Source: Gemmatimonas sp. (GTDB lineage Bacteria; Gemmatimonadota; Gemmatimonadetes; Gemmatimonadales; Gemmatimonadaceae). From it: 64,000 nucleotides of DNA. Numbering within the stretch: position 1 is the first letter of the stretch; the number at the start of each line of letters is the position of its first letter. This document shows, one piece after another, positions 1 to 64,000 of this stretch. The notes under the pieces are model-generated. The model was not told the origin of the DNA. It saw only the letters and a list, made by a program, of their open reading frames with translations, and did not search any database. Location of the stretch: positions 1 through 64,000 of the forward strand of contig JAAVWC010000006.1 of the NCBI GenBank assembly GCA_023910675.1, written 5' to 3'. The translations under genes were made by a program, and so were the position numbers.

Positions 1-357
1 CAGCCGCGTCTCACGCACTTTGCCCACAAGCCCGTACACCGACGCGTAAAAGCGCAGGTTCTCCGCCACCGTGAGCTCGTCGTACAAGCCGTAGCGCTGC
101 GACATGTAGCCGATGCGGCGGCGCACCTGTTCGGCGTTCGTGGTGATATCGAAGCCCGCGACAGTGGCAGTCCCGCTCGTGGGGACAACCAATCCGCAGA
201 GCATGCGAATGGTGGTCGTTTTGCCAGACCCGTTGGGGCCGAGCAGTCCAAACACTTCACCGCGCCGTATCTCGAGATCGAGGGCGTGCACCGCGACCAG
301 TGCGCCGAACTGCTTGTGCAGCGCGTGCGTCTGCACGACCGCCGGCGTCTCGCTCAC
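1..357 (-). CDS. ABC transporter ATP-binding protein (partial, runs off left edge)
   Basis: This is the N-terminal ~119 residues of an ABC ATPase that continues beyond the window. Walker A is visible as GLLGPNGSGKTTTIRML, followed by the Q-loop region (GYMSQRYGLYDELTV) typical of the drug/antibiotic exporter subfamily (CcmA/YbhF-like). The start is a GTG whose last bases overlap the stop of the upstream HlyD-type adaptor gene (GTGA), so the two are translationally coupled. It should energise an export permease encoded further left. The signature motif and Walker B lie outside the window, so substrate and full domain layout (single or tandem ATPase) cannot be judged. Confidence 0.9.
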   Translation of the reverse strand, partial: MSETPAVVQTHALHKQFGALVAVHALDLEIRRGEVFGLLGPNGSGKTTTIRMLCGLVVPTSGTATVAGFDITTNAEQVRRRIGYMSQRYGLYDELTVAENLRFYASVYGLVGKVRETRL

Positions 358-1341
358 GGTGCCGACGGCGGCAACGTGACCGTAATTGGCAGCCCCGCAC
401 GCAAGCGCTGCGTCGTGTCGCGGAATTCGATCTTGACCCCGAAGAGCAGATCTTCGCGTTCCTGCTCCGTGAGCGCCACGCGCGGCGTGAACTCCGCTTT
501 CGACGCAATCGCGGAAATGCGGCCGGCGAACGCGGTCGTGTCGCCATCGAGTCGTGCCCACAGCGTGTCGCCCGCCCGCAATCGCGGCAGCATGAACTGC
601 GACACGTAAATGCGCGCCCACGGTCGTGCCGGCTGACCAATGGTGACGGCACTCTGCCCCGCCGCCATCACTTCGCCGGGCTCCACGTTGCGGCTCGATA
701 CCACACCATCAACGGGGGCGACGAGCACCAGATCGTTCGCCGTCGCGCGCCATCCGTCCACCGCGGCCTGTGCGCCACGCACCTCGGCCGCCGCCGCGGC
801 GCGACGTTCCGGCCGCACGCCATCGCGAATGAGCTGCAGCTGAGCACGCGCGGCATCGCGGCGGCCGGACCGTTGCCCGCGCCGCCGCACGCGCCGCGTC
901 GAGCGACGCGCGACTGATATCGCCGCGCTGTGCCAGCGGCTCCAGGCGCACAAGGTCCGCCGCCGCCCGCACCGCGTCGGCATCGGCGACATCGAGCTCC
1001 TTTTGCGCTCGCGCAATCTCCGCCGGGCGCGCGCCGCGCGTGAGCTCCGCCGCCGCCTGCGCCGCGGCAGCGGCCCGCGCCTCGGCCTGCGCCACATTCG
1101 CAGTGAGTGTGGGCGTCGAAAACACGGCCAGCGTCTCCCCCGCGCGCACCCGGTCGCCCTCCGCCACCAGCACGCGCACGGCCCGCGCCACCTGCAATGG
1201 CCCCACATCCACCTCGACCATTTCCAGCGTGCCAACGGCGGTGGCCGACCCGTCTGATGTCCGACAGGCCGTCAGCCCCGCGACAGCGAATCCCAGCACC
1301 AGGGGAACGACCAGGGAATGGAGCTCAGCAGCGCGCGACAT
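354..1341 (-). pseudogene. HlyD/YbhG-type membrane fusion lipoprotein, frameshifted
   Basis: The periplasmic adaptor of the neighbouring ABC exporter. The N-terminal part begins with a lipoprotein signal (hydrophobic stretch ending LTAC near residue 26), then a biotinyl-lipoyl-like segment (VRVLVAEGDRVRAGETLAVF) and an Ala-rich coiled coil. The C-terminal half (second lipoyl half APVDGVVSSRNVEPGE, beta-barrel ending at the coupled ATPase start) lies in a different frame. The two frames meet in a GC run near 855-880; skipping one base joins them without loss of protein. Either the adaptor is broken or one extra base is present in the sequence; the same sign of error occurs in several other genes here, so a sequence error is more likely. 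Start chosen for the lipoprotein signal. Confidence 0.8.
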
Positions 1342-1454
1342 GTCTCGGGATGAGGGAGGACCTTTCAGGGATCGCTAACCATTGCCTCCGCAGCGCGGCG
1401 CGTCAAATGGGCCGCCACGATTACGGCGGCCCCAGGATTCGCTACTTTTGTGGC

Positions 1455-1907
1455 ATGTCCGACGCTCCTGATGGCCTGCCCCCGACGCTCGCCCGAACGC
1501 TGAAGCAATTCCGCCTGCTCGGTCGCGAAGACAAGATGCAGGCCCTGCTCTCCTGGTCCAAGAAACTCGAGCCGCTCCCCGAGCGGTTTGCCGAGCTCGA
1601 TCGCACCGACTTCACGGTGCCCGAGTGCCAAACCCGGGTCGACATTTTCCCTGAGTGGAAAGACGACGGCACGGTGCACTTTTACGCCGATGTGAACGCC
1701 CGGCAGTCGCCCACGGTGGCCGCTGTCCTCGCCATCACCTTTGCCGCCGTCAACGATCACCCCGCGTCCACCACACTCGCACTGCCTGCCGACTTCGTCC
1801 GACTGCTCATGCAGGACATCGGGCTCGGCGCGCGTGAAGGCGGGTTGGCCGCCATGGTCGCGCGACTCAAGCGATACGCCGCCGCAGCGGCCTGCACAGG
1901 ACTGTGA
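1455..1907 (+). CDS. SufE-like sulfur acceptor protein
   Basis: A 150-residue SufE-family protein. SufE accepts persulfide sulfur from the cysteine desulfurase SufS during Fe-S cluster assembly in the cytoplasm. The acceptor cysteine is present at about residue 58 in the motif VPECQTRV, which matches the family GCQSxV loop. Length agrees with the family (about 140-150). The ATG was chosen over longer in-frame extensions because the family alignment begins around PPTLARTLKQF. The stop overlaps the start of the acyltransferase gene by 4 nt. No sufS or sufBCD is nearby, so partners must be encoded elsewhere. Confidence 0.88.
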   Translation: MSDAPDGLPPTLARTLKQFRLLGREDKMQALLSWSKKLEPLPERFAELDRTDFTVPECQTRVDIFPEWKDDGTVHFYADVNARQSPTVAAVLAITFAAVNDHPASTTLALPADFVRLLMQDIGLGAREGGLAAMVARLKRYAAAAACTGL

Positions 1908-2689
1908 TGCTCGGTACGATGCTGAATTGGTGGGCGTGGACCGCGACCGTCCTGGTCGTGATGCTCGGCACCCCCGTGGTTGGACTCGTCTTTCTCTTCA
2001 CCGCGCCCTTCGACAAAGGGCGCTACGCGGCCGGCCGCATGTTTCGCGTTGTCGGTGTCACGGCAATGCGCCTGAACGGCCTGTGGACATTCCGGGTGCG
2101 CGGCTCGCTCGCCGATCCGCGCCGCCCGTATGTCGTGGTCGCCAATCACGAGTCGTACGCCGATGTCTTTCTCATCAGCTGCTTCCCGTGGGAAATGAAG
2201 TGGTTGAGCAAGGACACCATGTTCAAGATTCCGTGCATGGGGTGGATGATGCAGATGGCCGGCGACATCAGGCTCGTGCGCGGCAACCGCGACTCGACAC
2301 TCGATGCCATTGCCCAGTGCCGTGATCGGTTGGCCAAGAAGGTGAGTGTGATGATCTTCCCCGAAGGCACGCGCTCCAAGACCCAGGAGATGCTCCCCTT
2401 CAAGGACGGCGCGTTCCGCCTAGCCATCGAAAGTGGCGCACCCATTCTGCCCATCGCCGTCGCCGGGACGCGCAACGCCATGGCCAAGGGCACGTTTCGC
2501 TTCCTGAGCGCACGCGCACTGGCACAGGTACTCGAGCCCATCACCACCGCCGGCATGACGCTCGAGGATCTCCCGCGCCTCAAGGCGATGGCGCGTGAAC
2601 GCATCGATGATGGGCGTCGTGCGCTGGCGAGCGAGCTGGGCATTCCCATGCCGCCACGGAGTGCAACCGTCAATGTCCAGCCCGCATAA
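1904..2689 (+). CDS. 1-acyl-sn-glycerol-3-phosphate acyltransferase (PlsC family)
   Basis: Membrane-bound acyltransferase that would convert lysophosphatidate to phosphatidate in phospholipid synthesis. Visible motifs: an N-terminal hydrophobic helix (residues ~13-34), the catalytic NHESYAD block (NHX4D; His82, Asp87) and the substrate-binding FPEGTRS block at ~152-158, followed by GAPILPIAVAGT. 261 residues is the usual length. The start is GTG (or the ATG three bases on), overlapping the sufE-like stop, so the genes form a translationally coupled pair. The 3' end overlaps the next gene by 17 nt. Confidence 0.93.
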   Translation: MMLGTMLNWWAWTATVLVVMLGTPVVGLVFLFTAPFDKGRYAAGRMFRVVGVTAMRLNGLWTFRVRGSLADPRRPYVVVANHESYADVFLISCFPWEMKWLSKDTMFKIPCMGWMMQMAGDIRLVRGNRDSTLDAIAQCRDRLAKKVSVMIFPEGTRSKTQEMLPFKDGAFRLAIESGAPILPIAVAGTRNAMAKGTFRFLSARALAQVLEPITTAGMTLEDLPRLKAMARERIDDGRRALASELGIPMPPRSATVNVQPA

Positions 2690-3716
2690 CGGCGCATTCA
2701 ATAGCGCCCCGACAAGCGAAGCGTCCCTCGAAGCGCGCCTCGCCGCGCCCGATATCGAAACAATCGACGCGTTGGAGTCTCTCGGTGGCGACATCGTCAT
2801 TCTTGGCGCCGGCGGCAAAATGGGCCCGTCACTCGCCACCATGGCGCGACGGGCTATTGCCGACCGCGCGCGACGTGTCATTGCCGTGTCGCGCTTTACC
2901 GATGCACAGACGGCCGCCGCACTGAGCGCACAGGGCGTGGAGATACTGCGCGCCGACTTGTCCGACCCGCGCGCCATGGCCGAGCTGCCGTACGCCACCA
3001 ATGTCGTGTGGATGGCGGGACAGAAATTCGGCACCACCGGCGACCCCGTGGGCACGTGGACACAAAACGTGGTGGCCAGCGTGCACGCCGCCGAACGCTT
3101 TGCCGGTGCGCGTAGTGTGTGCTTCTCCACCGGGAACGTATATGGCCGCACACGCATCGCGAACGGTGGCTCCCAGGAGGGCGATCCCCTTGTACCCGAC
3201 GGTGAATACGCGGCCAGCTGCGTGGGCCGCGAGCGGGTGTTCGAAAGCGTCGCGCGCCGCACCGGTTCGCCGTTGCTACTCTACCGGTTGTTTTACGCGT
3301 GCGATCTGCGCTACGGCGTCGTCACCGAGCTCGCGTTGAAAGTCCTGCAGCAACAGCCCATCGATCTGCGCACGGCGTGGGTGAACATGATCTGGCAGGG
3401 CGACGCCAATCGTTTGGCGCTGCGAAGTCTGGTCACGGCCAACACACCCGCCCTCGCCCTCAACGTCACGGGCCCCATGGTGCGTGTACGCGAGGTGGCC
3501 GAATGTCTCGGCAAACACGCAGGCGTTGCGCCGCTCTTCGAGCATGACGAAGGCGCTGAGTCGCTCGTGGCCAACGTGACGCGGCTCGACGAACAGCTGC
3601 CGCACACCCCGCTGCCGCTCGACACCTTATGTGCGTGGGCTGTGTCGTGGATTCGCAACGACGGCCGGTTACTCAACAAGCCCACCAAGTTCGAGGTCCG
3701 CGATGGCCGGTTCTGA
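2673..3716 (+). CDS. NAD(P)-dependent epimerase/dehydratase family protein
   Basis: Extended SDR-type protein of 347 residues. A Rossmann fingerprint GAGGKMGPSLA follows the beta strand DIVILG near the N terminus, and a later segment (SVCFSTGNVYGR) matches the strand with the catalytic Ser/Thr region of UDP-sugar epimerases, although a clear YxxxK is not obvious. The ATG at 2673 was chosen because the coding similarity begins after it; it overlaps the acyltransferase gene by 17 nt. The gene overlaps the DapA-like gene downstream by 14 nt, so both probably act in one pathway, possibly catabolism of a sugar acid or similar keto-compound. Substrate unknown. Confidence 0.85.
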   Translation: MSSPHNGAFNSAPTSEASLEARLAAPDIETIDALESLGGDIVILGAGGKMGPSLATMARRAIADRARRVIAVSRFTDAQTAAALSAQGVEILRADLSDPRAMAELPYATNVVWMAGQKFGTTGDPVGTWTQNVVASVHAAERFAGARSVCFSTGNVYGRTRIANGGSQEGDPLVPDGEYAASCVGRERVFESVARRTGSPLLLYRLFYACDLRYGVVTELALKVLQQQPIDLRTAWVNMIWQGDANRLALRSLVTANTPALALNVTGPMVRVREVAECLGKHAGVAPLFEHDEGAESLVANVTRLDEQLPHTPLPLDTLCAWAVSWIRNDGRLLNKPTKFEVRDGRF

Positions 3717-4782
3717 GGGCGCCACGCCGGTGAATGTGCGGGCCGCGTTGCAGTCGGGGCTGGTCATTCCGGCGCACCCGCTGGCGCTCACGCCGCGGCG
3801 CGACATGGACGAGCGGCATCAGCGTGCGCTCACGCGCTACTATGTCGCCTCGGGGGCCGGCGGGATGGCGGTGGGCGTGCACACCACCGGCTTCCCCATT
3901 CACGACGCGAAGATCGGGCTGTACCGACCGGTGCTGGAGTTGGCCGCGGAAACCGCCACCGCGTCGCTCGAAGCACATGAACGTCCGTTCGTGCGCGTTG
4001 CCGGCCTCATTGGCGACACCGCGCAGGCGCAACGCGAAGCACAGATGGCACTCGCCCTCGGCTACCACTGCGGCCTGCTGTCTCTCGGCGCCTGGCGCGA
4101 CGCCACCGACGAGGCCATTCTCGCGCACTGCCGACGCGTGGCAGAAACCATTCCGCTGTTCGGGTTCTATCTGCAACCCGCCGTGGGTGGCCGCCGCCTC
4201 GAGTATCGTTTCTGGCGCGAGTTCGCCGAGATGGCAAACGTGGTGGCCATCAAAGTGGCGCCCTTCGATCGCTACGCCACGCTCGACGTCGTGCGCGCGC
4301 TCGCGGATGCGGGGCGCGATGACATTGCGCTGTACACGGGGAATGACGACGCCATTGTGCCCGATCTGCTGACCGATGTTCCGGTGCAAAGCGGCGGTCG
4401 TGCCTACACGCGCCACTTCGTGGGCGGGTTGCTTGGCCAGTGGGCGGTGTGGACGTCGCGCGCGGTGGAAATGCTGCAGGAGATCCGTGCGTGGCGCGAC
4501 AGCGGCGCCGACACCATACCGCGCGCGTGGCTCACCCGCGGTGCGGCACTGACCATGGCCAACGCTGTGGTCTTCGATGCGGCCAACAGCTACACCGGCT
4601 GCTTACCCGGTATTCTCGAAATACTGCGCCGGCAAGGGCTCGTGCGCGGCACGTGGACGTTCGATACGCACGAGCAGCTCTCGCCAGGTCAGGCCGACAT
4701 GCTCGCGCGACTTTCCGACTTGTATCCCGATCTCGTCGACGATGCGTTCGTTGCGGCGCACATCGACGAGTGGCTTCGTTAG
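3703..4782 (+). CDS. Dihydrodipicolinate synthase/N-acetylneuraminate lyase family protein
   Basis: A class I aldolase-type TIM barrel of 359 residues. The glycine-rich GAGGMAVGVHTTGF segment and the strand NVVAIKVAPFDRY, which would carry the Schiff-base lysine, match the DapA/NanA superfamily. It is longer than DapA itself (~290) and lacks the usual lysine-pathway context, so it is more likely a catabolic aldolase or dehydratase acting with the overlapping epimerase gene. The start was set at the ATG overlapping the previous stop. Its stop codon shares bases with the stop of the convergent hypothetical gene (TTAG), with no room for a terminator. Confidence 0.85.
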   Translation: MAGSEGATPVNVRAALQSGLVIPAHPLALTPRRDMDERHQRALTRYYVASGAGGMAVGVHTTGFPIHDAKIGLYRPVLELAAETATASLEAHERPFVRVAGLIGDTAQAQREAQMALALGYHCGLLSLGAWRDATDEAILAHCRRVAETIPLFGFYLQPAVGGRRLEYRFWREFAEMANVVAIKVAPFDRYATLDVVRALADAGRDDIALYTGNDDAIVPDLLTDVPVQSGGRAYTRHFVGGLLGQWAVWTSRAVEMLQEIRAWRDSGADTIPRAWLTRGAALTMANAVVFDAANSYTGCLPGILEILRRQGLVRGTWTFDTHEQLSPGQADMLARLSDLYPDLVDDAFVAAHIDEWLR

Positions 4783-5276
4783 GAGGCGACGAGGAAGCGC
4801 GCGTGCCAGCTGTCAGCTGCTTTTCGCTCGAAACCCGCTCTCCACGCACCCACCGAGGTGATCGTGGTGTCGAACACAGACGTGTCCCCCGCCACACGGC
4901 CCGCCGCGGCGAACGCACGGAACGACGGCCGGTCGCTGACCTGCACCAGGCCGCTCGCGTCGCGCCAGTACAACTGACCGCTGGCGACGAGCGAGCTGCC
5001 GACTTGCCCCTCGATGGCGCGCAGCGCGTGAAAGAGCGCGTCGATGGAACACCCCGAGGCGCCGGTGGCCGCTTCGTCGACCGCGACGACCAGAAACCGG
5101 TCATCACGCCATTCACGTGCGCACACCAGCGGCGCGCCGTGTGCACGCCACGCCCGCAGGTGGTCGTCGACCATAGCGAGTAACGCGACAGCGGCGGCCC
5201 CGGTAACCGGAGCCGCCGCCGCGAACACCCATGCACGCGCCTCATTGGGCAGCGTTTCGAAGTTCACAAGCGGCAT
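4779..5276 (-). CDS. Conserved hypothetical protein with GCSID motif
   Basis: A 165-residue soluble protein. It contains RDDRFLVVAVDE and, about ten residues later, SGCSIDALFHALRAIE. From memory this pattern resembles a family common in Bacteroidota that is often mislabelled 'ABC transporter ATPase' although it has no Walker motifs. No catalytic function can be assigned. It lies 9 bp downstream of the SPFH gene on the same strand and is probably co-transcribed with it. Confidence 0.75.
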   Translation of the reverse strand: MPLVNFETLPNEARAWVFAAAAPVTGAAAVALLAMVDDHLRAWRAHGAPLVCAREWRDDRFLVVAVDEAATGASGCSIDALFHALRAIEGQVGSSLVASGQLYWRDASGLVQVSDRPSFRAFAAAGRVAGDTSVFDTTITSVGAWRAGFERKAADSWHARFLVAS

Positions 5277-5285
5277 GGCCGCAAG

Positions 5286-6257
5286 TTACTGGTTCTTCGT
5301 CACACCCGGCAACTGCATCATGGGCATGGCACCGCCGGTCACCTGCGGCATCTGCCCGTTCCAGCGCTTCGCCATTTCGTACTGCACGAGCGTTTGCGTG
5401 ATACTGCGCGACAGCAACTCGTTCGCTTTGGCCTGCGCCTCGGCTTCCGCCATGATCGCCTTGGCACGACCCGCCGCCTTGATGCTGTCACCCTGGGCCT
5501 GGAACGTGTTCTTCTGCAACTCGTTCTGGGCCGTGAGCGCCTGTTGGGACATGACGTTCTTGAGCGAGATGGCGTCCATCACCGCCTTTGGCGCCCGGAA
5601 CTCGTTGAGCGTGAACTGCCGGACCGAGATGCCATACGGATCGAGGCGCTTCTGGAGTGCGGCCTGCGTGCGTGTCACCGTCTCCGCCTTCTTGGGACCG
5701 AGAATGTCGGCAATCATCTCCTGCCCCACCGTTTCCTGCAACGACTGACGGACGGCCTGCTTGATGAACCCGTGCGAAATGGTCTGGATATCGGTGCGGA
5801 ACGTCTGGTACAACGCCGGCACCTTCGTCCCATCCAGTTCGAACGACATGGACACGTCGAGCGACAGCGGCTGCCCCTCAACGGAGTTCACGTTGATCTC
5901 GTCGTTGTTGGGCGAGCCATCCGTGCTTTCCCGCGTGAGGACCAACGTCTGCATGAACGTCGGATACTCCGTGATGGCCGTGAAGAGCGGGTTGCGCAGG
6001 TGGAAGCCCGGGCCCAACGGCGTGGGTGACACCCCGCCGCCCGCACGGTTGATCACGATACCCACGTGCCCGGGTTCGATGTACGCAATCGTGGGACGCA
6101 CCAGCAGAATGGCGACCAGCAAGCCGACCGCCGCCACCGCCAGACGCGTCACGTTGCGTCCCCCGTTTCCGCCACCCGAGTTCTGGAGATTGTTTCGCAT
6201 CGCGCTGCCGAAGGAATCGCGCAGCCCGCCGAGCTTGTCATCAAGAGATGTAGCCAT
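5286..6257 (-). CDS. SPFH/prohibitin-family membrane protein
   Basis: A 323-residue protein with one N-terminal membrane helix (about residues 38-54, RLAVAAVGLLVAILLV) followed by the SPFH start EPGHVGIVINRAGGGV, a band-7 domain, and a helical region rich in Ala/Glu/Lys (AKAIMAEAEAQAKANELLSRS) typical of prohibitin and HflC-type proteins. Such proteins form ring assemblies that organise membrane proteases or microdomains. The ATG at 6257 was chosen because it starts just before the helix; it overlaps the small upstream gene by 17 nt. The C terminus is Met/Gly/Pro-rich (GGAMPMMQLPGV). Confidence 0.9.
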   Translation of the reverse strand: MATSLDDKLGGLRDSFGSAMRNNLQNSGGGNGGRNVTRLAVAAVGLLVAILLVRPTIAYIEPGHVGIVINRAGGGVSPTPLGPGFHLRNPLFTAITEYPTFMQTLVLTRESTDGSPNNDEINVNSVEGQPLSLDVSMSFELDGTKVPALYQTFRTDIQTISHGFIKQAVRQSLQETVGQEMIADILGPKKAETVTRTQAALQKRLDPYGISVRQFTLNEFRAPKAVMDAISLKNVMSQQALTAQNELQKNTFQAQGDSIKAAGRAKAIMAEAEAQAKANELLSRSITQTLVQYEMAKRWNGQMPQVTGGAMPMMQLPGVTKNQ

Positions 6258-6501
6258 GGACGGCTTCCTTATAGCAAAGGGGACAGAGCGGCTCACCGTT
6301 GGGAAGGCGCACAAGGTCTTCTTCGCGCTGCAACCCGTGAATGGGGCAGGTGAGTTCCGCCGTTTTATCGATGCGCTTGCGATTGGCCGTCTGCTTGATG
6401 CGACGGCCAAAGGGCGTAATGCCCAGCGCGGAAACCAAAAGCGTCCCCACCACGGCCAGCAGGCCGATGAAGAGGACACTCTCTACGATGATCGCGTTCA
6501 T
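6241..6501 (-). CDS. Small membrane protein with C-terminal zinc-ribbon-like cysteines
   Basis: An 86-residue protein: one N-terminal transmembrane helix (VESVLFIGLLAVVGTLLVSAL), a basic stretch, then CPIHG...LCPLC, i.e. a CxxH/CxxC pair spaced like a treble-clef or rubredoxin-type knuckle. It precedes and overlaps the SPFH gene, suggesting it works with that membrane complex. The internal ATG at 6501 puts the helix at the N terminus; an upstream in-frame start would add eight residues. Function unknown. Confidence 0.7.
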   Translation of the reverse strand: MNAIIVESVLFIGLLAVVGTLLVSALGITPFGRRIKQTANRKRIDKTAELTCPIHGLQREEDLVRLPNGEPLCPLCYKEAVHGYIS

Positions 6502-6661
6502 GTATACCAATCTTACGGGATGCACCCGAAAAAAGTGTCAAATCGCCACGCGGGCGGGGCATGCACCAGTGTCCGGGAACCGAATCCTCAACGGAGAAAT
6601 GAGCGTATCTCTCAATGCAGCAAGCGGTTACACGCGACCGACGGCTGCGTTCCGCTGCGAC

Positions 6662-8044
6662 TCAGTCTGTCGAGACACCCAGTTCGAAGCGCAACATCGA
6701 GGCGAGCGTGGGGAAGCGCCACACGAAGCCCTTCCGCTGCAGGACACCGGGCAGCACGCGCTGACTGGCAAGCACAGTCGCGTTCGCCATGTCGCTGCCG
6801 AGCGCCAGCCGTAGCGCAAACGCCGGCGCAGCCACGAACGACGGCCGCGACAACACATCACCCAGGGTCGTGGTAAACTGCGCGTTCGTCACGGGTTCCG
6901 GCGCCACGAGATTCACCGCACCGGACACATCGTCGCGCATGAGACAGAAGTGCATGGCGCCAATATGGTCGTCAAGGGCGATGGGACTGACCCACTGAGT
7001 GCCGCGGCCGAGAGTACCACCGACTCCGAGTTTGAAGAGCGGTGCCTGCTTGGCCAACGCGCCGCCGGCCGCGCCCTGTACGATGCCGGTGCGAAGGTGC
7101 ACGACGCGAATGCCCGCCTTCTCCGCCGGTGCCGTCGCGCCTTCCCATGCACGTCCCACTTCGGCGAGAAAGTCATCGCCAAAGCGGCTCGACTCGTCCA
7201 GCAGCTCATCACCGCGATTGCCGTACACACCAATGGCCGATCCACTCAACAGCACCGCCGGCCGTCGCGAGAGCTGCGCCAGTGTATGCGACAGCAGCGA
7301 CGTGCCTTCGACTCGACTCTCACGGATGGCGCGTTTGTGCGAATCCGACCATCGTTCCGCAATGCTGGCACCCGCCAGATGAATGACTGCGTCGACGCCT
7401 TCGAGCGCACGCGGGTCGAGCTGTCCGCGCGAGGGATTCCACGTAACATCGACCACACCGGGCTGGACCGCGCCACGTCCAATGCGAATGACCTTGTGCC
7501 CACCCGTGCTCAGAAACGCGGCCACTTGCGTACCGATGAATCCGGTGGCCCCCGTAATGGCGACGGTGAGTCGCGGACGCTGCGCATACGCCGCATGTCG
7601 CTCGATGTCATGCAACGTGATCGCATGACGATAGGCAAAGACGCGCTGCAGCGTGCCCGCCGCGAACGATCCGCCAACCGCCTCACCGAGACCGCCCAGC
7701 GGAAGCTCGTAGGCAATATGATCGTCGAGGACGCTGGCCGACGGACCGTCGGGCTCGATGCTGTGGGTGTGCACCCACGACGTGAACGGTCCTTCGAGCA
7801 TGACGTCACGAAACTGCCGGTTCGCGATATAGTCGCGGTGCTCGAGCGTCCACGTCGTGGGGATGGGGCCCGCGTGGACGCGGAGCTCGACGCGTGCGCC
7901 GTCCCGGATGCCCCCGACGTGCGACACCACTTCTGGACGATCCCACGGCGGGGAGAGCCGGAGAAAGGCGCCTGGACGTTCATGCCACGCAAACAGCTCT
8001 TCTGCGGACACGGGAACTCGGACTCGCTTGCGAAACTCCGGCAT
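6662..8044 (-). CDS. TIGR01777-family NAD-dependent epimerase with N-terminal SRPBCC domain
   Basis: A 460-residue two-domain protein. Residues ~1-150 form a START/SRPBCC-like domain (FRKRVRVPVSAEELFAWHERPGAF). Residues ~160-460 form an SDR of the YfcH/SulA family: TGATGFIGTQVAAFL nucleotide fingerprint, LAGASIAERW, SGSAIGVYGNRGD and FxLRLALGSDMAN. This fusion is a known architecture of the family. The internal ATG was chosen because it directly precedes the SRPBCC start. It lies 26 bp downstream of the glycosylase gene and is probably co-transcribed. Role in the cell is not established for the family. Confidence 0.88.
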   Translation of the reverse strand: MPEFRKRVRVPVSAEELFAWHERPGAFLRLSPPWDRPEVVSHVGGIRDGARVELRVHAGPIPTTWTLEHRDYIANRQFRDVMLEGPFTSWVHTHSIEPDGPSASVLDDHIAYELPLGGLGEAVGGSFAAGTLQRVFAYRHAITLHDIERHAAYAQRPRLTVAITGATGFIGTQVAAFLSTGGHKVIRIGRGAVQPGVVDVTWNPSRGQLDPRALEGVDAVIHLAGASIAERWSDSHKRAIRESRVEGTSLLSHTLAQLSRRPAVLLSGSAIGVYGNRGDELLDESSRFGDDFLAEVGRAWEGATAPAEKAGIRVVHLRTGIVQGAAGGALAKQAPLFKLGVGGTLGRGTQWVSPIALDDHIGAMHFCLMRDDVSGAVNLVAPEPVTNAQFTTTLGDVLSRPSFVAAPAFALRLALGSDMANATVLASQRVLPGVLQRKGFVWRFPTLASMLRFELGVSTD

Positions 8045-8070
8045 GCACTGCTCCTGCAGGACGACCTGCG

Positions 8071-8736
8071 CTACCAGCCGCCGGCGTCTTCGAGATCGAG
8101 TACACGCCAGCAATACCAACTGGCAACGCTTGCCCACGGACGCCAGTTCCGCGCGATCTTTTCCAGTCGCGCAGCATCAGGGAGCGCCCGGGTGCGGTAC
8201 ATGCGTTGCGCCCCCTTGCGTACGCCAAGGTCAAGTACGGGAAGCACGTCGGGGCGGCCCAGACGGAACATCAGGAACATCTGTGCGGTCCACGGGCCGA
8301 TACCACGCACCGGGACCAGCGCATCGATAATGGCCTGATCGTCCATCTCGTCGAGCGCATGCAGCGGGAGCCGCTCGTCGACGACGTGTTGGGCCAGGTC
8401 GCGCACCGCACGGACCTTGGCACTCGAGAGCCCGCACGCGCGCAGCGCCTCGTCGGCCATGGTGAGGATGACGTGCGGATCCGGCGCCTGCGGATCGCCA
8501 CCCAGAAGCGCCGTGAAGCGGCCGTGAATCGTGGCGGCGGCGCTGCCCGAGAGCTGCTGATAGATGATGTTGCGCACGAGATGGCCGAAGTGACTGCCTT
8601 CGCGCCGTGGTAACAGCGTGCACTTCCCAACGCGTTCGATGGCGCGTGCCATCGTCTCGTCCTGCGCACACAAGGCTTCGCGTGCGCGGACGAGACGGGC
8701 CGGCGTGAGTGTGTCGCACCGGGCCGGGCGAACCAC
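8071..8736 (-). CDS. DNA-3-methyladenine glycosylase II-like (HhH-GPD) protein
   Basis: Base-excision repair glycosylase of about 221 residues that would remove alkylated purines. The helix-hairpin-helix VRGIGPWTAQMFLMF is followed by DVLPVLDLGVRKG, which supplies the catalytic aspartate (about Asp169). The region HLVRNIIYQQLSGSAAATI is the typical early helix. No N-terminal AlkA domain is present, so it resembles the short archaeal/Gram-positive type. The GTG start leaves 1 bp after the secreted-protein gene; a shorter start at an internal ATG is possible. Confidence 0.88.
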   Translation of the reverse strand: MVRPARCDTLTPARLVRAREALCAQDETMARAIERVGKCTLLPRREGSHFGHLVRNIIYQQLSGSAAATIHGRFTALLGGDPQAPDPHVILTMADEALRACGLSSAKVRAVRDLAQHVVDERLPLHALDEMDDQAIIDALVPVRGIGPWTAQMFLMFRLGRPDVLPVLDLGVRKGAQRMYRTRALPDAARLEKIARNWRPWASVASWYCWRVLDLEDAGGW

Positions 8737-8737
8737 G

Positions 8738-9325
8738 TTACATCGTGGAGCTGAACATGATGTGCGCCTTTGGCGTGCCAGGCAGCATGAGCCACGGCTT
8801 GGTGTCCGACGGCACGGTGCTGAGCCCCGTCGTCGCGGGCGTCGCGAACGGAATGTAGACCACGAAGAGATTGCGACCGTTCTTCACGCTGCCGGTCGAT
8901 GCATCAAAGCTATCGGCAAAGATCTGATACAATGCGGCGGGCGCCGTAGGCATCTTGATCTTCCCCGACTTCACCTCGGCAAAGCGCGCTGTATCGACCT
9001 GTGCGCCCTTGACGCCATCCGCGCGGAGCGAACGCCCGCGTGCCATGAACGGCTCCATGGTGTCGGCATAGCAGGAGACGTGGAATCTCTCCTCGGCCGG
9101 ATCGTCTGCGAGGCAGAGCATCCCATTTTTCCCCGCGCGCAGCAGCTCGAGTTTTCCAGGTACGCGATACCCCATGACGCCGGCCCCGTCACGCATCTCC
9201 TTGGGTAGCGCGAGCACCGCGCCCGCAATCTGCTCAGATACCGGCGCGACACTCTGCGCCTCCAGAATTGCCGGGAGCGTGACGACACTCACAGCGGACA
9301 GCAGCCCGAGAATGATTCTGTTCAT
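8738..9325 (-). CDS. Secreted hypothetical protein
   Basis: A 195-residue protein with a clear Sec signal peptide (Lys-poor but hydrophobic: RIILGLLSAVSVVTLPAILEAQS), so it is exported. The mature part contains GMLCLADDP and FHVSCYADTMEPF, giving two cysteines that could pair. The ATG at 9325 was chosen because it starts the signal peptide. No family recognised. It heads a short minus-strand run with the glycosylase and TIGR01777 genes. Confidence 0.75.
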   Translation of the reverse strand: MNRIILGLLSAVSVVTLPAILEAQSVAPVSEQIAGAVLALPKEMRDGAGVMGYRVPGKLELLRAGKNGMLCLADDPAEERFHVSCYADTMEPFMARGRSLRADGVKGAQVDTARFAEVKSGKIKMPTAPAALYQIFADSFDASTGSVKNGRNLFVVYIPFATPATTGLSTVPSDTKPWLMLPGTPKAHIMFSSTM

Positions 9326-9449
9326 ACGGCAGCCCTGATGAAGGAATCGCCATCCCCCGACCCATGAGGGGTGGCACGTGATGTTTTGTACACCTATGGC
9401 GCGTTGCCCTCGTCGTGACGTGGGCTGGTGCTCATATTCTACAGTCGAT

Positions 9450-10121
9450 ATGCCTCTCCCGACAAATGCGGTGACGAACGAGACGATTGTCCGGTTCGCC
9501 CGCAAGGTCTCGCACGACCTGAACAACTTTTCGACGGTCGTCCGAACCTACAGCGAACTCCTGTTGTCCGACTTGCCGCCGGACTCGCCGACGTATGCCG
9601 ACGTCGCCGAAATCCAGCGCGCGGCCGAAAGCATGGTGCAATACCTCCAGCGGATCACGAAGTTCGCCCGCGCCGGCTCGCTCAAGCGCGCGCCCGTCAG
9701 CGTTGACGCCGGGGCCCAGGACGCCGTCAGCCTATTCGCCACCACGGCGCCGACCCGTCTCGTGCAGCTGGTCGTGCAATCCGGGGCCACGATCCTCGCC
9801 GACCAGCTCTGGTGGCGCGACGTATTGCTCGAACTCCTGCAGAACGCACACGACGCCGCACCCACCGGGAGCACGATCGTGGTGCGCACCGATCGCGACG
9901 GCGACAGCGTGGCGGTCTGCGTTGAGGATGATGGCGCCGGCTTTCCCGACGCCGTACTGGCACATGCGGTCGAACCGATGGTCACGGGCAAGGCCGGTGG
10001 GCGCGGAGCCGGCATGGGACTCGCCATCGTTGGCGCCTTCGTCGATACACTTGGCGGAACGCTCGAGGTCGAACGCCGCGACGCGCGCACGGTCGTGACG
10101 GTGCGCCTGCCGCTGGCGTAG
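9450..10121 (+). CDS. Soluble sensor histidine kinase without sensor domain
   Basis: A 223-residue kinase core. The H-box is KVSHDLNN with the phosphorylatable His at residue 22, followed by the dimerisation helices, N-box (LLELLQNAHDAAP), G1 (DDGAGF) and G2 (GRGAGMGLAIV). There is no membrane helix, PAS or GAF domain, so input must come from a partner or by protein contact. It lies beside the chemotaxis operon and no response regulator is adjacent. FlrB/FleS-type kinases that phosphorylate NtrC-type flagellar activators are also soluble, so the regulator at 37930-39411 is a plausible partner (inference). The ATG was chosen just upstream of the H-box helix. Confidence 0.88.
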   Translation: MPLPTNAVTNETIVRFARKVSHDLNNFSTVVRTYSELLLSDLPPDSPTYADVAEIQRAAESMVQYLQRITKFARAGSLKRAPVSVDAGAQDAVSLFATTAPTRLVQLVVQSGATILADQLWWRDVLLELLQNAHDAAPTGSTIVVRTDRDGDSVAVCVEDDGAGFPDAVLAHAVEPMVTGKAGGRGAGMGLAIVGAFVDTLGGTLEVERRDARTVVTVRLPLA

Positions 10122-10183
10122 GCAGAGACCGCAGTTCCCCCGCTCCTGCCGCTCGCGTAGGCACACACCGCAGTTCCCCCGCG
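10106..10183. repeat. Two tandem 39-bp direct repeats overlapping a gene 3' end
   Basis: Two near-identical 39-bp units (10106-10144 and 10145-10183) differ at only a few positions; each reads cctgccgct.gcgtaggca.a.accgcagttcccccgc. The first unit includes the last codons and the stop of the histidine kinase gene. A third, degenerate unit (cctgccgtctgtgg) leads into the adjacent hairpin. Confidence 0.85.
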
Positions 10184-10200
10184 CCTGCCGTCTGTGGTTT

Positions 10201-10258
10201 CTGCCGTCTGCGGTCTCGGCGCGGATCCGCCGCATCGCGCCGAGACGGCAGACGGCAG
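10201..10258. repeat. 23-bp near-perfect inverted repeat (hairpin element)
   Basis: Arms at 10201-10223 and 10236-10258 pair at 22 of 23 positions around a 12-nt loop. The arms are built from the words ctgccgtctg and cggtctcggc, i.e. a heptamer-like tgccgtc/tgcggtc alternation. With the preceding tandem units it looks like a REP- or MITE-like intergenic element. It lies between convergent genes. Confidence 0.85.
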
Positions 10259-10286
10259 CCACACAGACAGCAGGGGCGCAGCAGAA

Positions 10287-10317
10287 AGGGCCGGCCGCGA
10301 TTCTCGCAGCCGGCCCT
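10287..10317. terminator. Bidirectional terminator hairpin
   Basis: A 9-bp stem (agggccggc / gccggccct) with a 13-nt loop lies between the convergent histidine kinase and cheB genes; ctcttcgttt follows on the plus side and ctttctgct on the minus side. Confidence 0.7.
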
Positions 10318-10345
10318 CTTCGTTTACATCGAAACCGGAAGACCG

Positions 10346-11449
10346 TCAGGCGTGCGCGCTCGCGTGCACCGCGTGCAACAATGCATCAGCCACGCGCTCG
10401 AGCGGAAGAATGTCCGTAGCGGCGCCGAGCTTGACCGCTTCACGCGGCATACCGTAGACCACGCACGTCTCTTCGTTCTGCGCTACCGTATACGAACCGG
10501 CGTCGCGCATGGCGAGCATCCCCTTGGCCCCGTCGGCCCCCATGCCCGTGAGAATCGCACCCACGGCGTTGCGCCCGGCACTCCGCGCTACGCTCTGGAA
10601 GAGCACATCGACGGCCGGTCGCTGGTGATGCACCTTGGGGCCGTCCTTCACGCGGGCCACCCAGCGGGCGCCGCTCGCCTGCACAACCAGGTGCTTGCCA
10701 CCCGGCGCGATGAGCACGAGGCCCGGCACCACGTAGTCACCGTCCTTCGCTTCCTGCACGCGCATGGCGCACACGGAATCGAGACGCTTGGCGAACGACA
10801 GCGTGAAGTGCTCCGGCATGTGCTGCACTACGACCGTGCCCGGGGCGTCGACGGGAAAGCGGCGCAGCACATGCTCCAGCGCCTGCGTCCCGCCGGTCGA
10901 CGCGCCGAGCGCAATGATCTTGTTGGTCGTGTTCAGCGTCGCGATCGTCGAACGCACGGCAGCAGGCGGCTCCTGCGGCTCGACGCGCTTGACCACGCGC
11001 GCATGCGATGCCGCACGAACCGCGCGCGCCAATTCTTCGGTGATTTCGCCGGCCGACAATGAACTGCCCGGTTTCGCAATGACCTCGACAGCACCGAGTG
11101 AGAGCGCGCGAAGGGCCGTCTCGCTGTTCTCCTGGCTGAGCGAGCTGCACACGACCACCGGAATCGGAAAATGTCGCATGAGCTTGGACAGGAACGACAG
11201 GCCGTCCATGCGTGGCATTTCGATGTCGAGCGTGATGACATCGGGGCGAAGCTGCGCAATGCGCTCGCGTGCGACATACGGATCGGTCGCGGTGCCCACG
11301 ACCTCGATGTCGTTATGCTTGGACAGCGCGTCGGTGAGGATGCGACGCACCAGCGCCGAATCGTCCACGACCAGCACGCGGATGCCCCCCGGCTTCCTGG
11401 CCGACGGCGCCGTTCCGAAGACAGGCGACTGAGCGAGTGATGTGGACAC
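10346..11449 (-). CDS. cheB: Chemotaxis protein-glutamate methylesterase/deamidase
   Basis: 367 residues: receiver domain (acid pocket VVDDS, phospho-acceptor Asp75 in LDIEMPRMDG) joined to a methylesterase domain. The serine-protease-like triad is complete: Ser184 (GASTGGT), His210 (VVQHMPEHF) and Asp306 (GMGADGA). It removes methyl groups from chemoreceptors and resets adaptation. GTG start 5 bp after the cheX stop. Last gene of the che operon, ending at a terminator shared with the histidine kinase gene. Confidence 0.97.
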   Translation of the reverse strand: MSTSLAQSPVFGTAPSARKPGGIRVLVVDDSALVRRILTDALSKHNDIEVVGTATDPYVARERIAQLRPDVITLDIEMPRMDGLSFLSKLMRHFPIPVVVCSSLSQENSETALRALSLGAVEVIAKPGSSLSAGEITEELARAVRAASHARVVKRVEPQEPPAAVRSTIATLNTTNKIIALGASTGGTQALEHVLRRFPVDAPGTVVVQHMPEHFTLSFAKRLDSVCAMRVQEAKDGDYVVPGLVLIAPGGKHLVVQASGARWVARVKDGPKVHHQRPAVDVLFQSVARSAGRNAVGAILTGMGADGAKGMLAMRDAGSYTVAQNEETCVVYGMPREAVKLGAATDILPLERVADALLHAVHASAHA

Positions 11450-11454
11450 GGGGA

Positions 11455-11925
11455 TCAGGCCGCGGCGGCCTGAGTATCGAACAGATACAACACCGTTTCC
11501 ACACGCCCGTCTTCCACACCGATCTGCACACGGGCCGCCGGCTCATCGTCGTCCCGATGCGGCAACTCGTCACCGTCCACCACCAGTGGCGCAGCCAAAT
11601 TGAAAAGCTTGTCCGCACCGGCGATGAGCGGCAGCACGTGCCCGCAGATCACGTTGCCGACTTCGCCGAGCGCATCGCGCTGCAACGGTGCCTGCTTGGA
11701 CTCTTCAGCCCCGAGCATGTTGGCCGCGATCGCGGGAAGAAGGCATTGGGACGCGCGAACCACGAGGCGCCCCGTCAGGGGGCCCCGAAACTCGACTGAC
11801 ACTGCCACATCGAGCGGAGCCGCCGCCTGTACGGCCGACAGATCCAACTCAGGGAAGAGGAGCGCGAGCTCCTCAAAAGTCGCTGTCGTCGCTCGCGACA
11901 GGGACTGCGCCGTAATACTCGACAT
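11455..11925 (-). CDS. CheX/CheC-like chemotaxis phosphatase
   Basis: A 156-residue protein with the CheC/CheX fold. The signature DALGEVGNVICGHVLP supplies the ExxN acid-amide pair that hydrolyses CheY-phosphate. Only one such motif is seen, as in CheX. It begins 53 nt inside the upstream cheY reading frame, an unusually long overlap, but the frame is consistent from residue 1. Together with the CheZ-like protein this gives the locus two phosphatase types. Confidence 0.85.
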   Translation of the reverse strand: MSSITAQSLSRATTATFEELALLFPELDLSAVQAAAPLDVAVSVEFRGPLTGRLVVRASQCLLPAIAANMLGAEESKQAPLQRDALGEVGNVICGHVLPLIAGADKLFNLAAPLVVDGDELPHRDDDEPAARVQIGVEDGRVETVLYLFDTQAAAA

Positions 11926-12301
11926 CTGTCACTCCAGTGACACGCAGAATGGTGTCGCGCAGGGTTTCCGGCGCGAAGGGTTTACGGACGATCGCGGCAC
12001 CCAGCTCGGTGAGCGAGTGGAGCCGTGTCTCACTGCCTTCCGTGGAGACGACGATCACCGGGAGATTCTCGGTTTCGGGATTGGCGCGGACACGCCGCAG
12101 CATCTCCTCGCCGTTCATGACCGGCATGTTGATATCCAGCAGCAGCAGGTCTACCCACTGATCCTGGAGGACGAACAGTCCTTCTTCGCCGTTGCCGGCC
12201 TCGAGGACCGATGCAAGCGGAAGACCGCTCATCCTGAGAGTTCGAACGACCATCTGCCGCATGACGGCACTGTCGTCGACCACGAGAACGTTAAAGGCCA
12301 T
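11873..12301 (-). CDS. cheY: CheY-like response regulator
   Basis: A 142-residue single-domain receiver: acid pair Asp9/Asp10 (VVDDSAVM), phospho-acceptor Asp56 in LLLDINMPVMNG, conserved Thr/Ser (VSTEGS) and Lys in VRKPF. It has a C-terminal tail of about 20 residues (VEYYGAVPVASDDSDF) beyond the fold, which is where the following cheX gene overlaps by 53 nt. One of two CheY-like proteins in the window; this one sits inside the adaptation gene set, so it may act on CheB/CheX-linked signalling or as a phosphate sink. Confidence 0.93.
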   Translation of the reverse strand: MAFNVLVVDDSAVMRQMVVRTLRMSGLPLASVLEAGNGEEGLFVLQDQWVDLLLLDINMPVMNGEEMLRRVRANPETENLPVIVVSTEGSETRLHSLTELGAAIVRKPFAPETLRDTILRVTGVTDVEYYGAVPVASDDSDF

Positions 12302-12315
12302 AGGTCATCCGCTCG

Positions 12316-12834
12316 TCAGAGCTTGCTTTCGGCGCCGTTGATTTTGAGAGTGACCTCGCCGCTGGTCACCTCAACCCACATGGTCCGCGACGTTTGTACG
12401 CCGCCGGTGTCGTGCGCGTGCACCATGACGCCGTTCTTCCACAGCAGCTTGCGCAGTGCGATCATGTTGCGCTTGCCGATCTGAAAGCGGTCATCCTCTT
12501 CACAGGCGCCGGCATGCGCGCCTCCTGCGACCTTCACCTGCATCCGCTCCTTCTTGGCGCCCAACTTGTAGCACTCCTTAAAGAGCAACGGCACGCCGCT
12601 ATCGACGAACATCGCCGGCTTGTCCGCCATCTTGGCCGGATCGATCGTGCCGGTGGGCAGCATCACATGCAGCATCCCAGCCACGTTGGCGACCGGGTCG
12701 TGCACCACGATACCGAGGCAGCTGCCCAGCGCATACGTGATGAGCTTTTCTCCGGAAACATTGGACACCTTGAGATCGGCGACGCCGACCACGCGGTCGC
12801 TGGCGCGAGCCGTTGCCATGGAATCCATACTCAC
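12316..12834 (-). CDS. cheD: Chemoreceptor glutamine deamidase CheD
   Basis: 172 residues. The catalytic Cys39 in YALGSCLGIVVHD and His56 in AGMLHVMLP are present, with a late Thr in HDTGG, matching the papain-like CheD active site. CheD deamidates receptor glutamines and in other bacteria binds CheC/CheX, which is encoded two genes downstream. The start overlaps the cheR stop by 4 nt. Confidence 0.95.
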   Translation of the reverse strand: MSMDSMATARASDRVVGVADLKVSNVSGEKLITYALGSCLGIVVHDPVANVAGMLHVMLPTGTIDPAKMADKPAMFVDSGVPLLFKECYKLGAKKERMQVKVAGGAHAGACEEDDRFQIGKRNMIALRKLLWKNGVMVHAHDTGGVQTSRTMWVEVTSGEVTLKINGAESKL

Positions 12835-13664
12835 TTCACGTACACGGCAGGCTGCACGTACCGGAACTTGTGCGCCAGGCCGGTCAGACTTTCGGAGTGT
12901 CCCACGAACAGGTGACCACCCGGGCGCAGCAGCCCCCAGTAGCGCTCCACCAACTGCTGTTGTGTAGCCTTATCGAAATAGATCATGACATTGCGGCAAA
13001 GGATGGCGTCGAACGGTCCCTGCATTGGCCACCGTTCCATCAGATTGAGCTTGGCGAAGGTCACGTGGCGGCGAAGATTCTTCTCCGCGTCGAACACGGC
13101 GCGACCGCCGGCGTCCTGCTTGCGCGCCCAGTACTTCTGTATCCACGGCGCCGGCACATCACTCATGTTCTCGGCCGGATACACACCCGCCTTGGCTTGC
13201 GCCAGCACACGATGACTGATGTCCGTCGCCAGAATGCGCACATCACGCGTGGCAATATCCGGGAAGGCTTCGTGGCACAACATCGCGAGCGTATACGGCT
13301 CTTCGCCGCTCGAGCACCCGGCGCTCCAGATACGTACCGGTCCCGAGAGCGTCGGAAAGACGCTGTCTCGCAGGAAATCGAAGTGCGTGGCTTCCCGGAG
13401 GAAGCTCGTCTTGTTCGTCGTGAGCGCATCGATCATCTCGGCGAACTCCTGCCTGCCGGGTTCGCGCTCAACGTAATCGAGATACGAGTCGAAGTCGTTC
13501 AGGCCGAGCTTCCGCAGGCGCTTGGTCAGGCGCGCGCGCACCAGCCCTTCCTTCCCTTCACGCATCCGGATCCCCGCGTGCTCATGGAGCACGTGGGCAA
13601 TCCGTGCGAACTGTGCCGCTGTGAGCTCACATTCGGCAAACAGCGCTGTGGTGGGGGCAGTCAT
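12831..13664 (-). CDS. cheR: Chemotaxis protein methyltransferase CheR
   Basis: 277 residues. N-terminal helical domain, then the SAM-binding segment (IWSAGCSSGEEPYTLAML) and the later ILATDISHRVLAQA and FDAILCRNVMIYFDKATQQQ blocks, all typical of CheR. It methylates receptor glutamates using S-adenosylmethionine. Overlaps cheD by 4 nt; 28 bp separate it from cheW. Confidence 0.96.
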   Translation of the reverse strand: MTAPTTALFAECELTAAQFARIAHVLHEHAGIRMREGKEGLVRARLTKRLRKLGLNDFDSYLDYVEREPGRQEFAEMIDALTTNKTSFLREATHFDFLRDSVFPTLSGPVRIWSAGCSSGEEPYTLAMLCHEAFPDIATRDVRILATDISHRVLAQAKAGVYPAENMSDVPAPWIQKYWARKQDAGGRAVFDAEKNLRRHVTFAKLNLMERWPMQGPFDAILCRNVMIYFDKATQQQLVERYWGLLRPGGHLFVGHSESLTGLAHKFRYVQPAVYVK

Positions 13665-13692
13665 CCGGGCCTCGAGAGCAGCAGGATCAGAT

Positions 13693-14214
13693 TCAGTCGG
13701 CGTGCGCCTGCGCAGCCTGCAAGGCGGCGATTTCGTTCGTGGCCAGCACCTTGTCGATATCGAGCAGCAGCTTCACGCGGCCGCCCGTCTTGCCGATGCC
13801 GAGCAGGAATTCGGTTCGGATGCCGGCGCCGAAGCTCGGCGCGTCCTCGATGTCGGCTTCGGCAATGGCGACCACTTCGCTCACGCGGTCCACAACGATG
13901 CCGGTCTGAATGCCGCGCATCTGCACAACGATGATGCAGCTGTCTTCGGAATCCTCAGCGTCCATCCCGAACTTCATGCGCAGGTCCGTGATCGGAATGA
14001 CCTTGCCTCGCAGATTGATCACACCACGCACAAACTCCGGCATGCGGGGGACGCGCGTGATCGGCTGCAGACCGATGATCTCGCTCACTTTGAGAATTTC
14101 GAGGCCGTACTCCTCACCGGCCAGAAAGAACGTGAGGTACTTGCCGGCACGCGACTGGACCAGCGTGGCAACGGCACTCTCTGAATTCATGACCTGCAGG
14201 CTCTGCGTGCTCAT
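13693..14214 (-). CDS. cheW: Chemotaxis adaptor protein CheW
   Basis: 173 residues, a single CheW domain (YLTFFLAGEEYGLEILKVSEII ... RGVINLRGKVIPITDLR). It couples receptors to the CheA kinase. A 20-residue N-terminal tail precedes the domain. A sigma28-like site lies 55-82 bp upstream, so cheW may have its own promoter in addition to readthrough from cheA. Confidence 0.96.
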   Translation of the reverse strand: MSTQSLQVMNSESAVATLVQSRAGKYLTFFLAGEEYGLEILKVSEIIGLQPITRVPRMPEFVRGVINLRGKVIPITDLRMKFGMDAEDSEDSCIIVVQMRGIQTGIVVDRVSEVVAIAEADIEDAPSFGAGIRTEFLLGIGKTGGRVKLLLDIDKVLATNEIAALQAAQAHAD

Positions 14215-14268
14215 GGCTCGCTCGGGAAATGGGGTGGAACTGGAGTCGGATGACTCGTATCCAAAGAG

Positions 14269-14296
14269 GTATCGGCGCTCCGGGGACGGAGCTTCA
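14269..14296 (-). promoter_or_regulatory. Candidate sigma28 (FliA) promoter for cheW
   Basis: On the minus strand TGAA-N16-GCCGATAC, close to the FliA consensus TAAA-N15-GCCGATAA. It lies in the cheA-cheW gap. Confidence 0.5.
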
Positions 14297-14330
14297 CTAC
14301 AAAGCGCTACAACTTTGGGGCTACGGCGGA

Positions 14331-16619
14331 TCAGGCGGCTTCGCGCTCGCGCCGTGGCGCATCCGTCGACTGCGCCAGCGCGACGGTTTCGTTGACGTCG
14401 AGAATGAGACCCACTCGTCCGTCGCCGAGAATCGCGCCGCCACTGACGCCAGCCACCTTGCCCAGACCATCGCCGAGCGTCTTCGCGACGACCTGCTGCT
14501 GACCGAGCAGCTCGTCGACCAGGAGCGCGGTCCGCTTGGAGCCTTCACCGACGATCATGAGCAGGCCGTTGAGCGGGCTCTCGACCGCATTGGCGACCTC
14601 GAAGAGGCGGTGCAGGCGCAGGATCGGCATGAGCTCGCCGCGCAGGTGCACCATCTCACCCGTCCCGACGACCGTGGAGATCATGCTCGGCTCCGGGCGG
14701 AAGGACATGTGGATGTGCGTGAGCGGCACGATGAACCGTTCGTCGCCGACGCGCACCAGCATGCCGTCGGTGACGGCCAGGGTGAGTGGCAAACGGATGG
14801 CAAACGTCGTGCCCTTGCCGGGCGCGGACGTGATGTCGATGCGGCCGCGAATGGCTTCGAGGTTGCGGCGCACCACGTCCATGCCGACACCGCGTCCCGA
14901 GATATCGGTGATCTTCTCGGCCGTCGAGAAACCGGGCGCGAAAATGAGGCTGAACACCTCACTGTCCGTCATGCCCTTGTCGTTCTCGATCAGCCCCTTC
15001 TCGATCGCCTTCTTCACGATCTTGTCGCGATGCAGGCCGCGACCGTCGTCGACGAGTTCGACGACGACATTGCCCGACGCGTGATACGCGCGAAGGCGCA
15101 CAACGCCAAGGCCCGGCTTGCCGATCGCGGTGCGTTCCTGTGGCGGCTCGACCCCGTGATCGACGGCGTTTCGGACCATGTGTACGAGTGGATCACCGAG
15201 GCGATCGACCATCGTCCGGTCGATTTCGACCTCGTCGCCTTCGGTGATGAACTGCACCGTCTTGCCGGCCTTGGTCGCGGTGTCGCGAACCACGCGCGCG
15301 AGCTTCTGGAAAGTCGGACGGAGCGGCACCATGCGCATCGACATCGACAGATCCTGCAGTTCGCGCACGATCTTGCCGGCGTGCGTGACCTTGCGCAGGA
15401 GTTCGTGCTGCGTACCGCTGTCGAGTGTGTCGTCGCCGGCGATCATGGTTTGCGCGATGACCAATTCGCCCACCATGTCGATAAGACGGTCCAGGCGGTC
15501 GGTGCGCACGCGAATGGTCGCATCGGCATTGCTGGTGCCGTTCGCATTGGCGTTCTGCATGCCGGTGTTTTCGGTGCGCTTGGCCGCGTTGCCGGCCACG
15601 GGGCCGCTCAGCGCCGCGTCTTCGCCGGACGACTGCGCGGCCGGAAAGATGTCGTCGTTGCTGCTCGTGAGGACGAGCTGCACACCGTTGGCATCGCGCG
15701 TGGGATCATAATTGAGCAACGCGTCGAGCAGCTCGAAATAGCCTTCGGGAGTAGGCATGCGCCCATCTCCGTTCAGCGCCTTCTCCACAACCGACAAGAG
15801 CGCCTTGAGCATATCGGCCGAGCGCAGCGACAGGTCCGCGCATCCCTGCGAATACGCGATCTCCTTGTCACGAACGCGGCTGAGCAGCGATTCGGCTTCG
15901 TGCGCAAAGGCGGCAATGCGGGCAAGGCCGAGAAACGCCGACGTACCCTTGACCGTGTGGAAGGCACGGAAGACGGTGTTGACCGCCTCTTCGTCCGACG
16001 GATTGGCTTCGAGCTGCAGCAGCGCGGCTTCCGAGTTCGTCACGCATTCGTTGCTCTCCGTAATGAAGTCCGGGAGCAGATCGCGGTCAGCGTCGTCGGG
16101 AAGACGGTCTTCGGTGAAGTCGCGGACGGCCACGAGCGGGGCCGCAGGGGCGACGGGTACAGGGGCGGGGGCCGGGGCAGGAGGAGGCACCTGCCATGCT
16201 GCGGCAGGCGTAAACGCCGCAGCGGGTTCGTCGGCACTGTCCACATCGCTGTCGAAGTCGATGGTCGCGGTGGCCCCACTCGCGACGGCAATCCCGGTGG
16301 CCCCTCCAACGGTGCTGGAAAGTGCCTGCGCGACGGGATCGGCCCCGACGGCGGCGGGCTGACTTTCGCTCGCCTTCATGGCGGCTTCGATGGCCTGGCC
16401 TACATCGGCGAAAGCAGCCGACAGGTCAGCGGCAGTGCCGTTGACGACGGTGCCAAGGACGCGAGCGGCACGCGCGACGTGCGGCTGCGCTCGCAAGGGG
16501 ACGCGGTTCTCGAACGCGAGGTCCGTCAGCGCATCACGAAGGACGGCAAGATCAGCGGTATCCGTTGCTTCCAGCTGCATGAGCAGCGTAGCAGCATCGT
16601 CAAGATTTAGTGGGGACAC
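14331..16619 (-). CDS. cheA: Chemotaxis histidine kinase CheA
   Basis: 762 residues. Order: an unusual N-terminal helical region (~1-85), an Ala/Pro-rich linker (~130-165), the HPt domain with phosphorylated His221 (FRAFHTVKGTSAFL), a linker, the P3 dimerisation helices (RLDRLIDMVGELVIAQ), the ATPase domain (NAVDHGVEPP, DDGRGL, GRGVGMDVV, GKGTTFAIRLP) and a C-terminal CheW-like P5 domain. No P2 CheY-binding domain is apparent between HPt and P3. GTG start. It heads the che operon, with a sigma28-like promoter and an upstream terminator hairpin. Confidence 0.96.
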   Translation of the reverse strand: MSPLNLDDAATLLMQLEATDTADLAVLRDALTDLAFENRVPLRAQPHVARAARVLGTVVNGTAADLSAAFADVGQAIEAAMKASESQPAAVGADPVAQALSSTVGGATGIAVASGATATIDFDSDVDSADEPAAAFTPAAAWQVPPPAPAPAPVPVAPAAPLVAVRDFTEDRLPDDADRDLLPDFITESNECVTNSEAALLQLEANPSDEEAVNTVFRAFHTVKGTSAFLGLARIAAFAHEAESLLSRVRDKEIAYSQGCADLSLRSADMLKALLSVVEKALNGDGRMPTPEGYFELLDALLNYDPTRDANGVQLVLTSSNDDIFPAAQSSGEDAALSGPVAGNAAKRTENTGMQNANANGTSNADATIRVRTDRLDRLIDMVGELVIAQTMIAGDDTLDSGTQHELLRKVTHAGKIVRELQDLSMSMRMVPLRPTFQKLARVVRDTATKAGKTVQFITEGDEVEIDRTMVDRLGDPLVHMVRNAVDHGVEPPQERTAIGKPGLGVVRLRAYHASGNVVVELVDDGRGLHRDKIVKKAIEKGLIENDKGMTDSEVFSLIFAPGFSTAEKITDISGRGVGMDVVRRNLEAIRGRIDITSAPGKGTTFAIRLPLTLAVTDGMLVRVGDERFIVPLTHIHMSFRPEPSMISTVVGTGEMVHLRGELMPILRLHRLFEVANAVESPLNGLLMIVGEGSKRTALLVDELLGQQQVVAKTLGDGLGKVAGVSGGAILGDGRVGLILDVNETVALAQSTDAPRREREAA

Positions 16620-16681
16620 GGGCCACGCCAGTGCAGGGTCTCAATCGGTGGGATGTCAGAGGGACAGCTCCACGGGTGGGA

Positions 16682-16709
16682 GTATCGGCTCGCCGGTGCC
16701 ACAGGTTTA
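16682..16709 (-). promoter_or_regulatory. Candidate sigma28 (FliA) promoter for the cheA operon
   Basis: Minus strand TAAA-N16-GCCGATAC, ending 62 bp before the cheA start. Both half-elements match the FliA consensus except the last base, and the spacer is one base longer than in enteric bacteria, as at flgM. Confidence 0.7.
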
Positions 16710-16763
16710 CCGCGCATTTGTCGTGAGAGTATCAGCGCCGATGCTGCAGTGGGCGGGAACGCG

Positions 16764-16797
16764 CGAACGGCCCGTGCGCAAGCGCACGGGCCGTTCG
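16764..16797 (-). terminator. Strong hairpin between cheZ and cheA
   Basis: A perfect 16-bp inverted repeat (cgaacggcccgtgcgc / gcgcacgggccgttcg) with a 2-nt loop, 55 bp downstream of the cheZ-like stop. No clear T-run follows on the minus strand, so it is a terminator-like or mRNA-stabilising hairpin. Confidence 0.6.
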
Positions 16798-16850
16798 AAG
16801 GCGTCGCATAGTCCGGGGGGCGGCCTACACGCTGCAGTGCTGCGCTGTCC

Positions 16851-17525
16851 TCACGCCGCAGGGGCCTTCACTACCGTGAAGATCTCGTCGGCGATGTTCT
16901 GACGCTGCTCGGCGTTGCGCGTCGTAGCGTTCGGATCGAAGCTGTTCTCGTCGATGGCGAGGCTGGCCAACGGACGCTCCACCGCGCTGTTCGAATCAAA
17001 GAGATTCGAGATATCGGCAAGGCGATTTTCCATCTCGACGAGTACCGTCGACGCGTGGGCAAGCTGCTGGGACGTGATGTCCTGAAACTGAAGCGCTCCC
17101 ATCATCATGAACAGTTCGTCGCGCAGTGTGCTACGCAGCTCCAGCGCCTTCTGACGGTCCGGCGTTTCGGCCGCGTCGATCGTATCGAGCTCGTCGACGA
17201 GTTGACTGGCGCGGTCGCAGGCATCCATGATGTTCGTCGCCGCGTCTTCGGTGGCCGACGTGACTTCGCGGATCTTGTCGTGTGTCGTTTGCAGCTTGTC
17301 GAACGTTGTGCTCTGCAGCGCCTGCCGTGTTTCGCGCAGATGGTTGAGCACGGCGCGGATCTGATTGTTCGCTCGCTCGAGGATCAGCGGGAGGTCGGCC
17401 AGGCTCACCGACGCGAGTCGAGAGGAGGCCTTCGCACCGTCACGCAGGGTGTCGAGTTCCTGATCGACCAATCGCAGCGCCGCTTCCGACTCGTAGTATG
17501 CCGTTTGGGCTCGGGGATCACTCAT
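16851..17525 (-). CDS. cheZ: CheZ-like protein phosphatase
   Basis: A 224-residue, mostly helical protein. The CheZ catalytic pattern D-x-x-x-Q is seen in LQFQDITSQQL (Asp149, Gln153), inside a long predicted helical hairpin (ELFMMMGALQ...). CheZ dephosphorylates CheY-P. The C terminus lacks an obvious CheY-tethering peptide (ends FTVVKAPAA). It is encoded 11 bp downstream of the second cheY, which is its likely substrate. Confidence 0.85.
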   Translation of the reverse strand: MSDPRAQTAYYESEAALRLVDQELDTLRDGAKASSRLASVSLADLPLILERANNQIRAVLNHLRETRQALQSTTFDKLQTTHDKIREVTSATEDAATNIMDACDRASQLVDELDTIDAAETPDRQKALELRSTLRDELFMMMGALQFQDITSQQLAHASTVLVEMENRLADISNLFDSNSAVERPLASLAIDENSFDPNATTRNAEQRQNIADEIFTVVKAPAA

Positions 17526-17536
17526 TGACAGAATCC

Positions 17537-17908
17537 TCAGGCGGCCGCTGCAGGCAGGAGCGCATCGATCTTCTCCTTGAGAACCTGGGGAGTGAAAGGC
17601 TTGACGATGTAGTTGTTGACACCCGCTTCCATCGCGGTGAGGATGTCTTCTTTCACGGAACGTGCCGTCACCATGAGGACGGGGACGTGACGACCATCGT
17701 CGCGGGAACGAAGCACCTTCGTAAACTCGGTGCCCGTCATGTTCGGCATGTTCCAGTCGGTAATGACGAACTTCACCGAGCTGTCGAACTTCGCCAACGC
17801 CTCCTGACCGTCGCCGGCTTCGACGGTGTCATTGAAGCCGATGCGCTGCAGCGAGTTGATGACGATGCGACGCATGGTCGCGGAGTCGTCGACTACGAGA
17901 AACTTCAT
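17537..17908 (-). CDS. cheY: CheY response regulator (motor-type)
   Basis: 123 residues, a minimal receiver: Asp7/Asp8 (VVDDSATM), phospho-acceptor Asp51 (ITDWNMPNMTG), Thr in MVTARS, Lys in IVKPFTP. The DWNMPNMxG block is characteristic of the classical flagellar-motor CheY. It lies between flgM and cheZ and would bind the FliM N terminus (LSQTDIDRLL) encoded further right. Confidence 0.96.
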   Translation of the reverse strand: MKFLVVDDSATMRRIVINSLQRIGFNDTVEAGDGQEALAKFDSSVKFVITDWNMPNMTGTEFTKVLRSRDDGRHVPVLMVTARSVKEDILTAMEAGVNNYIVKPFTPQVLKEKIDALLPAAAA

Positions 17909-17959
17909 ACGGCCAATCTCCTGACAAAGCCGGGGTGGAGAGCGCGCCGGTCGATCTGA

Positions 17960-18244
17960 TTACAGATCGCCGCGCGTCAGAATGCGCCGGGCGACCTGAT
18001 CCACAACATCGAGAGAGTTGTAGGCGCCGGCAAGAACTTTTTGTCGGAGTTCGGCAACCCGCTCCGGGTTCAGCGCATCGCGCTGATCGGCATTGAGTCG
18101 ACGAGCCTCGTCCGAGATCTGGACCGAATCCGACTTGACCGGCTTGCTAGCCGGAGACTGCGTGACTTCCTGAGCGGGACGCTGAATCGCCTGAGTGCTG
18201 ATCGGCGTCGGGCGCAGGCTGTCGCTGTAACCGTTGATTTTCAT
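17960..18244 (-). CDS. flgM: Anti-sigma28 factor FlgM
   Basis: 94 residues. The start MKINGYSD and the C-terminal SDSVQISDEARRLN ... RVAELRQKVLAGAYN are the FlgM signature. FlgM holds FliA inactive until it is exported through the finished hook-basal body. A very strong ribosome-binding site (gaggaggagga) precedes the ATG, and a near-consensus sigma28 promoter lies just upstream, giving the usual auto-regulatory loop. The cognate fliA is at 62502-63290. Confidence 0.95.
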   Translation of the reverse strand: MKINGYSDSLRPTPISTQAIQRPAQEVTQSPASKPVKSDSVQISDEARRLNADQRDALNPERVAELRQKVLAGAYNSLDVVDQVARRILTRGDL

Positions 18245-18268
18245 AAGGATCCTCCTCCTCACGTAGGA

Positions 18269-18296
18269 CTATCGGCATCGAGAGACCGTAACTTTA
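18269..18296 (-). promoter_or_regulatory. Sigma28 (FliA) promoter for flgM
   Basis: Minus strand TAAAGTTA...GCCGATAG with 16 bases between TAAA and GCCGATAG; the best match to the FliA consensus in the window, 25 bp before the flgM ATG. Confidence 0.8.
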
Positions 18297-18360
18297 CCTC
18301 TCGAGGCTTTCCTGTAAACGGAATGCGACGTCCCTGTCGCCCGAGTCGGTCGGCTGAGCC

Positions 18361-18633
18361 TTACTCGGCTCCAATCCGCGGCGCACGCGCCGGGAATCGG
18401 ATATCTAACGTTGGTGGGAGTACCGCGTGCTGAGCGACGGGGTCCTGCTGGTACTGCACCGCTGCCCCGCCATGCCACGGGCCGGCCATGCGCGCCATGG
18501 CGAGATGGGCCGCCCTCAACCGGAGAAGCTCCACCTCATCCACTGCCAACCGGGCTTCCTGCTCGGCGGCGTGGTCGAGTTCATCCAGCTTTTCCTGCAG
18601 GAGCTGGTCGAACGGCTCGGGAGTACCAGCCAC
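18361..18633 (-). CDS. Small hypothetical protein of the fliD-fliS-flgM cluster
   Basis: A 90-residue protein. The N-terminal half is charged and helical (FDQLLQEKLDELDHAAEQEARLAVDEVELLRLRAAHLAMAR); the rest is Pro/Ala-rich. It lies 11 bp after the previous chaperone-like gene on the same strand. No family recognised; a flagellar accessory or chaperone role is suggested only by context. Confidence 0.55.
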   Translation of the reverse strand: MAGTPEPFDQLLQEKLDELDHAAEQEARLAVDEVELLRLRAAHLAMARMAGPWHGGAAVQYQQDPVAQHAVLPPTLDIRFPARAPRIGAE

Positions 18634-18644
18634 GGGTCGACCCG

Positions 18645-19142
18645 TTACCGGAGATGGTCGACAAGACGGGGGCCGCCGGGCATGCCGTACGCCGTACTGG
18701 CGGTGGATGCCCGCTGTACGGCGTCCAACTCTGCGCGGATTTCCTCGCTGCGGCGGGCGACCTTGGCGGCGAGCGCCATCGTGAGACGATGCGACGTCGA
18801 CACCGCCGAGCAGACGTCGGCCACCAGGGTGTCCGCTTCATCCACCACGCGTTCGGTCGCCGCATAGAGCGCGCTGTCCGCGGTGGGTCGGTGAAGGCGA
18901 AGCACCAGCAGCTGTTCCGCAAGATCCTGCAGCATCACCTCACGCTGCTCGAGCAAGGCGAAGAGCCGGTGGTCATCGGCCGCCGTATCGACTTCGCTGT
19001 CGGCTTCCAGCGCCAAGGCATCCGCATGCGCACAAATGGAGAGCGCGGCACGTGCAGCCCTGATGCGGCTGGCCGAGGAGATCGACGGAGAGTGCGGAGC
19101 GCGCAACATGGCAGAGCGTGTCGGCTGCGACGAGTGGCTCAC
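18645..19142 (-). CDS. Putative flagellar export chaperone (FlgN/FliT-like)
   Basis: A 165-residue, almost wholly helical protein with leucine-heptad patterns (RLFALLEQREVMLQDLAEQLLVLRL). Its start overlaps the fliS stop by 4 nt, exactly where fliT or flgN usually lies. Sequence similarity to either is not clear, so the function is inferred from position and helical character. Confidence 0.6.
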   Translation of the reverse strand: MSHSSQPTRSAMLRAPHSPSISSASRIRAARAALSICAHADALALEADSEVDTAADDHRLFALLEQREVMLQDLAEQLLVLRLHRPTADSALYAATERVVDEADTLVADVCSAVSTSHRLTMALAAKVARRSEEIRAELDAVQRASTASTAYGMPGGPRLVDHLR

Positions 19143-19540
19143 GCCGTCTTGCGGGACGTCTGCCCCGCCAGCTGCTGCGCCGCCCCCTGAAATCCGTCAC
19201 GGAGCTGTGACGCGATGTTCACCAGCTTGCGCATGGTGACAATGTCGCCGCGCTGTCCGATGTCCACCAACTGCACGAGCATGAACTGATAGAGATCCGC
19301 CAGCTCACGCGCGATGGATTCGCCGGTCTCGAGATCGAGCGTCGCGAGCAACTCGGTCACCAAGCCACGAGCGCGACGAAGCGAGGCCACACGAAGCTCG
19401 ATATCCTGGCGTTCCATGGCGATTCGGGCGCGCTCGAGATTCACCACCAGCTGCTCGAACATGATGACGACGAGCTTGTGAGGCGAAGCAGCGTGGATCT
19501 CCATCTCACGGTAGCTCGACGACTGGGCCGCGTATGACAT
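19139..19540 (-). CDS. fliS: Flagellin export chaperone FliS
   Basis: 133 residues. The conserved start YREMEIHAASPHKLVVIMFE and the central LxxARxxMERQD/GLVTELLATLD pattern identify FliS, a four-helix chaperone that binds the flagellin C terminus before export. It follows fliD at a 66-bp gap and overlaps the next chaperone-like gene. Confidence 0.95.
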   Translation of the reverse strand: MSYAAQSSSYREMEIHAASPHKLVVIMFEQLVVNLERARIAMERQDIELRVASLRRARGLVTELLATLDLETGESIARELADLYQFMLVQLVDIGQRGDIVTMRKLVNIASQLRDGFQGAAQQLAGQTSRKTA

Positions 19541-19599
19541 TGCTGCGTTTCGGGTCAGGAGTGTGTGTGCGGAGCAAATCTGTCCGCCTTACTCATCAA

Positions 19600-19626
19600 G
19601 TATCGGCTACGAATTGTTGTCCTGAA
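19600..19626 (-). promoter_or_regulatory. Possible sigma28 promoter for fliS
   Basis: Minus strand TTCA-N15-GCCGATAC. The -10 element is a good match, the -35 poor; it overlaps the end of fliD. Confidence 0.4.
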
Positions 19627-21658
19627 GTCCCCGAACACTCGACAACAACGATCCACTCTGCTGATTCAGTCGCGCCGTGGCCTGCTCCATGCGCGTGAAC
19701 TGCGCCACGAGCAGCTCACGACGGCGATCCAGCTTCTGCTGGGCTTCCGTTTCGCGTCGCTTCAGCGTGAACGTGTTTTCGTTGATGGTTTTGAGCTGTG
19801 CGCTGATCGTTCCGACACCGAACGCGGTGGCAGCGTCGGTCGATTGCACGAATGCCGTGCCCAGTCCTGACAGGCCGAACAGGTTCTCGATCTCGCCGGG
19901 TTTGTCGGCGATCGCCTTCTTGAAGGTCTCCTCGTTGAACGTGAGGACCCCGTTCCGGTCGAGAAGCAGGCCGGCGCTCACGGCGGTGTTGTACGTGCCG
20001 TTCCCCGCGACCTCGGTCCGGAGGGAATCCGCAAATGACTGCACGACCCGTCGGAGAGAGGTATCGGCATACAACGGCGCGCCGGCCACACGTTGCTCAT
20101 CGAAGAATGTCCGTATGGCGTTGTACGAGTCACGAAACGCTTTGACGGCATCCGTCGCCCCTTTCACATCGCGGTCGATCGTCACATCGATGGCGGTCCC
20201 CGGTTCAGCGGTGAGCAGGTTGAGGGTCACCCCCGGGATGGCATCGGTGATCGTGTTCGACGCGCGCACGATTTCGCGCCCCTCAACCCGGATGATCGCG
20301 TCACTGCCGGTTTGCAGCATACGACTCCGTCCGGTCACCGCCGTCGAGGTGGAGCCGAGCGGACTCGTGGAGCCGGCGGCGCGGGCGACGTTCATGCTGA
20401 GCGACAGTTTCGACGCCCCGCCAGTGCTGTCAGTCAGACGGATACGTCCGTCCGCCCCGAGCGACGCCGAAGCCGAACGCGCGCCGGAGCCGAAACCGCT
20501 TGTCGCGTCGTTGATGCGGTCGAGCAGCGTCTGCATGGTATCGCCCGGGGCAACGACCAGCCCGATGGTCACCGACGTACCGTCCCCGCGCGTGCCCCGG
20601 ATGTTGATCGCATCACCGGCCTGCACGTTGGCGGAAACCCCGTCGACCTTCAGCCCAACCAGCGACGATGCCGCGGTCACGGTAGCGTTCCCGGTATCCG
20701 TAAAGACGGACGACTGCACCGTCTGCTGGACTGTTCCTGGCATTCCAGCGGCAAAGCCCATCGCATCGATGATCGCTTGCGACGCCGGATCACCATTCAC
20801 CGCAGTGACGTTGCCATCGACGACGAGCCGGTACCGCGTTTCGCTCCCGAACAGCTCCGACTCCACCGACGCGGAGCCACCGGCCGCATTGATCTTCGCG
20901 GCGATCGTGGAGAGCGATTCGCTGGCGAGGTCAGCCGTCACGACGACGTTACCCACGCGAATTTGGGCCGGCTGTGGAACAACCGACATGCCCATGGCCG
21001 CCGCAGCGGATATCACCGACGACGCAATAGGTTTGGACCGGGTATCGAGAAATCCCAGCTCCCGCGCCAGACCGCCGGCCCCGTCGGTAATCGTCACTCC
21101 CGCCGAACCGGCGCTGTTGGCGGTCACGACCAGACGGCCTGCGCTCCCGCCGTCACTGACGATCGACGCTGTCACGCCCGCGTTTGCGTCGTTGATCTTC
21201 GTGCGGATCGCCTCGAGCGTATCGGACGAATTTACCGCGATCGAGGTCCCGTTGATGGCGAAGCCGCCCGTCAGATTCTGCGCCGCAGCCACATCGGCAA
21301 TCGAGCGACCGGCCACCTTCCCGGTATCGGCCAACTTCACCACTTCGACGCGAGAGCGGCCCGGCGTCGCGGTCGCCGAGGCGGTCGCCGACAGGAGCGG
21401 ACGCGAGGTCGCGGGACTGGTCGGTACCGACGCAGAAAAGCCACCGAAGCCCGTGCGACGAAGCGCACGCGCGTTGGTGTTGAGCGTCTCCGCCAACTTC
21501 TGCAATTGCGTCCACGCGTCTTTCTGCTTGCCACGCGTGGTGATCCGGTCGGTGATCGGTGTGACGGTCCGGGCTTCCAGTGCTTTCACCGTCGAGTCGA
21601 CGATGTTATTCCACTGAAGTCCGCTACTCAGTCCACCGACATTCACGGGGCTGGTCAT
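19607..21658 (-). CDS. fliD: Flagellar filament cap protein FliD
   Basis: 683 residues. N-terminal LSSGLQWNNIVDSTVKALEAR and the C-terminal coiled region (TINENTFTLKRRETEAQQKL ... MEQATARLNQQSGSLLS) are the conserved FliD ends; the middle holds the variable head domains, with repeated Flagellin-IN-like segments (NGTSIAVNSSDTLEAIRTKI). It caps the filament and folds arriving flagellin. It follows fliC, separated by a GC-rich hairpin. 683 residues is long for FliD (usually 400-680), due to the enlarged head. Confidence 0.94.
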   Translation of the reverse strand: MTSPVNVGGLSSGLQWNNIVDSTVKALEARTVTPITDRITTRGKQKDAWTQLQKLAETLNTNARALRRTGFGGFSASVPTSPATSRPLLSATASATATPGRSRVEVVKLADTGKVAGRSIADVAAAQNLTGGFAINGTSIAVNSSDTLEAIRTKINDANAGVTASIVSDGGSAGRLVVTANSAGSAGVTITDGAGGLARELGFLDTRSKPIASSVISAAAAMGMSVVPQPAQIRVGNVVVTADLASESLSTIAAKINAAGGSASVESELFGSETRYRLVVDGNVTAVNGDPASQAIIDAMGFAAGMPGTVQQTVQSSVFTDTGNATVTAASSLVGLKVDGVSANVQAGDAINIRGTRGDGTSVTIGLVVAPGDTMQTLLDRINDATSGFGSGARSASASLGADGRIRLTDSTGGASKLSLSMNVARAAGSTSPLGSTSTAVTGRSRMLQTGSDAIIRVEGREIVRASNTITDAIPGVTLNLLTAEPGTAIDVTIDRDVKGATDAVKAFRDSYNAIRTFFDEQRVAGAPLYADTSLRRVVQSFADSLRTEVAGNGTYNTAVSAGLLLDRNGVLTFNEETFKKAIADKPGEIENLFGLSGLGTAFVQSTDAATAFGVGTISAQLKTINENTFTLKRRETEAQQKLDRRRELLVAQFTRMEQATARLNQQSGSLLSSVRGLQDNNS

Positions 21659-21690
21659 CGTTCCCTCTGTTCATTGCTTCGAAGGCCGAG

Positions 21691-21721
21691 CCCCGGGACC
21701 GGCAGAACGCCGGGCCCGGGG
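21691..21721 (-). terminator. Hairpin between fliC and fliD
   Basis: Arms of 13 nt (21691-21703 and 21709-21721) pair with one mismatch around a 5-nt loop. No T-run follows, so it probably attenuates or protects the abundant fliC mRNA rather than fully stopping transcription. Confidence 0.6.
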
Positions 21722-21744
21722 AGACTCACTTGGAGCGATCAGGT

Positions 21745-22512
21745 TTAGCGGAGGAGCTGGAGAACGCCCTGGCTGCCCTGGTTCGCCTGCGAGAGCATGG
21801 CCTGCGCCGCCTGCGATAGGATGTTGTTGCGGGTGAAGCTCGCCATTTCTTCCGCCATATCGACGTCACGGATGGTCGACTCGGCCGCGCGGACGTTGAC
21901 GACCGCGGACTTCAAGTTCTGCACCGTATAGTCGAGACGGTTCTGACCGGCACCGATCGCGGCCAGCGAGCCGTTGATGGAATCGAGCGCCGCATCGGCG
22001 TCCGCGAGAGACGAGCTACCACCGAGCGTCGAGAGCGTGAACTCCGACGTCACGGAGAACGATCCGTTCGTGCTGTTGTCGGACACCTGGAATGTCAGGG
22101 TGCCGAACACCGACGTCCCTTGGAAGTTGGCGTCCGCCTTTACGCGGGCCGCTTCCGCCTGTAGCGTCGTGATTTCGGAGTTGATCGTGGTGGTCGTCGC
22201 CGAACTCGACGTGCCGTTCAACTTCTGCGTGATCAGTTCCTTCTGACGCTCGATGATGCGCTGGATGGTCTGGGCTGCACCTTCCGCGATCTGGAGCATC
22301 GCGTTGCCCTGCTCCGAGTTGGCCGCCGCCTGGTTGAGCGAACGGCTCTGCGTACGCAGCTTGTTGGCAATCGCCAAACCGGCGGCGTCGTCAGCGGCGC
22401 GCGAGATCCGAAGACCCGAGCTGAGCTTCCGCATGCTGTTCTCCGTCGCCATGTTGTTGACGAACGAGTTCCGCGAGGCGGTAAGGGCGCCGACGTTGGT
22501 GTTGATACGCAT
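21745..22512 (-). CDS. fliC: Flagellin
   Basis: 255 residues, a short flagellin made almost only of the conserved D0/D1 ends: RINTNVGALTASRNS...SSGLRISRAADDAAGLAIANKLR at the N terminus and DVDMAEEMASFTRNNILSQAAQAML at the C terminus. The small central part is Ser/Thr-rich (NGTSSSATTTTINSE, SVTSEFTLSTLGGSSS), suitable for O-glycosylation by products of the adjacent sugar island. Start has a good ribosome-binding site (cggagg). Driven by a sigma28-like promoter. Only flagellin gene in the window. Confidence 0.96.
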   Translation of the reverse strand: MRINTNVGALTASRNSFVNNMATENSMRKLSSGLRISRAADDAAGLAIANKLRTQSRSLNQAAANSEQGNAMLQIAEGAAQTIQRIIERQKELITQKLNGTSSSATTTTINSEITTLQAEAARVKADANFQGTSVFGTLTFQVSDNSTNGSFSVTSEFTLSTLGGSSSLADADAALDSINGSLAAIGAGQNRLDYTVQNLKSAVVNVRAAESTIRDVDMAEEMASFTRNNILSQAAQAMLSQANQGSQGVLQLLR

Positions 22513-22591
22513 GGTGTTATCCTCCGTGATGTGAATTCGAGGCTTCCGTGCCTCTGTCCGCCTCCGACGTCCGGATCGCGGTCGAGGTATA

Positions 22592-22618
22592 GTGTCGGAG
22601 CAACCCTGAAGAACTTGA
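22592..22618 (-). promoter_or_regulatory. Sigma28 (FliA) promoter for fliC
   Basis: Minus strand TCAAGTTC...TCCGACAC with a 15-base spacer, 79 bp before the flagellin ATG. It shares the TCAA/TCCGA variant with the flgL promoter. Confidence 0.65.
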
Positions 22619-22706
22619 GCGCCTCTCGTTTTTCGATCGTGCGTTTAGCCCGATCTCTCACAGTCTCGGCACGACCAGCGGTCGACTGGTCCAGAGCGTC
22701 ACGGCC

Positions 22707-24098
22707 ATGGCTTCCTCTGTGAACGAGGCCGCCATGGTGCAGCTGTCGGCATGGCTGGCGGAGGGGCACGAGGCCCTCGAGGCACAGCGATACGCCGAGG
22801 CCGCTGAGGCCTTCGGGCAGGCAACCGCCGCGCTCCCAGGTGAATGGGCATTGCATCAGATGACCGCGAACGCCTGGCGACTGGTGGGTGACGTCGTCCG
22901 GGAAAGGGCGGCGTTACGGGCGGCGTTTGAATTGGCTCGCCCCACGGAGATCGACGCGCTCTACGCGCTCGGCACGGCGCTCTTGGAAACGGGCGCACCC
23001 ACCCAAGCGCGCGCCTGTTTCGAGGGCGTCGTCGCGCGCCGCCCGCGTGACGCCGCGGCCTTGAGCGCCCTCGCCTCGGCGCGGCGCGCGGACGGCGACC
23101 CCGAGGGCGCGTGGTCACTCGTGCAGCGCGCATTGACAATCGCCCCCCAAATGCCTGCCCTCGTGCTCACCGCGGCGCAGGTGCGACATGCGTTGGGAGA
23201 CCACGCCGGTGCGCGTTCGTGGTTGATGCAAGCAGAGCAGATCCGACCTGGGCACCCTCTGCAGCAGACACAATTGGCCTTCTCACTGTTGATGGGTGGC
23301 CCCTGCTCGGCGGGGTGGACCGCCTTCGAGAGCCGGGGGCGTCCTGACACTCCTCAGGGTGCGCGCGACTGGCACGGAGAATCGCTTGTCGGGGAGTCGA
23401 TCGCCGTCGTCATGGAACAGGGATTGGGTGATCTTTTTCATTTTGTGCGCTATGTGAGGCGACTGGAGGCGCGTGGCGCGGCCCGTGTCGTCGTGGAGTG
23501 TCCGCCGTCTGCCGTCTCACTACTCGCCGCCAGCGGATTCGACGTGGTTCCTCGCGGGCAGCTGCCGCCTACGGTTTGGTCAGTGCCGTTGCTGTCGCTC
23601 CCACATCGTCTGGAGAGCAACACCGATACCGCGAGTGACTTGGTGCCGTACCTGCGCCTTCATGAGAGCGGGACGGGTGGCGGCACGCGAGCACAGTCCA
23701 CAGCCACTCCACGCGTCGGCATCGTGTGGAAGGGCAACCCCGCTTTCCTCTCCACGGCGCTGCGCGACCTTGAGATGCCGGCATTGCACGCCCTCATGGA
23801 TCTGCCCGGGATCGAATGGGTGTGGCTCCAGCTCGGCGAGGACCCTCCCGAACCTCGTCATGACGTCGTGGTGCATGCACCACATCTGAGCGGAGACTGG
23901 TACGATACGGCGAGGACACTCGACACGCTCGACCTGTTGATCGCCGTCGATACGGCGACGGCGCATTTGGCGGGGGCCATGGGCATCCCGACCATCGTCC
24001 TTCTCCCGTTTACGCCGGACTGGCGGTGGGGGTGGCACGGCGACCGATGCATATGGTATCCGCATGTGCGCCTGGCGCGTCAGCCAGTCCTCACGTGA
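22707..24098 (+). CDS. TPR-repeat protein with C-terminal GT-B (heptosyltransferase-like) domain
   Basis: 463 residues. Residues ~8-200 are tetratricopeptide repeats (AEAAEAFGQATAALPGEW, ALLETGAPTQARACFEGVVARRP). The C-terminal part resembles TPR-linked glycosyltransferases: VMEQGLGDLFHFVRY, VGIVWKGNPAF and the donor-binding IAVDTATAHLAGAMGIPTIV. It diverges from fliC and is the best candidate for the enzyme that attaches glycan to flagellin (inference from position). The C terminus stops abruptly; dropping one base near 24087 would continue the reading as QPSSRDWRGAVRVAHTL, so the true protein is probably longer. Confidence 0.82.
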   Translation: MASSVNEAAMVQLSAWLAEGHEALEAQRYAEAAEAFGQATAALPGEWALHQMTANAWRLVGDVVRERAALRAAFELARPTEIDALYALGTALLETGAPTQARACFEGVVARRPRDAAALSALASARRADGDPEGAWSLVQRALTIAPQMPALVLTAAQVRHALGDHAGARSWLMQAEQIRPGHPLQQTQLAFSLLMGGPCSAGWTAFESRGRPDTPQGARDWHGESLVGESIAVVMEQGLGDLFHFVRYVRRLEARGAARVVVECPPSAVSLLAASGFDVVPRGQLPPTVWSVPLLSLPHRLESNTDTASDLVPYLRLHESGTGGGTRAQSTATPRVGIVWKGNPAFLSTALRDLEMPALHALMDLPGIEWVWLQLGEDPPEPRHDVVVHAPHLSGDWYDTARTLDTLDLLIAVDTATAHLAGAMGIPTIVLLPFTPDWRWGWHGDRCIWYPHVRLARQPVLT

Positions 24099-24142
24099 CT
24101 GGCGTGGCGCGGTGCGCGTAGCCCACACGCTGGTCGGAGAAA

Positions 24143-25263
24143 TCATTGGCTTCCGTGAAGGTGGGTGCGTAATCGCATCGATGACACGTACCAAGTCATC
24201 GTGAGTCAGCGCGGGGTGAATCGGGAGGCACAGCACTTCACGTGCGGCGTGCACCGCCACCGGCAACTGTCGCCGCGTTGCCCCTCGGCAACGTCTGATA
24301 CGCGGGGAAGTCGGTGATCAGCGGATAGAAGTACCGGCGCGCATAGATGTCGCGTGCCCTCAGCATCTCGTACAATCCGTCGCGCGTTAGCGGATAGTCG
24401 GGGCGTACGCGCACCGGGAAGTACGAGTGATTCGGGATGTCCTGATGTCCATCCGGAAGACACTCGATGCCGCGCACTCGCGAAAGCGCCTGACGGTAGT
24501 GGCGAGCAATCGTGGCGCGCTTCTCGATGGCCTCATCGACGTAGCGCAACTGCAGGAGACCGAAGGCAGCGTGTACCTCGCTCATCTTGCCGTTGAGCCC
24601 GACCTCGTCAACCGTTGCCTCGTCTTTCATGCCGAAGTTCTTGAGCTGATCGATGCGCGCTTTCGTAGCGGCATCGGGCGCAATGATGGCGCCCCCCTCG
24701 AACGTGTTGAATACCTTCGTGGCATGAAAACTGAGGACCGACAGGTCGCCCGCGTGCAGGATGCTCCGGCCATCAATGCAGACACCGAACGCGTGGGCCG
24801 CGTCGTAGAGCACTTGGAGTCCGTGTCGCTCGGCGATCGCCTGAATCGCGTCGACGGCGCAGGGATTGCCGTAACAATGCACGGCCATGATCGCCGTGGT
24901 TCGCGGCGTAATTGCGCCTTCGATCAGCGACGGATCGATGTTCAGCGTACGCGGCTCCACGTCCACGAAAACCGGCTGCACGTTCGCTCGGCGGAGTGCA
25001 TGGGCGCCGGCGACAAACGAGAACGGCGTGGTGATGACTTCTCCCTTCAAGCCGAGCACCTGAACGGCGGCCATCAGGGCCGTGGTGGCGTTGGTGAAGA
25101 GCGAGAGATGCGACACGCCGAGGTGCGCGCACAGCGCAGCCTCCAGTTCCTGATGGAGTTGGCCGCCGTTCGTGAGTATGCGCGTGTCCCAAATGCGCTG
25201 CAGATACGGGATGAACTCCTCGAGCGGCGGCAACAGCGGCTGCGTGACCGTTATGCGCGTCAT
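24143..25263 (-). pseudogene. DegT/DnrJ/EryC1 dTDP-sugar aminotransferase, frameshifted near 3' end
   Basis: PLP-dependent aminotransferase of nucleotide sugars. The intact frame covers residues 1-341: GGQLHQELEAALCAHLG, FTNATTALM, HCYGNPCAVDAI, YDAAHAFG and the cofactor lysine Lys183 in SFHATKVFNTFEGG. After LPRGNAAT the frame breaks; removing one base (about 24267) gives LPVAVHAAREVLCLPIHPAL, and a second (about 24171) gives an ending DAIRTHLHGSQ-stop. Most likely it aminates the 4-keto (VioA-type) or 3-keto product of RfbB to a dTDP-amino-dideoxyhexose. It overlaps rfbA by 4 nt. The breaks look like sequence errors. Confidence 0.85.
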
Positions 25264-26156
25264 TTCGACGTGAGGCTTGACCGCGCCAGTGGATCATGGG
25301 CGAGTCGAGTGAGATAACTGCCGTACGCCGTCGCCTCGAGTGGCGCCGCGCAGGCGAGTAACTGCTCAACGGTGATCCACCCCTGCCGGTAGGCGATCTC
25401 TTCGGGGCAGGCGATCTTGAGTCCCTGGCGACGCTCGATCGTCGCGACAAACGACCCGGCCTCGTAGAGCGAGTCGTGGGTGCCGGTATCCAGCCATGCC
25501 ATGCCTCGCCCCATGACCAGCATCCGGAGATCGCCACGCTCCATGTAAACGCGATTCAGATCGGTGATTTCGACTTCGCCCCGAGCGGATGGCTGGACTC
25601 CGGCCGCCAGCTCCACGACGCGGTTGTCGTAGAAGTACAAGCCAGTCACCGCGTAGTTGGAACGTGGCACCTCCGGCTTCTCCTCGAGACTCAACACCCG
25701 GCCGCGCGCGTCCAGCTCAGCTACGCCATAGCGCTGCGGATCGGTGACGTGGTACCCGAAAATGGTGGCGCCCTTGGAGAAGCGCGTGGCCCGCGCAAGC
25801 AGTGCGGTAAGCCCTTGCCCATAGAAGATATTGTCGCCCAGCACGAGCGCGACCGAGTCGTGCCCGATGAAGTCACGTCCAAGGACGAACGCCTGCGCAA
25901 TGCCGGCCGGCGTGGACTGCGTCGTGTACGAGAACGACATGCCCCACGCGTCACCCGAGCCAAGCAGTTCGCGGAAGCGCGACGCATCGGCCGGCGTGGT
26001 GATGACGAGGACCTCGCGGATTCCCGCCAGCATCAGCACCGAGAGGGGATAGTAGATCATCGGCTTGTCGTACACCGGCAAGAGCTGCTTGCTGATGACC
26101 CGAGTCATCGGATGCAGCCGTGTGCCCGAACCACCGGCGAGGATGATGCCCTTCAT
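25260..26156 (-). CDS. rfbA: Glucose-1-phosphate thymidylyltransferase
   Basis: 298 residues, intact. The pyrophosphorylase signature [36 protein letters not shown] N terminus, [10 protein letters not shown], and [14 protein letters not shown] are those of RmlA/RfbA. It makes dTDP-glucose from dTTP and glucose-1-phosphate, the first step of dTDP-deoxysugar synthesis. It lies between rfbB and the aminotransferase in one transcription unit. No rfbC or rfbD is present, so rhamnose is not the product here. Confidence 0.96.
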
Positions 26157-26169
26157 TCATGGTTCCCGG

Positions 26170-27246
26170 TCATCTCGGTTCTCCAAGCCCCAGTCGTTCG
26201 CCACGGTATGCCCCGGACAACACGCGCTGCCACCACGCCCGGTGTTTGATGTACCACCGAACGGTGTCACGCAGTCCACGCTCGAACTCGACCCTGCGGT
26301 GTCCACCCAAGCTCCCGCTGCGTACCGTTTGCATCGATGGCGTATCGCAGATCAGTGTCCGGGGCGATCGGCCACGAACGTGATCAAGTCGCGCGTCCCG
26401 CTGGTTCCGCGATACCCATCCACAAGATCGCAGATGGAACGCACGACGGATAGGTTGTCGCGCTCGGCACGTGCACCGATGAGGTACGTCGCGCCCGGGC
26501 GACCGCGCTCGAAGGCGGCGACCAGCGCCGCCACGTGGTCCTCCACGAACAGCCAGTCACGGACATTCGCCCCTTTGCCGTAGACCGGGAGCGGCTTCCC
26601 CTCGATCGCATTGAGGATCATGAGGGGAATGAGCTTTTCAGGGAACTGATACGGACCAGTAGTTGTTGGAGCAGGTGGTGACGATCACCGGCAGCCCGTA
26701 CGTGTGCCCCCAGGCTCGCACCAAGTGATCGGCGCCCGCTTTGCTGGCGGCGTAGGGCGAGGAAGGGGCATATGGCGTGGCCGTCGTGCACGGTGGATCG
26801 ACCGCACCGAGGCTCCCAAAGACCTCGTCGGTGGACACATGCACGAACCGGAACGAGCCCCCTGCTACCCGGCGTCGCTGCCAGTGGCGTCGTGACTCCT
26901 CGAGCAGCGTCAGCGTGCCGTGCACGTTGGTAGCCAGGAACAGGGCCGGCGCGTCAATCGAGCGGTCGACGTGTGACTCCGCGGCCAAGTGAATGAGACC
27001 AACCGGCTGGTAACGCTCGAGGAGTTCGCGCACCAGTGCCGCATCACCGATGTCGCCGTGTACGAACTGATGCTGCGGGTGATCCAGCACTGAGGTCAGC
27101 GAGTCAAGATTACCCGCGTACGTCAGCGCATCCAGCGATACCACGTGATACGCGGTGGTGCGCACAAGATGCCGCACCAGCGCCGAGCCAATGAAACCAG
27201 CACTCCCGGTGACGAGCAGAGTGGCGGCCTGTAACGGCGATTGCAT
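26170..27246 (-). pseudogene. rfbB: dTDP-glucose 4,6-dehydratase, frameshifted three times
   Basis: RmlB-type extended SDR. The first frame gives TGSAGFIGSALVRHL, AAESHVDRSI, HVSTDEVFGS and YAASKAGADHLVRAW, so cofactor and catalytic residues are present up to SNNY. It then breaks; removing one base near 26658 restores [13 protein letters not shown], one near 26354 restores PGHDLRYAIDANG, and one near 26295 restores WTPRVEFERGLRDTVRWYIKH. The repaired protein (~357 residues) has normal length. Three one-base breaks that all need a single deletion indicate sequence error rather than decay. It would convert dTDP-glucose to dTDP-4-keto-6-deoxyglucose. Confidence 0.88.
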
Positions 27247-27289
27247 CGAGACTCCGCGCACGTTGATGGACTCGGGGACCCGTTACCGG

Positions 27290-28516
27290 CTATTGAAGTC
27301 CGCCGGCCGGACGATCGATCTGGCGCAGCGCGCGCTGTTCAACGTGATTCGCGAGGTGCTCCAGAAACAGATGCGTGGGAAGCGAAAGATTCGCGAGTGC
27401 CACACCGAAGGCCGCGCAGCGGGCCCGATGCGCCACGGGATCTTGTCGTACAGTGTCGACCTTTCGTGCAAGCTCCAGCGGATCGCCACCGAAGAACAGA
27501 TCGGCGAACGCGGGATCGAACGGGGTGCCGCGATGAAAGGAGGAGCTGAGAAGAAATCCTCCCCCAGTCTGCAGAGCACGCGACGTACGGTCGTGCAGCA
27601 TGTCATTCGACGCCGCGACATCGAGAATGCCGTAGGCACTCTGATACTGATATGCCGATCGATCGGCCGTATCGGCAGGAAAGAACTCGTGCCGTGGATT
27701 TCGCAAGGCCTTGTATCGTTCCCATCCTCGACCAAAGATCCGGATAGGGACGTCGGGCAACGCCTCCAGAATGAAAGTCGCGGCCACGTTGCGATGAACC
27801 TGATCGAGTTCACGAGTGAGTCGCCACATGATGTCAGCGGCGTCCGGATCGTGAGCGTCGCCTTGGAGACGCACACGTAACGGTGCAGGCACATGGGCCA
27901 GAATGACGTCGTGATGATTCACCACATTGCCGTCGCGATACGCCCGTTCAATCGCATCGGCGATGCCGCCCAGGAGAGTGGCGGTCGGGGCATCGCAGCG
28001 CCTCTGCCACTCGCGGCGGATGTCTCGAGGATCTCTGATGTTCTTGGCGAGTACGAAGTATTCCCCATGGAATGGCACCGGCTCGGTGGCCGCCGCAAAC
28101 AGCGTAGGATAAATGCCCGCGATGGCGGGCCACTCACGAGGCATGAGGCGGTTCGCGGCATTGGCGAACGCAGCCGGACCGTACAGATGGAGGATGAACG
28201 CCGACGACTGCTGATGATTGAGTGGGTTATAGCAGGGGTGATCCGCGTGGAGACAGACGAGGGGAATTCGCAAGAGCTCCCACAGCGTCTGCGTACATCC
28301 GTCGGGCACGATGGCACTCCCCAGCCCCTGCCAGCAGAACGCCAGATCGATCGGCGCGTCCTGGTGCATCTCGGCAATGGTCAGGATGGTCCGCACGTCC
28401 AGAGGAACGACCTGTACGTCGTGCCCAAGCACGGCAAGTCGCTGCTGCCACTCACGGCTGAAGTACGTGAACGGGTCGTTCTCCCCTTCGGACCAGTTCA
28501 GGATGACGATGCGCAT
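27290..28516 (-). CDS. Putative CgeB-like glycosyltransferase
   Basis: 408 residues from the chosen ATG (MRIVILNWSEGEND). The C-terminal half has the pattern of CgeB/family-1-like transferases: VPIRIFGRGWERYKAL, then YGILDVAASNDMLHDRTSRALQTGGGFLLSS, in which the DR...RALxxGGFLL block resembles the donor-binding region. The upstream in-frame extension overlaps the methyltransferase gene and was rejected. A role in building or transferring the flagellar glycan is inferred from the operon position. Confidence 0.65.
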   Translation of the reverse strand: MRIVILNWSEGENDPFTYFSREWQQRLAVLGHDVQVVPLDVRTILTIAEMHQDAPIDLAFCWQGLGSAIVPDGCTQTLWELLRIPLVCLHADHPCYNPLNHQQSSAFILHLYGPAAFANAANRLMPREWPAIAGIYPTLFAAATEPVPFHGEYFVLAKNIRDPRDIRREWQRRCDAPTATLLGGIADAIERAYRDGNVVNHHDVILAHVPAPLRVRLQGDAHDPDAADIMWRLTRELDQVHRNVAATFILEALPDVPIRIFGRGWERYKALRNPRHEFFPADTADRSAYQYQSAYGILDVAASNDMLHDRTSRALQTGGGFLLSSSFHRGTPFDPAFADLFFGGDPLELARKVDTVRQDPVAHRARCAAFGVALANLSLPTHLFLEHLANHVEQRALRQIDRPAGGLQ

Positions 28517-28554
28517 AGGCAGAGGTGTCCGGCGTGGCGTCTTTGAGGCAGTAA

Positions 28555-29737
28555 TTACGCGAAGGACTGGTGGTCCGAAAAGAACAGCGTCGTGTCGTAG
28601 AGACTCAGGCCGAAATGCCGCAACGCCACATGCTTGTATTGATGGATGGCCAGTACGGTATCGAGGATCTCGAACATGTCTTGCGGATAGTGGTAGCAAG
28701 TGATGGCGAGATCCGGGCGTGAGGTGCGGATGAGTCGATCAGCACCGCGCAGGACCCGACATTCGAACCCTTCAACATCCATTTTGATGAGCGTGCAGCG
28801 TTCGACAGTGTCGTCGAGGACGCACGCAGCGTACCTGACGCGGCTCAGCCGTCTCGCCGAGCGTAATGGCGTTACTGCCGAATGGATTGTTGGCGTTCTC
28901 GAAGAACGCGATCGAGCCGGGTGTCTCGCCGACGGCCACCTGATGGACCCGGATACGCGGATCAGCGGAGGCCAGCCGCTGCAGTTCGGCGAATTGCACC
29001 TCCGTCGGCTCAAAGGCCTCAATCGCCTGGAACTGACCGTTCACGACCGAGGCGAACTTCTCCACCGTGTCACCGCTTGCCGCCCCGACGTCGACGAAGA
29101 TCTCCTGATTCCCGGGCGTGAGGCTCCACTGCGCGTTCAGCGTATTGAAGTACTGATGCTCGGTACCGATCGTCACATCGAACAGCAGACGCCGATCGCC
29201 GCTCGCGAGCGCCGCGCACTTGGCGGAAAGGGTACGACGAGAACGATCGTCGCTGAGCAGGGCAGCAACGCGTTCCATCTGCGCGCGACTCTGCTTGGCC
29301 CACCATTGGCGCTCCTCACTGACGGGCACATACGTGTGCGGCAGCCCAAGGCGATCGAGCGCCGAAAGATAGTCGACGATTTGGACGTTGGCGTGCGATT
29401 CGATGGCGGCGAGAGCCCAGAACTGGTCTGCGGTCTCGAAGAAGTGCACGAGCGTGAGTGGCCGTTTCGCCGCCCGCTGCAGCACGTCCGACAAGGAGAC
29501 CAACGGACAGGGTTGCCCCCACAGGCGCATGTGTGAGTGATCCAGGACGAACGTATCGCTGATCACGCCTGCCACACGATCCGCAACGGCGTGAAAGATC
29601 CGTGGTGCGAAGAAGCGAAACAGCCAGCCCGGATAGCCGATGAAATAGACGTCCCCCGGACCGTCACAGACCGACGCAGGAAGTGGCCCACGACTTCGCG
29701 CGATGAGGTTTCGGGTCAAGCTTGCTGAGGCAGACAT
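28555..29737 (-). pseudogene. FkbM-family methyltransferase, frameshifted
   Basis: The first frame encodes an N-terminal extension of ~190 residues, then the SAM-binding start EIFVDVGAASGDTVEKF and VHQVAVGETPGSIAFFENA. The FkbM C-terminal hallmark TLIKMDVEGFECRVLRGADRLI is in a second frame; the two join if one base is dropped at about 28821-28836. FkbM enzymes O-methylate sugars or other hydroxyls, so this may methylate the flagellar sugar. It starts 47 bp after the acyltransferase gene. Confidence 0.8.
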
Positions 29738-29784
29738 GAGGAGATGGGAAAGGGCTGATGATCTCGGGAGCGGCGCGAGCCGTC

Positions 29785-30405
29785 TCAGCCGCCGTACACG
29801 ACGAGCGGCTCGTCGTAGCGCGGATCATACACCGTCTTGGATGCCACATCGGTGCGATAGAGCCCGGGGACACCGATATCGCACAAGCGGCCAATCTTGA
29901 CGTTGGATGCGACGGCGACACCCATCCGCAAGATACAGTGGGCCCCGATCTCGGCCCGACGGCCGATCGTCACGCCGCTGTCAATCCAGCAAGATGCCTT
30001 GACGCGCGCACCATAGTCGATCACCGCGCCAGCGTGCACGACGCTGTTGAATTCCACCACGCTACCGGCACCGACGATGGCCCCGGATCCGATAAACACG
30101 TTCGGGCCGACCTTCGCATCGGGCGCCACCACGCCGCCAGGGGCGGTTATGCTGGCGAGCTGGAAGCCACGCGCCAGCGCTTCACGCATCAAGTCGGCGC
30201 GCTTGAAGTTGCCAAATCGTTCATCGAAAGCGGCGAACAGCAGCGTCGTCGCCGGATCATAGGCATCGAGTGGGCTGGTGTTGAACGCGTAGTCTACCCC
30301 TTGGGAGATCTCGACGCCGATCACCGGATCGCCAGTAGCGGCAGACCATGCGCGTGTCGCAAGGTCCAGCATATCGCCACCGCCAGCAACAAGCTTAGAC
30401 TTCAT
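29785..30405 (-). CDS. NeuD/PglD-like left-handed beta-helix acyltransferase
   Basis: 206 residues. N-terminal small Rossmann-like part (KLVAGGGDMLDLATRAW) then hexapeptide repeats (VVAPDAKVGPNVFIGSGAIVGAGSVVEFNSVV, VTIGRRAEIGAHCILR). Members transfer acyl groups from acyl-CoA or acyl-ACP to the amino group of nucleotide-linked sugars. The ATG overlaps the end of the Rieske gene by 11 nt. A late GVPGLYRTDVASKTVYDP tail is atypical. Confidence 0.8.
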   Translation of the reverse strand: MKSKLVAGGGDMLDLATRAWSAATGDPVIGVEISQGVDYAFNTSPLDAYDPATTLLFAAFDERFGNFKRADLMREALARGFQLASITAPGGVVAPDAKVGPNVFIGSGAIVGAGSVVEFNSVVHAGAVIDYGARVKASCWIDSGVTIGRRAEIGAHCILRMGVAVASNVKIGRLCDIGVPGLYRTDVASKTVYDPRYDEPLVVYGG

Positions 30406-31543
30406 GGCCGGTATCGATGATGTCGACATACCATCGTTCCACGAGCTTGTTGAATCCCTCGTAGTCGCCCTGGCGGGCGACCGGCCCATCGGCGTGCACG
30501 GCCGCCTGGACTTCCTCCATGATCTGGATGTCCTCACCGACCACGAGCTTGCTGCCATGCATCTTCGATGTCAGGACGGTGCTTGCGTATGCATAGGGCG
30601 CGCGCTTCTTCGCGGTCATCCAGTAAATCTCCATGTCGGTTCGCCCAGGAGCGACCGGAACATGGTGCTCGATACTGAACGAGAACCCGCCGTCACCTGT
30701 GGAGATGTGCAAATTGGGATACGCGAGCCAATTGAAGTAGGCATCTTGGTCTCCCCAGCGTTCCACGTTGGCCTGCCAGTCGTAATGGGCAGCGCCTTTG
30801 AATGTGCCCTCGGCTCCCCCCACACTGAACTGCCGAAGCAGTGCGCGCCGGGCCGACTGATCCAGATGCGGTGGCAGATCTTGAGTTCCCTCGCGGTTCA
30901 TCACTTCATCGACTGCCGTCGCGAAGGACACGCTGCGAGCCAAGGATTTCGAGTGCACGAACCCCACGTGATTCGGGTCACGAAGGTTCTCGTAGCCGAT
31001 CTTCCAGTTGAAGTGCGCACGAAACGTCGTCGTCATGACCTCCGTGTCATACGCGTTCGAGCTCGATTCGAGCAAGGCGAGAAAAGCGTGATCGAACTGC
31101 TCTTCGATCGGCAGAGGATCATCGGCGAGGTTGATGAACAACACGTTCCCGACAGCGCGGAGTGCGAACTGCCGCAGTCGCATGCTCTGTCGTTCGTCGT
31201 CAGGGTAGCGATACAGCTCGTCATGAAGCGGGATCTTCGAAGGCGCACCCGTGGCATCGTACTTCCAGCAGTGATACGGGCAAACCAACGGCCGATTCCC
31301 GGTGGGCGCGCACTGCAAGCGCGCGCCGCGATGCACGCACACGTTTTCGAACGCCTTGAGCTCGCCGTCGAAGTTCTGGATTACCACCGGGATACCGGCA
31401 ATGGTACGGCCGAGGAAGTCATTGTGTCTCGACACCATGGTACGCAACCCGGCGAACACCCACAACTTGCGAAACAGTTTGACCTGCTCGCGATCGAATA
31501 CATCCTGCGATAGGTAGTGCCGAGGCACCATTCGAGATTGCAT
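30395..31543 (-). CDS. Rieske non-heme iron oxygenase
   Basis: 382 residues. Rieske [2Fe-2S] ligands are Cys69/His71 (CVHRG) and Cys88/His91 (CPYHCW). The mononuclear iron region reads ENLRDPNHVGFVH with His192 and His197, preceded by Asn186 and Asp189. This is the alpha-subunit type of ring-hydroxylating oxygenases, here placed among sugar-modification genes, so it probably hydroxylates or demethylates a sugar or its acyl substituent. No reductase or ferredoxin gene is adjacent. Confidence 0.9.
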   Translation of the reverse strand: MQSRMVPRHYLSQDVFDREQVKLFRKLWVFAGLRTMVSRHNDFLGRTIAGIPVVIQNFDGELKAFENVCVHRGARLQCAPTGNRPLVCPYHCWKYDATGAPSKIPLHDELYRYPDDERQSMRLRQFALRAVGNVLFINLADDPLPIEEQFDHAFLALLESSSNAYDTEVMTTTFRAHFNWKIGYENLRDPNHVGFVHSKSLARSVSFATAVDEVMNREGTQDLPPHLDQSARRALLRQFSVGGAEGTFKGAAHYDWQANVERWGDQDAYFNWLAYPNLHISTGDGGFSFSIEHHVPVAPGRTDMEIYWMTAKKRAPYAYASTVLTSKMHGSKLVVGEDIQIMEEVQAAVHADGPVARQGDYEGFNKLVERWYVDIIDTGHEV

Positions 31544-31567
31544 ATCGTGATTCCCTCGCGTTGAGCA

Positions 31568-32197
31568 TCAGGAGATTCGCTTGGCGGGATTGCCGAACAT
31601 GGTGGCCCCGGGCGGCACGTCGTGCAGCACGACGCTACCGGCCCCGATGGTTGCGCCATCACCGATCCGCCGCCCCGGGAGTATTGTCGCATGCGGAAAC
31701 ACCGTAACGCCCGCACCGATCTGTACACCACCACCGACGAAGGAGAAACAACTGATCTGTGAGTAGTCGCCCACCACCACGTCATGGCCGAGCACCGATA
31801 AGGAATGCAGCATGACGAAGTTTCCGATGCGACAGTCGGGGCCGACGGTTACTCGTCGCTCGAAAAAGCATCCGTCGCCGAGCGTGACGTTGCGTCCAAG
31901 ATACGCTTCCGTGAGGATGTTGATGAAGTGCGCCCCCTTCGCGAGCAGCGGGGCGACATACGTCGGGCGGAAGCTTGGTTGCCCAATGGCGCAGACGAAG
32001 ACGTCCTGGCGCCGCGGTACATACGTCATGGGGTCGCCAATGATGTCGAAGCCGGTTGAATACCCGTCGAGCACATCGACGCGACCGTCCAGAAATCCCG
32101 CGATCCGCCATTCTTTGCCGTACGCGTCGTCATCCAAGAGCTGACTGAGCACCACGCGACCATACCCACCGGCGCCGACAATGCAGACTTCGGTCAT
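31568..32197 (-). CDS. NeuD/PglD-family sugar O/N-acyltransferase
   Basis: 209 residues. N-terminal Rossmann part with VCIVGAGGYGRVVLSQLL, then left-handed beta-helix repeats (LGRNVTLGDGCFFERRVTVGPDCRIGNFVMLH) and the closing GAGSVVLHDVPPGATMFGNPAK. This is the standard PglD/NeuD architecture; the catalytic histidine is probably in LGHDVVVGDY. Likely acylates the 4-amino group of the dTDP-sugar made by RfbA, RfbB and the aminotransferase. A GTG three bases upstream of the ATG is also possible. Confidence 0.88.
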   Translation of the reverse strand: MTEVCIVGAGGYGRVVLSQLLDDDAYGKEWRIAGFLDGRVDVLDGYSTGFDIIGDPMTYVPRRQDVFVCAIGQPSFRPTYVAPLLAKGAHFINILTEAYLGRNVTLGDGCFFERRVTVGPDCRIGNFVMLHSLSVLGHDVVVGDYSQISCFSFVGGGVQIGAGVTVFPHATILPGRRIGDGATIGAGSVVLHDVPPGATMFGNPAKRIS

Positions 32198-32217
32198 CAC
32201 GAGTCGTTGCTCTGGTA

Positions 32218-32958
32218 TCAGGAAACCGCCACCGCGCCGCCGTCCATCACGAGCTCTGTGCCGGTGATCCAGCGACTTGCATCTGCCAGCAGATAGATGG
32301 TGGCGTTCGCAACATCGTCAGCCGTCCCCACGCCGAGGGGGTGCCGCGCCGCCTGCGCGAGCAGACGGTCGTCCCACAACGGTGTTTCCACAGCCGATGG
32401 CACGACGCAGTTCACACGTACGCGACGCTTCGCCTGCTCGAGCGCCAAACATCGCATCATGCCGTGCAGTGCCGCCTTGCTCGCCGCGTACGGCCCGACG
32501 CCGGCCGTACCGGCACGCGCCGAGATCGAGGTGATGAAGACAATCGAGCTCGCAGGGACCAAAATGGCGTGATAGAGCAACCGCTGCGTCAACATGACGG
32601 GCGCAACAAAGTTGATGTCGAAGACTTCGCGCAGCAACGTTTCCGAAAGCATTTTGATCGGTGACAGACGCTGCACCCCGGCCGCATGGACCACGCCGTG
32701 AAGCGGCGGCATGCGCGCCACCAACGCATCACGTTCGTGGGCGATCGTCAAGTCGGCACGGATTGCATCGTGCCCCGCCCCCTCCAGCGCAGCAAAGGTC
32801 TCCTGGAGCCGTTCCTCGCTGCGCCCGCTGATGACCAGCTGTGCGCCCATTCGCGAACAGGAGATGGCGGTCTGCCGACCAAGTCCCGAGGATGCCCCGG
32901 TCACCAAGATGGTCTTGCCGGCGAGTGAAAATGCGTGCGACTCGTGACGCAAGGACAT
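32218..32958 (-). CDS. SDR-family oxidoreductase (FabG-like)
   Basis: 246 residues, classical SDR: TGASSGLGRQTA cofactor loop, NAAG-equivalent HAAGV, Ser in FITSISARAG, YAASKAALHG (YxxxK) and the C-terminal ITGTELVMDGG. FabG-type enzymes reduce 3-oxoacyl-ACP to 3-hydroxyacyl-ACP. It is next to a KASIII and an ACP, so acyl-chain reduction is the likely role; a sugar ketoreductase is the alternative. Its start overlaps the stop of the next SDR by 1 nt. Confidence 0.9.
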   Translation of the reverse strand: MSLRHESHAFSLAGKTILVTGASSGLGRQTAISCSRMGAQLVISGRSEERLQETFAALEGAGHDAIRADLTIAHERDALVARMPPLHGVVHAAGVQRLSPIKMLSETLLREVFDINFVAPVMLTQRLLYHAILVPASSIVFITSISARAGTAGVGPYAASKAALHGMMRCLALEQAKRRVRVNCVVPSAVETPLWDDRLLAQAARHPLGVGTADDVANATIYLLADASRWITGTELVMDGGAVAVS

Positions 32959-33710
32959 CAGACACTCATCCGGGTGGTAAGGCCGCCATCAGCGATGAAC
33001 AGCGACCGCGTCACCCAGCGACTGGCGTCGGAGAGCAGAAACACCGCCGCATGTGCCACGTCGACCGGCTCTCCCATGCCGAGGGGAGTGATGTCGAGCA
33101 GCGCATCAATCTTCGCGCCAGTATTCCCGAGTGCGTCGAGCAGTGGCGTCCGCACGTAGCCGGGCGACAGCACGTTCGCGCGCATCTTGTGCTTGGCCAC
33201 TTCGAGGGCGAGCGTGCGCGCGGCTCCGAGCAGCGCGGCCTTGCTTGCGGAATAGACCGCGGTGGCCACCGGCCCCACTTCCGATGCCACCGCTCCCACG
33301 AAAACGATTGATGCCCCCTGCTGCAGCGAACGCTTGGCAAGCAGCGACTTGATGAGCAGAAGAGGCACATGCACGTTCAGGCCGAGGACCGTGTCCAAGT
33401 GCGCCTGAGAGATCATGCGGAACGGCACCATCTTGGCGATGCCTGCCGCAAGGACAACGCCATTCAGGGCGCCTGACGCCGCGACAACCCGATCGATCGC
33501 CCCCGTTTCGAGGAGATCGGCGGGCACCGCCGTGTGACCGTCTCCAACCAATTGCCCCAAGGTGTCATCCAATCGCGTCGGATCGCGGCCCGTGATCACC
33601 ACGGCGGCCCCCATGTCCGCACAGCTGATCGCGATCTGACGTCCGATGCCTGACGAGGCACCAGTCACGAGGATGCGGCGCCCCGCCAAACTGAAAGGGT
33701 TGAAGCTCAT
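32958..33710 (-). CDS. SDR-family oxidoreductase (FabG-like)
   Basis: 250 residues, classical SDR: TGASSGIGRQIA, LAAGIAKM, VFVGAVASEVG (the catalytic Ser position appears as Gly-Ala-Val-Ala-Ser), YSASKAALLGAARTLA and the C-terminal SLFIADGGLTT. It overlaps the KASIII gene by 4 nt. Two adjacent SDRs of similar sequence suggest a duplication with divergence, one possibly acting on the acyl-ACP and one on a sugar. Confidence 0.88.
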   Translation of the reverse strand: MSFNPFSLAGRRILVTGASSGIGRQIAISCADMGAAVVITGRDPTRLDDTLGQLVGDGHTAVPADLLETGAIDRVVAASGALNGVVLAAGIAKMVPFRMISQAHLDTVLGLNVHVPLLLIKSLLAKRSLQQGASIVFVGAVASEVGPVATAVYSASKAALLGAARTLALEVAKHKMRANVLSPGYVRTPLLDALGNTGAKIDALLDITPLGMGEPVDVAHAAVFLLSDASRWVTRSLFIADGGLTTRMSV

Positions 33711-34741
33711 GCCTCAATCAACTCGGGGAAAATGGCCCCTTCGATTTCCACCAGCGCGGTTCCCCACGAGAGGCCGATCCCGAAACCTGACATCAGTACG
33801 CGGTGTCTCCGCGTCAGGAGTTCGTCCCGAATCCGAACCGTCATCGTCACCGGAATCGACGCCCCGCTCGTATTTCCAAAGTCATGGAGCGTCGAGGGAA
33901 CTTTCTCCGGCGGGAGTCCGAGCTTCTTCCGGATGGTCTCATTGATCATCCGGTTTGCCTGATGAAACACGAAGTAATCGATGGACTCAGGGGCTGCACC
34001 GGCATAGTCCATCAGTCGCTTGACCGCCGGCGGCACCCGTTGCGTGGAGAAACTGAGGACGGCCGCTCCGTCCAACTGCAGTTCGTCAGGTCGCCGCCAC
34101 TCGCCCGTAGCGTCCTTGAACGGAATGAAGTGCTGAATGCCGGCTGGCTCACGGTGGCCGCCGACCGGCAGCATGATCGCGCGGAACCCGCTTCCGTCAC
34201 TATTGAGATCAAAGTGCACTGGTGGGGCAGCAGGATCGTACTCGAGCGCCGTCGCCGTGGCCGCATCCGAAAACAGCGGCTCGCGAACAGAGCCGGACCG
34301 ATCCCCCACCAACACCAATGCCTTCTTGATCGTGCCGGCCGCGATCATCGAACCCACAAGATGCAGGGCGAACGGATAGGCGGAGCAACCGAGGTTCACA
34401 TCGAAGGCGATCGTAGTATGCCGCAGCCCCAAGCGGTCCTGCAAGATGATCGCCGTCGAAGGAATGAGATAATCCGGTGACTGCGTGACCGTGATGAGCG
34501 CGTCGACGTCCTCACGGGCCCACGCCAGCTCCGCGAGCAACCGCTCCGCCGCGACGACGGCAAGATCGGAGAAACACTGCCACTCCGGGCAAATTCGGCG
34601 CTCGAAAATGCCGATGTTTCGCGCGAGGCGCTCACGCTCCGCTGTCTTGGACGACGGGCAATCGAGATTACTGACCTTGTGCTTCGGCACGCAGGTCGCC
34701 ATCCCCCGGTACCGGACGTTGTGGAGCGTCGACAGGCCCAT
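33707..34741 (-). CDS. 3-oxoacyl-ACP synthase III (KASIII/FabH-like)
   Basis: 344 residues. The KASIII triad is present: Cys119 (NLGCSAYP), His260 (FVFHQANRMI) and Asn290 (GNTSGASIP). It condenses an acyl-CoA starter with malonyl-ACP. The location between the ACP gene (4-bp gap) and two FabG-like genes shows a dedicated short acyl pathway, e.g. production of a 3-hydroxybutyryl-type group for the sugar, as known for the viosamine-type flagellin glycan of Pseudomonas syringae. It could instead be a FabH paralogue with a primary-metabolism role, but the context argues against this. Confidence 0.9.
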   Translation of the reverse strand: MGLSTLHNVRYRGMATCVPKHKVSNLDCPSSKTAERERLARNIGIFERRICPEWQCFSDLAVVAAERLLAELAWAREDVDALITVTQSPDYLIPSTAIILQDRLGLRHTTIAFDVNLGCSAYPFALHLVGSMIAAGTIKKALVLVGDRSGSVREPLFSDAATATALEYDPAAPPVHFDLNSDGSGFRAIMLPVGGHREPAGIQHFIPFKDATGEWRRPDELQLDGAAVLSFSTQRVPPAVKRLMDYAGAAPESIDYFVFHQANRMINETIRKKLGLPPEKVPSTLHDFGNTSGASIPVTMTVRIRDELLTRRHRVLMSGFGIGLSWGTALVEIEGAIFPELIEA

Positions 34742-34745
34742 GGCC

Positions 34746-34979
34746 TTACCCGATCAGGGCAAAAAGATCACCGACGGTCTGGCACGACACCAAGCTCTCA
34801 CCGCTGATGGTCTTGCCATACTCCAAATCGAACATCACGATCACGCCAAGCGCCGCAAGCGAATCCCACTGCGACAGCTCGCCGAAGATCGTATCAGCCG
34901 TGATCTCGACAGGATCCTGAAAGTCCACGGCCGTCGTGAACTTTTCAATGAAGTCATCGATCGAAGCAGCCACCACCAC
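34746..34979 (-). CDS. Acyl carrier protein
   Basis: 77 residues. The phosphopantetheine attachment serine is Ser40 in QWDSLAALG, followed by the usual helix IVMFDLEYGKTIS. The protein is less acidic than housekeeping AcpP and has no fab neighbours except the KASIII, so it is a specialised carrier for the sugar's acyl group. A 115-bp gap separates it from the methyltransferase gene upstream. Confidence 0.85.
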   Translation of the reverse strand: MVVAASIDDFIEKFTTAVDFQDPVEITADTIFGELSQWDSLAALGVIVMFDLEYGKTISGESLVSCQTVGDLFALIG

Positions 34980-35094
34980 CTCACATCAGAGTAGAGCGTA
35001 CACCACCTGGATGGACGCAAGATACGGCAGCGGGGGGCGACCTGCCATTCACGATACGTCGCGGGAGTTACCAGGCCGTTCCGCCCTGCACGGC

Positions 35095-36207
35095 CTACGA
35101 CCCGCGCTTACGCATGAACAGACTGTCGCTCCATACGAACGCACGCTCGAAGCGCCCCGTCGCCAGCAGCTCGTCGCCGACACGTTTGGGCCCGTCGCCG
35201 AAGGTCCAGTCGTAGTCGTCGAACACGATCCACCCACCGGGTCTCACCAGCGGCTCCCAGGCCTCCACGTCGCGACGCACCTGATCATAGCGATGGTTGG
35301 CGTCTACATGGAGCAGGGCAATCGCACCAGATACGGCCACCTCCCGCAGCTCCGGCACCGTGAGCACACCGTGGCGGGCAGCGTCGCGATAGGCGAGAAC
35401 GGCATCGACCGCCTCCTGACGGATGTAGCTCATGCTCGGCACCTCACTCGCCAGGGCAAGGAACTCCTCGAACACGTGTTCCTGATTGTACGCAGATTGC
35501 GCCACGTTCAACACGCCAGCGGCAGCGCCTTGGTCGGTAATGGACGCGCGTCCCCACGAATCCACGCAGATGGTGCTACCCACCCCATGCGCATGTGCCA
35601 GACGGGCAAGCGCGTAGGCTGAACGACCAAAAAACACGCCGAGCTCTACCACCTCGCCGGGAGGTGTGACCCGGAGGATCGCACAGAGTGCCTCAAGCTT
35701 CGCAACATCACACTGCCCGTACGTCCGGTGAAAACCACGGTGCAGCGATGCGTATTCAGCCACGGATAGGGGTGGTGCCACGTGGCCGCCTGGTACGGTC
35801 AGCCCGGTGGCAATGTCGTCCGCCTGTTGCCGACGTGCCCATGACAGACTCGGCGCGAACACCTGCCACTGCTGCTGGACGGGATGCGTGCCACGGAAGG
35901 CGGCACGCACCTCGCCATCGGTCTCGGCCAAGCGCGCGAAATGCGCCCATACCCCGACGTGCATCGTGACCAGTTGCGTGACGTTGTGCGCGCGCATGGC
36001 GCGTCGCAGCGCCTCGTCGAACCCGTCGTCCGAGATGTAGGGCAGGTAGATGCACTCGTCGCAACCATCCACCGGTCGCAGTGGCGTAACGGAACTCGCG
36101 GCGACGACGCGGACGCCAAGCATGGCCGCCGTACGGACAATCGGCGTCACGCTATCGACATCGACGGGAAAGACCAGCAGCGTCTGGCCGGCTACGAATG
36201 ACACCAC
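35095..36207 (-). CDS. Class I SAM methyltransferase with N-terminal Rossmann-like domain
   Basis: 370 residues. The C-terminal ~190 residues form a class I methyltransferase of the Methyltransf_24/TylF type: PPGEVVELGVFFGRSAYALARLA, ICVDSWGRAS, LLHVDANHRYDQVRRDVEAWEPLVRPGGWIVFDDY. The N-terminal part (LLVFPVDVDSVTPIVRTAAMLGVRVVAASS) resembles a pre-ATP-grasp or sugar-binding Rossmann fold. GTG start 34 bp after fliW. Probably an O-methyltransferase of the flagellar sugar. Confidence 0.75.
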   Translation of the reverse strand: MVSFVAGQTLLVFPVDVDSVTPIVRTAAMLGVRVVAASSVTPLRPVDGCDECIYLPYISDDGFDEALRRAMRAHNVTQLVTMHVGVWAHFARLAETDGEVRAAFRGTHPVQQQWQVFAPSLSWARRQQADDIATGLTVPGGHVAPPLSVAEYASLHRGFHRTYGQCDVAKLEALCAILRVTPPGEVVELGVFFGRSAYALARLAHAHGVGSTICVDSWGRASITDQGAAAGVLNVAQSAYNQEHVFEEFLALASEVPSMSYIRQEAVDAVLAYRDAARHGVLTVPELREVAVSGAIALLHVDANHRYDQVRRDVEAWEPLVRPGGWIVFDDYDWTFGDGPKRVGDELLATGRFERAFVWSDSLFMRKRGS

Positions 36208-36241
36208 GACGCGGCACTCGTTACGACATCGGACCTCTTCG

Positions 36242-36742
36242 TCAGCGCGAGACCTCGATGTGTGCGTCGTCCGCGTTCGGATACACGGTCAAATCGACCG
36301 GCTGCGAGAGAGAATATGCCTCGTCCCGATTGACCACCTGCTTCGCAAGACGCTTGGCGAGGTTGAAGATCAGCGGTGCGCGGAAGTTGGCCGTCACAGG
36401 GGCGCCTACGGATGAAGCCAGAGTGAGCATGACGAGCGCCAGCGCATCGGAGTCGTTTTCCAGCTGTAACTCTTCGCGCTCAGCAGCATTGATGTCAATC
36501 CCGTAGCCGGCCTGTACCACAAATGGATCGGCCAACACGAAGGTCGTCGGCGCCTCCCCAACGGCAATGAGCCACCACACGCCGCGCCGCGCCGCAGGGA
36601 GCAGGGCGAATTCGACGTGGCCGTCGAACCCCCACATGGGCGTCGTGAAGCGCATGACGGCGTCGTTGGGGACCGCGATCGTCCCCGACGGATGGGAGAT
36701 GGTGACGTGCCCTGCAGCGTGATCCATGACAGCAACACTCAT
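36242..36742 (-). CDS. fliW: Flagellar assembly factor FliW
   Basis: 166 residues. The FliW pattern is seen: MRFTTPMWGFDGHVEFALLP near the N terminus, FVLADPFVV, and the late NFRAPLIFNLAKRLAKQVV. FliW binds flagellin and antagonises the translational repressor CsrA. No csrA gene lies next to it here, although the two are often adjacent. It starts 5 bp after flgL. The N-terminal ~18 residues are extra relative to most FliW. Confidence 0.88.
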   Translation of the reverse strand: MSVAVMDHAAGHVTISHPSGTIAVPNDAVMRFTTPMWGFDGHVEFALLPAARRGVWWLIAVGEAPTTFVLADPFVVQAGYGIDINAAEREELQLENDSDALALVMLTLASSVGAPVTANFRAPLIFNLAKRLAKQVVNRDEAYSLSQPVDLTVYPNADDAHIEVSR

Positions 36743-36747
36743 ATGCG

Positions 36748-37665
36748 TCAGAGGTAGTTGGCCAGGCTGAGCCCGAGGATACGCGTGGTCGCTTTCATGG
36801 CTGCCTGATAAAGAGATTCCCTGCCGGACAGTTCGACCATCGCCTCGCCGATATTCGTATCGCGAAGGTCCGAGCGATAGGTCTTCAGGTTCAGTTCGAT
36901 GGTATCGAGATTGGTCTTCGCGCCTTCCATTTCGTTGATGCGGGCACCGTTCGTTCCCACCAGCGCCTGCACGTTGCTGTTCGCAGCGGTGAGGCGATCG
37001 GTCGCGACTTTAATGGCGGCCGGATTGTTGTTGCCGAGCGCATCGGATAGCGCGCGCAGAGCATCGAGCGCGTCGGTATCGAGGAAGACTTGCGTGCCGT
37101 TGTGATTCGGCGTGACGAACTTGCCGTCCCCCACTTCGAGCGTCGTATTGCCGCTCGGATTGACGGGGTTGTTATTGGTATCGACGAGACGGGAAAAGCT
37201 CCCCGTGGCTGGCGCGGGGGTGGCAAACGGCGCTTCGCCAGCGCGCGTCCCCCCAAACAGGTACTCGTCGCCGAAGCGCGTATTGCCGAGGTCGGCCGAC
37301 AGATTGATCAGCTGATCGATTTCCTTCTTGACGGTCAGGCGCGACTGCGCGTTGGCGGTGGCCGTGGACTGACTGATGCCGAGCTCGATGGCGCGCGTCA
37401 ACGACTTACCGAGCAGATCGAGGGCGCTCTCTTCGGCTTGCGCGCGGTTCATCCCGGCGTCGGCATTGCGCCGATACTGATTCAGGGCACGCATCGAGCT
37501 GCCAATGCGGACGATTTGTCCAGCGCTGGTCGCGTCGTCGGACATCTTGCGGATCTTCACACCGGTCGCGATGTCGTCGCGGGTGCGATCGATCCCCTGC
37601 AGACCTTGCTGAAGACGGAGCTGGCTCCGGGAGGTGATGATCGAGTTGGAGACGCGCATTGGCAC
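36748..37665 (-). CDS. flgL: Flagellar hook-associated protein 3 FlgL
   Basis: 305 residues. Flagellin-like N terminus (MRVSNSIITSRSQLRLQQGLQGIDRTRDDIATG) and C terminus (LVELSGRESLYQAAMKATTRILGLSLANYL), with FGDEYLFGGTRAG in the middle, identify FlgL. It joins hook and filament. The start is likely the second ATG (37659), as MRVSN is the family start. Its usual partner flgK is not next to it and not in the window. A sigma28-like promoter precedes it. Confidence 0.94.
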   Translation of the reverse strand: MPMRVSNSIITSRSQLRLQQGLQGIDRTRDDIATGVKIRKMSDDATSAGQIVRIGSSMRALNQYRRNADAGMNRAQAEESALDLLGKSLTRAIELGISQSTATANAQSRLTVKKEIDQLINLSADLGNTRFGDEYLFGGTRAGEAPFATPAPATGSFSRLVDTNNNPVNPSGNTTLEVGDGKFVTPNHNGTQVFLDTDALDALRALSDALGNNNPAAIKVATDRLTAANSNVQALVGTNGARINEMEGAKTNLDTIELNLKTYRSDLRDTNIGEAMVELSGRESLYQAAMKATTRILGLSLANYL

Positions 37666-37719
37666 CGGGGCTGATCAGTCGTGAGCACGGCTCCGGACGG
37701 AGTCGCCTGCTGTGAGCGA

Positions 37720-37746
37720 GTATCGGAAGCCCGCCGCCGTCCTTGA
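37720..37746 (-). promoter_or_regulatory. Sigma28 (FliA) promoter for flgL-fliW and the glycan run
   Basis: Minus strand TCAA-N15-TCCGATAC, 54 bp before flgL. Thirteen further same-strand genes follow with small gaps, so this may be the main promoter for the island. Confidence 0.7.
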
Positions 37747-37811
37747 GCCAACTGAGCCGTCTCGGCGATCGGTCCCATGGGACTTTAGCGTTTTGGCGAC
37801 AAAGCGGCTAA

Positions 37812-37833
37812 TTTTGCCGGGTGCTTCCCGGTA
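37812..37833. promoter_or_regulatory. TTTTGCCGGGT element with CCCGGTA inverted partner
   Basis: The 11-mer TTTTGCCGGGT (37812-37822) recurs exactly at 39490 and 52055, each upstream of a flagellar gene start; here it is 108 bp before the NtrC-type regulator gene. CCCGGTA follows at 37827-37833, as it does after the 39490 copy. Candidate activator-binding site. Confidence 0.5.
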
Positions 37834-37929
37834 CAAGGACGCGCACAGCGGACGCGGGTCACACCGGCGGCAAAAAGCTCACAGGTGAGCAGCCGGTGCA
37901 TCCTCGGCCGGTCACCCCCTCCAGCCGCC

Positions 37930-39411
37930 ATGGCCACGATCCTGTACGTCGATGACGAAGCTGCAGTCGGCCTGATCCTCGAGGACACCCTCGCGCAGTC
38001 CGGTCATTCGCCTGTCGGCGCGCGCAGCGTTCCCGAGGCGTTGCAGGTGCTGGAGCGTGGGGGCATCGACCTCATCATCTCCGACTACCGAATGCCGGGG
38101 ATCACGGGACTGGAGTTCATCCAGCTGCTCACCCGTGAGGGATACGACATCCCGCTCATCATGCTCACCGGGCATGCGAGCATCGAGCACGCCGTGGCAA
38201 GTATCAAGGCCGGCGCGATCGACTACATCACCAAGCCGGTCCGTCCCCAGCAGCTGGAGCTGGCGGTTGACCAGGCGTTGGAGTTCGTCCGCCTCCGTCG
38301 CGAGAACGAAGCCCTCCGCAAGGAGGTCATGCAGTTCCGCAACGAACGGCAGATCATTGGCGACTCCCCCACCATCCGGCGCATTCTGCAGACGGTGAGT
38401 ATGGCCGCGCCCACCCGGGCGACGGTGCTCCTGCAAGGCGAGTCGGGGACGGGTAAGGAGCTCTTCGCCCGCGCCATTCACGACCAGAGCGAGCGGCGCG
38501 ACAAACCGTTCATCAAGCTCAACTGCGCCGCGCTGCCCGAAGGGCTGATCGAATCGGCGCTCTTCGGGCACGAAAAAGGCGCCTTTACGGGCGCCATCAA
38601 GCGGGTGGAGGGGGCGTTCGAGCGCGCCAACCGTGGGACGCTGCTGCTCGACGAAGTCTCGGAAATGCGCCTCGACCTGCAGGCCAAACTCCTGAGAGTG
38701 TTGCAGGAGCAGGAGTTCGAGCGCGTGGGTGGAACGGCACCCATCAAGGTGGATGTCCGTATTGTGGCCACGACCAATCGCGATCTGGCCATGGAAGCCG
38801 ATCACGGGACGTTCCGGCAGGACCTCTACTATAGACTGTCCACGATTCCGGTCCTGATTCCGCCGTTGCGAGACCGCCCGGAGGACATCCCGGTGCTCGC
38901 GCTCCGCTTCACCATGCGCGTTGCGGCGGAACTGGGCAAGAAAATCGACGGGCTCTCCCCCGATGCCCTCGAGGCGCTCCAGCAGTACCCGTGGCCCGGC
39001 AACGTGCGCGAGCTTCAGCATGTGATCGAGCGGGCGGTCATTCTGACCCCGGACCCGCTCATCCAGCCGCACTGCCTGGAAGGAACGCGGTTTGGCCTGG
39101 CGCATTCTTTGGGGGCCCCCAACATGCGCCCTCGGGCCTTTGCCACACCGGGCATGTCTCCGATGTTGGCGGTCTCCGGTGCGCCCGCCGCGCCCGCCGC
39201 AGCCGGTGCGGCCGGTACGGCCGGTGGTGGAAACAGCGCCGGGATCGCCCTCAACTCCCTCAATGTGGCCGATGCCGAGCGGGTCCTTATTCAGCATGCG
39301 CTCCAAGCTGCCGATAATAACCGGACGAAGGCGGCAGAACTTCTGGGCATCAGCGTGCGCACCCTGCGCAACAAGCTGAACGGCCCGGGCAAGGACGGCG
39401 ACGAGGAGTAG
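37930..39411 (+). CDS. NtrC-family sigma54-dependent response regulator (FlrC/FleR-like)
   Basis: 493 residues. Receiver domain with phospho-acceptor Asp52 (LIISDYRMPGITG) and Lys102; AAA+ domain with Walker A GESGTGKE (170-177), the sigma54-contacting loop GAFTGA (217-222), Walker B LLLDEV (Asp241) and the WPGNVREL arginine-finger helix; an Ala/Pro/Gly-rich linker; and a Fis-type HTH (NNRTKAAELLGISVRTLRNKL). It should activate the sigma54 promoters of the plus-strand flagellar operons. No kinase is adjacent; the soluble kinase at 9450-10121 is a candidate. The ATG was chosen at the receiver start. Confidence 0.93.
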   Translation: MATILYVDDEAAVGLILEDTLAQSGHSPVGARSVPEALQVLERGGIDLIISDYRMPGITGLEFIQLLTREGYDIPLIMLTGHASIEHAVASIKAGAIDYITKPVRPQQLELAVDQALEFVRLRRENEALRKEVMQFRNERQIIGDSPTIRRILQTVSMAAPTRATVLLQGESGTGKELFARAIHDQSERRDKPFIKLNCAALPEGLIESALFGHEKGAFTGAIKRVEGAFERANRGTLLLDEVSEMRLDLQAKLLRVLQEQEFERVGGTAPIKVDVRIVATTNRDLAMEADHGTFRQDLYYRLSTIPVLIPPLRDRPEDIPVLALRFTMRVAAELGKKIDGLSPDALEALQQYPWPGNVRELQHVIERAVILTPDPLIQPHCLEGTRFGLAHSLGAPNMRPRAFATPGMSPMLAVSGAPAAPAAAGAAGTAGGGNSAGIALNSLNVADAERVLIQHALQAADNNRTKAAELLGISVRTLRNKLNGPGKDGDEE

Positions 39412-39472
39412 ACTCGGCATGTGTTGCCGAGCAAGCGCCAACTTTCCACACGGCAACTTGGATCACACTCCG

Positions 39473-39504
39473 CCCGGCAGAAGTTTCCCTTTTGCCGGGT
39501 TTTG
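39473..39504 (+). terminator. Terminator after the NtrC-type gene
   Basis: Stem cccggca / tgccggg with a 13-nt loop followed by TTTTG, 62 bp after the stop codon. The right arm overlaps the TTTTGCCGGGT element, so either reading is possible. Confidence 0.5.
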
Positions 39505-39516
39505 TCGTACCCGGTA
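39490..39516. promoter_or_regulatory. TTTTGCCGGGT element upstream of flgB
   Basis: TTTTGCCGGGT at 39490-39500 followed by CCCGGTA at 39510-39516, 131 bp before the flgB sigma54 site; same arrangement as before the NtrC-type gene. Confidence 0.5.
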
Positions 39517-39554
39517 ATTTGTGCCTGCCTCTCCGTGAGGCGTTGCTGTGTATT

Positions 39555-39575
39555 TGTAAACTATTGTCAGACAAT
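39555..39575. promoter_or_regulatory. AT-rich palindromic element upstream of flgB
   Basis: TGTAAACTATTGTCA (39555-39569) differs at two positions from 56362-56376 upstream of fliQ; it extends into a perfect palindrome ATTGTC-A-GACAAT (39563-39575). 66 bp before the sigma54 site. Confidence 0.5.
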
Positions 39576-39620
39576 CACTTGAAGCGAACTTGCGCATCAG
39601 GTTGCGCGGCCTCGTCCGTT

Positions 39621-39636
39621 TGGCCCGCCCATTGCT
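39621..39636 (+). promoter_or_regulatory. Sigma54 promoter for flgB operon
   Basis: TGGCCCG-CCCA-TTGCT matches TGGCACG-N4-TTGCW with the exact GG-N10-GC spacing. Transcription would start near 39647, 36 bp before the flgB ATG. Confidence 0.8.
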
Positions 39637-39682
39637 TTTGACCGTACCGGATTCCCTCGCTCTTTCATTTCCGGTACTGCTC

Positions 39683-39982
39683 ATGCTCTTCGGACTCATC
39701 GATCGCACCACCCGCGCCGCGTCGCTCAAGTCGTCGCTCGACCAGAGCGTCGAACGGTCGCGTGGCATTGCGGACCGCGTCTCCAAGGCGACGCTGCAGA
39801 ACGGCGACGGCTTTGCCCTCGAGGCCAAGGCCGGCACGGCGCAGCCCACGGCCAACCCCGTGAATGTAGAAGACGAGATGGTGGCGCTCGCCGACGAACA
39901 GCTTCGCGTCCTCGCGACGTCGCGCCTCTTGGAAAAGACCTATACCAGCCTGCGCAGCGCCATCAAGGGTGGGAACAGCTGA
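39683..39982 (+). CDS. flgB: Flagellar basal-body rod protein FlgB
   Basis: 99 residues, short for FlgB (usually ~130). The C-terminal block NVEDEMVALADEQLRVLATSRLLEKTYTSLRSAIKGG is the conserved FlgB end. The usual N-terminal Asn-rich rod motif (NxANxxTPGF) is missing, so this FlgB lacks part of the canonical N terminus. The ATG was chosen because the upstream extension would run through the sigma54 promoter. It overlaps flgC by 1 nt (TGATG). Confidence 0.88.
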   Translation: MLFGLIDRTTRAASLKSSLDQSVERSRGIADRVSKATLQNGDGFALEAKAGTAQPTANPVNVEDEMVALADEQLRVLATSRLLEKTYTSLRSAIKGGNS

Positions 39983-40608
39983 TGCCGGTCAACCCGACCC
40001 GCCAGCCGGCGCTGCTCCCCATTCCGGGACAGCAGGTGGTTCGCCCGATGTTCAAGTCCATGGGCATCGCGGCGAGCGGCATTTCGGCGCAGCGCCAGCG
40101 CATGGAAATCATCGCACAGAACATCGCCAACGCCGACGTCACCCGCGGCGCCGATGGCCAGCCCTACAAGCGTCGCGACGTGGTGCTCGAAGCCGCGACG
40201 TCGCAGAACGCGCTCTTCAATCCCGGTAACCCGGCCGCGCAGGCGATGGGCTCGCGCTCGACGCGCAACGGTGGCGTTTTCGGTTCGCCCGCGTTCGACG
40301 TGCCAGCCACGGAAGATGGTCCCAGGGCGATCGAAGTCCCGGTGCTCGGCGCGCAGGGCGGTGTGAATGGCCCTCTGGGCGGTGAGTACGGCGTGCGCGT
40401 CGCCGGCATCGCCGAAGATCAGGGCGCTGGCCGCCTCGTGTATGAGCCTGGTCATCCGGACGCGAACGAAGCCGGCTACGTGCGCTACCCCGACGTGGAT
40501 ACCACGCAGGAACTCGTGAAGCTGATGGACGCCAAGCGCATCTACGAAGCCAACGCCGCGGTGTTCACCACCGCCAAGTCGATGCTCCGCGCCGCGCTCG
40601 ACATCTGA
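39982..40608 (+). CDS. flgC: Flagellar basal-body rod protein FlgC
   Basis: 208 residues. Rod motif GIAASGISAQRQRMEIIAQNIANADVTRG and C-terminal YVRYPDVDTTQELVKLMDAKRIYEANAAVFTTAKSML are diagnostic. A 22-residue N-terminal extension before MFKSMG and a ~40-residue central insertion make it longer than most FlgC (~135-150). An internal start at 40048 would give the canonical N terminus, but the TGATG overlap with flgB favours the longer form. Confidence 0.93.
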   Translation: MPVNPTRQPALLPIPGQQVVRPMFKSMGIAASGISAQRQRMEIIAQNIANADVTRGADGQPYKRRDVVLEAATSQNALFNPGNPAAQAMGSRSTRNGGVFGSPAFDVPATEDGPRAIEVPVLGAQGGVNGPLGGEYGVRVAGIAEDQGAGRLVYEPGHPDANEAGYVRYPDVDTTQELVKLMDAKRIYEANAAVFTTAKSMLRAALDI

Positions 40609-40645
40609 CGAGAGCACCGACGATTCCCAGTAACACCCCATTGTT

Positions 40646-40722
40646 GCGGCGGGTCCGGGGTTCGGTGCGAGGTCACCTCCTCCTCCTCCTCTCCGACACC
40701 GCATCGGATCCCGGCCCGCCGC
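40646..40722 (+). terminator. Long imperfect hairpin between flgC and the next gene
   Basis: Arms gcggcgggtccggg and cccggcccgccgc pair with one bulge and enclose a tcc-repeat tract (five consecutive cctcct-type triplets). It is followed by gcttcgtttt. It may attenuate flgBC transcription or set unequal expression. Confidence 0.4.
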
Positions 40723-40762
40723 TTCGTTTTCGCCCCACTCCTCGCTGCACCCGATCAGGCTT

Positions 40763-41146
40763 ATGAGCATCAACGGCATCACCAACTCGCCTCTGCTTCC
40801 CAACCTCGGCGCGACGCGCGCCGAGCAGGCGCGCACGCAGAACGCTGGCCAGACTGGCCTCGATCGCGCGGGCGTGGCCACACAGCAGGCGCGTACGGCC
40901 GCCAATGCCAACGCCCTCAAGCCGCAGACGCCGATTGCCGGCCAAGGGGCGGCGCAGTCGGTCGTTCCCGCCGAAGCGCCGGCAGGCACCGATCCGTCGT
41001 TCTGGAGTGTGCTCACCACGGAAGAGCGGAACTTCTTCGCGAAGACCGCCAACCTTGGTCCGCTTACCTACAGCCGCTTCAAAGCCGCTTCCGATCCGCA
41101 GACGCCGCCCGCGGCGCGCGGCGTTCGGCTCGATGTCCGCGCGTAA
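40763..41146 (+). CDS. Small hypothetical protein in flagellar operon
   Basis: 127 residues, Ala/Gln/Asn-rich N terminus (low complexity, likely disordered) and a more ordered C-terminal segment SFWSVLTTEERNFFAKTANLGPLTYSRF. It is located between flgC and fliE with a 154-bp leader containing a large hairpin. No family recognised; position suggests a rod/export-associated or secreted flagellar protein. Confidence 0.65.
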   Translation: MSINGITNSPLLPNLGATRAEQARTQNAGQTGLDRAGVATQQARTAANANALKPQTPIAGQGAAQSVVPAEAPAGTDPSFWSVLTTEERNFFAKTANLGPLTYSRFKAASDPQTPPAARGVRLDVRA

Positions 41147-41171
41147 GTCTTCTTCCTGACCGGACCCGCTC

Positions 41172-41486
41172 ATGCAGACCCGTCTCGATCTCTACGCCCG
41201 CGGCCTGACCCTTCCCGGACAGGACAAAGCGCTTGCGACCCAACTCCCCATTACGGGCGAGAGCAACAACAGCTTTGGCGACACACTTACCAAAGTGATC
41301 AACGAAGTCTCCGACACACGCGATCACGCGGGGGATCTCGTGCAGCGCTTCGCGAGCGGCGAGAACGTCGAACTCCACCAAGTGATGGCGGCGAGTGAAG
41401 AAGCCGGCGTCGCGCTCGACCTGATGATCGAACTGCGCAATAAGGTCGTCGAGGCCTATCGCTCAGTGATCTCGATGCAGTCTTGA
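41172..41486 (+). CDS. fliE: Flagellar hook-basal body protein FliE
   Basis: 104 residues. The C-terminal pattern FASGENVELHQVMAASEEAGVALDLMIELRNKVVEAYRSVISMQ is FliE. It joins the MS ring to the rod. Located directly before fliF as in most flagellar operons. Confidence 0.94.
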   Translation: MQTRLDLYARGLTLPGQDKALATQLPITGESNNSFGDTLTKVINEVSDTRDHAGDLVQRFASGENVELHQVMAASEEAGVALDLMIELRNKVVEAYRSVISMQS

Positions 41487-41499
41487 GTTACTACCGCAC

Positions 41500-43110
41500 A
41501 TGAACTCCCTCCTCGAATCGTTTGCAGGCCGTGGACGTCAGATCGCCTTCGGCGCGATTGGCGTACTCATGACCGCACTCGTGTTTGGCGTTTCCCGTTG
41601 GGCGACCGCTCCCACCATGGTGCCGTTGTACGCCGACGTGCCTGTGGAGAATGTGAAGGCGATGACCGACAAGCTGACGGAAGCGGGCATCACCTACGAA
41701 CTCGATCGCACGGGCAGCACCATCATGGTGGCGAGTGCCGATCTCGCGCGCGCGCGGGTCGACCTTGCTGCTGGTGAAGTGCCGAACAACGGGCGCCCCG
41801 GTCTCGAGCTGTTCGACAAGCCCACGTGGGGCATGACCGACTTCACGCAGAAGGTGAACTACGGCCGCGCCCTCGAAGGAGAGCTCGAGCGCACGATCAG
41901 CAAGATGAAGAACGTGAAGGCCGTGAAGGTCCACCTCGCGCTCGAAGAGGACAAGGCGTTCAAGCAGAGCGAGCGCCCGAGCAAGGCCTCGGTGACGCTG
42001 ACGATGAACAGCGGAGACGCCCCTGCGCCGTCGACCGTCCAGGGTATTGCGCAGCTCGTCGCGAGCAGCGTGGGTGGACTCGAGCCGGAGCATGTCACGA
42101 TCGTCGACGAGCGCGGCCAGGCGTTGACGATGCAGGACGAGGGCTCGCTCGCCGGCCTCACGAGCCGTCAGCTGACGGTGCAGAAGGAAGTCGAAACGTA
42201 TATGGAGCAGAAGGCGGACAAGCTGCTCTCGAGTCTTGTGGGTGGTGGGAACGCGCGCGTGCAGGTTGCGGCGGCGATCAACTTCGACAAGGTCGAGCGC
42301 ACCGTGCAGGCCGTCGACCCCGAGAAGCAGGCGATGACCACCGAGCAGAAAGCGGAAGTCACGCCCAGCTCGCCGCAGCAGGGCGCCGGCTACAGCACGT
42401 CGGCTACGTCGTACGAGAATACCAAGAGCGTGGAAAGCTTCAGCGGCGCCATCGGCAACGTGAAGAAGCTCACGGTCGCGGTGCTCGTTGCGGACAAGGT
42501 CACGATGCCGGTGCCCGACACCACGGCGACGGCACCGGCCGCGCCGGTGATTACGGCGCGCACCCCCGAAGAGCTCGCGCGTATCGAAGCGCTGGTGCGC
42601 AACGCGCTCGGCGTCGATTCGACGCGCGGCGACATGATCTCCGTGGTGAGCGCGCCCTTCGATATGCCCATGCCGGTGGTGAGCCCGGTCGATTCGGCGG
42701 CGGCACCGCAGGACGTGATTGCGAAGATCCAGGCGAACCCGAAGCCGGTCGTCGCGCTCGCCGCGCTTGTCGTGCTGCTCATTCTCGGATTGGCGGCGGT
42801 GTTCCTGCTGCGTCCCAAGAAGAGCAAGGAGCTCGCCGCGCCGACGCCGCCTGAAGCGCTCCCGGCCGGCACGGCCTACGCCGAACTGCCCGCGAGCACG
42901 CAGATGCAGATGGCCATGCAGGACATGCCGGACATGCAGACGATGCCGGAGGAAGACCAGGACGACCAGCAGGAAGAGATCGAGGAGCGTCGCGCGACCA
43001 TCAAGCTGCCGCCGTTGCCTACCACCCCCGAACGCGAACAGGCTATTGCCACCGTGGAGCAGCGCCCCGAAGCCGCGCTCCGTGTGACCCGTCAGTGGCT
43101 CCGCCAGTAA
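41500..43110 (+). CDS. fliF: Flagellar MS-ring protein FliF
   Basis: 536 residues. N-terminal membrane helix (~18-32), ring-building motifs with VPLYADVPVENVKAMTDKL, MTDFTQKVNYGRALEGELERTI and VKVHLALEEDKAF, a second membrane helix near residue 420 (VVALAALVVLLILGLAAVFLL), and a C-terminal cytoplasmic tail that binds FliG (VTRQWLRQ). It forms the base of the basal body and the export gate housing. Its stop TAA directly abuts the fliG ATG. Confidence 0.97.
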   Translation: MNSLLESFAGRGRQIAFGAIGVLMTALVFGVSRWATAPTMVPLYADVPVENVKAMTDKLTEAGITYELDRTGSTIMVASADLARARVDLAAGEVPNNGRPGLELFDKPTWGMTDFTQKVNYGRALEGELERTISKMKNVKAVKVHLALEEDKAFKQSERPSKASVTLTMNSGDAPAPSTVQGIAQLVASSVGGLEPEHVTIVDERGQALTMQDEGSLAGLTSRQLTVQKEVETYMEQKADKLLSSLVGGGNARVQVAAAINFDKVERTVQAVDPEKQAMTTEQKAEVTPSSPQQGAGYSTSATSYENTKSVESFSGAIGNVKKLTVAVLVADKVTMPVPDTTATAPAAPVITARTPEELARIEALVRNALGVDSTRGDMISVVSAPFDMPMPVVSPVDSAAAPQDVIAKIQANPKPVVALAALVVLLILGLAAVFLLRPKKSKELAAPTPPEALPAGTAYAELPASTQMQMAMQDMPDMQTMPEEDQDDQQEEIEERRATIKLPPLPTTPEREQAIATVEQRPEAALRVTRQWLRQ

Positions 43111-44160
43111 ATGAGCACTATGGTTACCCTCTCCAAGAACGCCGCCGATCGCCTCGCCCCAGACCGTCTGAGCGGGCGCCAGAAAGTCGCCATCCTGTGT
43201 ATGGCCGTCGGCGCCGAAGCGGCGGGAAAGCTCACCGCCACGCTGCACCCCGAGGAAGCAGAAATCGTCGCGCTCGAAATGGCGCAGCTGAATAGCGTGC
43301 CGCCCGCGACGATCAATTTCGTCCTCAACGAATGGCTCGAGCTGACACTCGGCGTCGACTCACTCAGCACCGGTGGTGTGGAGTTCGCCAAGGACGTGCT
43401 CGAGAAGGCGTTCGGCCCGGCCAAGGCGCAGCAGATCCTCAAGCGTATTCAGGGACAGCTCGCCGACAGCGATCGTTTCGGCCGCCTGCGGCGTGCCGAC
43501 CCCCAGCAGCTTGGCAACACGTTGCGCGGCGAACACCCGCAAACCATTGCCCTCATCCTGGCGCACCTCGATCCCGCACACACGGCCGCCATCATCCGCG
43601 AGTTCGAACCCGCGCTCGGCGGTGAAGTGATGTTCCGTATTGCCAAGATGGAGAAGGTCTCCCCCGAGATGATTTCGCTCGTGGAGCGCGCCATCGGGAA
43701 CCAAGCGGATCTGGCGTTCTCGCAGGGCATGTCGAGTGTTGGTGGACCGGCAGCCGTGGCGGCGGTGCTCAACCTCGTCAGCAGCTCGCTCGAGAAGGAA
43801 GTGCTCGATCTCGTGTCGGAGAAGGATCCGAGTCTTTCCGACCAGATCAAGAACCTCATGTTCGTCTTCGAAGACCTCTCCTCGCTCGACGACAAATCGC
43901 TCTCGCGCTTGCTGCGCGAAGTGGACGTCAAGCAGCTGGCGCTCGCCCTCAAGGCCGCCAGCCCCGACCTCAAGGCGAAAATCATGGGGACGATGTCACA
44001 GCGCGCCGTGACAGGGCTCAAGGAAGAGATGGAGTTCCTCGGTCCAGTCAAGATGCGCGACGTCGAAGCCGCGCAGACCGACATCGTATCGAAGGTGCGC
44101 GCACTGGAAGAGACGGGCGAAATCGTGCTGAGTGCCGGCACCGACGATGTCATCGTCTGA
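43111..44160 (+). CDS. fliG: Flagellar motor switch protein FliG
   Basis: 349 residues. FliG_N (KVAILCMAVGAEAAGKLTATLHPEEAE), the middle EHPQTIALILAHLDPAHTAAII, and the C-terminal torque helix region (LSRLLREVDVKQLALALKAA ... LKEEMEFLGPVKMRDVEAAQTDIV) with charged residues are all present. Rotor protein that contacts the stator. The fliH gene overlaps its end. Confidence 0.97.
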   Translation: MSTMVTLSKNAADRLAPDRLSGRQKVAILCMAVGAEAAGKLTATLHPEEAEIVALEMAQLNSVPPATINFVLNEWLELTLGVDSLSTGGVEFAKDVLEKAFGPAKAQQILKRIQGQLADSDRFGRLRRADPQQLGNTLRGEHPQTIALILAHLDPAHTAAIIREFEPALGGEVMFRIAKMEKVSPEMISLVERAIGNQADLAFSQGMSSVGGPAAVAAVLNLVSSSLEKEVLDLVSEKDPSLSDQIKNLMFVFEDLSSLDDKSLSRLLREVDVKQLALALKAASPDLKAKIMGTMSQRAVTGLKEEMEFLGPVKMRDVEAAQTDIVSKVRALEETGEIVLSAGTDDVIV

Positions 44161-44818
44161 GCCGCGCAAGATGCACGCAACGCCTTGGTCCCTCGATGAG
44201 TTCGTGGCACACGACGTGTTCCTATCGCTGTCGCCGTCGCCGTCTGCCGAGTCACACGCCGAGACGACCGTGGACACAGACGCGCTCGAAGCACAATTCG
44301 AGCAGCGCCTGGCCGCCGAGTGCGCCCGCGTTGAGGCTGATGCCTATGCGCGCGGCCGCGCCGATAGCGAACGGTCGGCGCAGGCAACGCTGCAGGATGC
44401 GCTGCAGAGCGCACTGAGCGCACTAGGCGACGCGACGACATCGGTCACGATGCACGAAACCCGTTGGGTGACGAACATCGAGGAGAATATCGCCGCGCTC
44501 GCGGTGAGTGTCGCCAGACACATTGTACAGCGTGAAATCGATGCCGACCCGTCGTTCGTGGCGGGACTCGTGGCGAACGCGCTGGCGCAGTACCCGATCG
44601 ATCAGGAGATCACGGTGCGTCTCTGCCCCGACGATCTCGCGCTCTGCCGACAGGTCATCGAACAGGACATGAACGGCGCGCGCACGATGCGTTGGATCGG
44701 CGATGCCAGCGTCGCGCGCGGCGGGTGCCTGACAGAAGGCCGTGAGCGCATCATCGACGGACGCGTGGATACGGCGCTCGAGCGTGTCTACCGCGCGATC
44801 GCGCAGGTACAGGCATGA
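44147..44818 (+). CDS. fliH: Flagellar export ATPase regulator FliH
   Basis: About 223 residues. Acidic/Ala-rich N terminus, coiled coil (EQRLAAECARVEADAYARGRADSERSAQATLQDAL) and the V-ATPase-E-like C-terminal part (SVARHIVQREIDADPSFVAGLVANAL, WIGDASVARGGCLTE). It inhibits and docks FliI at the export gate. An in-frame start five codons upstream (44132) is also possible; either overlaps fliG. The stop overlaps the fliI start (ATGA). Confidence 0.9.
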   Translation: MSSSEPRKMHATPWSLDEFVAHDVFLSLSPSPSAESHAETTVDTDALEAQFEQRLAAECARVEADAYARGRADSERSAQATLQDALQSALSALGDATTSVTMHETRWVTNIEENIAALAVSVARHIVQREIDADPSFVAGLVANALAQYPIDQEITVRLCPDDLALCRQVIEQDMNGARTMRWIGDASVARGGCLTEGRERIIDGRVDTALERVYRAIAQVQA

Positions 44819-46206
44819 TGGCGCCCTCGCCGCTGCCCCCCGCCTTCGGCATGACGGCCTTCGGCCCCGGCGACACGGCCGTCGATCTGCTCCTCGACCG
44901 TGTCGAGCGTACGGATCGCTTCGGCGAATATGGTCGCGTGACGCGTGTCGTCGGCCTCGTCGTCGAAGCCACCGGCATCGACGTGGGCCTTGGTTCACTG
45001 TGCCGCATCACGAGCCACTCGCGCGAACGCTCGGTGCTCGCCGAAGTCGTCGGCTTCAACGAACGCAGCGTCCTGCTCATGCCGCTCGGCGAGCTCGATG
45101 GCCTGCACGCCGGCGCGAGTGTGCAGCCGCTGGGCCGTACGTTCGGGGTCGATGTTGGCCCGGGCCTGCTGGGACGGGTGCTCAATGGTCTGGGCCATCC
45201 CATCGACGGCAAGGGCAAGCTCGATACCATCGAGCGTGTGCCGCTGTCGGCCGAACCGCCCAACCCGCTCATGCGCGAAACGATTGACCGCCCCATGGAA
45301 ACCGGAGTGCGCGCCATTGATGGCCTGCTCACGATTGGTCGTGGTCAGCGGGTGGGTATCTTCGCCGGCTCCGGCGTGGGCAAGAGCACGATGCTCGGCA
45401 TGATCGCGCGTCACGCGCAGGCCGACGTCAACGTCATTGCGCTGCTCGGTGAGCGCGGACGCGAAGTGCGCGAGTTCCTCGAAAATTCGCTGGGCGAAGA
45501 AGGGCTCGCACGCAGTGTCGTGATTGTCGCCACCGGTGATCAGGCGGCGCTGGTGCGCGCCCGCGGGGCGTTGGTCGCGACCGCCATTGCCGAGTACTTC
45601 CGCGATCAGGGCAAGCAGGTACTGCTCATGGTCGACTCGGTGACGCGTGTGGCGATGGCCTGGCGCGAAATCGGCTTGGCCACTGGCGAACCGCCCACGA
45701 CCAAGGGCTATCCGCCGTCCGTGTTCGCCAACCTGCCGCGCCTCCTCGAACGTGCTGGCAATGGTGAGCGCGGGGGGATTACGGGCATTTATACGGTGCT
45801 TGTCGACGGTGACGACTTCAACGAACCGGTGGCCGACGCCACCCGCTCCATTCTCGACGGTCACATCGTGCTCACGCGCCGTCTCGCGGCGCAGAACCAC
45901 TTTCCCGCGATCGACGTGCTCGACTCGAAGAGTCGTGTGAAGGACCACATCACCAATGAGGTCCAGCGCCGGTCGGGCAGTGCCATGCTGCGCCTCGAAG
46001 CGGCATTCCGCGAGAAGGAGGACCTGATCATGGTGGGCGCCTACCAGAAGGGGAGCGACCCGTACGTGGACGCGGCGATCGCCTACCGGCACAAGGTGCT
46101 CGAGTTCTTGCAGCAGCGTCCCGACGAGATCACGCCGTACGGTGACACGTACACCCAGCTGGCGCAGATCGCGGAAGCGATCGACGCGTCGGTGCGGAGA
46201 CGCTAA
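44815..46206 (+). CDS. fliI: Flagellum-specific ATP synthase FliI
   Basis: 463 residues. Walker A GSGVGKST at ~185-192, preceded by VRAIDGLLTIGRGQRVGIFA; GERGREVREF; Walker B VLLMVDSVTRVAMAWREIGLA; DGHIVLTRRLA. It is the F1-beta-like ATPase that aids type III export of flagellar subunits. Confidence 0.97.
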   Translation: MMAPSPLPPAFGMTAFGPGDTAVDLLLDRVERTDRFGEYGRVTRVVGLVVEATGIDVGLGSLCRITSHSRERSVLAEVVGFNERSVLLMPLGELDGLHAGASVQPLGRTFGVDVGPGLLGRVLNGLGHPIDGKGKLDTIERVPLSAEPPNPLMRETIDRPMETGVRAIDGLLTIGRGQRVGIFAGSGVGKSTMLGMIARHAQADVNVIALLGERGREVREFLENSLGEEGLARSVVIVATGDQAALVRARGALVATAIAEYFRDQGKQVLLMVDSVTRVAMAWREIGLATGEPPTTKGYPPSVFANLPRLLERAGNGERGGITGIYTVLVDGDDFNEPVADATRSILDGHIVLTRRLAAQNHFPAIDVLDSKSRVKDHITNEVQRRSGSAMLRLEAAFREKEDLIMVGAYQKGSDPYVDAAIAYRHKVLEFLQQRPDEITPYGDTYTQLAQIAEAIDASVRRR

Positions 46207-46683
46207 GTGCGTTTCAAGTTCCGCCTGCAGCGCATTCTGGAACTGCGTGAACAGCACGAGCAGGCCCAGGCGCGGCAGCTTGCCTCCGCGCAGGAAGTGG
46301 CCGATCACGCGACGCAGGCGCAGGACGCTTTGGCCACATTGCGCGCGAATTCGCATGCGCAAATGCACGCGACGACACGGGCCGCACCGCGTGTTGGCCA
46401 CCTGCATCAGCTTGGCACAGTTCTCGCTTCTCTTGATGAGCGACTGATGGTTGCCGGCGATATCTGCAGGGAAGCTGATGCTGGTGTTGACCGGGCAAAA
46501 GCGATGCTGGAAGAAGCGGCCCGCGACCGCCGTGTGCTCGACCGACTGAAGGAGCGCCATACAGACGCATGGCGCACGGACGAAGCCACGAAGGACCGTG
46601 TGCACATGGACGAAGTCGCGCTGACACAGTTCGCGCGCAAGCAGGAAGAAAAGAACAACCGCGCGGCAGATAGTGCCGGGTGA
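46207..46683 (+). CDS. fliJ: Flagellar export protein FliJ
   Basis: 158 residues, a long coiled coil: FKFRLQRILELREQHEQAQARQLA at the N terminus and ERHTDAWRTDEATKDRVHMDEVAL near the end. FliJ inserts in the FliI hexamer and escorts chaperones. GTG start one base after the fliI stop; identification rests on the N-terminal FKFRLQ pattern and its fixed position. Confidence 0.88.
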   Translation: MRFKFRLQRILELREQHEQAQARQLASAQEVADHATQAQDALATLRANSHAQMHATTRAAPRVGHLHQLGTVLASLDERLMVAGDICREADAGVDRAKAMLEEAARDRRVLDRLKERHTDAWRTDEATKDRVHMDEVALTQFARKQEEKNNRAADSAG

Positions 46684-46707
46684 CCCCTCTCCGACCGGAT
46701 TGACTCG

Positions 46708-47403
46708 ATGAAGGCGATGATCATCCCCATAGTCATAGGTTTGCTGGCCGGTCTCGGCGGCGGATCGGGCTATTCGTACATGAAGGCATCGGCCAAGTAC
46801 GTGGCCGACTCCACGCGTATGGCCGACAGCGTGAAGACGCATGCGGATTCGGCGGCCCATGACAGCACCGGTCACGAAGGCGCCGACAGCACGGCGCACG
46901 GTGCAACGCCGGACAGTGCGTCGCTGGCCGAGCAAGCGCCCATGACGCCGGCCGACAGCCTGCGTGCGGTCGATGCCGCGCGGAAGGCAGGAACATCGCA
47001 CGCGCCGGAATCGCACGCGCCTACGGGTGCGCCCTCCAAGGCCGCTGCGCACGCCGAGGCGCCGGCCAAGCTCCCCGAGAGCAAGGCCCCCACGGCGACG
47101 CCGCCCGCAGCGAAGACGACCAGCACGTCCAAGACGACCACCGCGGCGGCATCGGTGAAGGATGCGCGCGACCAAGCGCTCCAGACGGCGCTTCCCGAAG
47201 CACGCCTCGCCAAGATCTTCGGCGCCATGCAGCCCAAGGACGCCGCAAAGGTGCTCGAGCAGATGACCGACGGCGACATCCGCGCGATTCTCGCGATGAT
47301 GAACGACCGTCAGGCCGCGTCGATTCTCACGGCGTTCTCGGCAGCGCGCGCCGCATCGATTACCAAAGGGGTCGTCAAGACCGCCGGAGGCGTCGCGCCG
47401 TGA
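46708..47403 (+). CDS. MotE-like protein (MgtE-N-type domain) of the flagellar operon
   Basis: 231 residues: an N-terminal membrane helix (IIPIVIGLLAGLGGGSGYSYM), a long Ala/Pro/Ser/Thr-rich periplasmic linker, and a C-terminal FliG-middle/MgtE_N-like domain (ARLAKIFGAMQPKDAAKVLEQMTDGDIRAILAMMNDRQAASILTAF). MotE proteins assist stator (MotC/MotB) placement in some bacteria. The linker composition is unusually low in complexity. Overlaps the next gene by 4 nt. Confidence 0.82.
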   Translation: MKAMIIPIVIGLLAGLGGGSGYSYMKASAKYVADSTRMADSVKTHADSAAHDSTGHEGADSTAHGATPDSASLAEQAPMTPADSLRAVDAARKAGTSHAPESHAPTGAPSKAAAHAEAPAKLPESKAPTATPPAAKTTSTSKTTTAAASVKDARDQALQTALPEARLAKIFGAMQPKDAAKVLEQMTDGDIRAILAMMNDRQAASILTAFSAARAASITKGVVKTAGGVAP

Positions 47404-49631
47404 GCGCCATGAACATCATGAGTAACGTTCCCCGCCCCACTGCCCGCGCGGCCGCGAAGGCCGACAAGGTGGTACGCGACGAACCGGTACGGGATATCCG
47501 TGTCGCGGGTGACACCGCCTCGACGGACGAGAAGCCGACGGTGAGCAAGGCGGAGTTCTCCGCGTTGCTGGCGCTGCTCGCCGGTCAGAGCGACCTGGGA
47601 CGCGCGGACCTCGTGAAGCAGTTGCCGCCGGAAAGCGCCAGGATCGTGGACCAGCTCCTCAGCGACGCCGCAGCGCCGATGACCGCCGAGAGTGAAGCCG
47701 CGAGCGAGGCATTGCGCTATGGCATGTTGAGCGTGCTGCCTCCCGAAGACACCGTCGGTACGCCGGTGACCGTCGGTACGCCGGTGACCGTCGGTACGCC
47801 GGTGACCGTCGGTACGCCGGTGATTGATCTCGCCGCCTACGCCAAAGCCCGCGACGTCAAAATGCAGACCGCGCTGGACGGACCGGGTCTACCCGGCGTG
47901 GCCGGCCTCGCCCGCGACAACAGCACCGCGACGGCCAAGGCCAACGAGCAGCCCATCGAGGCGCTGACGCGCGTGGCATCGCGCCGCAGTGCATCGCTGG
48001 AGCAGCTGCTCGCCGTGGGGGACGCCAAGGGAGCCGACGCGCGCGCCGCGCTCGACGCCATTCTCGCGCAGGCGGGAACGTCGAGCGGCCTGCGCTTGGC
48101 CGACGCCAAGCTGACGGCGCGCAAGATCATGTCGGACACCAGCGCCATATCGCTTGGCACCGACGACACCACCGATGCGATGGACGAGCTGACGACGCTG
48201 ACCACGCTGACGACGCCGACGGGCGGCGCCAATGCGGCGGCGCACGCGAATAGTCATGCCCTGGCGCACGCCGCGCATGCGTCGGCACTCGCCGCTACCA
48301 ACGCCGCGAGCGCCGCGAATCCCACGACGCCGATTTCCGATCTCAATGCCGTCGCGCCCGAGCTGCGCGAACGCGTGGCGCGCGTGATCGACCGCATGAA
48401 GCAGGAATACGGTCACGAGGTGAACGTCGTGGAAAGCGCGCGGTCGCAGGACCGTCAGGACTGGCTGTACGAACAGGGACGCACCCGCGGCGGCCCGGTG
48501 GTGACGTGGACGCGCGACTCCGCGCATACGCGTGGTGAAGCGGTCGACGTGATCATCGATGGCACGTGGGACAACCCCGATGGATTCGCCCGTCTGCAGC
48601 GGATTGCCCGCGAAGAAGGGCTTCGCACGCTCGGCATGAAGGATCCCGGCCACCTCGAGCTCGCCCACGGTCAGGGCATGCCCAATGACTTGACCGCCAA
48701 GGTCGACGCGCAGCGGATGCAGGCGGCCCGCGCAACGCCGATGTCGGTACCGACCGGCAATGCGGCCTCCGCCACCGTGGCACAGGTCGCGGGCGTGGCG
48801 CAGGTCGCGGGTATGGCGCGAGTGGCAGATTCCGCGTCGGCCGCACCGATGTCCGGCGAACCCGCCGGTATGGGCGTCGCGGCATACGCCGCACAGCAGC
48901 AGGCCGCGCGAGGTCAGAACCATCAGGGCAACAGCAACGCCTTCGGTCGCGGTGAACGCGACGAACAGGGGAAGCCACTGAACAACGGACGCGCCCTCGG
49001 CCACGACAAGGAGCATGGTGACCACGCGCCCGCGTTTGGCGCCATACACACCAACAGCACGACGCCGTCGGTGCCGGGCGTGGAGCGCGCGGCGCAGGCG
49101 AGCCCCGCGGCGGGGAGTGAACAGGCGCAGCGTGTGTCGGACATTCAGCAGATGCGTGCGGATGCACCCGTCACGTCGATCAACCGCATGACGCTCAAGG
49201 TGGATGGCGCCAACGGCGTACAGCAGGAAGTCACCGTCGATTTGCGCGGCAACGTGGTCAGCACGCAGATCACTACCGACGCTTCCACCGCCGACCGCAT
49301 GCGCCTTCGCACCGCCGATCTGCAGGACGCGCTGGGCCGTCACGGCCTTGAGTCGGAGTCGGTGAAGATCAGCGGGCTCAAGCCGGTAGACGCGAGTGAA
49401 TCTGCCCGTTCCGTGGGCAGCGAGCGTGATGCCGTGAAGATTACGGCGGCACAGCAAGGCACCGCGCAGGATGGCTCGTCGCGTGACGGGCAGCGCGATC
49501 GCGCGCCGTCGCGCGAATGGAACCAGGAAGAACAGCGTCGCGAACAGGCGGCTCGCGCACGTGACCAGCGTGAACAGCAGGAGCGTCAGCAGCGTTCGCG
49601 TCGCCCCGAATTCCTTTACGAGAACCTGTGA
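47400..49631 (+). CDS. fliK: FliK-like hook-length protein with embedded M15 zinc-peptidase domain
   Basis: 743 residues, located where fliK always lies (before flgD). The C-terminal part 590-665 (VTVDLRGNVVSTQITTD, MRLRTADLQDALGRHGLESESVKI) matches the FliK Flg_hook domain. Residues 318-425 are a peptidase M15/VanY-like domain: VVESARSQDRQDWLYEQG, the zinc motif SxHxxGxAxD (His376, Asp383), and DPGHLE with Asp415 and His418, the DxxH seen in Ply500-type endopeptidases. All ligands are intact. A region of four TVGTPV repeats lies at 119-141, and low-complexity linkers join the parts. The rod-penetrating hydrolase FlgJ is not in the window, so the fused peptidase may open the peptidoglycan (inference). 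Confidence 0.85.
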   Translation: MSAMNIMSNVPRPTARAAAKADKVVRDEPVRDIRVAGDTASTDEKPTVSKAEFSALLALLAGQSDLGRADLVKQLPPESARIVDQLLSDAAAPMTAESEAASEALRYGMLSVLPPEDTVGTPVTVGTPVTVGTPVTVGTPVIDLAAYAKARDVKMQTALDGPGLPGVAGLARDNSTATAKANEQPIEALTRVASRRSASLEQLLAVGDAKGADARAALDAILAQAGTSSGLRLADAKLTARKIMSDTSAISLGTDDTTDAMDELTTLTTLTTPTGGANAAAHANSHALAHAAHASALAATNAASAANPTTPISDLNAVAPELRERVARVIDRMKQEYGHEVNVVESARSQDRQDWLYEQGRTRGGPVVTWTRDSAHTRGEAVDVIIDGTWDNPDGFARLQRIAREEGLRTLGMKDPGHLELAHGQGMPNDLTAKVDAQRMQAARATPMSVPTGNAASATVAQVAGVAQVAGMARVADSASAAPMSGEPAGMGVAAYAAQQQAARGQNHQGNSNAFGRGERDEQGKPLNNGRALGHDKEHGDHAPAFGAIHTNSTTPSVPGVERAAQASPAAGSEQAQRVSDIQQMRADAPVTSINRMTLKVDGANGVQQEVTVDLRGNVVSTQITTDASTADRMRLRTADLQDALGRHGLESESVKISGLKPVDASESARSVGSERDAVKITAAQQGTAQDGSSRDGQRDRAPSREWNQEEQRREQAARARDQREQQERQQRSRRPEFLYENL
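47751..47822 (+). repeat. Four perfect 18-bp tandem repeats inside fliK
   Basis: The unit accgtcggtacgccggtg occurs four times with no mismatch and encodes TVGTPV x4. In-frame length variation by slippage is expected. Confidence 0.95.
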
Positions 49632-50374
49632 TGATCACCTCCACCCGCAACAGCTTCGCCTCGCCGGCGTTCAATACGACGGCACCCGCAACGACACCGG
49701 CGACGGGCAATCCGTCGGCGGCTGTCGCAGCGCCTCCGAAAGGTAAGGCCGAGCCATCCGCACCACGCACCCTCCCGACGAATTCGAAGGTGATGGGGCG
49801 TGACGAGTTTCTCAAGTTGTTCGTCGCTCAGCTCAAGAATCAGGATCCGACCAACCCGATGGACGGCAAGGACATGGCGGCGCAGCTCGCGCAGTTCTCG
49901 ACCGTCGAGCAGCTGATCGCGATGAACAAACGAGCGGATGAACTCGCGCCGCTCGTGGAAGGCCAGATGGCGATGGCCGCCGTCGGCAAGATCGGCGTGA
50001 CGCCCGGCAACAGCACCTTCGTCGATTCCACCGGCAAGGGCACGATCGTCGTCGATACCGGCGCCAAAGTCGGCCCGGGACGTGTCACCGTCACCAACAG
50101 CAAAGGGGAAGTCGTCGGCACCGCCAACGTGACGGTGAACAAGACAGGACAGCAGTCGTTCGAGCTCGGATCGCTCTTCACCGCTCCACCGCTCGCGGCT
50201 GGGCAATACAGCTACAAGTTCGAGGTCGCAACGGATGGCGGCCAGTTCCAGGCAGTCACCACGTACACGGCCGGTCGGATAACGGGCATGCGGTACGAAC
50301 AGGGCACCCCCATCCTGACAATCGGCGACAGCATCAACGTACCGATGTCAAAGCTCACGCAGATTCGCGGCTGA
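49628..50374 (+). CDS. flgD: Flagellar hook assembly scaffold FlgD
   Basis: 248 residues. N-terminal conserved block MGRDEFLKLFVAQLKNQDPTNPMDGKDMAAQLAQFSTVEQL is FlgD; the C-terminal part has the tudor/fibronectin-like domain ending TYTAGRITGM. It caps the growing hook. GTG start overlapping the fliK stop; the ATG three bases on is equivalent. Confidence 0.95.
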   Translation: MMITSTRNSFASPAFNTTAPATTPATGNPSAAVAAPPKGKAEPSAPRTLPTNSKVMGRDEFLKLFVAQLKNQDPTNPMDGKDMAAQLAQFSTVEQLIAMNKRADELAPLVEGQMAMAAVGKIGVTPGNSTFVDSTGKGTIVVDTGAKVGPGRVTVTNSKGEVVGTANVTVNKTGQQSFELGSLFTAPPLAAGQYSYKFEVATDGGQFQAVTTYTAGRITGMRYEQGTPILTIGDSINVPMSKLTQIRG

Positions 50375-50405
50375 CCGCGACCTTTCACCCGAGGATACAC
50401 CACAC

Positions 50406-51926
50406 ATGCTTCGTTCCCTCTATGCCGGCGTCTCCGGCCTGCGCAACAACCAAGTGCGCATGGACGTCATCGGTAACAACATCGCCAACGTGAACACGGT
50501 CGCCTTCAAGGCGGGCCGCGTGACGTTCAAGGAAGGCTTTGCGCAGCTCCTGCAGGGCGCGAGCCGTCCGCCCGGCGATCAGGGTGGTATCAACCCAGTG
50601 CAGATCGGTCTCGGGATGCAGATCGGATCCATCGACCAGATCTTCAATCAGGGCAATCTCGAAACGACGGGGCTCAACACCGACGTCGCTATTGGTGGCG
50701 ATTCGTTTTTCGTCGTGCGCAAGGGCAACCAGAGCTTCTACACGCGCGCCGGCAACTTCCAGGTGGACGCGAACGGCCAGCTCGTCTCACCCGCCAACGG
50801 CTTCATCGTGCAGGGCCGCATGTACAACAACGGCGCCCAGCTCGACGGCGTACAGGACATCAAGTTGCCGTTCGGCCAGAAGGTGTCGGCCAAGCCGACG
50901 ACCGAAGCCAGATTGGCAGGCAACCTGAGCGCCTCGTCACCGGTGTTCCAGGGTAACTTCAACGATCCGCTGGTGCGCGCCGACCCGATCAACAATAAGG
51001 CGTGGACGGAAACGCAGATTGGCGTGTTCGACTCGCAGGGTACGAAGCACGACGTGAAGCTGCAGATGTGGAAGACCGGCCCGAACTCGTGGGATTGGAA
51101 GATCGATCCCATCGCGTCGGCGCAGAGGTTCGAGGTCGAGACGGGCAACACATCGCCGCCAGCCAGTATCCCGCTCCCGGCGCCGCCGACGGGCTACTCA
51201 ATTCTTCCGGCGAACGTGCGGGTCTACAGCACGACGGGCGTGGAATACAAATCGCCTGCGGATTACGGCTTTACGGCGGGGCCGCCGCCGGCCGTGACGT
51301 TCACAACGAGCATGCCGCAGAACTCGATGATCCGCGTGGGCTACTTCATGAGCCCCACGACAGCTACGGCCAGTGAGAACAGCGGCACGTTTACCTTCGA
51401 CAACGCCGGCATTCTGAATACCGACGTCCTCGCGTCGCTCAACTTCGCGGTGCCGGGTGCCAACCCGGTACGGATCGATCTCAAGCTCGGCGGCGGCGTG
51501 AACGGGCTCACACAGTTTGCATCGACCGCATCGACCGCAGTGCTGCGCGACCAGAACGGCTACACCGCTGGTACGCTGCAGGACTTCTCGATCGACCGGT
51601 TCGGTCTCATCACGGGCTTCTTCACGAACGGCACGACGTCGCCGCTCGCTCGCATCGTGCTCGCCGATTTCAACAACCCGTCGGGTCTGCTCCGTATCGG
51701 CGACAACATGTACCAGGAGTCGGCGAACTCCGGCAGCGGCGTCCTCGGCTTCGCGCTGGAAGGGTCGCAGTCGCAGCTCACGAGCGGGGCGCTCGAAATG
51801 TCGAATGTCGACTTGGCGCAGGAATTCACGAACATGATCGTGGCGCAGCGCGGCTTCCAGGCGAACGGCAAGGTGGTCTCCACGAGCGATGAGCTGCTGC
51901 AGGAGCTCATGAGCATCAAGCGGTAA
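50406..51926 (+). CDS. flgE: Flagellar hook protein FlgE
   Basis: 506 residues. N-terminal SLYAGVSGLRNNQVRMDVIGNNIANVNTVAFK and C-terminal NVDLAQEFTNMIVAQRGFQANGKVVSTSDELLQELMSIKR are hook/rod signatures; the length and the TGLNTDVAIGGDSFFVVRKGNQSFYTRAGNF block show FlgE. Ends with a strong terminator 15 bp downstream. Confidence 0.97.
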   Translation: MLRSLYAGVSGLRNNQVRMDVIGNNIANVNTVAFKAGRVTFKEGFAQLLQGASRPPGDQGGINPVQIGLGMQIGSIDQIFNQGNLETTGLNTDVAIGGDSFFVVRKGNQSFYTRAGNFQVDANGQLVSPANGFIVQGRMYNNGAQLDGVQDIKLPFGQKVSAKPTTEARLAGNLSASSPVFQGNFNDPLVRADPINNKAWTETQIGVFDSQGTKHDVKLQMWKTGPNSWDWKIDPIASAQRFEVETGNTSPPASIPLPAPPTGYSILPANVRVYSTTGVEYKSPADYGFTAGPPPAVTFTTSMPQNSMIRVGYFMSPTTATASENSGTFTFDNAGILNTDVLASLNFAVPGANPVRIDLKLGGGVNGLTQFASTASTAVLRDQNGYTAGTLQDFSIDRFGLITGFFTNGTTSPLARIVLADFNNPSGLLRIGDNMYQESANSGSGVLGFALEGSQSQLTSGALEMSNVDLAQEFTNMIVAQRGFQANGKVVSTSDELLQELMSIKR

Positions 51927-51941
51927 ATCGCGGGCCAGGGA

Positions 51942-51975
51942 CGGGCGCGGAAGCTCTACGGGGCTTCCGCGCCCG
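51942..51975 (+). terminator. Terminator after flgE
   Basis: Perfect 13-bp stem (cgggcgcggaagc / gcttccgcgcccg), 8-nt loop, 15 bp after the stop codon. Only a weak T-run (ccttc) follows. Ends the flgB-to-flgE transcription unit. Confidence 0.75.
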
Positions 51976-52054
51976 CCTTCGAGGCATGTGTTCTCGTAAT
52001 TGGAATACCAGTGCCCCACCGGCAGTTTCTGCCGTCGTTGGTGACGAATGCGTT

Positions 52055-52065
52055 TTTTGCCGGGT
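52055..52065. promoter_or_regulatory. TTTTGCCGGGT element upstream of fliL
   Basis: Third exact copy of the 11-mer, 110 bp before the fliL sigma54 site. The rest of the 295-bp flgE-fliL gap holds no gene that I can see. Confidence 0.5.
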
Positions 52066-52164
52066 GGCTGGGCCTCCGGCGGCGGGCGGAATGGATCGCC
52101 AGCATACCACGCAAGCTGTTATATTTGAACGGCTTAAGGCGCTACATCTGGCCAGGGCGACCGT

Positions 52165-52180
52165 TGGCACGGACACTGCC
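52165..52180 (+). promoter_or_regulatory. Sigma54 promoter for fliL operon
   Basis: TGGCACG-GACA-CTGCC, with exact GG-N10-GC spacing. Predicted transcription start near 52191, ~31 bp before fliL. Confidence 0.75.
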
Positions 52181-52221
52181 TTTAGGGGTCATGTCGAAAT
52201 CACCCTTGTCCGTTCTCAGTC

Positions 52222-52800
52222 ATGGCCAACGAACCAACTCCTGCAGCTGACGCGCCCGCCAAACCCAAGCTCCCGGTCCTTATCGGTATGGTGGCCGTGG
52301 GTCTCCTGGTGGGTGGGGCGTCCGGTGCCGTCTTTATCGGCCCCATGGTCGCCAAGAAGATGGGGAAGACGACCCCGATCGTGGCCGCAGCCGCGGCCGA
52401 TGACGAGCATGGGGACGCCGAGGCGGCGGATGGCGAGCATGCCGAAGCGCCCGCGGCCGAGGATCACGGCAAGCCGGCGGAAGGTGGTGCCGCCGAAGGG
52501 GCGGCCGTCCATCTGCTCGAAAATCTGGTGCTCAATCCCGCCGCGAGCGGCGGCGCGCGCTACCTGTTGCTGTCGGTCGCGATCGAAGTGGGCAACGCCA
52601 AAGCCGGCGAAGACTTCAAGACCCGCGACGCCGAACTGCGCGACATCATCCTGACCGCGCTCGGCACGAAGACGGTAGAAGACCTCACCGAGATCACACA
52701 CCGCGAGACGTTCAAGTCCGAACTGCAGATCGCGATCAACGCGCGCTTCGGCAAGAAGGCGGTCAAGAGCCTGTACTTCCCCCAGTTCGTCGTTCAGTAA
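52222..52800 (+). CDS. fliL: Flagellar basal body-associated protein FliL
   Basis: 192 residues. N-terminal membrane helix (PVLIGMVAVGLLVGGASGAVFI), an acidic Ala-rich linker, then the FliL domain (ENLVLNPAASGGARYLLLSVAIEV ... DIILTALGTKTVEDLT ... VKSLYFPQFVVQ). FliL supports stator function. The linker (Glu/Asp/His/Ala) is longer than usual. Confidence 0.93.
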   Translation: MANEPTPAADAPAKPKLPVLIGMVAVGLLVGGASGAVFIGPMVAKKMGKTTPIVAAAAADDEHGDAEAADGEHAEAPAAEDHGKPAEGGAAEGAAVHLLENLVLNPAASGGARYLLLSVAIEVGNAKAGEDFKTRDAELRDIILTALGTKTVEDLTEITHRETFKSELQIAINARFGKKAVKSLYFPQFVVQ

Positions 52801-52817
52801 GTCACCGGTAATCTGCG

Positions 52818-53840
52818 ATGAGCTCGGAAACACTTTCTCAAACAGACATCGATCGGCTGCTCGGCGGCGGTGGTGGTGGTGGTAGTCGCAGCAACGCTAC
52901 GGTTGACGCGTCATTCGCGGCCGCCGCACTCGATGTGCAGGTGTACGACTTCCGCCGTCCGCACCGAGTCTCCAAGGAGCGGCTGCGCACGCTGGAAGCC
53001 ATGTACGAACGCCTCGTGAAGGGGTTCGAAGCGTGGCTCATCTCGCGTGTGCGCGGGCAGATCGAAGTGCGCCTGCAGAGTGTCGAACAGTTTTCGTTCG
53101 GCGAATTCACGCTGTCGCTGCCCATGCCCTGTTCGTCGTTCATTTTCGATATCCAAGGCACGGGGCAGAAGGGCGTCATCGATATCGGCCCCGAGTTCAG
53201 CACTTATGTGGTCGATCGCCTCTTTGGCGGAGAGGGCACCGGCAGTCCGCTGACGCGCGCATTGACGCCCATCGAGCGCATGGCGGTGCGCAGTGTGGCC
53301 GACAAGGTCACGTCGTTGCTGCAGGAGATCTGGCAGGATCATGTGCCGATGGAGCTCAACATCACGGGCTTCGAATCGTCGCCGGAAATTCTGCAGGTGG
53401 TCAACCGTGAAGACCCCGTGCTGGTGGCGAACGTGGAGTTCAGCACGGGCAGTGTGAGCAGCCTGGTACTGCTCTGCCTTCCGTTCTCCGTGCTCGACAA
53501 GTTCTTCACCTCGAGCGGTCAGCAGCGGATGGCGTTGCTCGCCACGAACGAGCAGGAGCGTGAGCAGACGCGCATGCGCAGCGAAGCGGCGCTTCGCGCG
53601 ACGAAAGTCCCGCTCACGGCCCGGCTCCCGGATTTTTCGCTCTCCATGCGCGACATCGCGCAGATCGTCGAGGGCACGATCATCCCCACCGGCATTCCGA
53701 AGGATGCGCGCGTCATCGTGCGCGCCGGTTCGCAGGAACGCTTCATCGGTCACGCTGGACGCGTGAACGGCAATCTCGCGGTGCGCATCGTTGACGCGCT
53801 CCCGTCCACTGCTTCGACACCTGACCTTCCGCGCTCATGA
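52818..53840 (+). CDS. fliM: Flagellar motor switch protein FliM
   Basis: 340 residues. The CheY-P binding peptide TLSQTDIDRLL is at the N terminus, followed by a poly-Gly tract, then KERLRTLEAMYERLVKGFEAWL and the CheC-like middle domain (LTPIERMAVRSVADKVTSLLQEIW) and C-terminal SpoA domain. Its stop overlaps the fliN start by 4 nt. Confidence 0.97.
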   Translation: MSSETLSQTDIDRLLGGGGGGGSRSNATVDASFAAAALDVQVYDFRRPHRVSKERLRTLEAMYERLVKGFEAWLISRVRGQIEVRLQSVEQFSFGEFTLSLPMPCSSFIFDIQGTGQKGVIDIGPEFSTYVVDRLFGGEGTGSPLTRALTPIERMAVRSVADKVTSLLQEIWQDHVPMELNITGFESSPEILQVVNREDPVLVANVEFSTGSVSSLVLLCLPFSVLDKFFTSSGQQRMALLATNEQEREQTRMRSEAALRATKVPLTARLPDFSLSMRDIAQIVEGTIIPTGIPKDARVIVRAGSQERFIGHAGRVNGNLAVRIVDALPSTASTPDLPRS

Positions 53841-54271
53841 ATCCCGCTGAAATTGATGCCCTGGTAGCCAGCGCCCAGGCCGCCAAAGCGGCCGGACAAC
53901 CGGTCTCTTCGCTCATGGAAGAAGCGGGGGCCGCACTGGCTGCCGCTCCGGCCGTTCGCGCGCCGCAGCTGACCGACTTCGAGCAGACCATGCTCGGCAA
54001 CACCGAAGTCCCCATCGGCATGCTGCTTGATCTGACGCTGCCGGTGTCCATCGAGCTCGGTCGCACGAGCATGATGGTGCAGGAACTGCTGCGCCTCGGG
54101 CGTGGCTCGGTGATTCAGCTCGACCGCCTCGCGGGTGAGCCGATTGAGATCTATGTCGGCGATCGTCGCTTCGCCGAGGGTGAAGTGGTGGTGTTGGGCG
54201 AACACTTCGGCGTGCGCATCACGCGCGTGCTGGCCAACCCCGGCGCCGCCGGTTCGGCGAACGCCGCGTGA
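53837..54271 (+). CDS. fliN: Flagellar motor switch protein FliN
   Basis: 144 residues. SpoA domain with LLDLTLPVSIELGRTSMMVQELLRLGRGSVIQLDRLAGEPIEIYV and FGVRITRVL; the N-terminal 60 residues are Ala-rich. C-ring component that also docks FliH-FliI. Confidence 0.96.
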   Translation: MNPAEIDALVASAQAAKAAGQPVSSLMEEAGAALAAAPAVRAPQLTDFEQTMLGNTEVPIGMLLDLTLPVSIELGRTSMMVQELLRLGRGSVIQLDRLAGEPIEIYVGDRRFAEGEVVVLGEHFGVRITRVLANPGAAGSANAA

Positions 54272-54326
54272 GCTGCACGATGCCGGATTACGTGCCGCCC
54301 ACGACCTGAGCTACTGAGACGCTATC

Positions 54327-54961
54327 ATGTTGATCGCCGGACTTGGGGTGGTGGCCGCCCTCGCCTTCGTGCTCGGACTTGGCGCCGTGTGCCTGTGGGC
54401 ACTCAAGCGTTGGGGGGCGGGCGCCATGGGCGCGAAGAGCCGCCTGGCCGTCGAGGTCGTGCAGCGCGTGCCGCTTGGCCCCAAGGCAGGCTTGACCGTC
54501 GTGCGCGTCGGCGAGAAGGTCGTGGCGCTCTCGGTGAGCGATGGCGCGGTGACGACGCTCTTCGAACTGGACGAAGCCGATCGGCAGCGCGTGATTGCCA
54601 GCAGCACCGTCGCGCAGCCGCAGGCGTCGAGTGCGGAAGCCATGGCGGCGCTTGCGGCGTTCTCGCCGTCGTTCTCCGGCGCGTCGCTCTCGAGCAAGTT
54701 CGGCGCGATGCTGGGCAAAGCCGTGGCGCAGTCGGCGTCTCCGGCTATCGCGGCGGTCGATGACGCCGATACGGAGATCAGCCTGACGGCAGCAGCGTCG
54801 GCGGCGCCCTGCGGTGCAGGTGGTTCCGTTCACGCTCAACGAACGTTCGGAAATTCCCGGCTTTCTCACGGCGCCGATCACGACGAGCCATGGCGCGCCG
54901 GCTCACCTATTCGGCCGCCGCCCGACGCACCGCCGCCCCGCAGGACGGGGACTTCCGCAGC
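54327..54961 (+). CDS. fliO: Flagellar biosynthesis protein FliO, frame disrupted; 3' end uncertain
   Basis: N-terminal membrane helix (LIAGLGVVAALAFVLGLGAVCLWALKRW) followed by the FliO domain (LAVEVVQRVPLGPKAGLTVVRVGEKVVALSVSDGAVTTLFEL). The first frame is sound to about residue 160 (TEISLTAAASAAP). There a CCC run (54807-54809) breaks the frame; with CC the reading becomes APAVQVVPFTLNERSEIPGFLTAPITT. The stop then cannot be located with confidence, so the end is set at the probable fliP start. A long uninterrupted frame over this region is not one protein. Confidence 0.75.
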
Positions 54962-55350
54962 ATGCTCGGCGTCTCGCTGCGCAGCGCCACACGGCTCGCG
55001 GCCTTCGCCGGACTCGTCATGCTGGCGGGAGCATCGTCGCTGTCTGCACAGGCGGCGCCGCCAGCCTCGCCGCCTGGTCGCTCCGCCCGCCGCACAGCGC
55101 ACACAGCGCACACCGCCTGCGACGACGGCGGCGCCCGCCGCCACACCGACGACGCCGGCCAACGCCGCGCAGACGCCGGTTGTGATTGACCTGCCCAAAC
55201 TCGATCTGCCGCCGCTGACGCCCATCACGGTGGGTCGTCAGGCGCCGGTCCTCAACAAGGGCGCGCCCGTCCCAGCCGCGCGCACCTCGGCCCGGCAATG
55301 GCGCCGATCTCACCGCGCAGGCGGCCGCAGCAAAGCGTCCGACGAACGCG
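54890..55350 (+). other. Probable displaced fliP 5' end (signal peptide and linker) with two frame breaks
   Basis: A signal-peptide-like segment LGVSLRSATRLAAFAGLVMLAGASSLSAQA (ATG at 54962) is in frame with neither the linker VVIDLPKLDLPPLTPITVG that follows it nor the fliP core. One base removed near 55060-55085 and one near 55289 would join signal, Pro/Ala linker and core into one FliP with an N-terminal signal sequence, as is normal for FliP. Confidence 0.65.
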
Positions 55351-56115
55351 ATGGTCGTCGACTCGGCAAAGGACTCGCGCAACGCTCAGGCAGCGAGCCC
55401 TGCACCGATTGCCGCCGACGACGCCATCATGCGCATGATGCCGCAGATGGACGTAAAGCTGGGGGGGAATGGCGAAGACGGTGGCCTGCGACTGAACGGC
55501 ACTGTGGGCATCGTGGTGATGATGGGGCTGCTCACGCTGCTCCCCACGCTCATCCTCATGATGACGGGCTTCACCCGCATCCTGATCGTGCTGCAGTTCC
55601 TCAAGCAGGCCATGGGCACCCAGAGCGCGCCGCCAGGGCAGCTGCTCGCGGCGATGGCCCTGTTACTCACGGGGTTCGTCATGGGCCCCACGCTCGCCGA
55701 AATGAATCGCACCGCCATCACGCCATGGCTGGATGGCAAGATCACGCAGGTCGACATGATGAAGGAAGGCGTGAAGCCGATGCGTGGGTTCATGCTGCGG
55801 CAAACACGCGAGTCGGATGTGAAGGCGTTCGTCGAACTCAGTCGTATGCCGCGCCCGGCGACCGTCGATGATGTGCCACTGCATGTGCTCATGTCCGCGT
55901 TCGTCGCGAGCGAGCTGCGTACGGCGTTTCAGATCGGCTTTGCGATTTACCTGCCGTTTATCATCATCGACACCGTCGTCGCGAGTGTGCTCATGAGTAT
56001 GGGCATGTTCATGCTGCCACCGGCCATGATTTCATTGCCATTCAAGCTGCTGTTGTTCGTGCTGGTGGATGGATGGAGCCTCACCATTACGAGCCTGGTG
56101 CAGAGCTTCAAGTAG
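55351..56115 (+). CDS. fliP: Flagellar type III export gate protein FliP
   Basis: 255 residues in the intact frame. Four membrane helices and the FliP signatures: LPTLILMMTGFTRILIVLQFLKQAMGTQSAPPGQLLAAMALLLTGFVM, KAFVELSRMP, LHVLMSAFVASELRTAFQIGFAIYLPFIIIDTVV and MLPPAMISLPFKLLLFVLVDGW. The true N terminus, with its signal peptide, is probably encoded upstream in shifted frames. Last gene before a strong terminator. Confidence 0.9.
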   Translation: MVVDSAKDSRNAQAASPAPIAADDAIMRMMPQMDVKLGGNGEDGGLRLNGTVGIVVMMGLLTLLPTLILMMTGFTRILIVLQFLKQAMGTQSAPPGQLLAAMALLLTGFVMGPTLAEMNRTAITPWLDGKITQVDMMKEGVKPMRGFMLRQTRESDVKAFVELSRMPRPATVDDVPLHVLMSAFVASELRTAFQIGFAIYLPFIIIDTVVASVLMSMGMFMLPPAMISLPFKLLLFVLVDGWSLTITSLVQSFK

Positions 56116-56172
56116 GGGTACGTGATGTGGGGGTCAGAGGCGGTCCGGGGGGATCTGTCGCTGACATCGAAC

Positions 56173-56208
56173 ACGGGCTGACCGGGGCGATTGCCCTGGT
56201 TAGCCCGT
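56173..56208 (+). terminator. Terminator after fliP
   Basis: 11-bp stem acgggctgacc / ggttagcccgt (one G-T pair) with an inner GC hairpin, followed by TTTC, 58 bp after the stop. Ends the fliL-fliP unit. Confidence 0.8.
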
Positions 56209-56309
56209 TTCGCATTGCCGGGACTGACATTCCGGTCATTATGCCCGATCATGCAGCATTTGCCGCCCGCGAGTTCTGTGACCCAACGCGCACGACTCGA
56301 CTCGGCATG

Positions 56310-56317
56310 TTTTGCCG
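56310..56317. promoter_or_regulatory. TTTTGCCG element upstream of fliQ
   Basis: TTTTGCCG, the core of the 11-mer seen before flgB and fliL, 106 bp before the fliQ sigma54 site. The 361-bp fliP-fliQ gap otherwise holds only the terminator, this element, the element at 56362 and the promoter. Confidence 0.4.
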
Positions 56318-56361
56318 CTCGCTACCGAACCTCCCATCGCCATTCGACCCGGGAGTAAACA

Positions 56362-56376
56362 TGTAAACCATTGACA
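56362..56376. promoter_or_regulatory. TGTAAACCATTGACA element upstream of fliQ
   Basis: 13 of 15 positions identical to 39555-39569 upstream of flgB, 54 bp before the sigma54 site. Its AT content stands out against the GC-rich surroundings. Confidence 0.5.
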
Positions 56377-56415
56377 ATAAATGTCTTACAGCTCCACTAG
56401 CTGACCCGAGCATTG

Positions 56416-56431
56416 TGGCACCAACCCTGCT
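56416..56431 (+). promoter_or_regulatory. Sigma54 promoter for fliQ operon
   Basis: TGGCACC-AACC-CTGCT with exact GG-N10-GC spacing. Start predicted near 56442, ~35 bp before fliQ. Confidence 0.7.
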
Positions 56432-56476
56432 TCAAGCGGTGTCGGCAGCACCTCTCAATTCCTGAAGCCCACGACC

Positions 56477-56746
56477 GTGACCCATCAGCTCGTCATCGAC
56501 CTTTCCCGCGACGCGATCATGACCGCCCTCATGATCGCCGCGCCCCTGCTGCTCATTGCGCTCGGCGTCGGTCTGGTCATCGCGATCTTCCAGTCGGTCA
56601 CGCAGATCCAGGAGCAGACGCTCGTCTTCGTCCCCAAGCTCGTGCTCGTCGGCGGCGCCTTCATCGTCGGCATGCCCTGGCTCCTGCAGATCCTGATCAA
56701 GTTCACCACCCAGATCCTTCGCGGCATTCCCGCGATGGTCGCCTGA
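56477..56746 (+). CDS. fliQ: Flagellar type III export gate protein FliQ
   Basis: 89 residues, two membrane helices, with VGLVIAIFQSVTQIQEQTLVFVPKL, the FliQ signature. Export gate component. GTG start. Confidence 0.95.
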   Translation: MTHQLVIDLSRDAIMTALMIAAPLLLIALGVGLVIAIFQSVTQIQEQTLVFVPKLVLVGGAFIVGMPWLLQILIKFTTQILRGIPAMVA

Positions 56747-56774
56747 GCGAACGCTCCACACCGGCCTGGCTCCC

Positions 56775-57593
56775 GTGAACTCGCTGATCTTCGGGCTCCC
56801 CGACTTCTTCGCTCCCGGCGTCGCTGCTGCCTTCGTGCTGACGGCACTGCGCGTGGGCGGGTTGCTGCTGGTGGCGCCCGCCTGGTCTGCCAAGTCCGTC
56901 CCGATGCGCCTACGCACCGCGCTGCTCGTCATCTTCGCCGTCATGCTGCTCCCGGGCGCGCTTCACAGCGCCGACCGCACGCAGCTCGCCATTACGCCCG
57001 CCACGTTCCTCACCGAAACGGCGATCGGCTTCGCCCTCGGCTTCGCGGCCGCGCTGGTCGTCGCCGGTGCGGAGTTTGCCGGTGAACTCGCGACCAACAC
57101 GATCGGCCTCTCCGGCGTCGCGATCTTCGATCCGATCAACAACACGCAATCCGCACTGCTGTCGTCGTTCATGCAGCTCATGATGCTCACGCTGCTGCTC
57201 ATGGCCGGCGGCCACATCATCATGCTGCAAGCTGTCGCGCGCAGCTTCGCGGTCTTGCCGCTCGGTGCACCGATCGCGATCGATCTCGGTTTCATGCCGC
57301 TCGTCAAAGCCGGCGGCACCATCTTCGCGAGCGGGTTGCAGTTCGCGTCACCGGTGATTGCCGCGGTGCTCCTCACCAACCTCGCGCTGGCCATCCTCGG
57401 TCGCGCGGCGCCGCAGCTCCAGGTCATGAGTCTCGCCTTTCCGCTGCAGATCGGCGTGGGACTCATCACGTTTGCCGGTTCGCTCGGCCTCGTCGTGCAG
57501 GCGCTTGGCGATTGGCAGTCCAGCTACAGCACAACGGTGGAATCCTTTGTTCGGGCGGCGCTGTTGGCCCCTGAACCGGCGGGGAGGCGCTGA
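56775..57593 (+). CDS. fliR: Flagellar type III export gate protein FliR
   Basis: 272 residues, about six hydrophobic helices. FVLTALRVGGLLLVAPAWSAKSVPMRLRTALLV and FAGELATNTIGLSGVAIFDP match the FliR family. GTG start; 2 bp before flhB. Confidence 0.94.
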   Translation: MNSLIFGLPDFFAPGVAAAFVLTALRVGGLLLVAPAWSAKSVPMRLRTALLVIFAVMLLPGALHSADRTQLAITPATFLTETAIGFALGFAAALVVAGAEFAGELATNTIGLSGVAIFDPINNTQSALLSSFMQLMMLTLLLMAGGHIIMLQAVARSFAVLPLGAPIAIDLGFMPLVKAGGTIFASGLQFASPVIAAVLLTNLALAILGRAAPQLQVMSLAFPLQIGVGLITFAGSLGLVVQALGDWQSSYSTTVESFVRAALLAPEPAGRR

Positions 57594-57595
57594 CC

Positions 57596-58693
57596 ATGGC
57601 GGAGAACGACTCCGGCGAAAAAACAGAGGACCCTACCGGGAAAAAACTCGAGGACGCACGCGAGAAGGGCAACATCGCGAAGAGCCCCGAGTTCGTCACC
57701 GCCGCGTTCCTGCTCGGCTCTCTTATAGTCTTCTCGTTCGCGTGGCCGCCGCTCTGGCGTTTTCTCATGGACACCATGGGCGGCTCGCTCGCACAGGCGG
57801 CGGACGCCTCGCACGAAGGGCCCGGCCTCATTGCGTATCTGCAGGTCATGAGCTTCCGCATGATGGTCGCCATCGTCGGTGCCATGGCCGCGCTCTCGGT
57901 GATCGCGATTGGCGTGCAGGCCATGCAGACTGGCGGCTTGCTCACCACCCAGCCGCTCATGCCGAAGTTCGAGCGCATGAATCCGATCTCGAACATCGGC
58001 AAGTATCTCGGACCGCAGCCGTATGTCGACCTCGCCAAGTCACTGCTGAAGATGATCATCGTGAGCTACGCGGTCTACGCGACCCTCGCCGATGCGTGGC
58101 CAGACGTTCAGGGACTCGCGCTGAACAGCTCGCCGATGGCACTGATGCACCTGATGCAGACGTACGGCTACGCGCTGCTCAAGAATGCCGGCATGATGTT
58201 CGTCGTGCTCGCCGTTGCGGACTATGGGTTTCAGCGATGGAAGACGCACGAAGACCTGAAGATGACCAAGCAGGAAGTGAAGGAAGAAGGCAAGGCGCAG
58301 GAAGGCAACGCCGAAGTGAAGGGTCGCCGCCGTTCGCTGGCCCGTGAGCGCATCCGTCGCGCGATGTTCTCCAACGTGAAGACCGCCGACGTGGTGATCG
58401 TGAACCCCGTACACATCGCCATCGCCATCAAGTACGACCCCAGTGTCGCGCCCGCGCCGTACGTCGTGGCGCTCGGCGAACGCAAGATTGCGCTGCGCAT
58501 CAAGGAACTCGCGTTCCAGCACGGCGTCCCCGTGATCGAGAACAAGCCGTTGGCCCGTGCCATGATCAAAGTCGCCAAAGTGGGAACCATGATTCCGGTG
58601 GAGATGTACCTGGCGGTCGCGGAAGTCCTTGCGTTCGTCTTGCGTCAGCGTAACCGCTATGGCGCCGGCTGGCGCGGTACGGTGGCGGCATGA
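57596..58693 (+). CDS. flhB: Flagellar export specificity switch FlhB (NPVH variant)
   Basis: 365 residues. N-terminal GEKTEDPTGKKLEDAREKGNIAKSPE, four membrane helices, then the cytoplasmic domain. The autocleavage site reads N270-P271-V272-H273 (VIVNPVHIAIAIKYD) in place of the near-universal NPTH. The Asn-Pro pair needed for cleavage is intact. FlhB and FliK together switch export from hook to filament subunits. The stop overlaps flhA by 4 nt. Confidence 0.95.
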   Translation: MAENDSGEKTEDPTGKKLEDAREKGNIAKSPEFVTAAFLLGSLIVFSFAWPPLWRFLMDTMGGSLAQAADASHEGPGLIAYLQVMSFRMMVAIVGAMAALSVIAIGVQAMQTGGLLTTQPLMPKFERMNPISNIGKYLGPQPYVDLAKSLLKMIIVSYAVYATLADAWPDVQGLALNSSPMALMHLMQTYGYALLKNAGMMFVVLAVADYGFQRWKTHEDLKMTKQEVKEEGKAQEGNAEVKGRRRSLARERIRRAMFSNVKTADVVIVNPVHIAIAIKYDPSVAPAPYVVALGERKIALRIKELAFQHGVPVIENKPLARAMIKVAKVGTMIPVEMYLAVAEVLAFVLRQRNRYGAGWRGTVAA

Positions 58694-60780
58694 CCAGCGC
58701 GGCGCTCCCCATGCCGGACGTGAGCAAGGGCAAGGTCGCGGAAATCGCGCTGGCGCTCGTCGTCGTCACGATCCTCGCGCTCATCGTCGTACCGTTGCCC
58801 CCGGTGCTGCTCGACCTGTTCCTGGCCGCCTCCATCGGCTCGTCGCTCGTCGTACTGCTCGTGGCGCTGTACACCACGAACCCGCTCGACTTCAGCAGCT
58901 TCCCGTCGTTGCTGTTGCTGCTCACGCTGTTCCGCATTGGCCTCAACGTCTCGTCCACGCGCCTCATCCTCACCGAGGCGCACGCGGGCAAGGTCATCGA
59001 AGCGTTCGGCCAGTTCGTCATCGGCGGTAACTACGCCGTCGGTATCGTGATCTTCCTGATGCTGATCGGCATCAACTTCATCGTCATCACCAAGGGTGCC
59101 GGCCGAATCGCCGAAGTCGCGGCGCGCTTCACCCTCGATGCCATGCCTGGCAAGCAGATGGCGATCGACGCCGACTTGTCGGCGGGGCTGATCGACGAGA
59201 AGGACGCCCGCATCCGCCGCGAAGAGATTGCGCGCACCGCCGACTTCTACGGCGCGATGGACGGTGCCTCCAAGTATGTGAAGGGCGACGCGATCCTCGG
59301 CATCATGGTCGTCGTCGTGAACATTCTGGGCGGCATCTTCATCGGCGTCGTGCAGCGGGGCATGGACATCGGCAAGGCGGCTAGCACGTACACCATCCTG
59401 ACGGTTGGTGACGGTCTCGTCTCGCAGGTGCCGGCGCTCATCATCTCGACGGCGGCCGGTCTCATGGTCACCGCCGCCACCAGCACCGACAAGATGGGCA
59501 CGACGCTGACCAAGCAGCTCGGGTCGCATCCGCGTGCCATGTGGATGGTGGCCGGCGTGCTGGGCGCGTTCGCGCTCATTCCCGGCCTCCCCATGTTTCC
59601 GTTCGTCGCCATGGCCCTTGGCGCCGCGACGCTGGCCAAGGTATCAGAGAAGTCCGAGCGGCGCCGCATGGAGCTCGCAACGGTCACGACACCGGCGACT
59701 GGCGACATCTCCGATGCACCGATCGCGCCCGATCCCATGCAGGATCTATTGCAGATTGATCCTATCGAACTCGAAGTGGGCTACGCGCTCATTCCGCTCA
59801 TCGATGAGGGCCAGGGGGGCGATCTGCTCGAGCGTATTTCGCTCCTGCGCAAGCAGGCGGCGCTCGAGCTTGGCATTCTCGTACCGCCCATTCGCATTCG
59901 CGACGATATCCGTCTGCCGGCCAACGAGTACGTCATCAAACTGCGCGGCTCGGAAGTCGCGCGCGCCGAAGTACTCCCGCGTTTCATGATGGCGCTCAAC
60001 ACCGGCGGCGTCGTGGCGGAAATCGACGGTATGGAAACGATCGACCCGTCGTTCGGCATGCCCGCACGGTGGGTGGCGGCGGCGCGCCGCTCGGAAGCCG
60101 AAGCGCTCGGCTACGTCGTGGTCGAGCCGACCACGGTTGTAGCGACACATCTGCTCGAGACGCTCAAGGGCAGCGCGGCCGAACTGCTGGGCCGTCAGGA
60201 AGTGCAGGAAATGGTGGAGACGCTCAAGAAGTCGCACCCCGCGCTCGTGGAAGAAATCATTCCCGGCAAGGTGTCGCTCAGCGTGCTGCACCGCGTCCTG
60301 CAGCGTCTGCTCCGCGAGCGCGTGCCCATTCGCGATCTCGTCACGATTCTCGAGGCCCTCGGCGATGGCGCCGAGGCGACGAAGGATCCCGAGGCACTCA
60401 CCGAAGTCGTGCGCAAGGCGCTCACCAACGTCATTGCGCGGCTCTTCGCCGACCAGACGGGTACGGTACGTGGCATCACCATCGGCGCGCGTCTGGAAAG
60501 TGCACTCCTGGGGCTCTTCTCGCCGCGTGCGTCGCAGCCCAACGCGCCGGTGCTCACACCCGAATCGCTCGCGGCCATGCTGCGCGACCTGAACAACCTC
60601 GCGACCACGTATGCGGTCGATGGTCGCCCCATGCCGCTCATCACGCCGCCGTCGCTGCGGGTCGGCGTGCGCCGTCTCATTGAACCTGTGCTGCCCAGCC
60701 TGCCCGTGGTCTCGCTCGCCGAGCTCCCTGCGCAGATCACGTTGAGCAGTGTCGCTACCTGGGAGATGCCGAATGGCTAA
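58690..60780 (+). CDS. flhA: Flagellar export gate protein FlhA
   Basis: 696 residues. Eight N-terminal helices with PLPPVLLDLFLAASIGSSLVVLLV and the FHIPEP-region equivalent (VIFLMLIGINFIVITKGAGRIAEVAARFTLDAMPGKQMAIDADL), then the large cytoplasmic domain (VLHRVLQRLLRERVPIRDLVTILEAL) that binds chaperones. ATG overlaps flhB by 4 nt. Confidence 0.97.
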   Translation: MTSAALPMPDVSKGKVAEIALALVVVTILALIVVPLPPVLLDLFLAASIGSSLVVLLVALYTTNPLDFSSFPSLLLLLTLFRIGLNVSSTRLILTEAHAGKVIEAFGQFVIGGNYAVGIVIFLMLIGINFIVITKGAGRIAEVAARFTLDAMPGKQMAIDADLSAGLIDEKDARIRREEIARTADFYGAMDGASKYVKGDAILGIMVVVVNILGGIFIGVVQRGMDIGKAASTYTILTVGDGLVSQVPALIISTAAGLMVTAATSTDKMGTTLTKQLGSHPRAMWMVAGVLGAFALIPGLPMFPFVAMALGAATLAKVSEKSERRRMELATVTTPATGDISDAPIAPDPMQDLLQIDPIELEVGYALIPLIDEGQGGDLLERISLLRKQAALELGILVPPIRIRDDIRLPANEYVIKLRGSEVARAEVLPRFMMALNTGGVVAEIDGMETIDPSFGMPARWVAAARRSEAEALGYVVVEPTTVVATHLLETLKGSAAELLGRQEVQEMVETLKKSHPALVEEIIPGKVSLSVLHRVLQRLLRERVPIRDLVTILEALGDGAEATKDPEALTEVVRKALTNVIARLFADQTGTVRGITIGARLESALLGLFSPRASQPNAPVLTPESLAAMLRDLNNLATTYAVDGRPMPLITPPSLRVGVRRLIEPVLPSLPVVSLAELPAQITLSSVATWEMPNG

Positions 60781-61630
60781 TCACACGCAGGCCGAGCGCT
60801 TTCGCGGCGCCGACCTCTCGCGCGTGTCCGATCGTGCCCGTCGCACGCTCGGTGACGACGTCATGATTCTGCACACCCGCACCGTGCGCGACGGCGGCGT
60901 GCCGATGGTGGAAGTGCTGGCCGCACCCAGCTTCGCCCTCGATCATGTGCGCAGTCGCCTCGAGCCGCGTCCGTTGCCGGCGACGCTACGCAAGGCCGAT
61001 GGCCGTCCGTTCTGCATCGCGCTGGTGGGGCCCACGGGCGCAGGCAAGACGACGACGGCCGCCAAACTCGCGGTGCGCCGCGGCATGTTCGGCGCGGCGC
61101 GTTGTGGCTTGCTCACGATCGATACGTATCGCGTGGGCGGCATGGAGCAGTTGGCTACCTACGCTGAACTTGCCGACGTCCCGTTCGAAGTCGTGTACGA
61201 TGCGCGCGAAGTGGATGGCGCGATGAAGCGGTTGTCGCTGAACTGCGACGTGATCATCATCGACACCCCGGGCCGCAGTCCCGCGAGTGCGGAGCTCACC
61301 GAGCGGTGGCGTTCGCTGCTGGATACGATCGGACCGGACGAAGTCCATCTCGTGCTGCCGGCCTCGTTGCGTGCGGATCTCGCGGTGGATATTGGACGCG
61401 CGTACAGCACGTCGCGCGCGCATTGCGGCGCCACACATCTGCTCATCTCCAAGCTCGACGAAGTGCCGCGCGAGCGTGGGGTCACCGATATGGCACTCTC
61501 GCTCGAGATGCCGACGCGATGGGTGACCGACGGCCAGGATGTACCGGCCGACCTCAAGCCCGGCGTGCAGCGGTTGCTGCGCAGCTGGGGGCTGCCCGCC
61601 GATGCGGAAGCCGACTGGATGCCCGCCTGA
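60773..61630 (+). CDS. flhF: Flagellar SRP-like GTPase FlhF
   Basis: 285 residues. Short N-terminal B domain (ARRTLGDDVMILHTRTVRDGG), then the SRP-type NG domain: G1 GPTGAGKTTTAAKLA (86-100), DTYRVGGMEQLATYAELADVPFEVV, DTPGRSP (G3), TKxD-equivalent SKLDEV. FlhF sets flagellar position and number. The long basic N-terminal linker of other FlhF proteins is almost missing. The ATG overlaps flhA by 8 nt. Confidence 0.93.
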   Translation: MANHTQAERFRGADLSRVSDRARRTLGDDVMILHTRTVRDGGVPMVEVLAAPSFALDHVRSRLEPRPLPATLRKADGRPFCIALVGPTGAGKTTTAAKLAVRRGMFGAARCGLLTIDTYRVGGMEQLATYAELADVPFEVVYDAREVDGAMKRLSLNCDVIIIDTPGRSPASAELTERWRSLLDTIGPDEVHLVLPASLRADLAVDIGRAYSTSRAHCGATHLLISKLDEVPRERGVTDMALSLEMPTRWVTDGQDVPADLKPGVQRLLRSWGLPADAEADWMPA

Positions 61631-62505
61631 TGTCGAGCCTCCTCATGCCTCCGCCGCGTGGCACCGCGGCGCTCTCGCAAGCCGATGCCGTGCGCGCTGC
61701 GCGTACGGGAACGGGCGGCGATGGTGCCGGTGTGCCCACGTTGCTGGTGGCGAGTGGCCGCGGTGGATCGGGCGCGACGCTCATCTCGGCCTTGCTCGCG
61801 GTCAGTGCTGCGGGTGAGGGCAAGCGTGTGCTGCTCGTCGACGCCGATGACTTTGTCGGGCCCTTGGCGATGACGTTGGGTGTTGCGCCGCGGGCCAGCT
61901 GGGCCGATCTGCGCGGCGGCCGTGTCACGGCGCAGGAGATCGCGACACCGGTGAGCGCGACGCTCACGTTAGTGGCCGGTGGGGCGCCGCGGGTGGGCGC
62001 CGATCACCCGGCGACGCCCATGACGGCGGCCGAACGTCGCGCGTGCATGCGTCGCGTAAGTGCGTTGGCCGATCAGATGGATTTGGTGGTGTTCGACTGT
62101 GGCGCGCGGCTCGACACGGTGCTTGGCGCCGTAACCCCGCACGCCGATGAACGACTCGTTGCGGTCTCCGCCGGCAGTGATCCGGTGGGATTGGCAGCGA
62201 CGTACGCCCTGTGCAAGGCCGTGGTGCAGCGGCACAGTGCCCTTCCGGTAGATGTGCTCGTCAATCGTCATGAAGGCAGCGAGGCAACGCGCTGCTACGA
62301 CGCCATCGACGCCGGTGCCCGTCAGTTCCTGGGGCTCACAACGCGCCTGGCCGGAGCAATCCCGGCCGATTCCACACTTGATGCTGCGCTCCGCGCGGGG
62401 ATGCCCTTCCCCGATGCGGCCGCCGGATCTCCGGCGGCCATTGCCGCTCACGATGTCGTGATGCGCGTACTGGCCGCCCGAACCCCCTCCCGTTCCGGTG
62501 CTTGA
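61630..62505 (+). CDS. flhG: FlhG/FleN-like MinD-family protein with degenerate Walker A
   Basis: 291 residues. MinD-type fold: VLLVDADDFVG (A' Asp71), MDLVVFDCGARLD (Walker B) and AVSAGSDPVGLAATYALCKAV. The deviant Walker A that should be SGKGGVGKT reads SGRGGSGAT (42-50): both the signature lysine (now Arg44) and the P-loop lysine (now Ala49) are gone. It lies between flhF and fliA exactly as FlhG does. Likely a non-hydrolysing or altered regulator of flagellar number. ATG overlaps the flhF stop (TGATG). Confidence 0.9.
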   Translation: MSSLLMPPPRGTAALSQADAVRAARTGTGGDGAGVPTLLVASGRGGSGATLISALLAVSAAGEGKRVLLVDADDFVGPLAMTLGVAPRASWADLRGGRVTAQEIATPVSATLTLVAGGAPRVGADHPATPMTAAERRACMRRVSALADQMDLVVFDCGARLDTVLGAVTPHADERLVAVSAGSDPVGLAATYALCKAVVQRHSALPVDVLVNRHEGSEATRCYDAIDAGARQFLGLTTRLAGAIPADSTLDAALRAGMPFPDAAAGSPAAIAAHDVVMRVLAARTPSRSGA

Positions 62506-63290
62506 CCGTGACTCTTGCAACTCCTTCCGCCTCCATCGCCATGAATGCCCCGCTCTGGCAGTCGTTTCAGGCCGGCAATCAAGTCGCCCGTGACCGTCTG
62601 CTCGAAGAGCATCTCGGGCTCGTCCACCACGTGGCGCGTCAGGTATCGCGTACCCTCGCGGTGCGTGCGGACTTCGACGAGCTGGTGAGCGCCGGTACGA
62701 TCGGCCTCATGACGGCGCTGGAAGGCTTCGACGCCACACGCGGACTGGCCTTCAGCACCTTTGCGGCGCCGCGTATCCGCGGTGCCATACTCGACGAACT
62801 GCGCAAGCAGGACCATGTCCCGCGCTCCATCCGTCGCAAGACGCGCGAAATCACGGCGGCGCGCGAAGCGTATCAGCGCGCGCACGGGCATGCGCCCGAA
62901 GATCGCGAACTGGCGGCGCAGCTCGGCGTGGACATGGATACGCTCTGGCGCTGGCAGGCCGACGTCGAAGGTGCGCATCACATTCCGCTCGATCGTGCGC
63001 CAGGTGATCGCGAGAACACCGCGCCGGTGCCTGCAGAGACGCTCACGAGCGAACTCAATGGCGATGTGGAAGAGTCGATGACACACGAGCAGGAAGTGTC
63101 GCATCTCAAGGAAGCGATTCTGCGGCTCAAGGAGCAGGAGCGGGTGGTGCTGTCGCTCTACTATTTCGAAGAGCTCAAGCTGCATGAGATCGCGAAGGTG
63201 CTCGAGCTGACCGAGTCGCGCGTGTCGCAGATTCGCAGCAAGGCGTTGAGCAAGTTGCGCGTGGAGCTGAAGCCGCTCCGCGACGCCTGA
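62502..63290 (+). CDS. fliA: Flagellar sigma factor FliA (sigma28)
   Basis: About 250-262 residues. Region 2 (ARDRLLEEHLGLVHHVARQVS, DFDELVSAGTIGLMTALEGFDATRGLAFSTFAAPRIRGAILDELRKQD), region 3 and region 4 HTH (EELKLHEIAKVLELTESRVSQIRSKALSKLR) are complete. It would recognise the TAAA-N15/16-GCCGATA sites before flgM, cheA, fliC and flgL. The start is probably TTG overlapping the flhG stop, or GTG at 62508, or the ATG at 62541. Confidence 0.96.
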   Translation: MTVTLATPSASIAMNAPLWQSFQAGNQVARDRLLEEHLGLVHHVARQVSRTLAVRADFDELVSAGTIGLMTALEGFDATRGLAFSTFAAPRIRGAILDELRKQDHVPRSIRRKTREITAAREAYQRAHGHAPEDRELAAQLGVDMDTLWRWQADVEGAHHIPLDRAPGDRENTAPVPAETLTSELNGDVEESMTHEQEVSHLKEAILRLKEQERVVLSLYYFEELKLHEIAKVLELTESRVSQIRSKALSKLRVELKPLRDA

Positions 63291-63313
63291 TACAGGAACC
63301 GGGGAATCGCACG

Positions 63314-63727
63314 ATGTTGAAGACCATCAAAGGTGTGCTGCAGCTGGCGGCGTTGGGCGTGGGGGTCACGATCATCGGGTTGATCGTTGGCGCGTTCCTC
63401 ATGTCGCCGGGCGTCTCGCGCGAGCAGCGGATCATCGCCTTCGTCGCGTTGGGAGGCGCGGCGGGGTTGGTGCTGCTGTACGATGTCGGGGTGCGGGCGC
63501 TGGCCACGTTCCGAAAGGGGCGGAGCCGGCGCGCCACCCTGAGCGGGGTCAAGCGGCCGACCACGGCCGCTGCCCCCTCCATCAAGTTGGCCGGTCGTGG
63601 CGGCAAGACGCCGCGTGCGGTTCAGGCGCTGGCGGCGGCAGGCGCCGCTCCGGCGGAAATCGCCTGGAAGACGGGGCTACCGCTGGACGCCGTGTCGATG
63701 CTGCTGGAGATCGGCGGCCGCCACTGA
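63314..63727 (+). CDS. Flagellar-operon membrane protein with C-terminal HTH-like segment
   Basis: 137 residues: two N-terminal membrane helices (LQLAALGVGVTIIGLIVGAFL and IAFVALGGAAGLVLLYDVG), a basic linker, and a C-terminal ALAAAGAAPAEIAWKTGLPLDAVSMLLEI pattern like the DUF6115 proteins that follow fliA/flhG in other phyla. Probably co-transcribed with fliA (23-bp gap). Confidence 0.65.
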   Translation: MLKTIKGVLQLAALGVGVTIIGLIVGAFLMSPGVSREQRIIAFVALGGAAGLVLLYDVGVRALATFRKGRSRRATLSGVKRPTTAAAPSIKLAGRGGKTPRAVQALAAAGAAPAEIAWKTGLPLDAVSMLLEIGGRH

Positions 63728-63869
63728 CGACGCGGAACGCGCGGAAAAGGCGTCCGGGCGAGGGGGGTACCGGCATGAATTGCCGTGCCAATTTCCCGGA
63801 GGCACGCCGGAAGTATTTTCCCGAAGCGCACGTAAAGCACTATACAACAACATGTTACAAGTTTTTTTC

Positions 63870-63895
63870 CGGTCGGGCCAGCTTTGGCCCGACCG
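63870..63895 (+). terminator. Hairpin after the fliA operon (overlaps a sigma54 site)
   Basis: Perfect 11-bp stem (cggtcgggcca / tggcccgaccg), 4-nt loop, followed by TTGCTTTT. It reads as a rho-independent terminator, but its right arm and T-run are also a sigma54 promoter. Confidence 0.6.
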
Positions 63896-63900
63896 TTGCT
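63885..63900 (+). promoter_or_regulatory. Sigma54 promoter for the gene at the right edge
   Basis: TGGCCCG-ACCG-TTGCT. With flanks (TTTGGCCCGnCCnTTGCTTTT) it is almost identical to the flgB promoter. Predicted start ~63911, 33 bp before the next gene. Confidence 0.75.
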
Positions 63901-63943
63901 TTTCCCCCTGGTGAGTTCGTGTCCCCATTTCCAAGACCACGAC

Positions 63944-64000
63944 ATGCCAGGTCCCGTCCAAACCAACGGAATGAGCAGTGCGGCTTCGGCCCTCCAGATG
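63944..64000 (+). CDS. Flagellar rod/hook-family protein FlgF/FlgG (partial)
   Basis: Only 19 codons are in the window (ATG at 63944; a second in-frame ATG at 63971). The residues MSSAASALQM fit the first helix of FlgF/FlgG (xGLxSAASALxM). A sigma54 promoter precedes it. Identity is provisional. Confidence 0.55.
   Translation, partial: MPGPVQTNGMSSAASALQM

Follow-up and report, generated by a model that had tools for sequence, protein, structure and literature searches.

An M15 peptidase domain inside a fliK-type gene

The window, the whole 64,000-nucleotide stretch of Gemmatimonas DNA analysed here, holds a flagellar operon with the order fliJ, an MgtE_N-like gene, a fliK-type gene and flgD. 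The fliK-type gene, an open reading frame of 743 amino acids with an embedded M15 peptidase domain, occupies 47400..49631 on the plus strand, on which its two neighbours also lie, and has alternative starts at a GTG (47400) or an ATG (47409). Just upstream is a MotE/MgtE_N-like gene (46708..47403; PF03448, E 2e-7), and directly downstream is flgD, the hook cap gene (49628..50374; PF03963, E 1.3e-22). The place between fliJ and flgD is the one expected for FliK, and the position before flgD on which the earlier note had relied recurs in the relatives, where flgD directly follows the M15-bearing fliK wherever a contig holds both. Within the operon, Pfam names FliE, FliJ, the MgtE_N-like protein, the fliK-type gene, FlgD and FliO, while flgC, fliF, fliG, fliH, fliI, flgE, fliL, fliM, fliN, fliP, fliR and flhB are assigned from position and translation only. 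The FliO reading frame continues at 54327-55871 into an apparent other frame before fliP, possibly a frameshift or an assembly error.

The encoded protein comprises a helical N-terminal region without a Pfam family (residues 45-235; 47532..48104), the M15 (L-Ala-D-Glu endopeptidase-like) domain (residues 318-425; 48351..48674) and a FliK-type substrate-specificity domain toward the C terminus (residues 592-660; 49173..49379). Within the N-terminal region, an 18-bp unit encoding VGTPVT/I occurs four times in nearly identical form (47752-47831); these repeats are absent from 27 aligned relatives. On the 3′ side of the M15 domain, alignments and a low-confidence model place an Ala/Val repeat of the VAxVAxVARVA type (residues 458-475; 48771..48824), in which Ala461 and Ala473 are invariant despite the low model confidence; hook or export proteins may bind at this repeat.

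Both the SxHxxGxAxD and the DxxH motif of M15 enzymes are present with all four active-site residues. From the sequence and the relatives' alignment, the predicted zinc ligands are His376 (48525..48527) and Asp383 (48546..48548) of SAHTRGEAVD together with His418 (48651..48653) of DPGHLE, in which Asp415 (48642..48644) is the predicted catalytic acid; these roles are presumably those of the M15 family at large. The model of the isolated domain adopts a predicted M15 fold close to that of L-Ala-D-Glu endopeptidases, and a Foldseek search with the full-length 743-residue model returned no match at E≤0.001, whereas the isolated domain did match. The nearest sequences are phage endolysins: PHROGs endolysin families match residues 322-386 (E 2.4e-13), 313-610 (1.3e-12) and 313-473 (1.7e-10). 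Against the PDB, LysB4 and Ply500 are found by phmmer with the window protein (E 0.001 and 0.021), by a profile of 28 sequences (8.5e-7 and 2.6e-7) and by a profile of 70 M15 domains (6.8e-12 and 1e-11); the first zinc motif aligns by sequence to both enzymes in an alignment that does not reach the DxxH motif. The earlier note's proposal of an M15 domain at residues 318-425 is thus borne out by these matches and by the modelled fold. The search against Peptidase_M15 that it proposed succeeds for the relatives, among whose 70 domains Peptidase_M15_3 is found in 42 and VanY in 41 at E≤0.01, but fails for the window's protein, in which no Pfam M15-clan profile matches; NCBIfam has no family for the protein. 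By its fold and residues, the domain is predicted to cleave stem peptides at the L-Ala-D-Glu bond.

Viral contigs were searched for a source of the M15 subgroup; 149 stretches matched and none was confirmed. One protein of 654 amino acids (P0188) has a C-terminal M15 domain of similar subtype without a FliK domain and matches endolysin PHROGs, which makes it a possible lead to a phage source.

The sole Pfam match of the 743-residue protein at E≤0.01 is Flg_hook (PF02120) at residues 610-658, with 17.7 bits and E 0.0032, below the curated cut-off of 29.8; the rod-binding domain of FlgJ (PF10135) does not match. Across 200 genomes of the phylum, Flg_hook exceeds its cut-off in 20, namely six of family f10, three of f2 and 11 that carry the M15 fusion, and in those 11 it shares the reading frame with M15; the window's own genome gave no Flg_hook match at E≤0.001 in this survey. 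The FliK-type C-terminal domain claimed in the earlier note therefore stands mainly through the relatives, the window's own match being under the cut-off. The gene product is, in our view, almost certainly a FliK with an M15 domain whose active site is kept, and it likely sets the length of the flagellar hook. It differs from the FliK and PscP length proteins (PF02120) in its mid-chain peptidase, and from the M15 L-Ala-D-Glu endopeptidases Ply500, LysB4, ChiX and CwlK in that the enzyme lies inside a flagellar protein rather than in a free endolysin or autolysin.

Conservation and distribution of the fusion

Relatives were collected by protein search (the best 120 of 332) and by profile (82, of which 68 were new). 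Among the 188 proteins from the matches listed, the M15 domain is present in 187, the FliK C-terminal domain in 186 and both in 185. Many of the sources are metagenome-assembled, as an assembly or gene-calling artefact fusing two genes would have it, but the single-frame fusion also occurs in two genomes, L006 and L008, that each consist of one contig (4.64 and 5.18 Mb); together with the 185 of 188 co-occurrences, this refutes such a joining and leaves it a negligible probability. Source records name these proteins 'M15 family metallopeptidase', CwlK, YcbK (DUF882) or hypothetical, and FliK is absent from the names shown for the matches listed, so the flagellar side of the protein has been hidden. 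The hosts include the cultured G. aurantiaca (P0057) and G. groenlandica (P0016).

The active site is kept as the earlier note had read it in the window. Among the matches listed, the His, Asp, Asp and His are all present in 187 of 187 M15 domains; an alignment of relatives has His376 invariant in 121 of 121 sequences, and 39 of its 51 invariant columns (a hand count from the list) fall within residues 333-418. Of 81 M15 rows aligned from fetched loci, 70 of them distinct, 77 are intact, two have Gln instead of His at the first zinc ligand (L009 and L070, one gene of genome G172), one is decayed beside a retained FliK (L106, genome G040) and one is a fragment (L100). The G040 and G172 genes are naturally occurring controls on whether the M15 enzyme is needed. 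A non-catalytic role, in which M15 is a wall anchor or extra ruler length that pauses or tethers FliK, would suit the position of the domain, which has the N-terminal region before it and the switch domain after it, as well as its retention in G172 without one zinc ligand. We nevertheless consider this role improbable, because a spacer would not need active-site residues, and all four are found in every one of the 187 domains listed.

Substitution rates were compared between the window gene and five relatives, two of which are close to each other. Over the five pairs, dN/dS is 0.10-0.17 for M15, 0.03-0.30 for the FliK C-terminal domain, 0.23-0.33 for the N-terminal region, 0.15-0.43 for the linker and 0.17-0.37 for the tail; the M15 value is below that of the N-terminal region in five of five pairs and below that of the FliK domain in two of five. 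Purifying selection acts on the M15 domain.

We searched 200 Gemmatimonadota genomes, the phylum to which the genome-level search was confined, with the FliK-M15 protein, FlgD and the rod-binding family, and counted a genome as flagellated if it matched FlgD (55 genomes) or the rod-binding family (57), which gave 59 with either. The FliK-M15 protein matched in 46 genomes; two of these, G032 (E 2.1e-4) and G180 (9.5e-6), have neither FlgD nor the rod-binding family and were set aside as probably other M15 proteins. At E≤1e-10 the fusion is found in 44 of 59 flagellated genomes and in 0 of 141 others, which answers the earlier note's call for a survey of FliK in related genomes. The match in G170 lies at the start of a contig and covers the FliK domain alone, which leaves 43 of the 44 in which M15 itself is seen. 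By family, the fusion occurs in 38 of 39 flagellated genomes of f1, 0 of 7 of f2, 2 of 2 of f4, 4 of 5 of f5 and 0 of 6 of f10; the fifth f5 genome (G188) has flgD at a contig end, and its fliK may thus be missing from the assembly. Four f2 loci inspected contain a FliK without M15, and an M15 profile found none in the six fliK-flgD loci of f10. The fusion is a conserved feature of several Gemmatimonadota families. In a FlgD tree of 49 rows, from 49 of the 55 FlgD genomes, f2 forms one clade and f10 another, and two changes suffice for the distribution; because the deep order is poorly supported, the tree leaves loss in f2 and gain after f2 unsettled. Organism names shown among the matches listed are all Gemmatimonad*, most matches bearing no name. 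Two loci titled Kuenenia stuttgartiensis and Planctomycetota (L079 and L100) have the same M15-FliK adjoining flgD, split over two frames in L100, and may be misassigned metagenome bins.

FlgJ and the supply of wall enzymes

The earlier note had placed wall cutting with a FlgJ that it did not see in the window. FlgJ is not missing: the genome encodes it elsewhere, between flgI and flgN, as a protein of 116 amino acids consisting of the rod-binding domain alone, so what stood of that claim is the lack of an enzyme on FlgJ. Among 57 FlgJ genes inspected, 51 (f1, f2, f4 and f5) end 5-56 in-frame residues after the rod-binding domain, and none of these 51 matched a lytic transglycosylase (SLT) profile built from f10. 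In all six f10 genes (L039, L041, L046, L050, L054 and L126), an in-frame SLT domain comes after the rod-binding domain, as is borne out by the Pfam SLT coordinates and the lengths of the frames. Within a single phylum, then, FlgJ bears a wall enzyme in one lineage and FliK bears one in others.

This contrast bears on the possibility that the enzyme acts outside the cell. FliK leaves through the hook once the hook is past the outer membrane. Hook-released FliK could on this ground serve as a secreted endolysin against neighbouring cells or wall debris, and its M15 domain is indeed closest to phage endolysins; the exit through the hook is consistent with part of PMC13344023. The few copies per flagellum speak against such a use, and the placement of the enzyme on FlgJ in f10 and on FliK in f1, f4 and f5 points inward, so that we hold it unlikely.

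Dual-domain FlgJ of beta- and gamma-proteobacteria, with a rod cap and a muramidase, is an export substrate with a wall enzyme, as described in parts of PMC8517470 and PMC11247099. The FliK described here resembles it as a predicted flagellar export substrate that also bears a wall enzyme, and differs in that the enzyme sits on FliK, is a peptidase and not a muramidase, and is accompanied by a bare FlgJ. Single-domain FlgJ requires an enzyme from a separate protein, such as SltF or Borrelia BB0259 (in part of PMC8517470). The bare FlgJ is shared with those systems; unlike them, the candidate enzyme here is fused to FliK, and f1 overall shows no increase in SLT genes with flagella. Flagellated f1 genomes (39) have a mean of 2.9 SLT genes and the others (30) a mean of 3.1, with at least one in each of the 69. 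Counts for flagellated and other genomes are 1,2,1,1 and 1,1,1,1,3 in genus g2, and 1,2,2,2 and 2,2,2 in g8; g10, with 3,3 and 2,1,1, runs counter to the family-wide trend. A dedicated SltF-type enzyme is not favoured by these counts for f1 overall, although the number does track flagella in g10. The genome-wide count of wall hydrolases covered SLT alone, and another hydrolase may serve instead. No wall hydrolase family was found among the scanned flagellar-cluster proteins, which are part of the cluster's open reading frames, or among the scanned flagellar-cluster genes of the f2 genome G044.

The f2 genomes have an enzyme-less FlgJ and no M15-FliK and are still flagellated, which implies that an unlinked enzyme can open the wall; together with G040 and G172, which also do without an intact M15-FliK, they indicate that the M15 domain can be replaced. 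An unlinked hydrolase might then make the main hole, with FliK as an accessory remodeller, itself active on peptidoglycan, that only enlarges or completes the opening, for instance to admit the P and L rings. The f2 genomes, the natural losses in G040 and G172, the SLT genes present throughout f1 and the higher SLT counts of flagellated g10 genomes are all in keeping with this; the strong conservation across families, the purifying selection and an SLT number that does not follow flagella in f1 overall weigh against it. We rate it as the less probable course, at somewhere near one chance in five.

A candidate route for the rod through the wall

Our main reading, to which we assign a probability of roughly 0.55, is that the FliK-type protein with its M15 domain is likely exported through the flagellum, would cut peptidoglycan where the rod crosses the wall and would in this way open the wall for the rod. 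We infer type III export because the N terminus has no Sec-type signal by eye and the gene lies in the flagellar operon; the FliK N terminus would direct the protein to the flagellar type III apparatus, and the M15 domain is assumed to unfold for passage through the narrow export channel. Early molecules, exported while the rod is still periplasmic, would refold there and bind zinc, and M15 would cleave the L-Ala-D-Glu bond like its closest structural relatives. This would open the mesh to the rod as well as to the P and L rings, which the enzyme-less FlgJ would probably not manage alone. Later molecules would exit via the hook, with the C-terminal FliK domain triggering the export switch, as it does in flagella elsewhere.

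A precedent comes from Salmonella, in which FliK carries active beta-lactamase into the periplasm (part of PMC13344023; see also PMC11247099). In the same portion of PMC13344023, periplasmic FliK-Bla is highest in rod mutants and, at a level like that of wild type, roughly four times lower in late-assembly mutants. The natural FliK-M15 may follow this delivery logic with a wall enzyme as its cargo; the lower wild-type level counts against the main reading. Gemmatimonas species make flagella (parts of PMC9862903 and PMC10581226), and microscopy shows them on G. phototrophica and G. groenlandica (PMC9862903, in part).

The observation made in the earlier note is confirmed and its interpretation supported, with enzyme activity and flagellar export being predictions and a need for the domain conjectural. 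No FliK with a peptidase was found described, as the note had supposed, in a literature search of titles and the beginnings of abstracts that lay mostly outside subscription papers.

The routes of the rod through peptidoglycan known so far are a FlgJ with a muramidase domain and separate transglycosylases. The chances are evenly balanced, in our judgement, that in most flagellated Gemmatimonadota sampled an endolysin-like peptidase on FliK, and not on FlgJ, clears the path of the rod in a protein that then measures the hook. The cultured Gemmatimonas hosts make the M15-FliK reading testable. If it is true, FliK would have a second job, with length control and wall opening in one exported protein, and a peptidase-bearing ruler would be a third solution to opening the wall, acting on another bond and delivered by another route.
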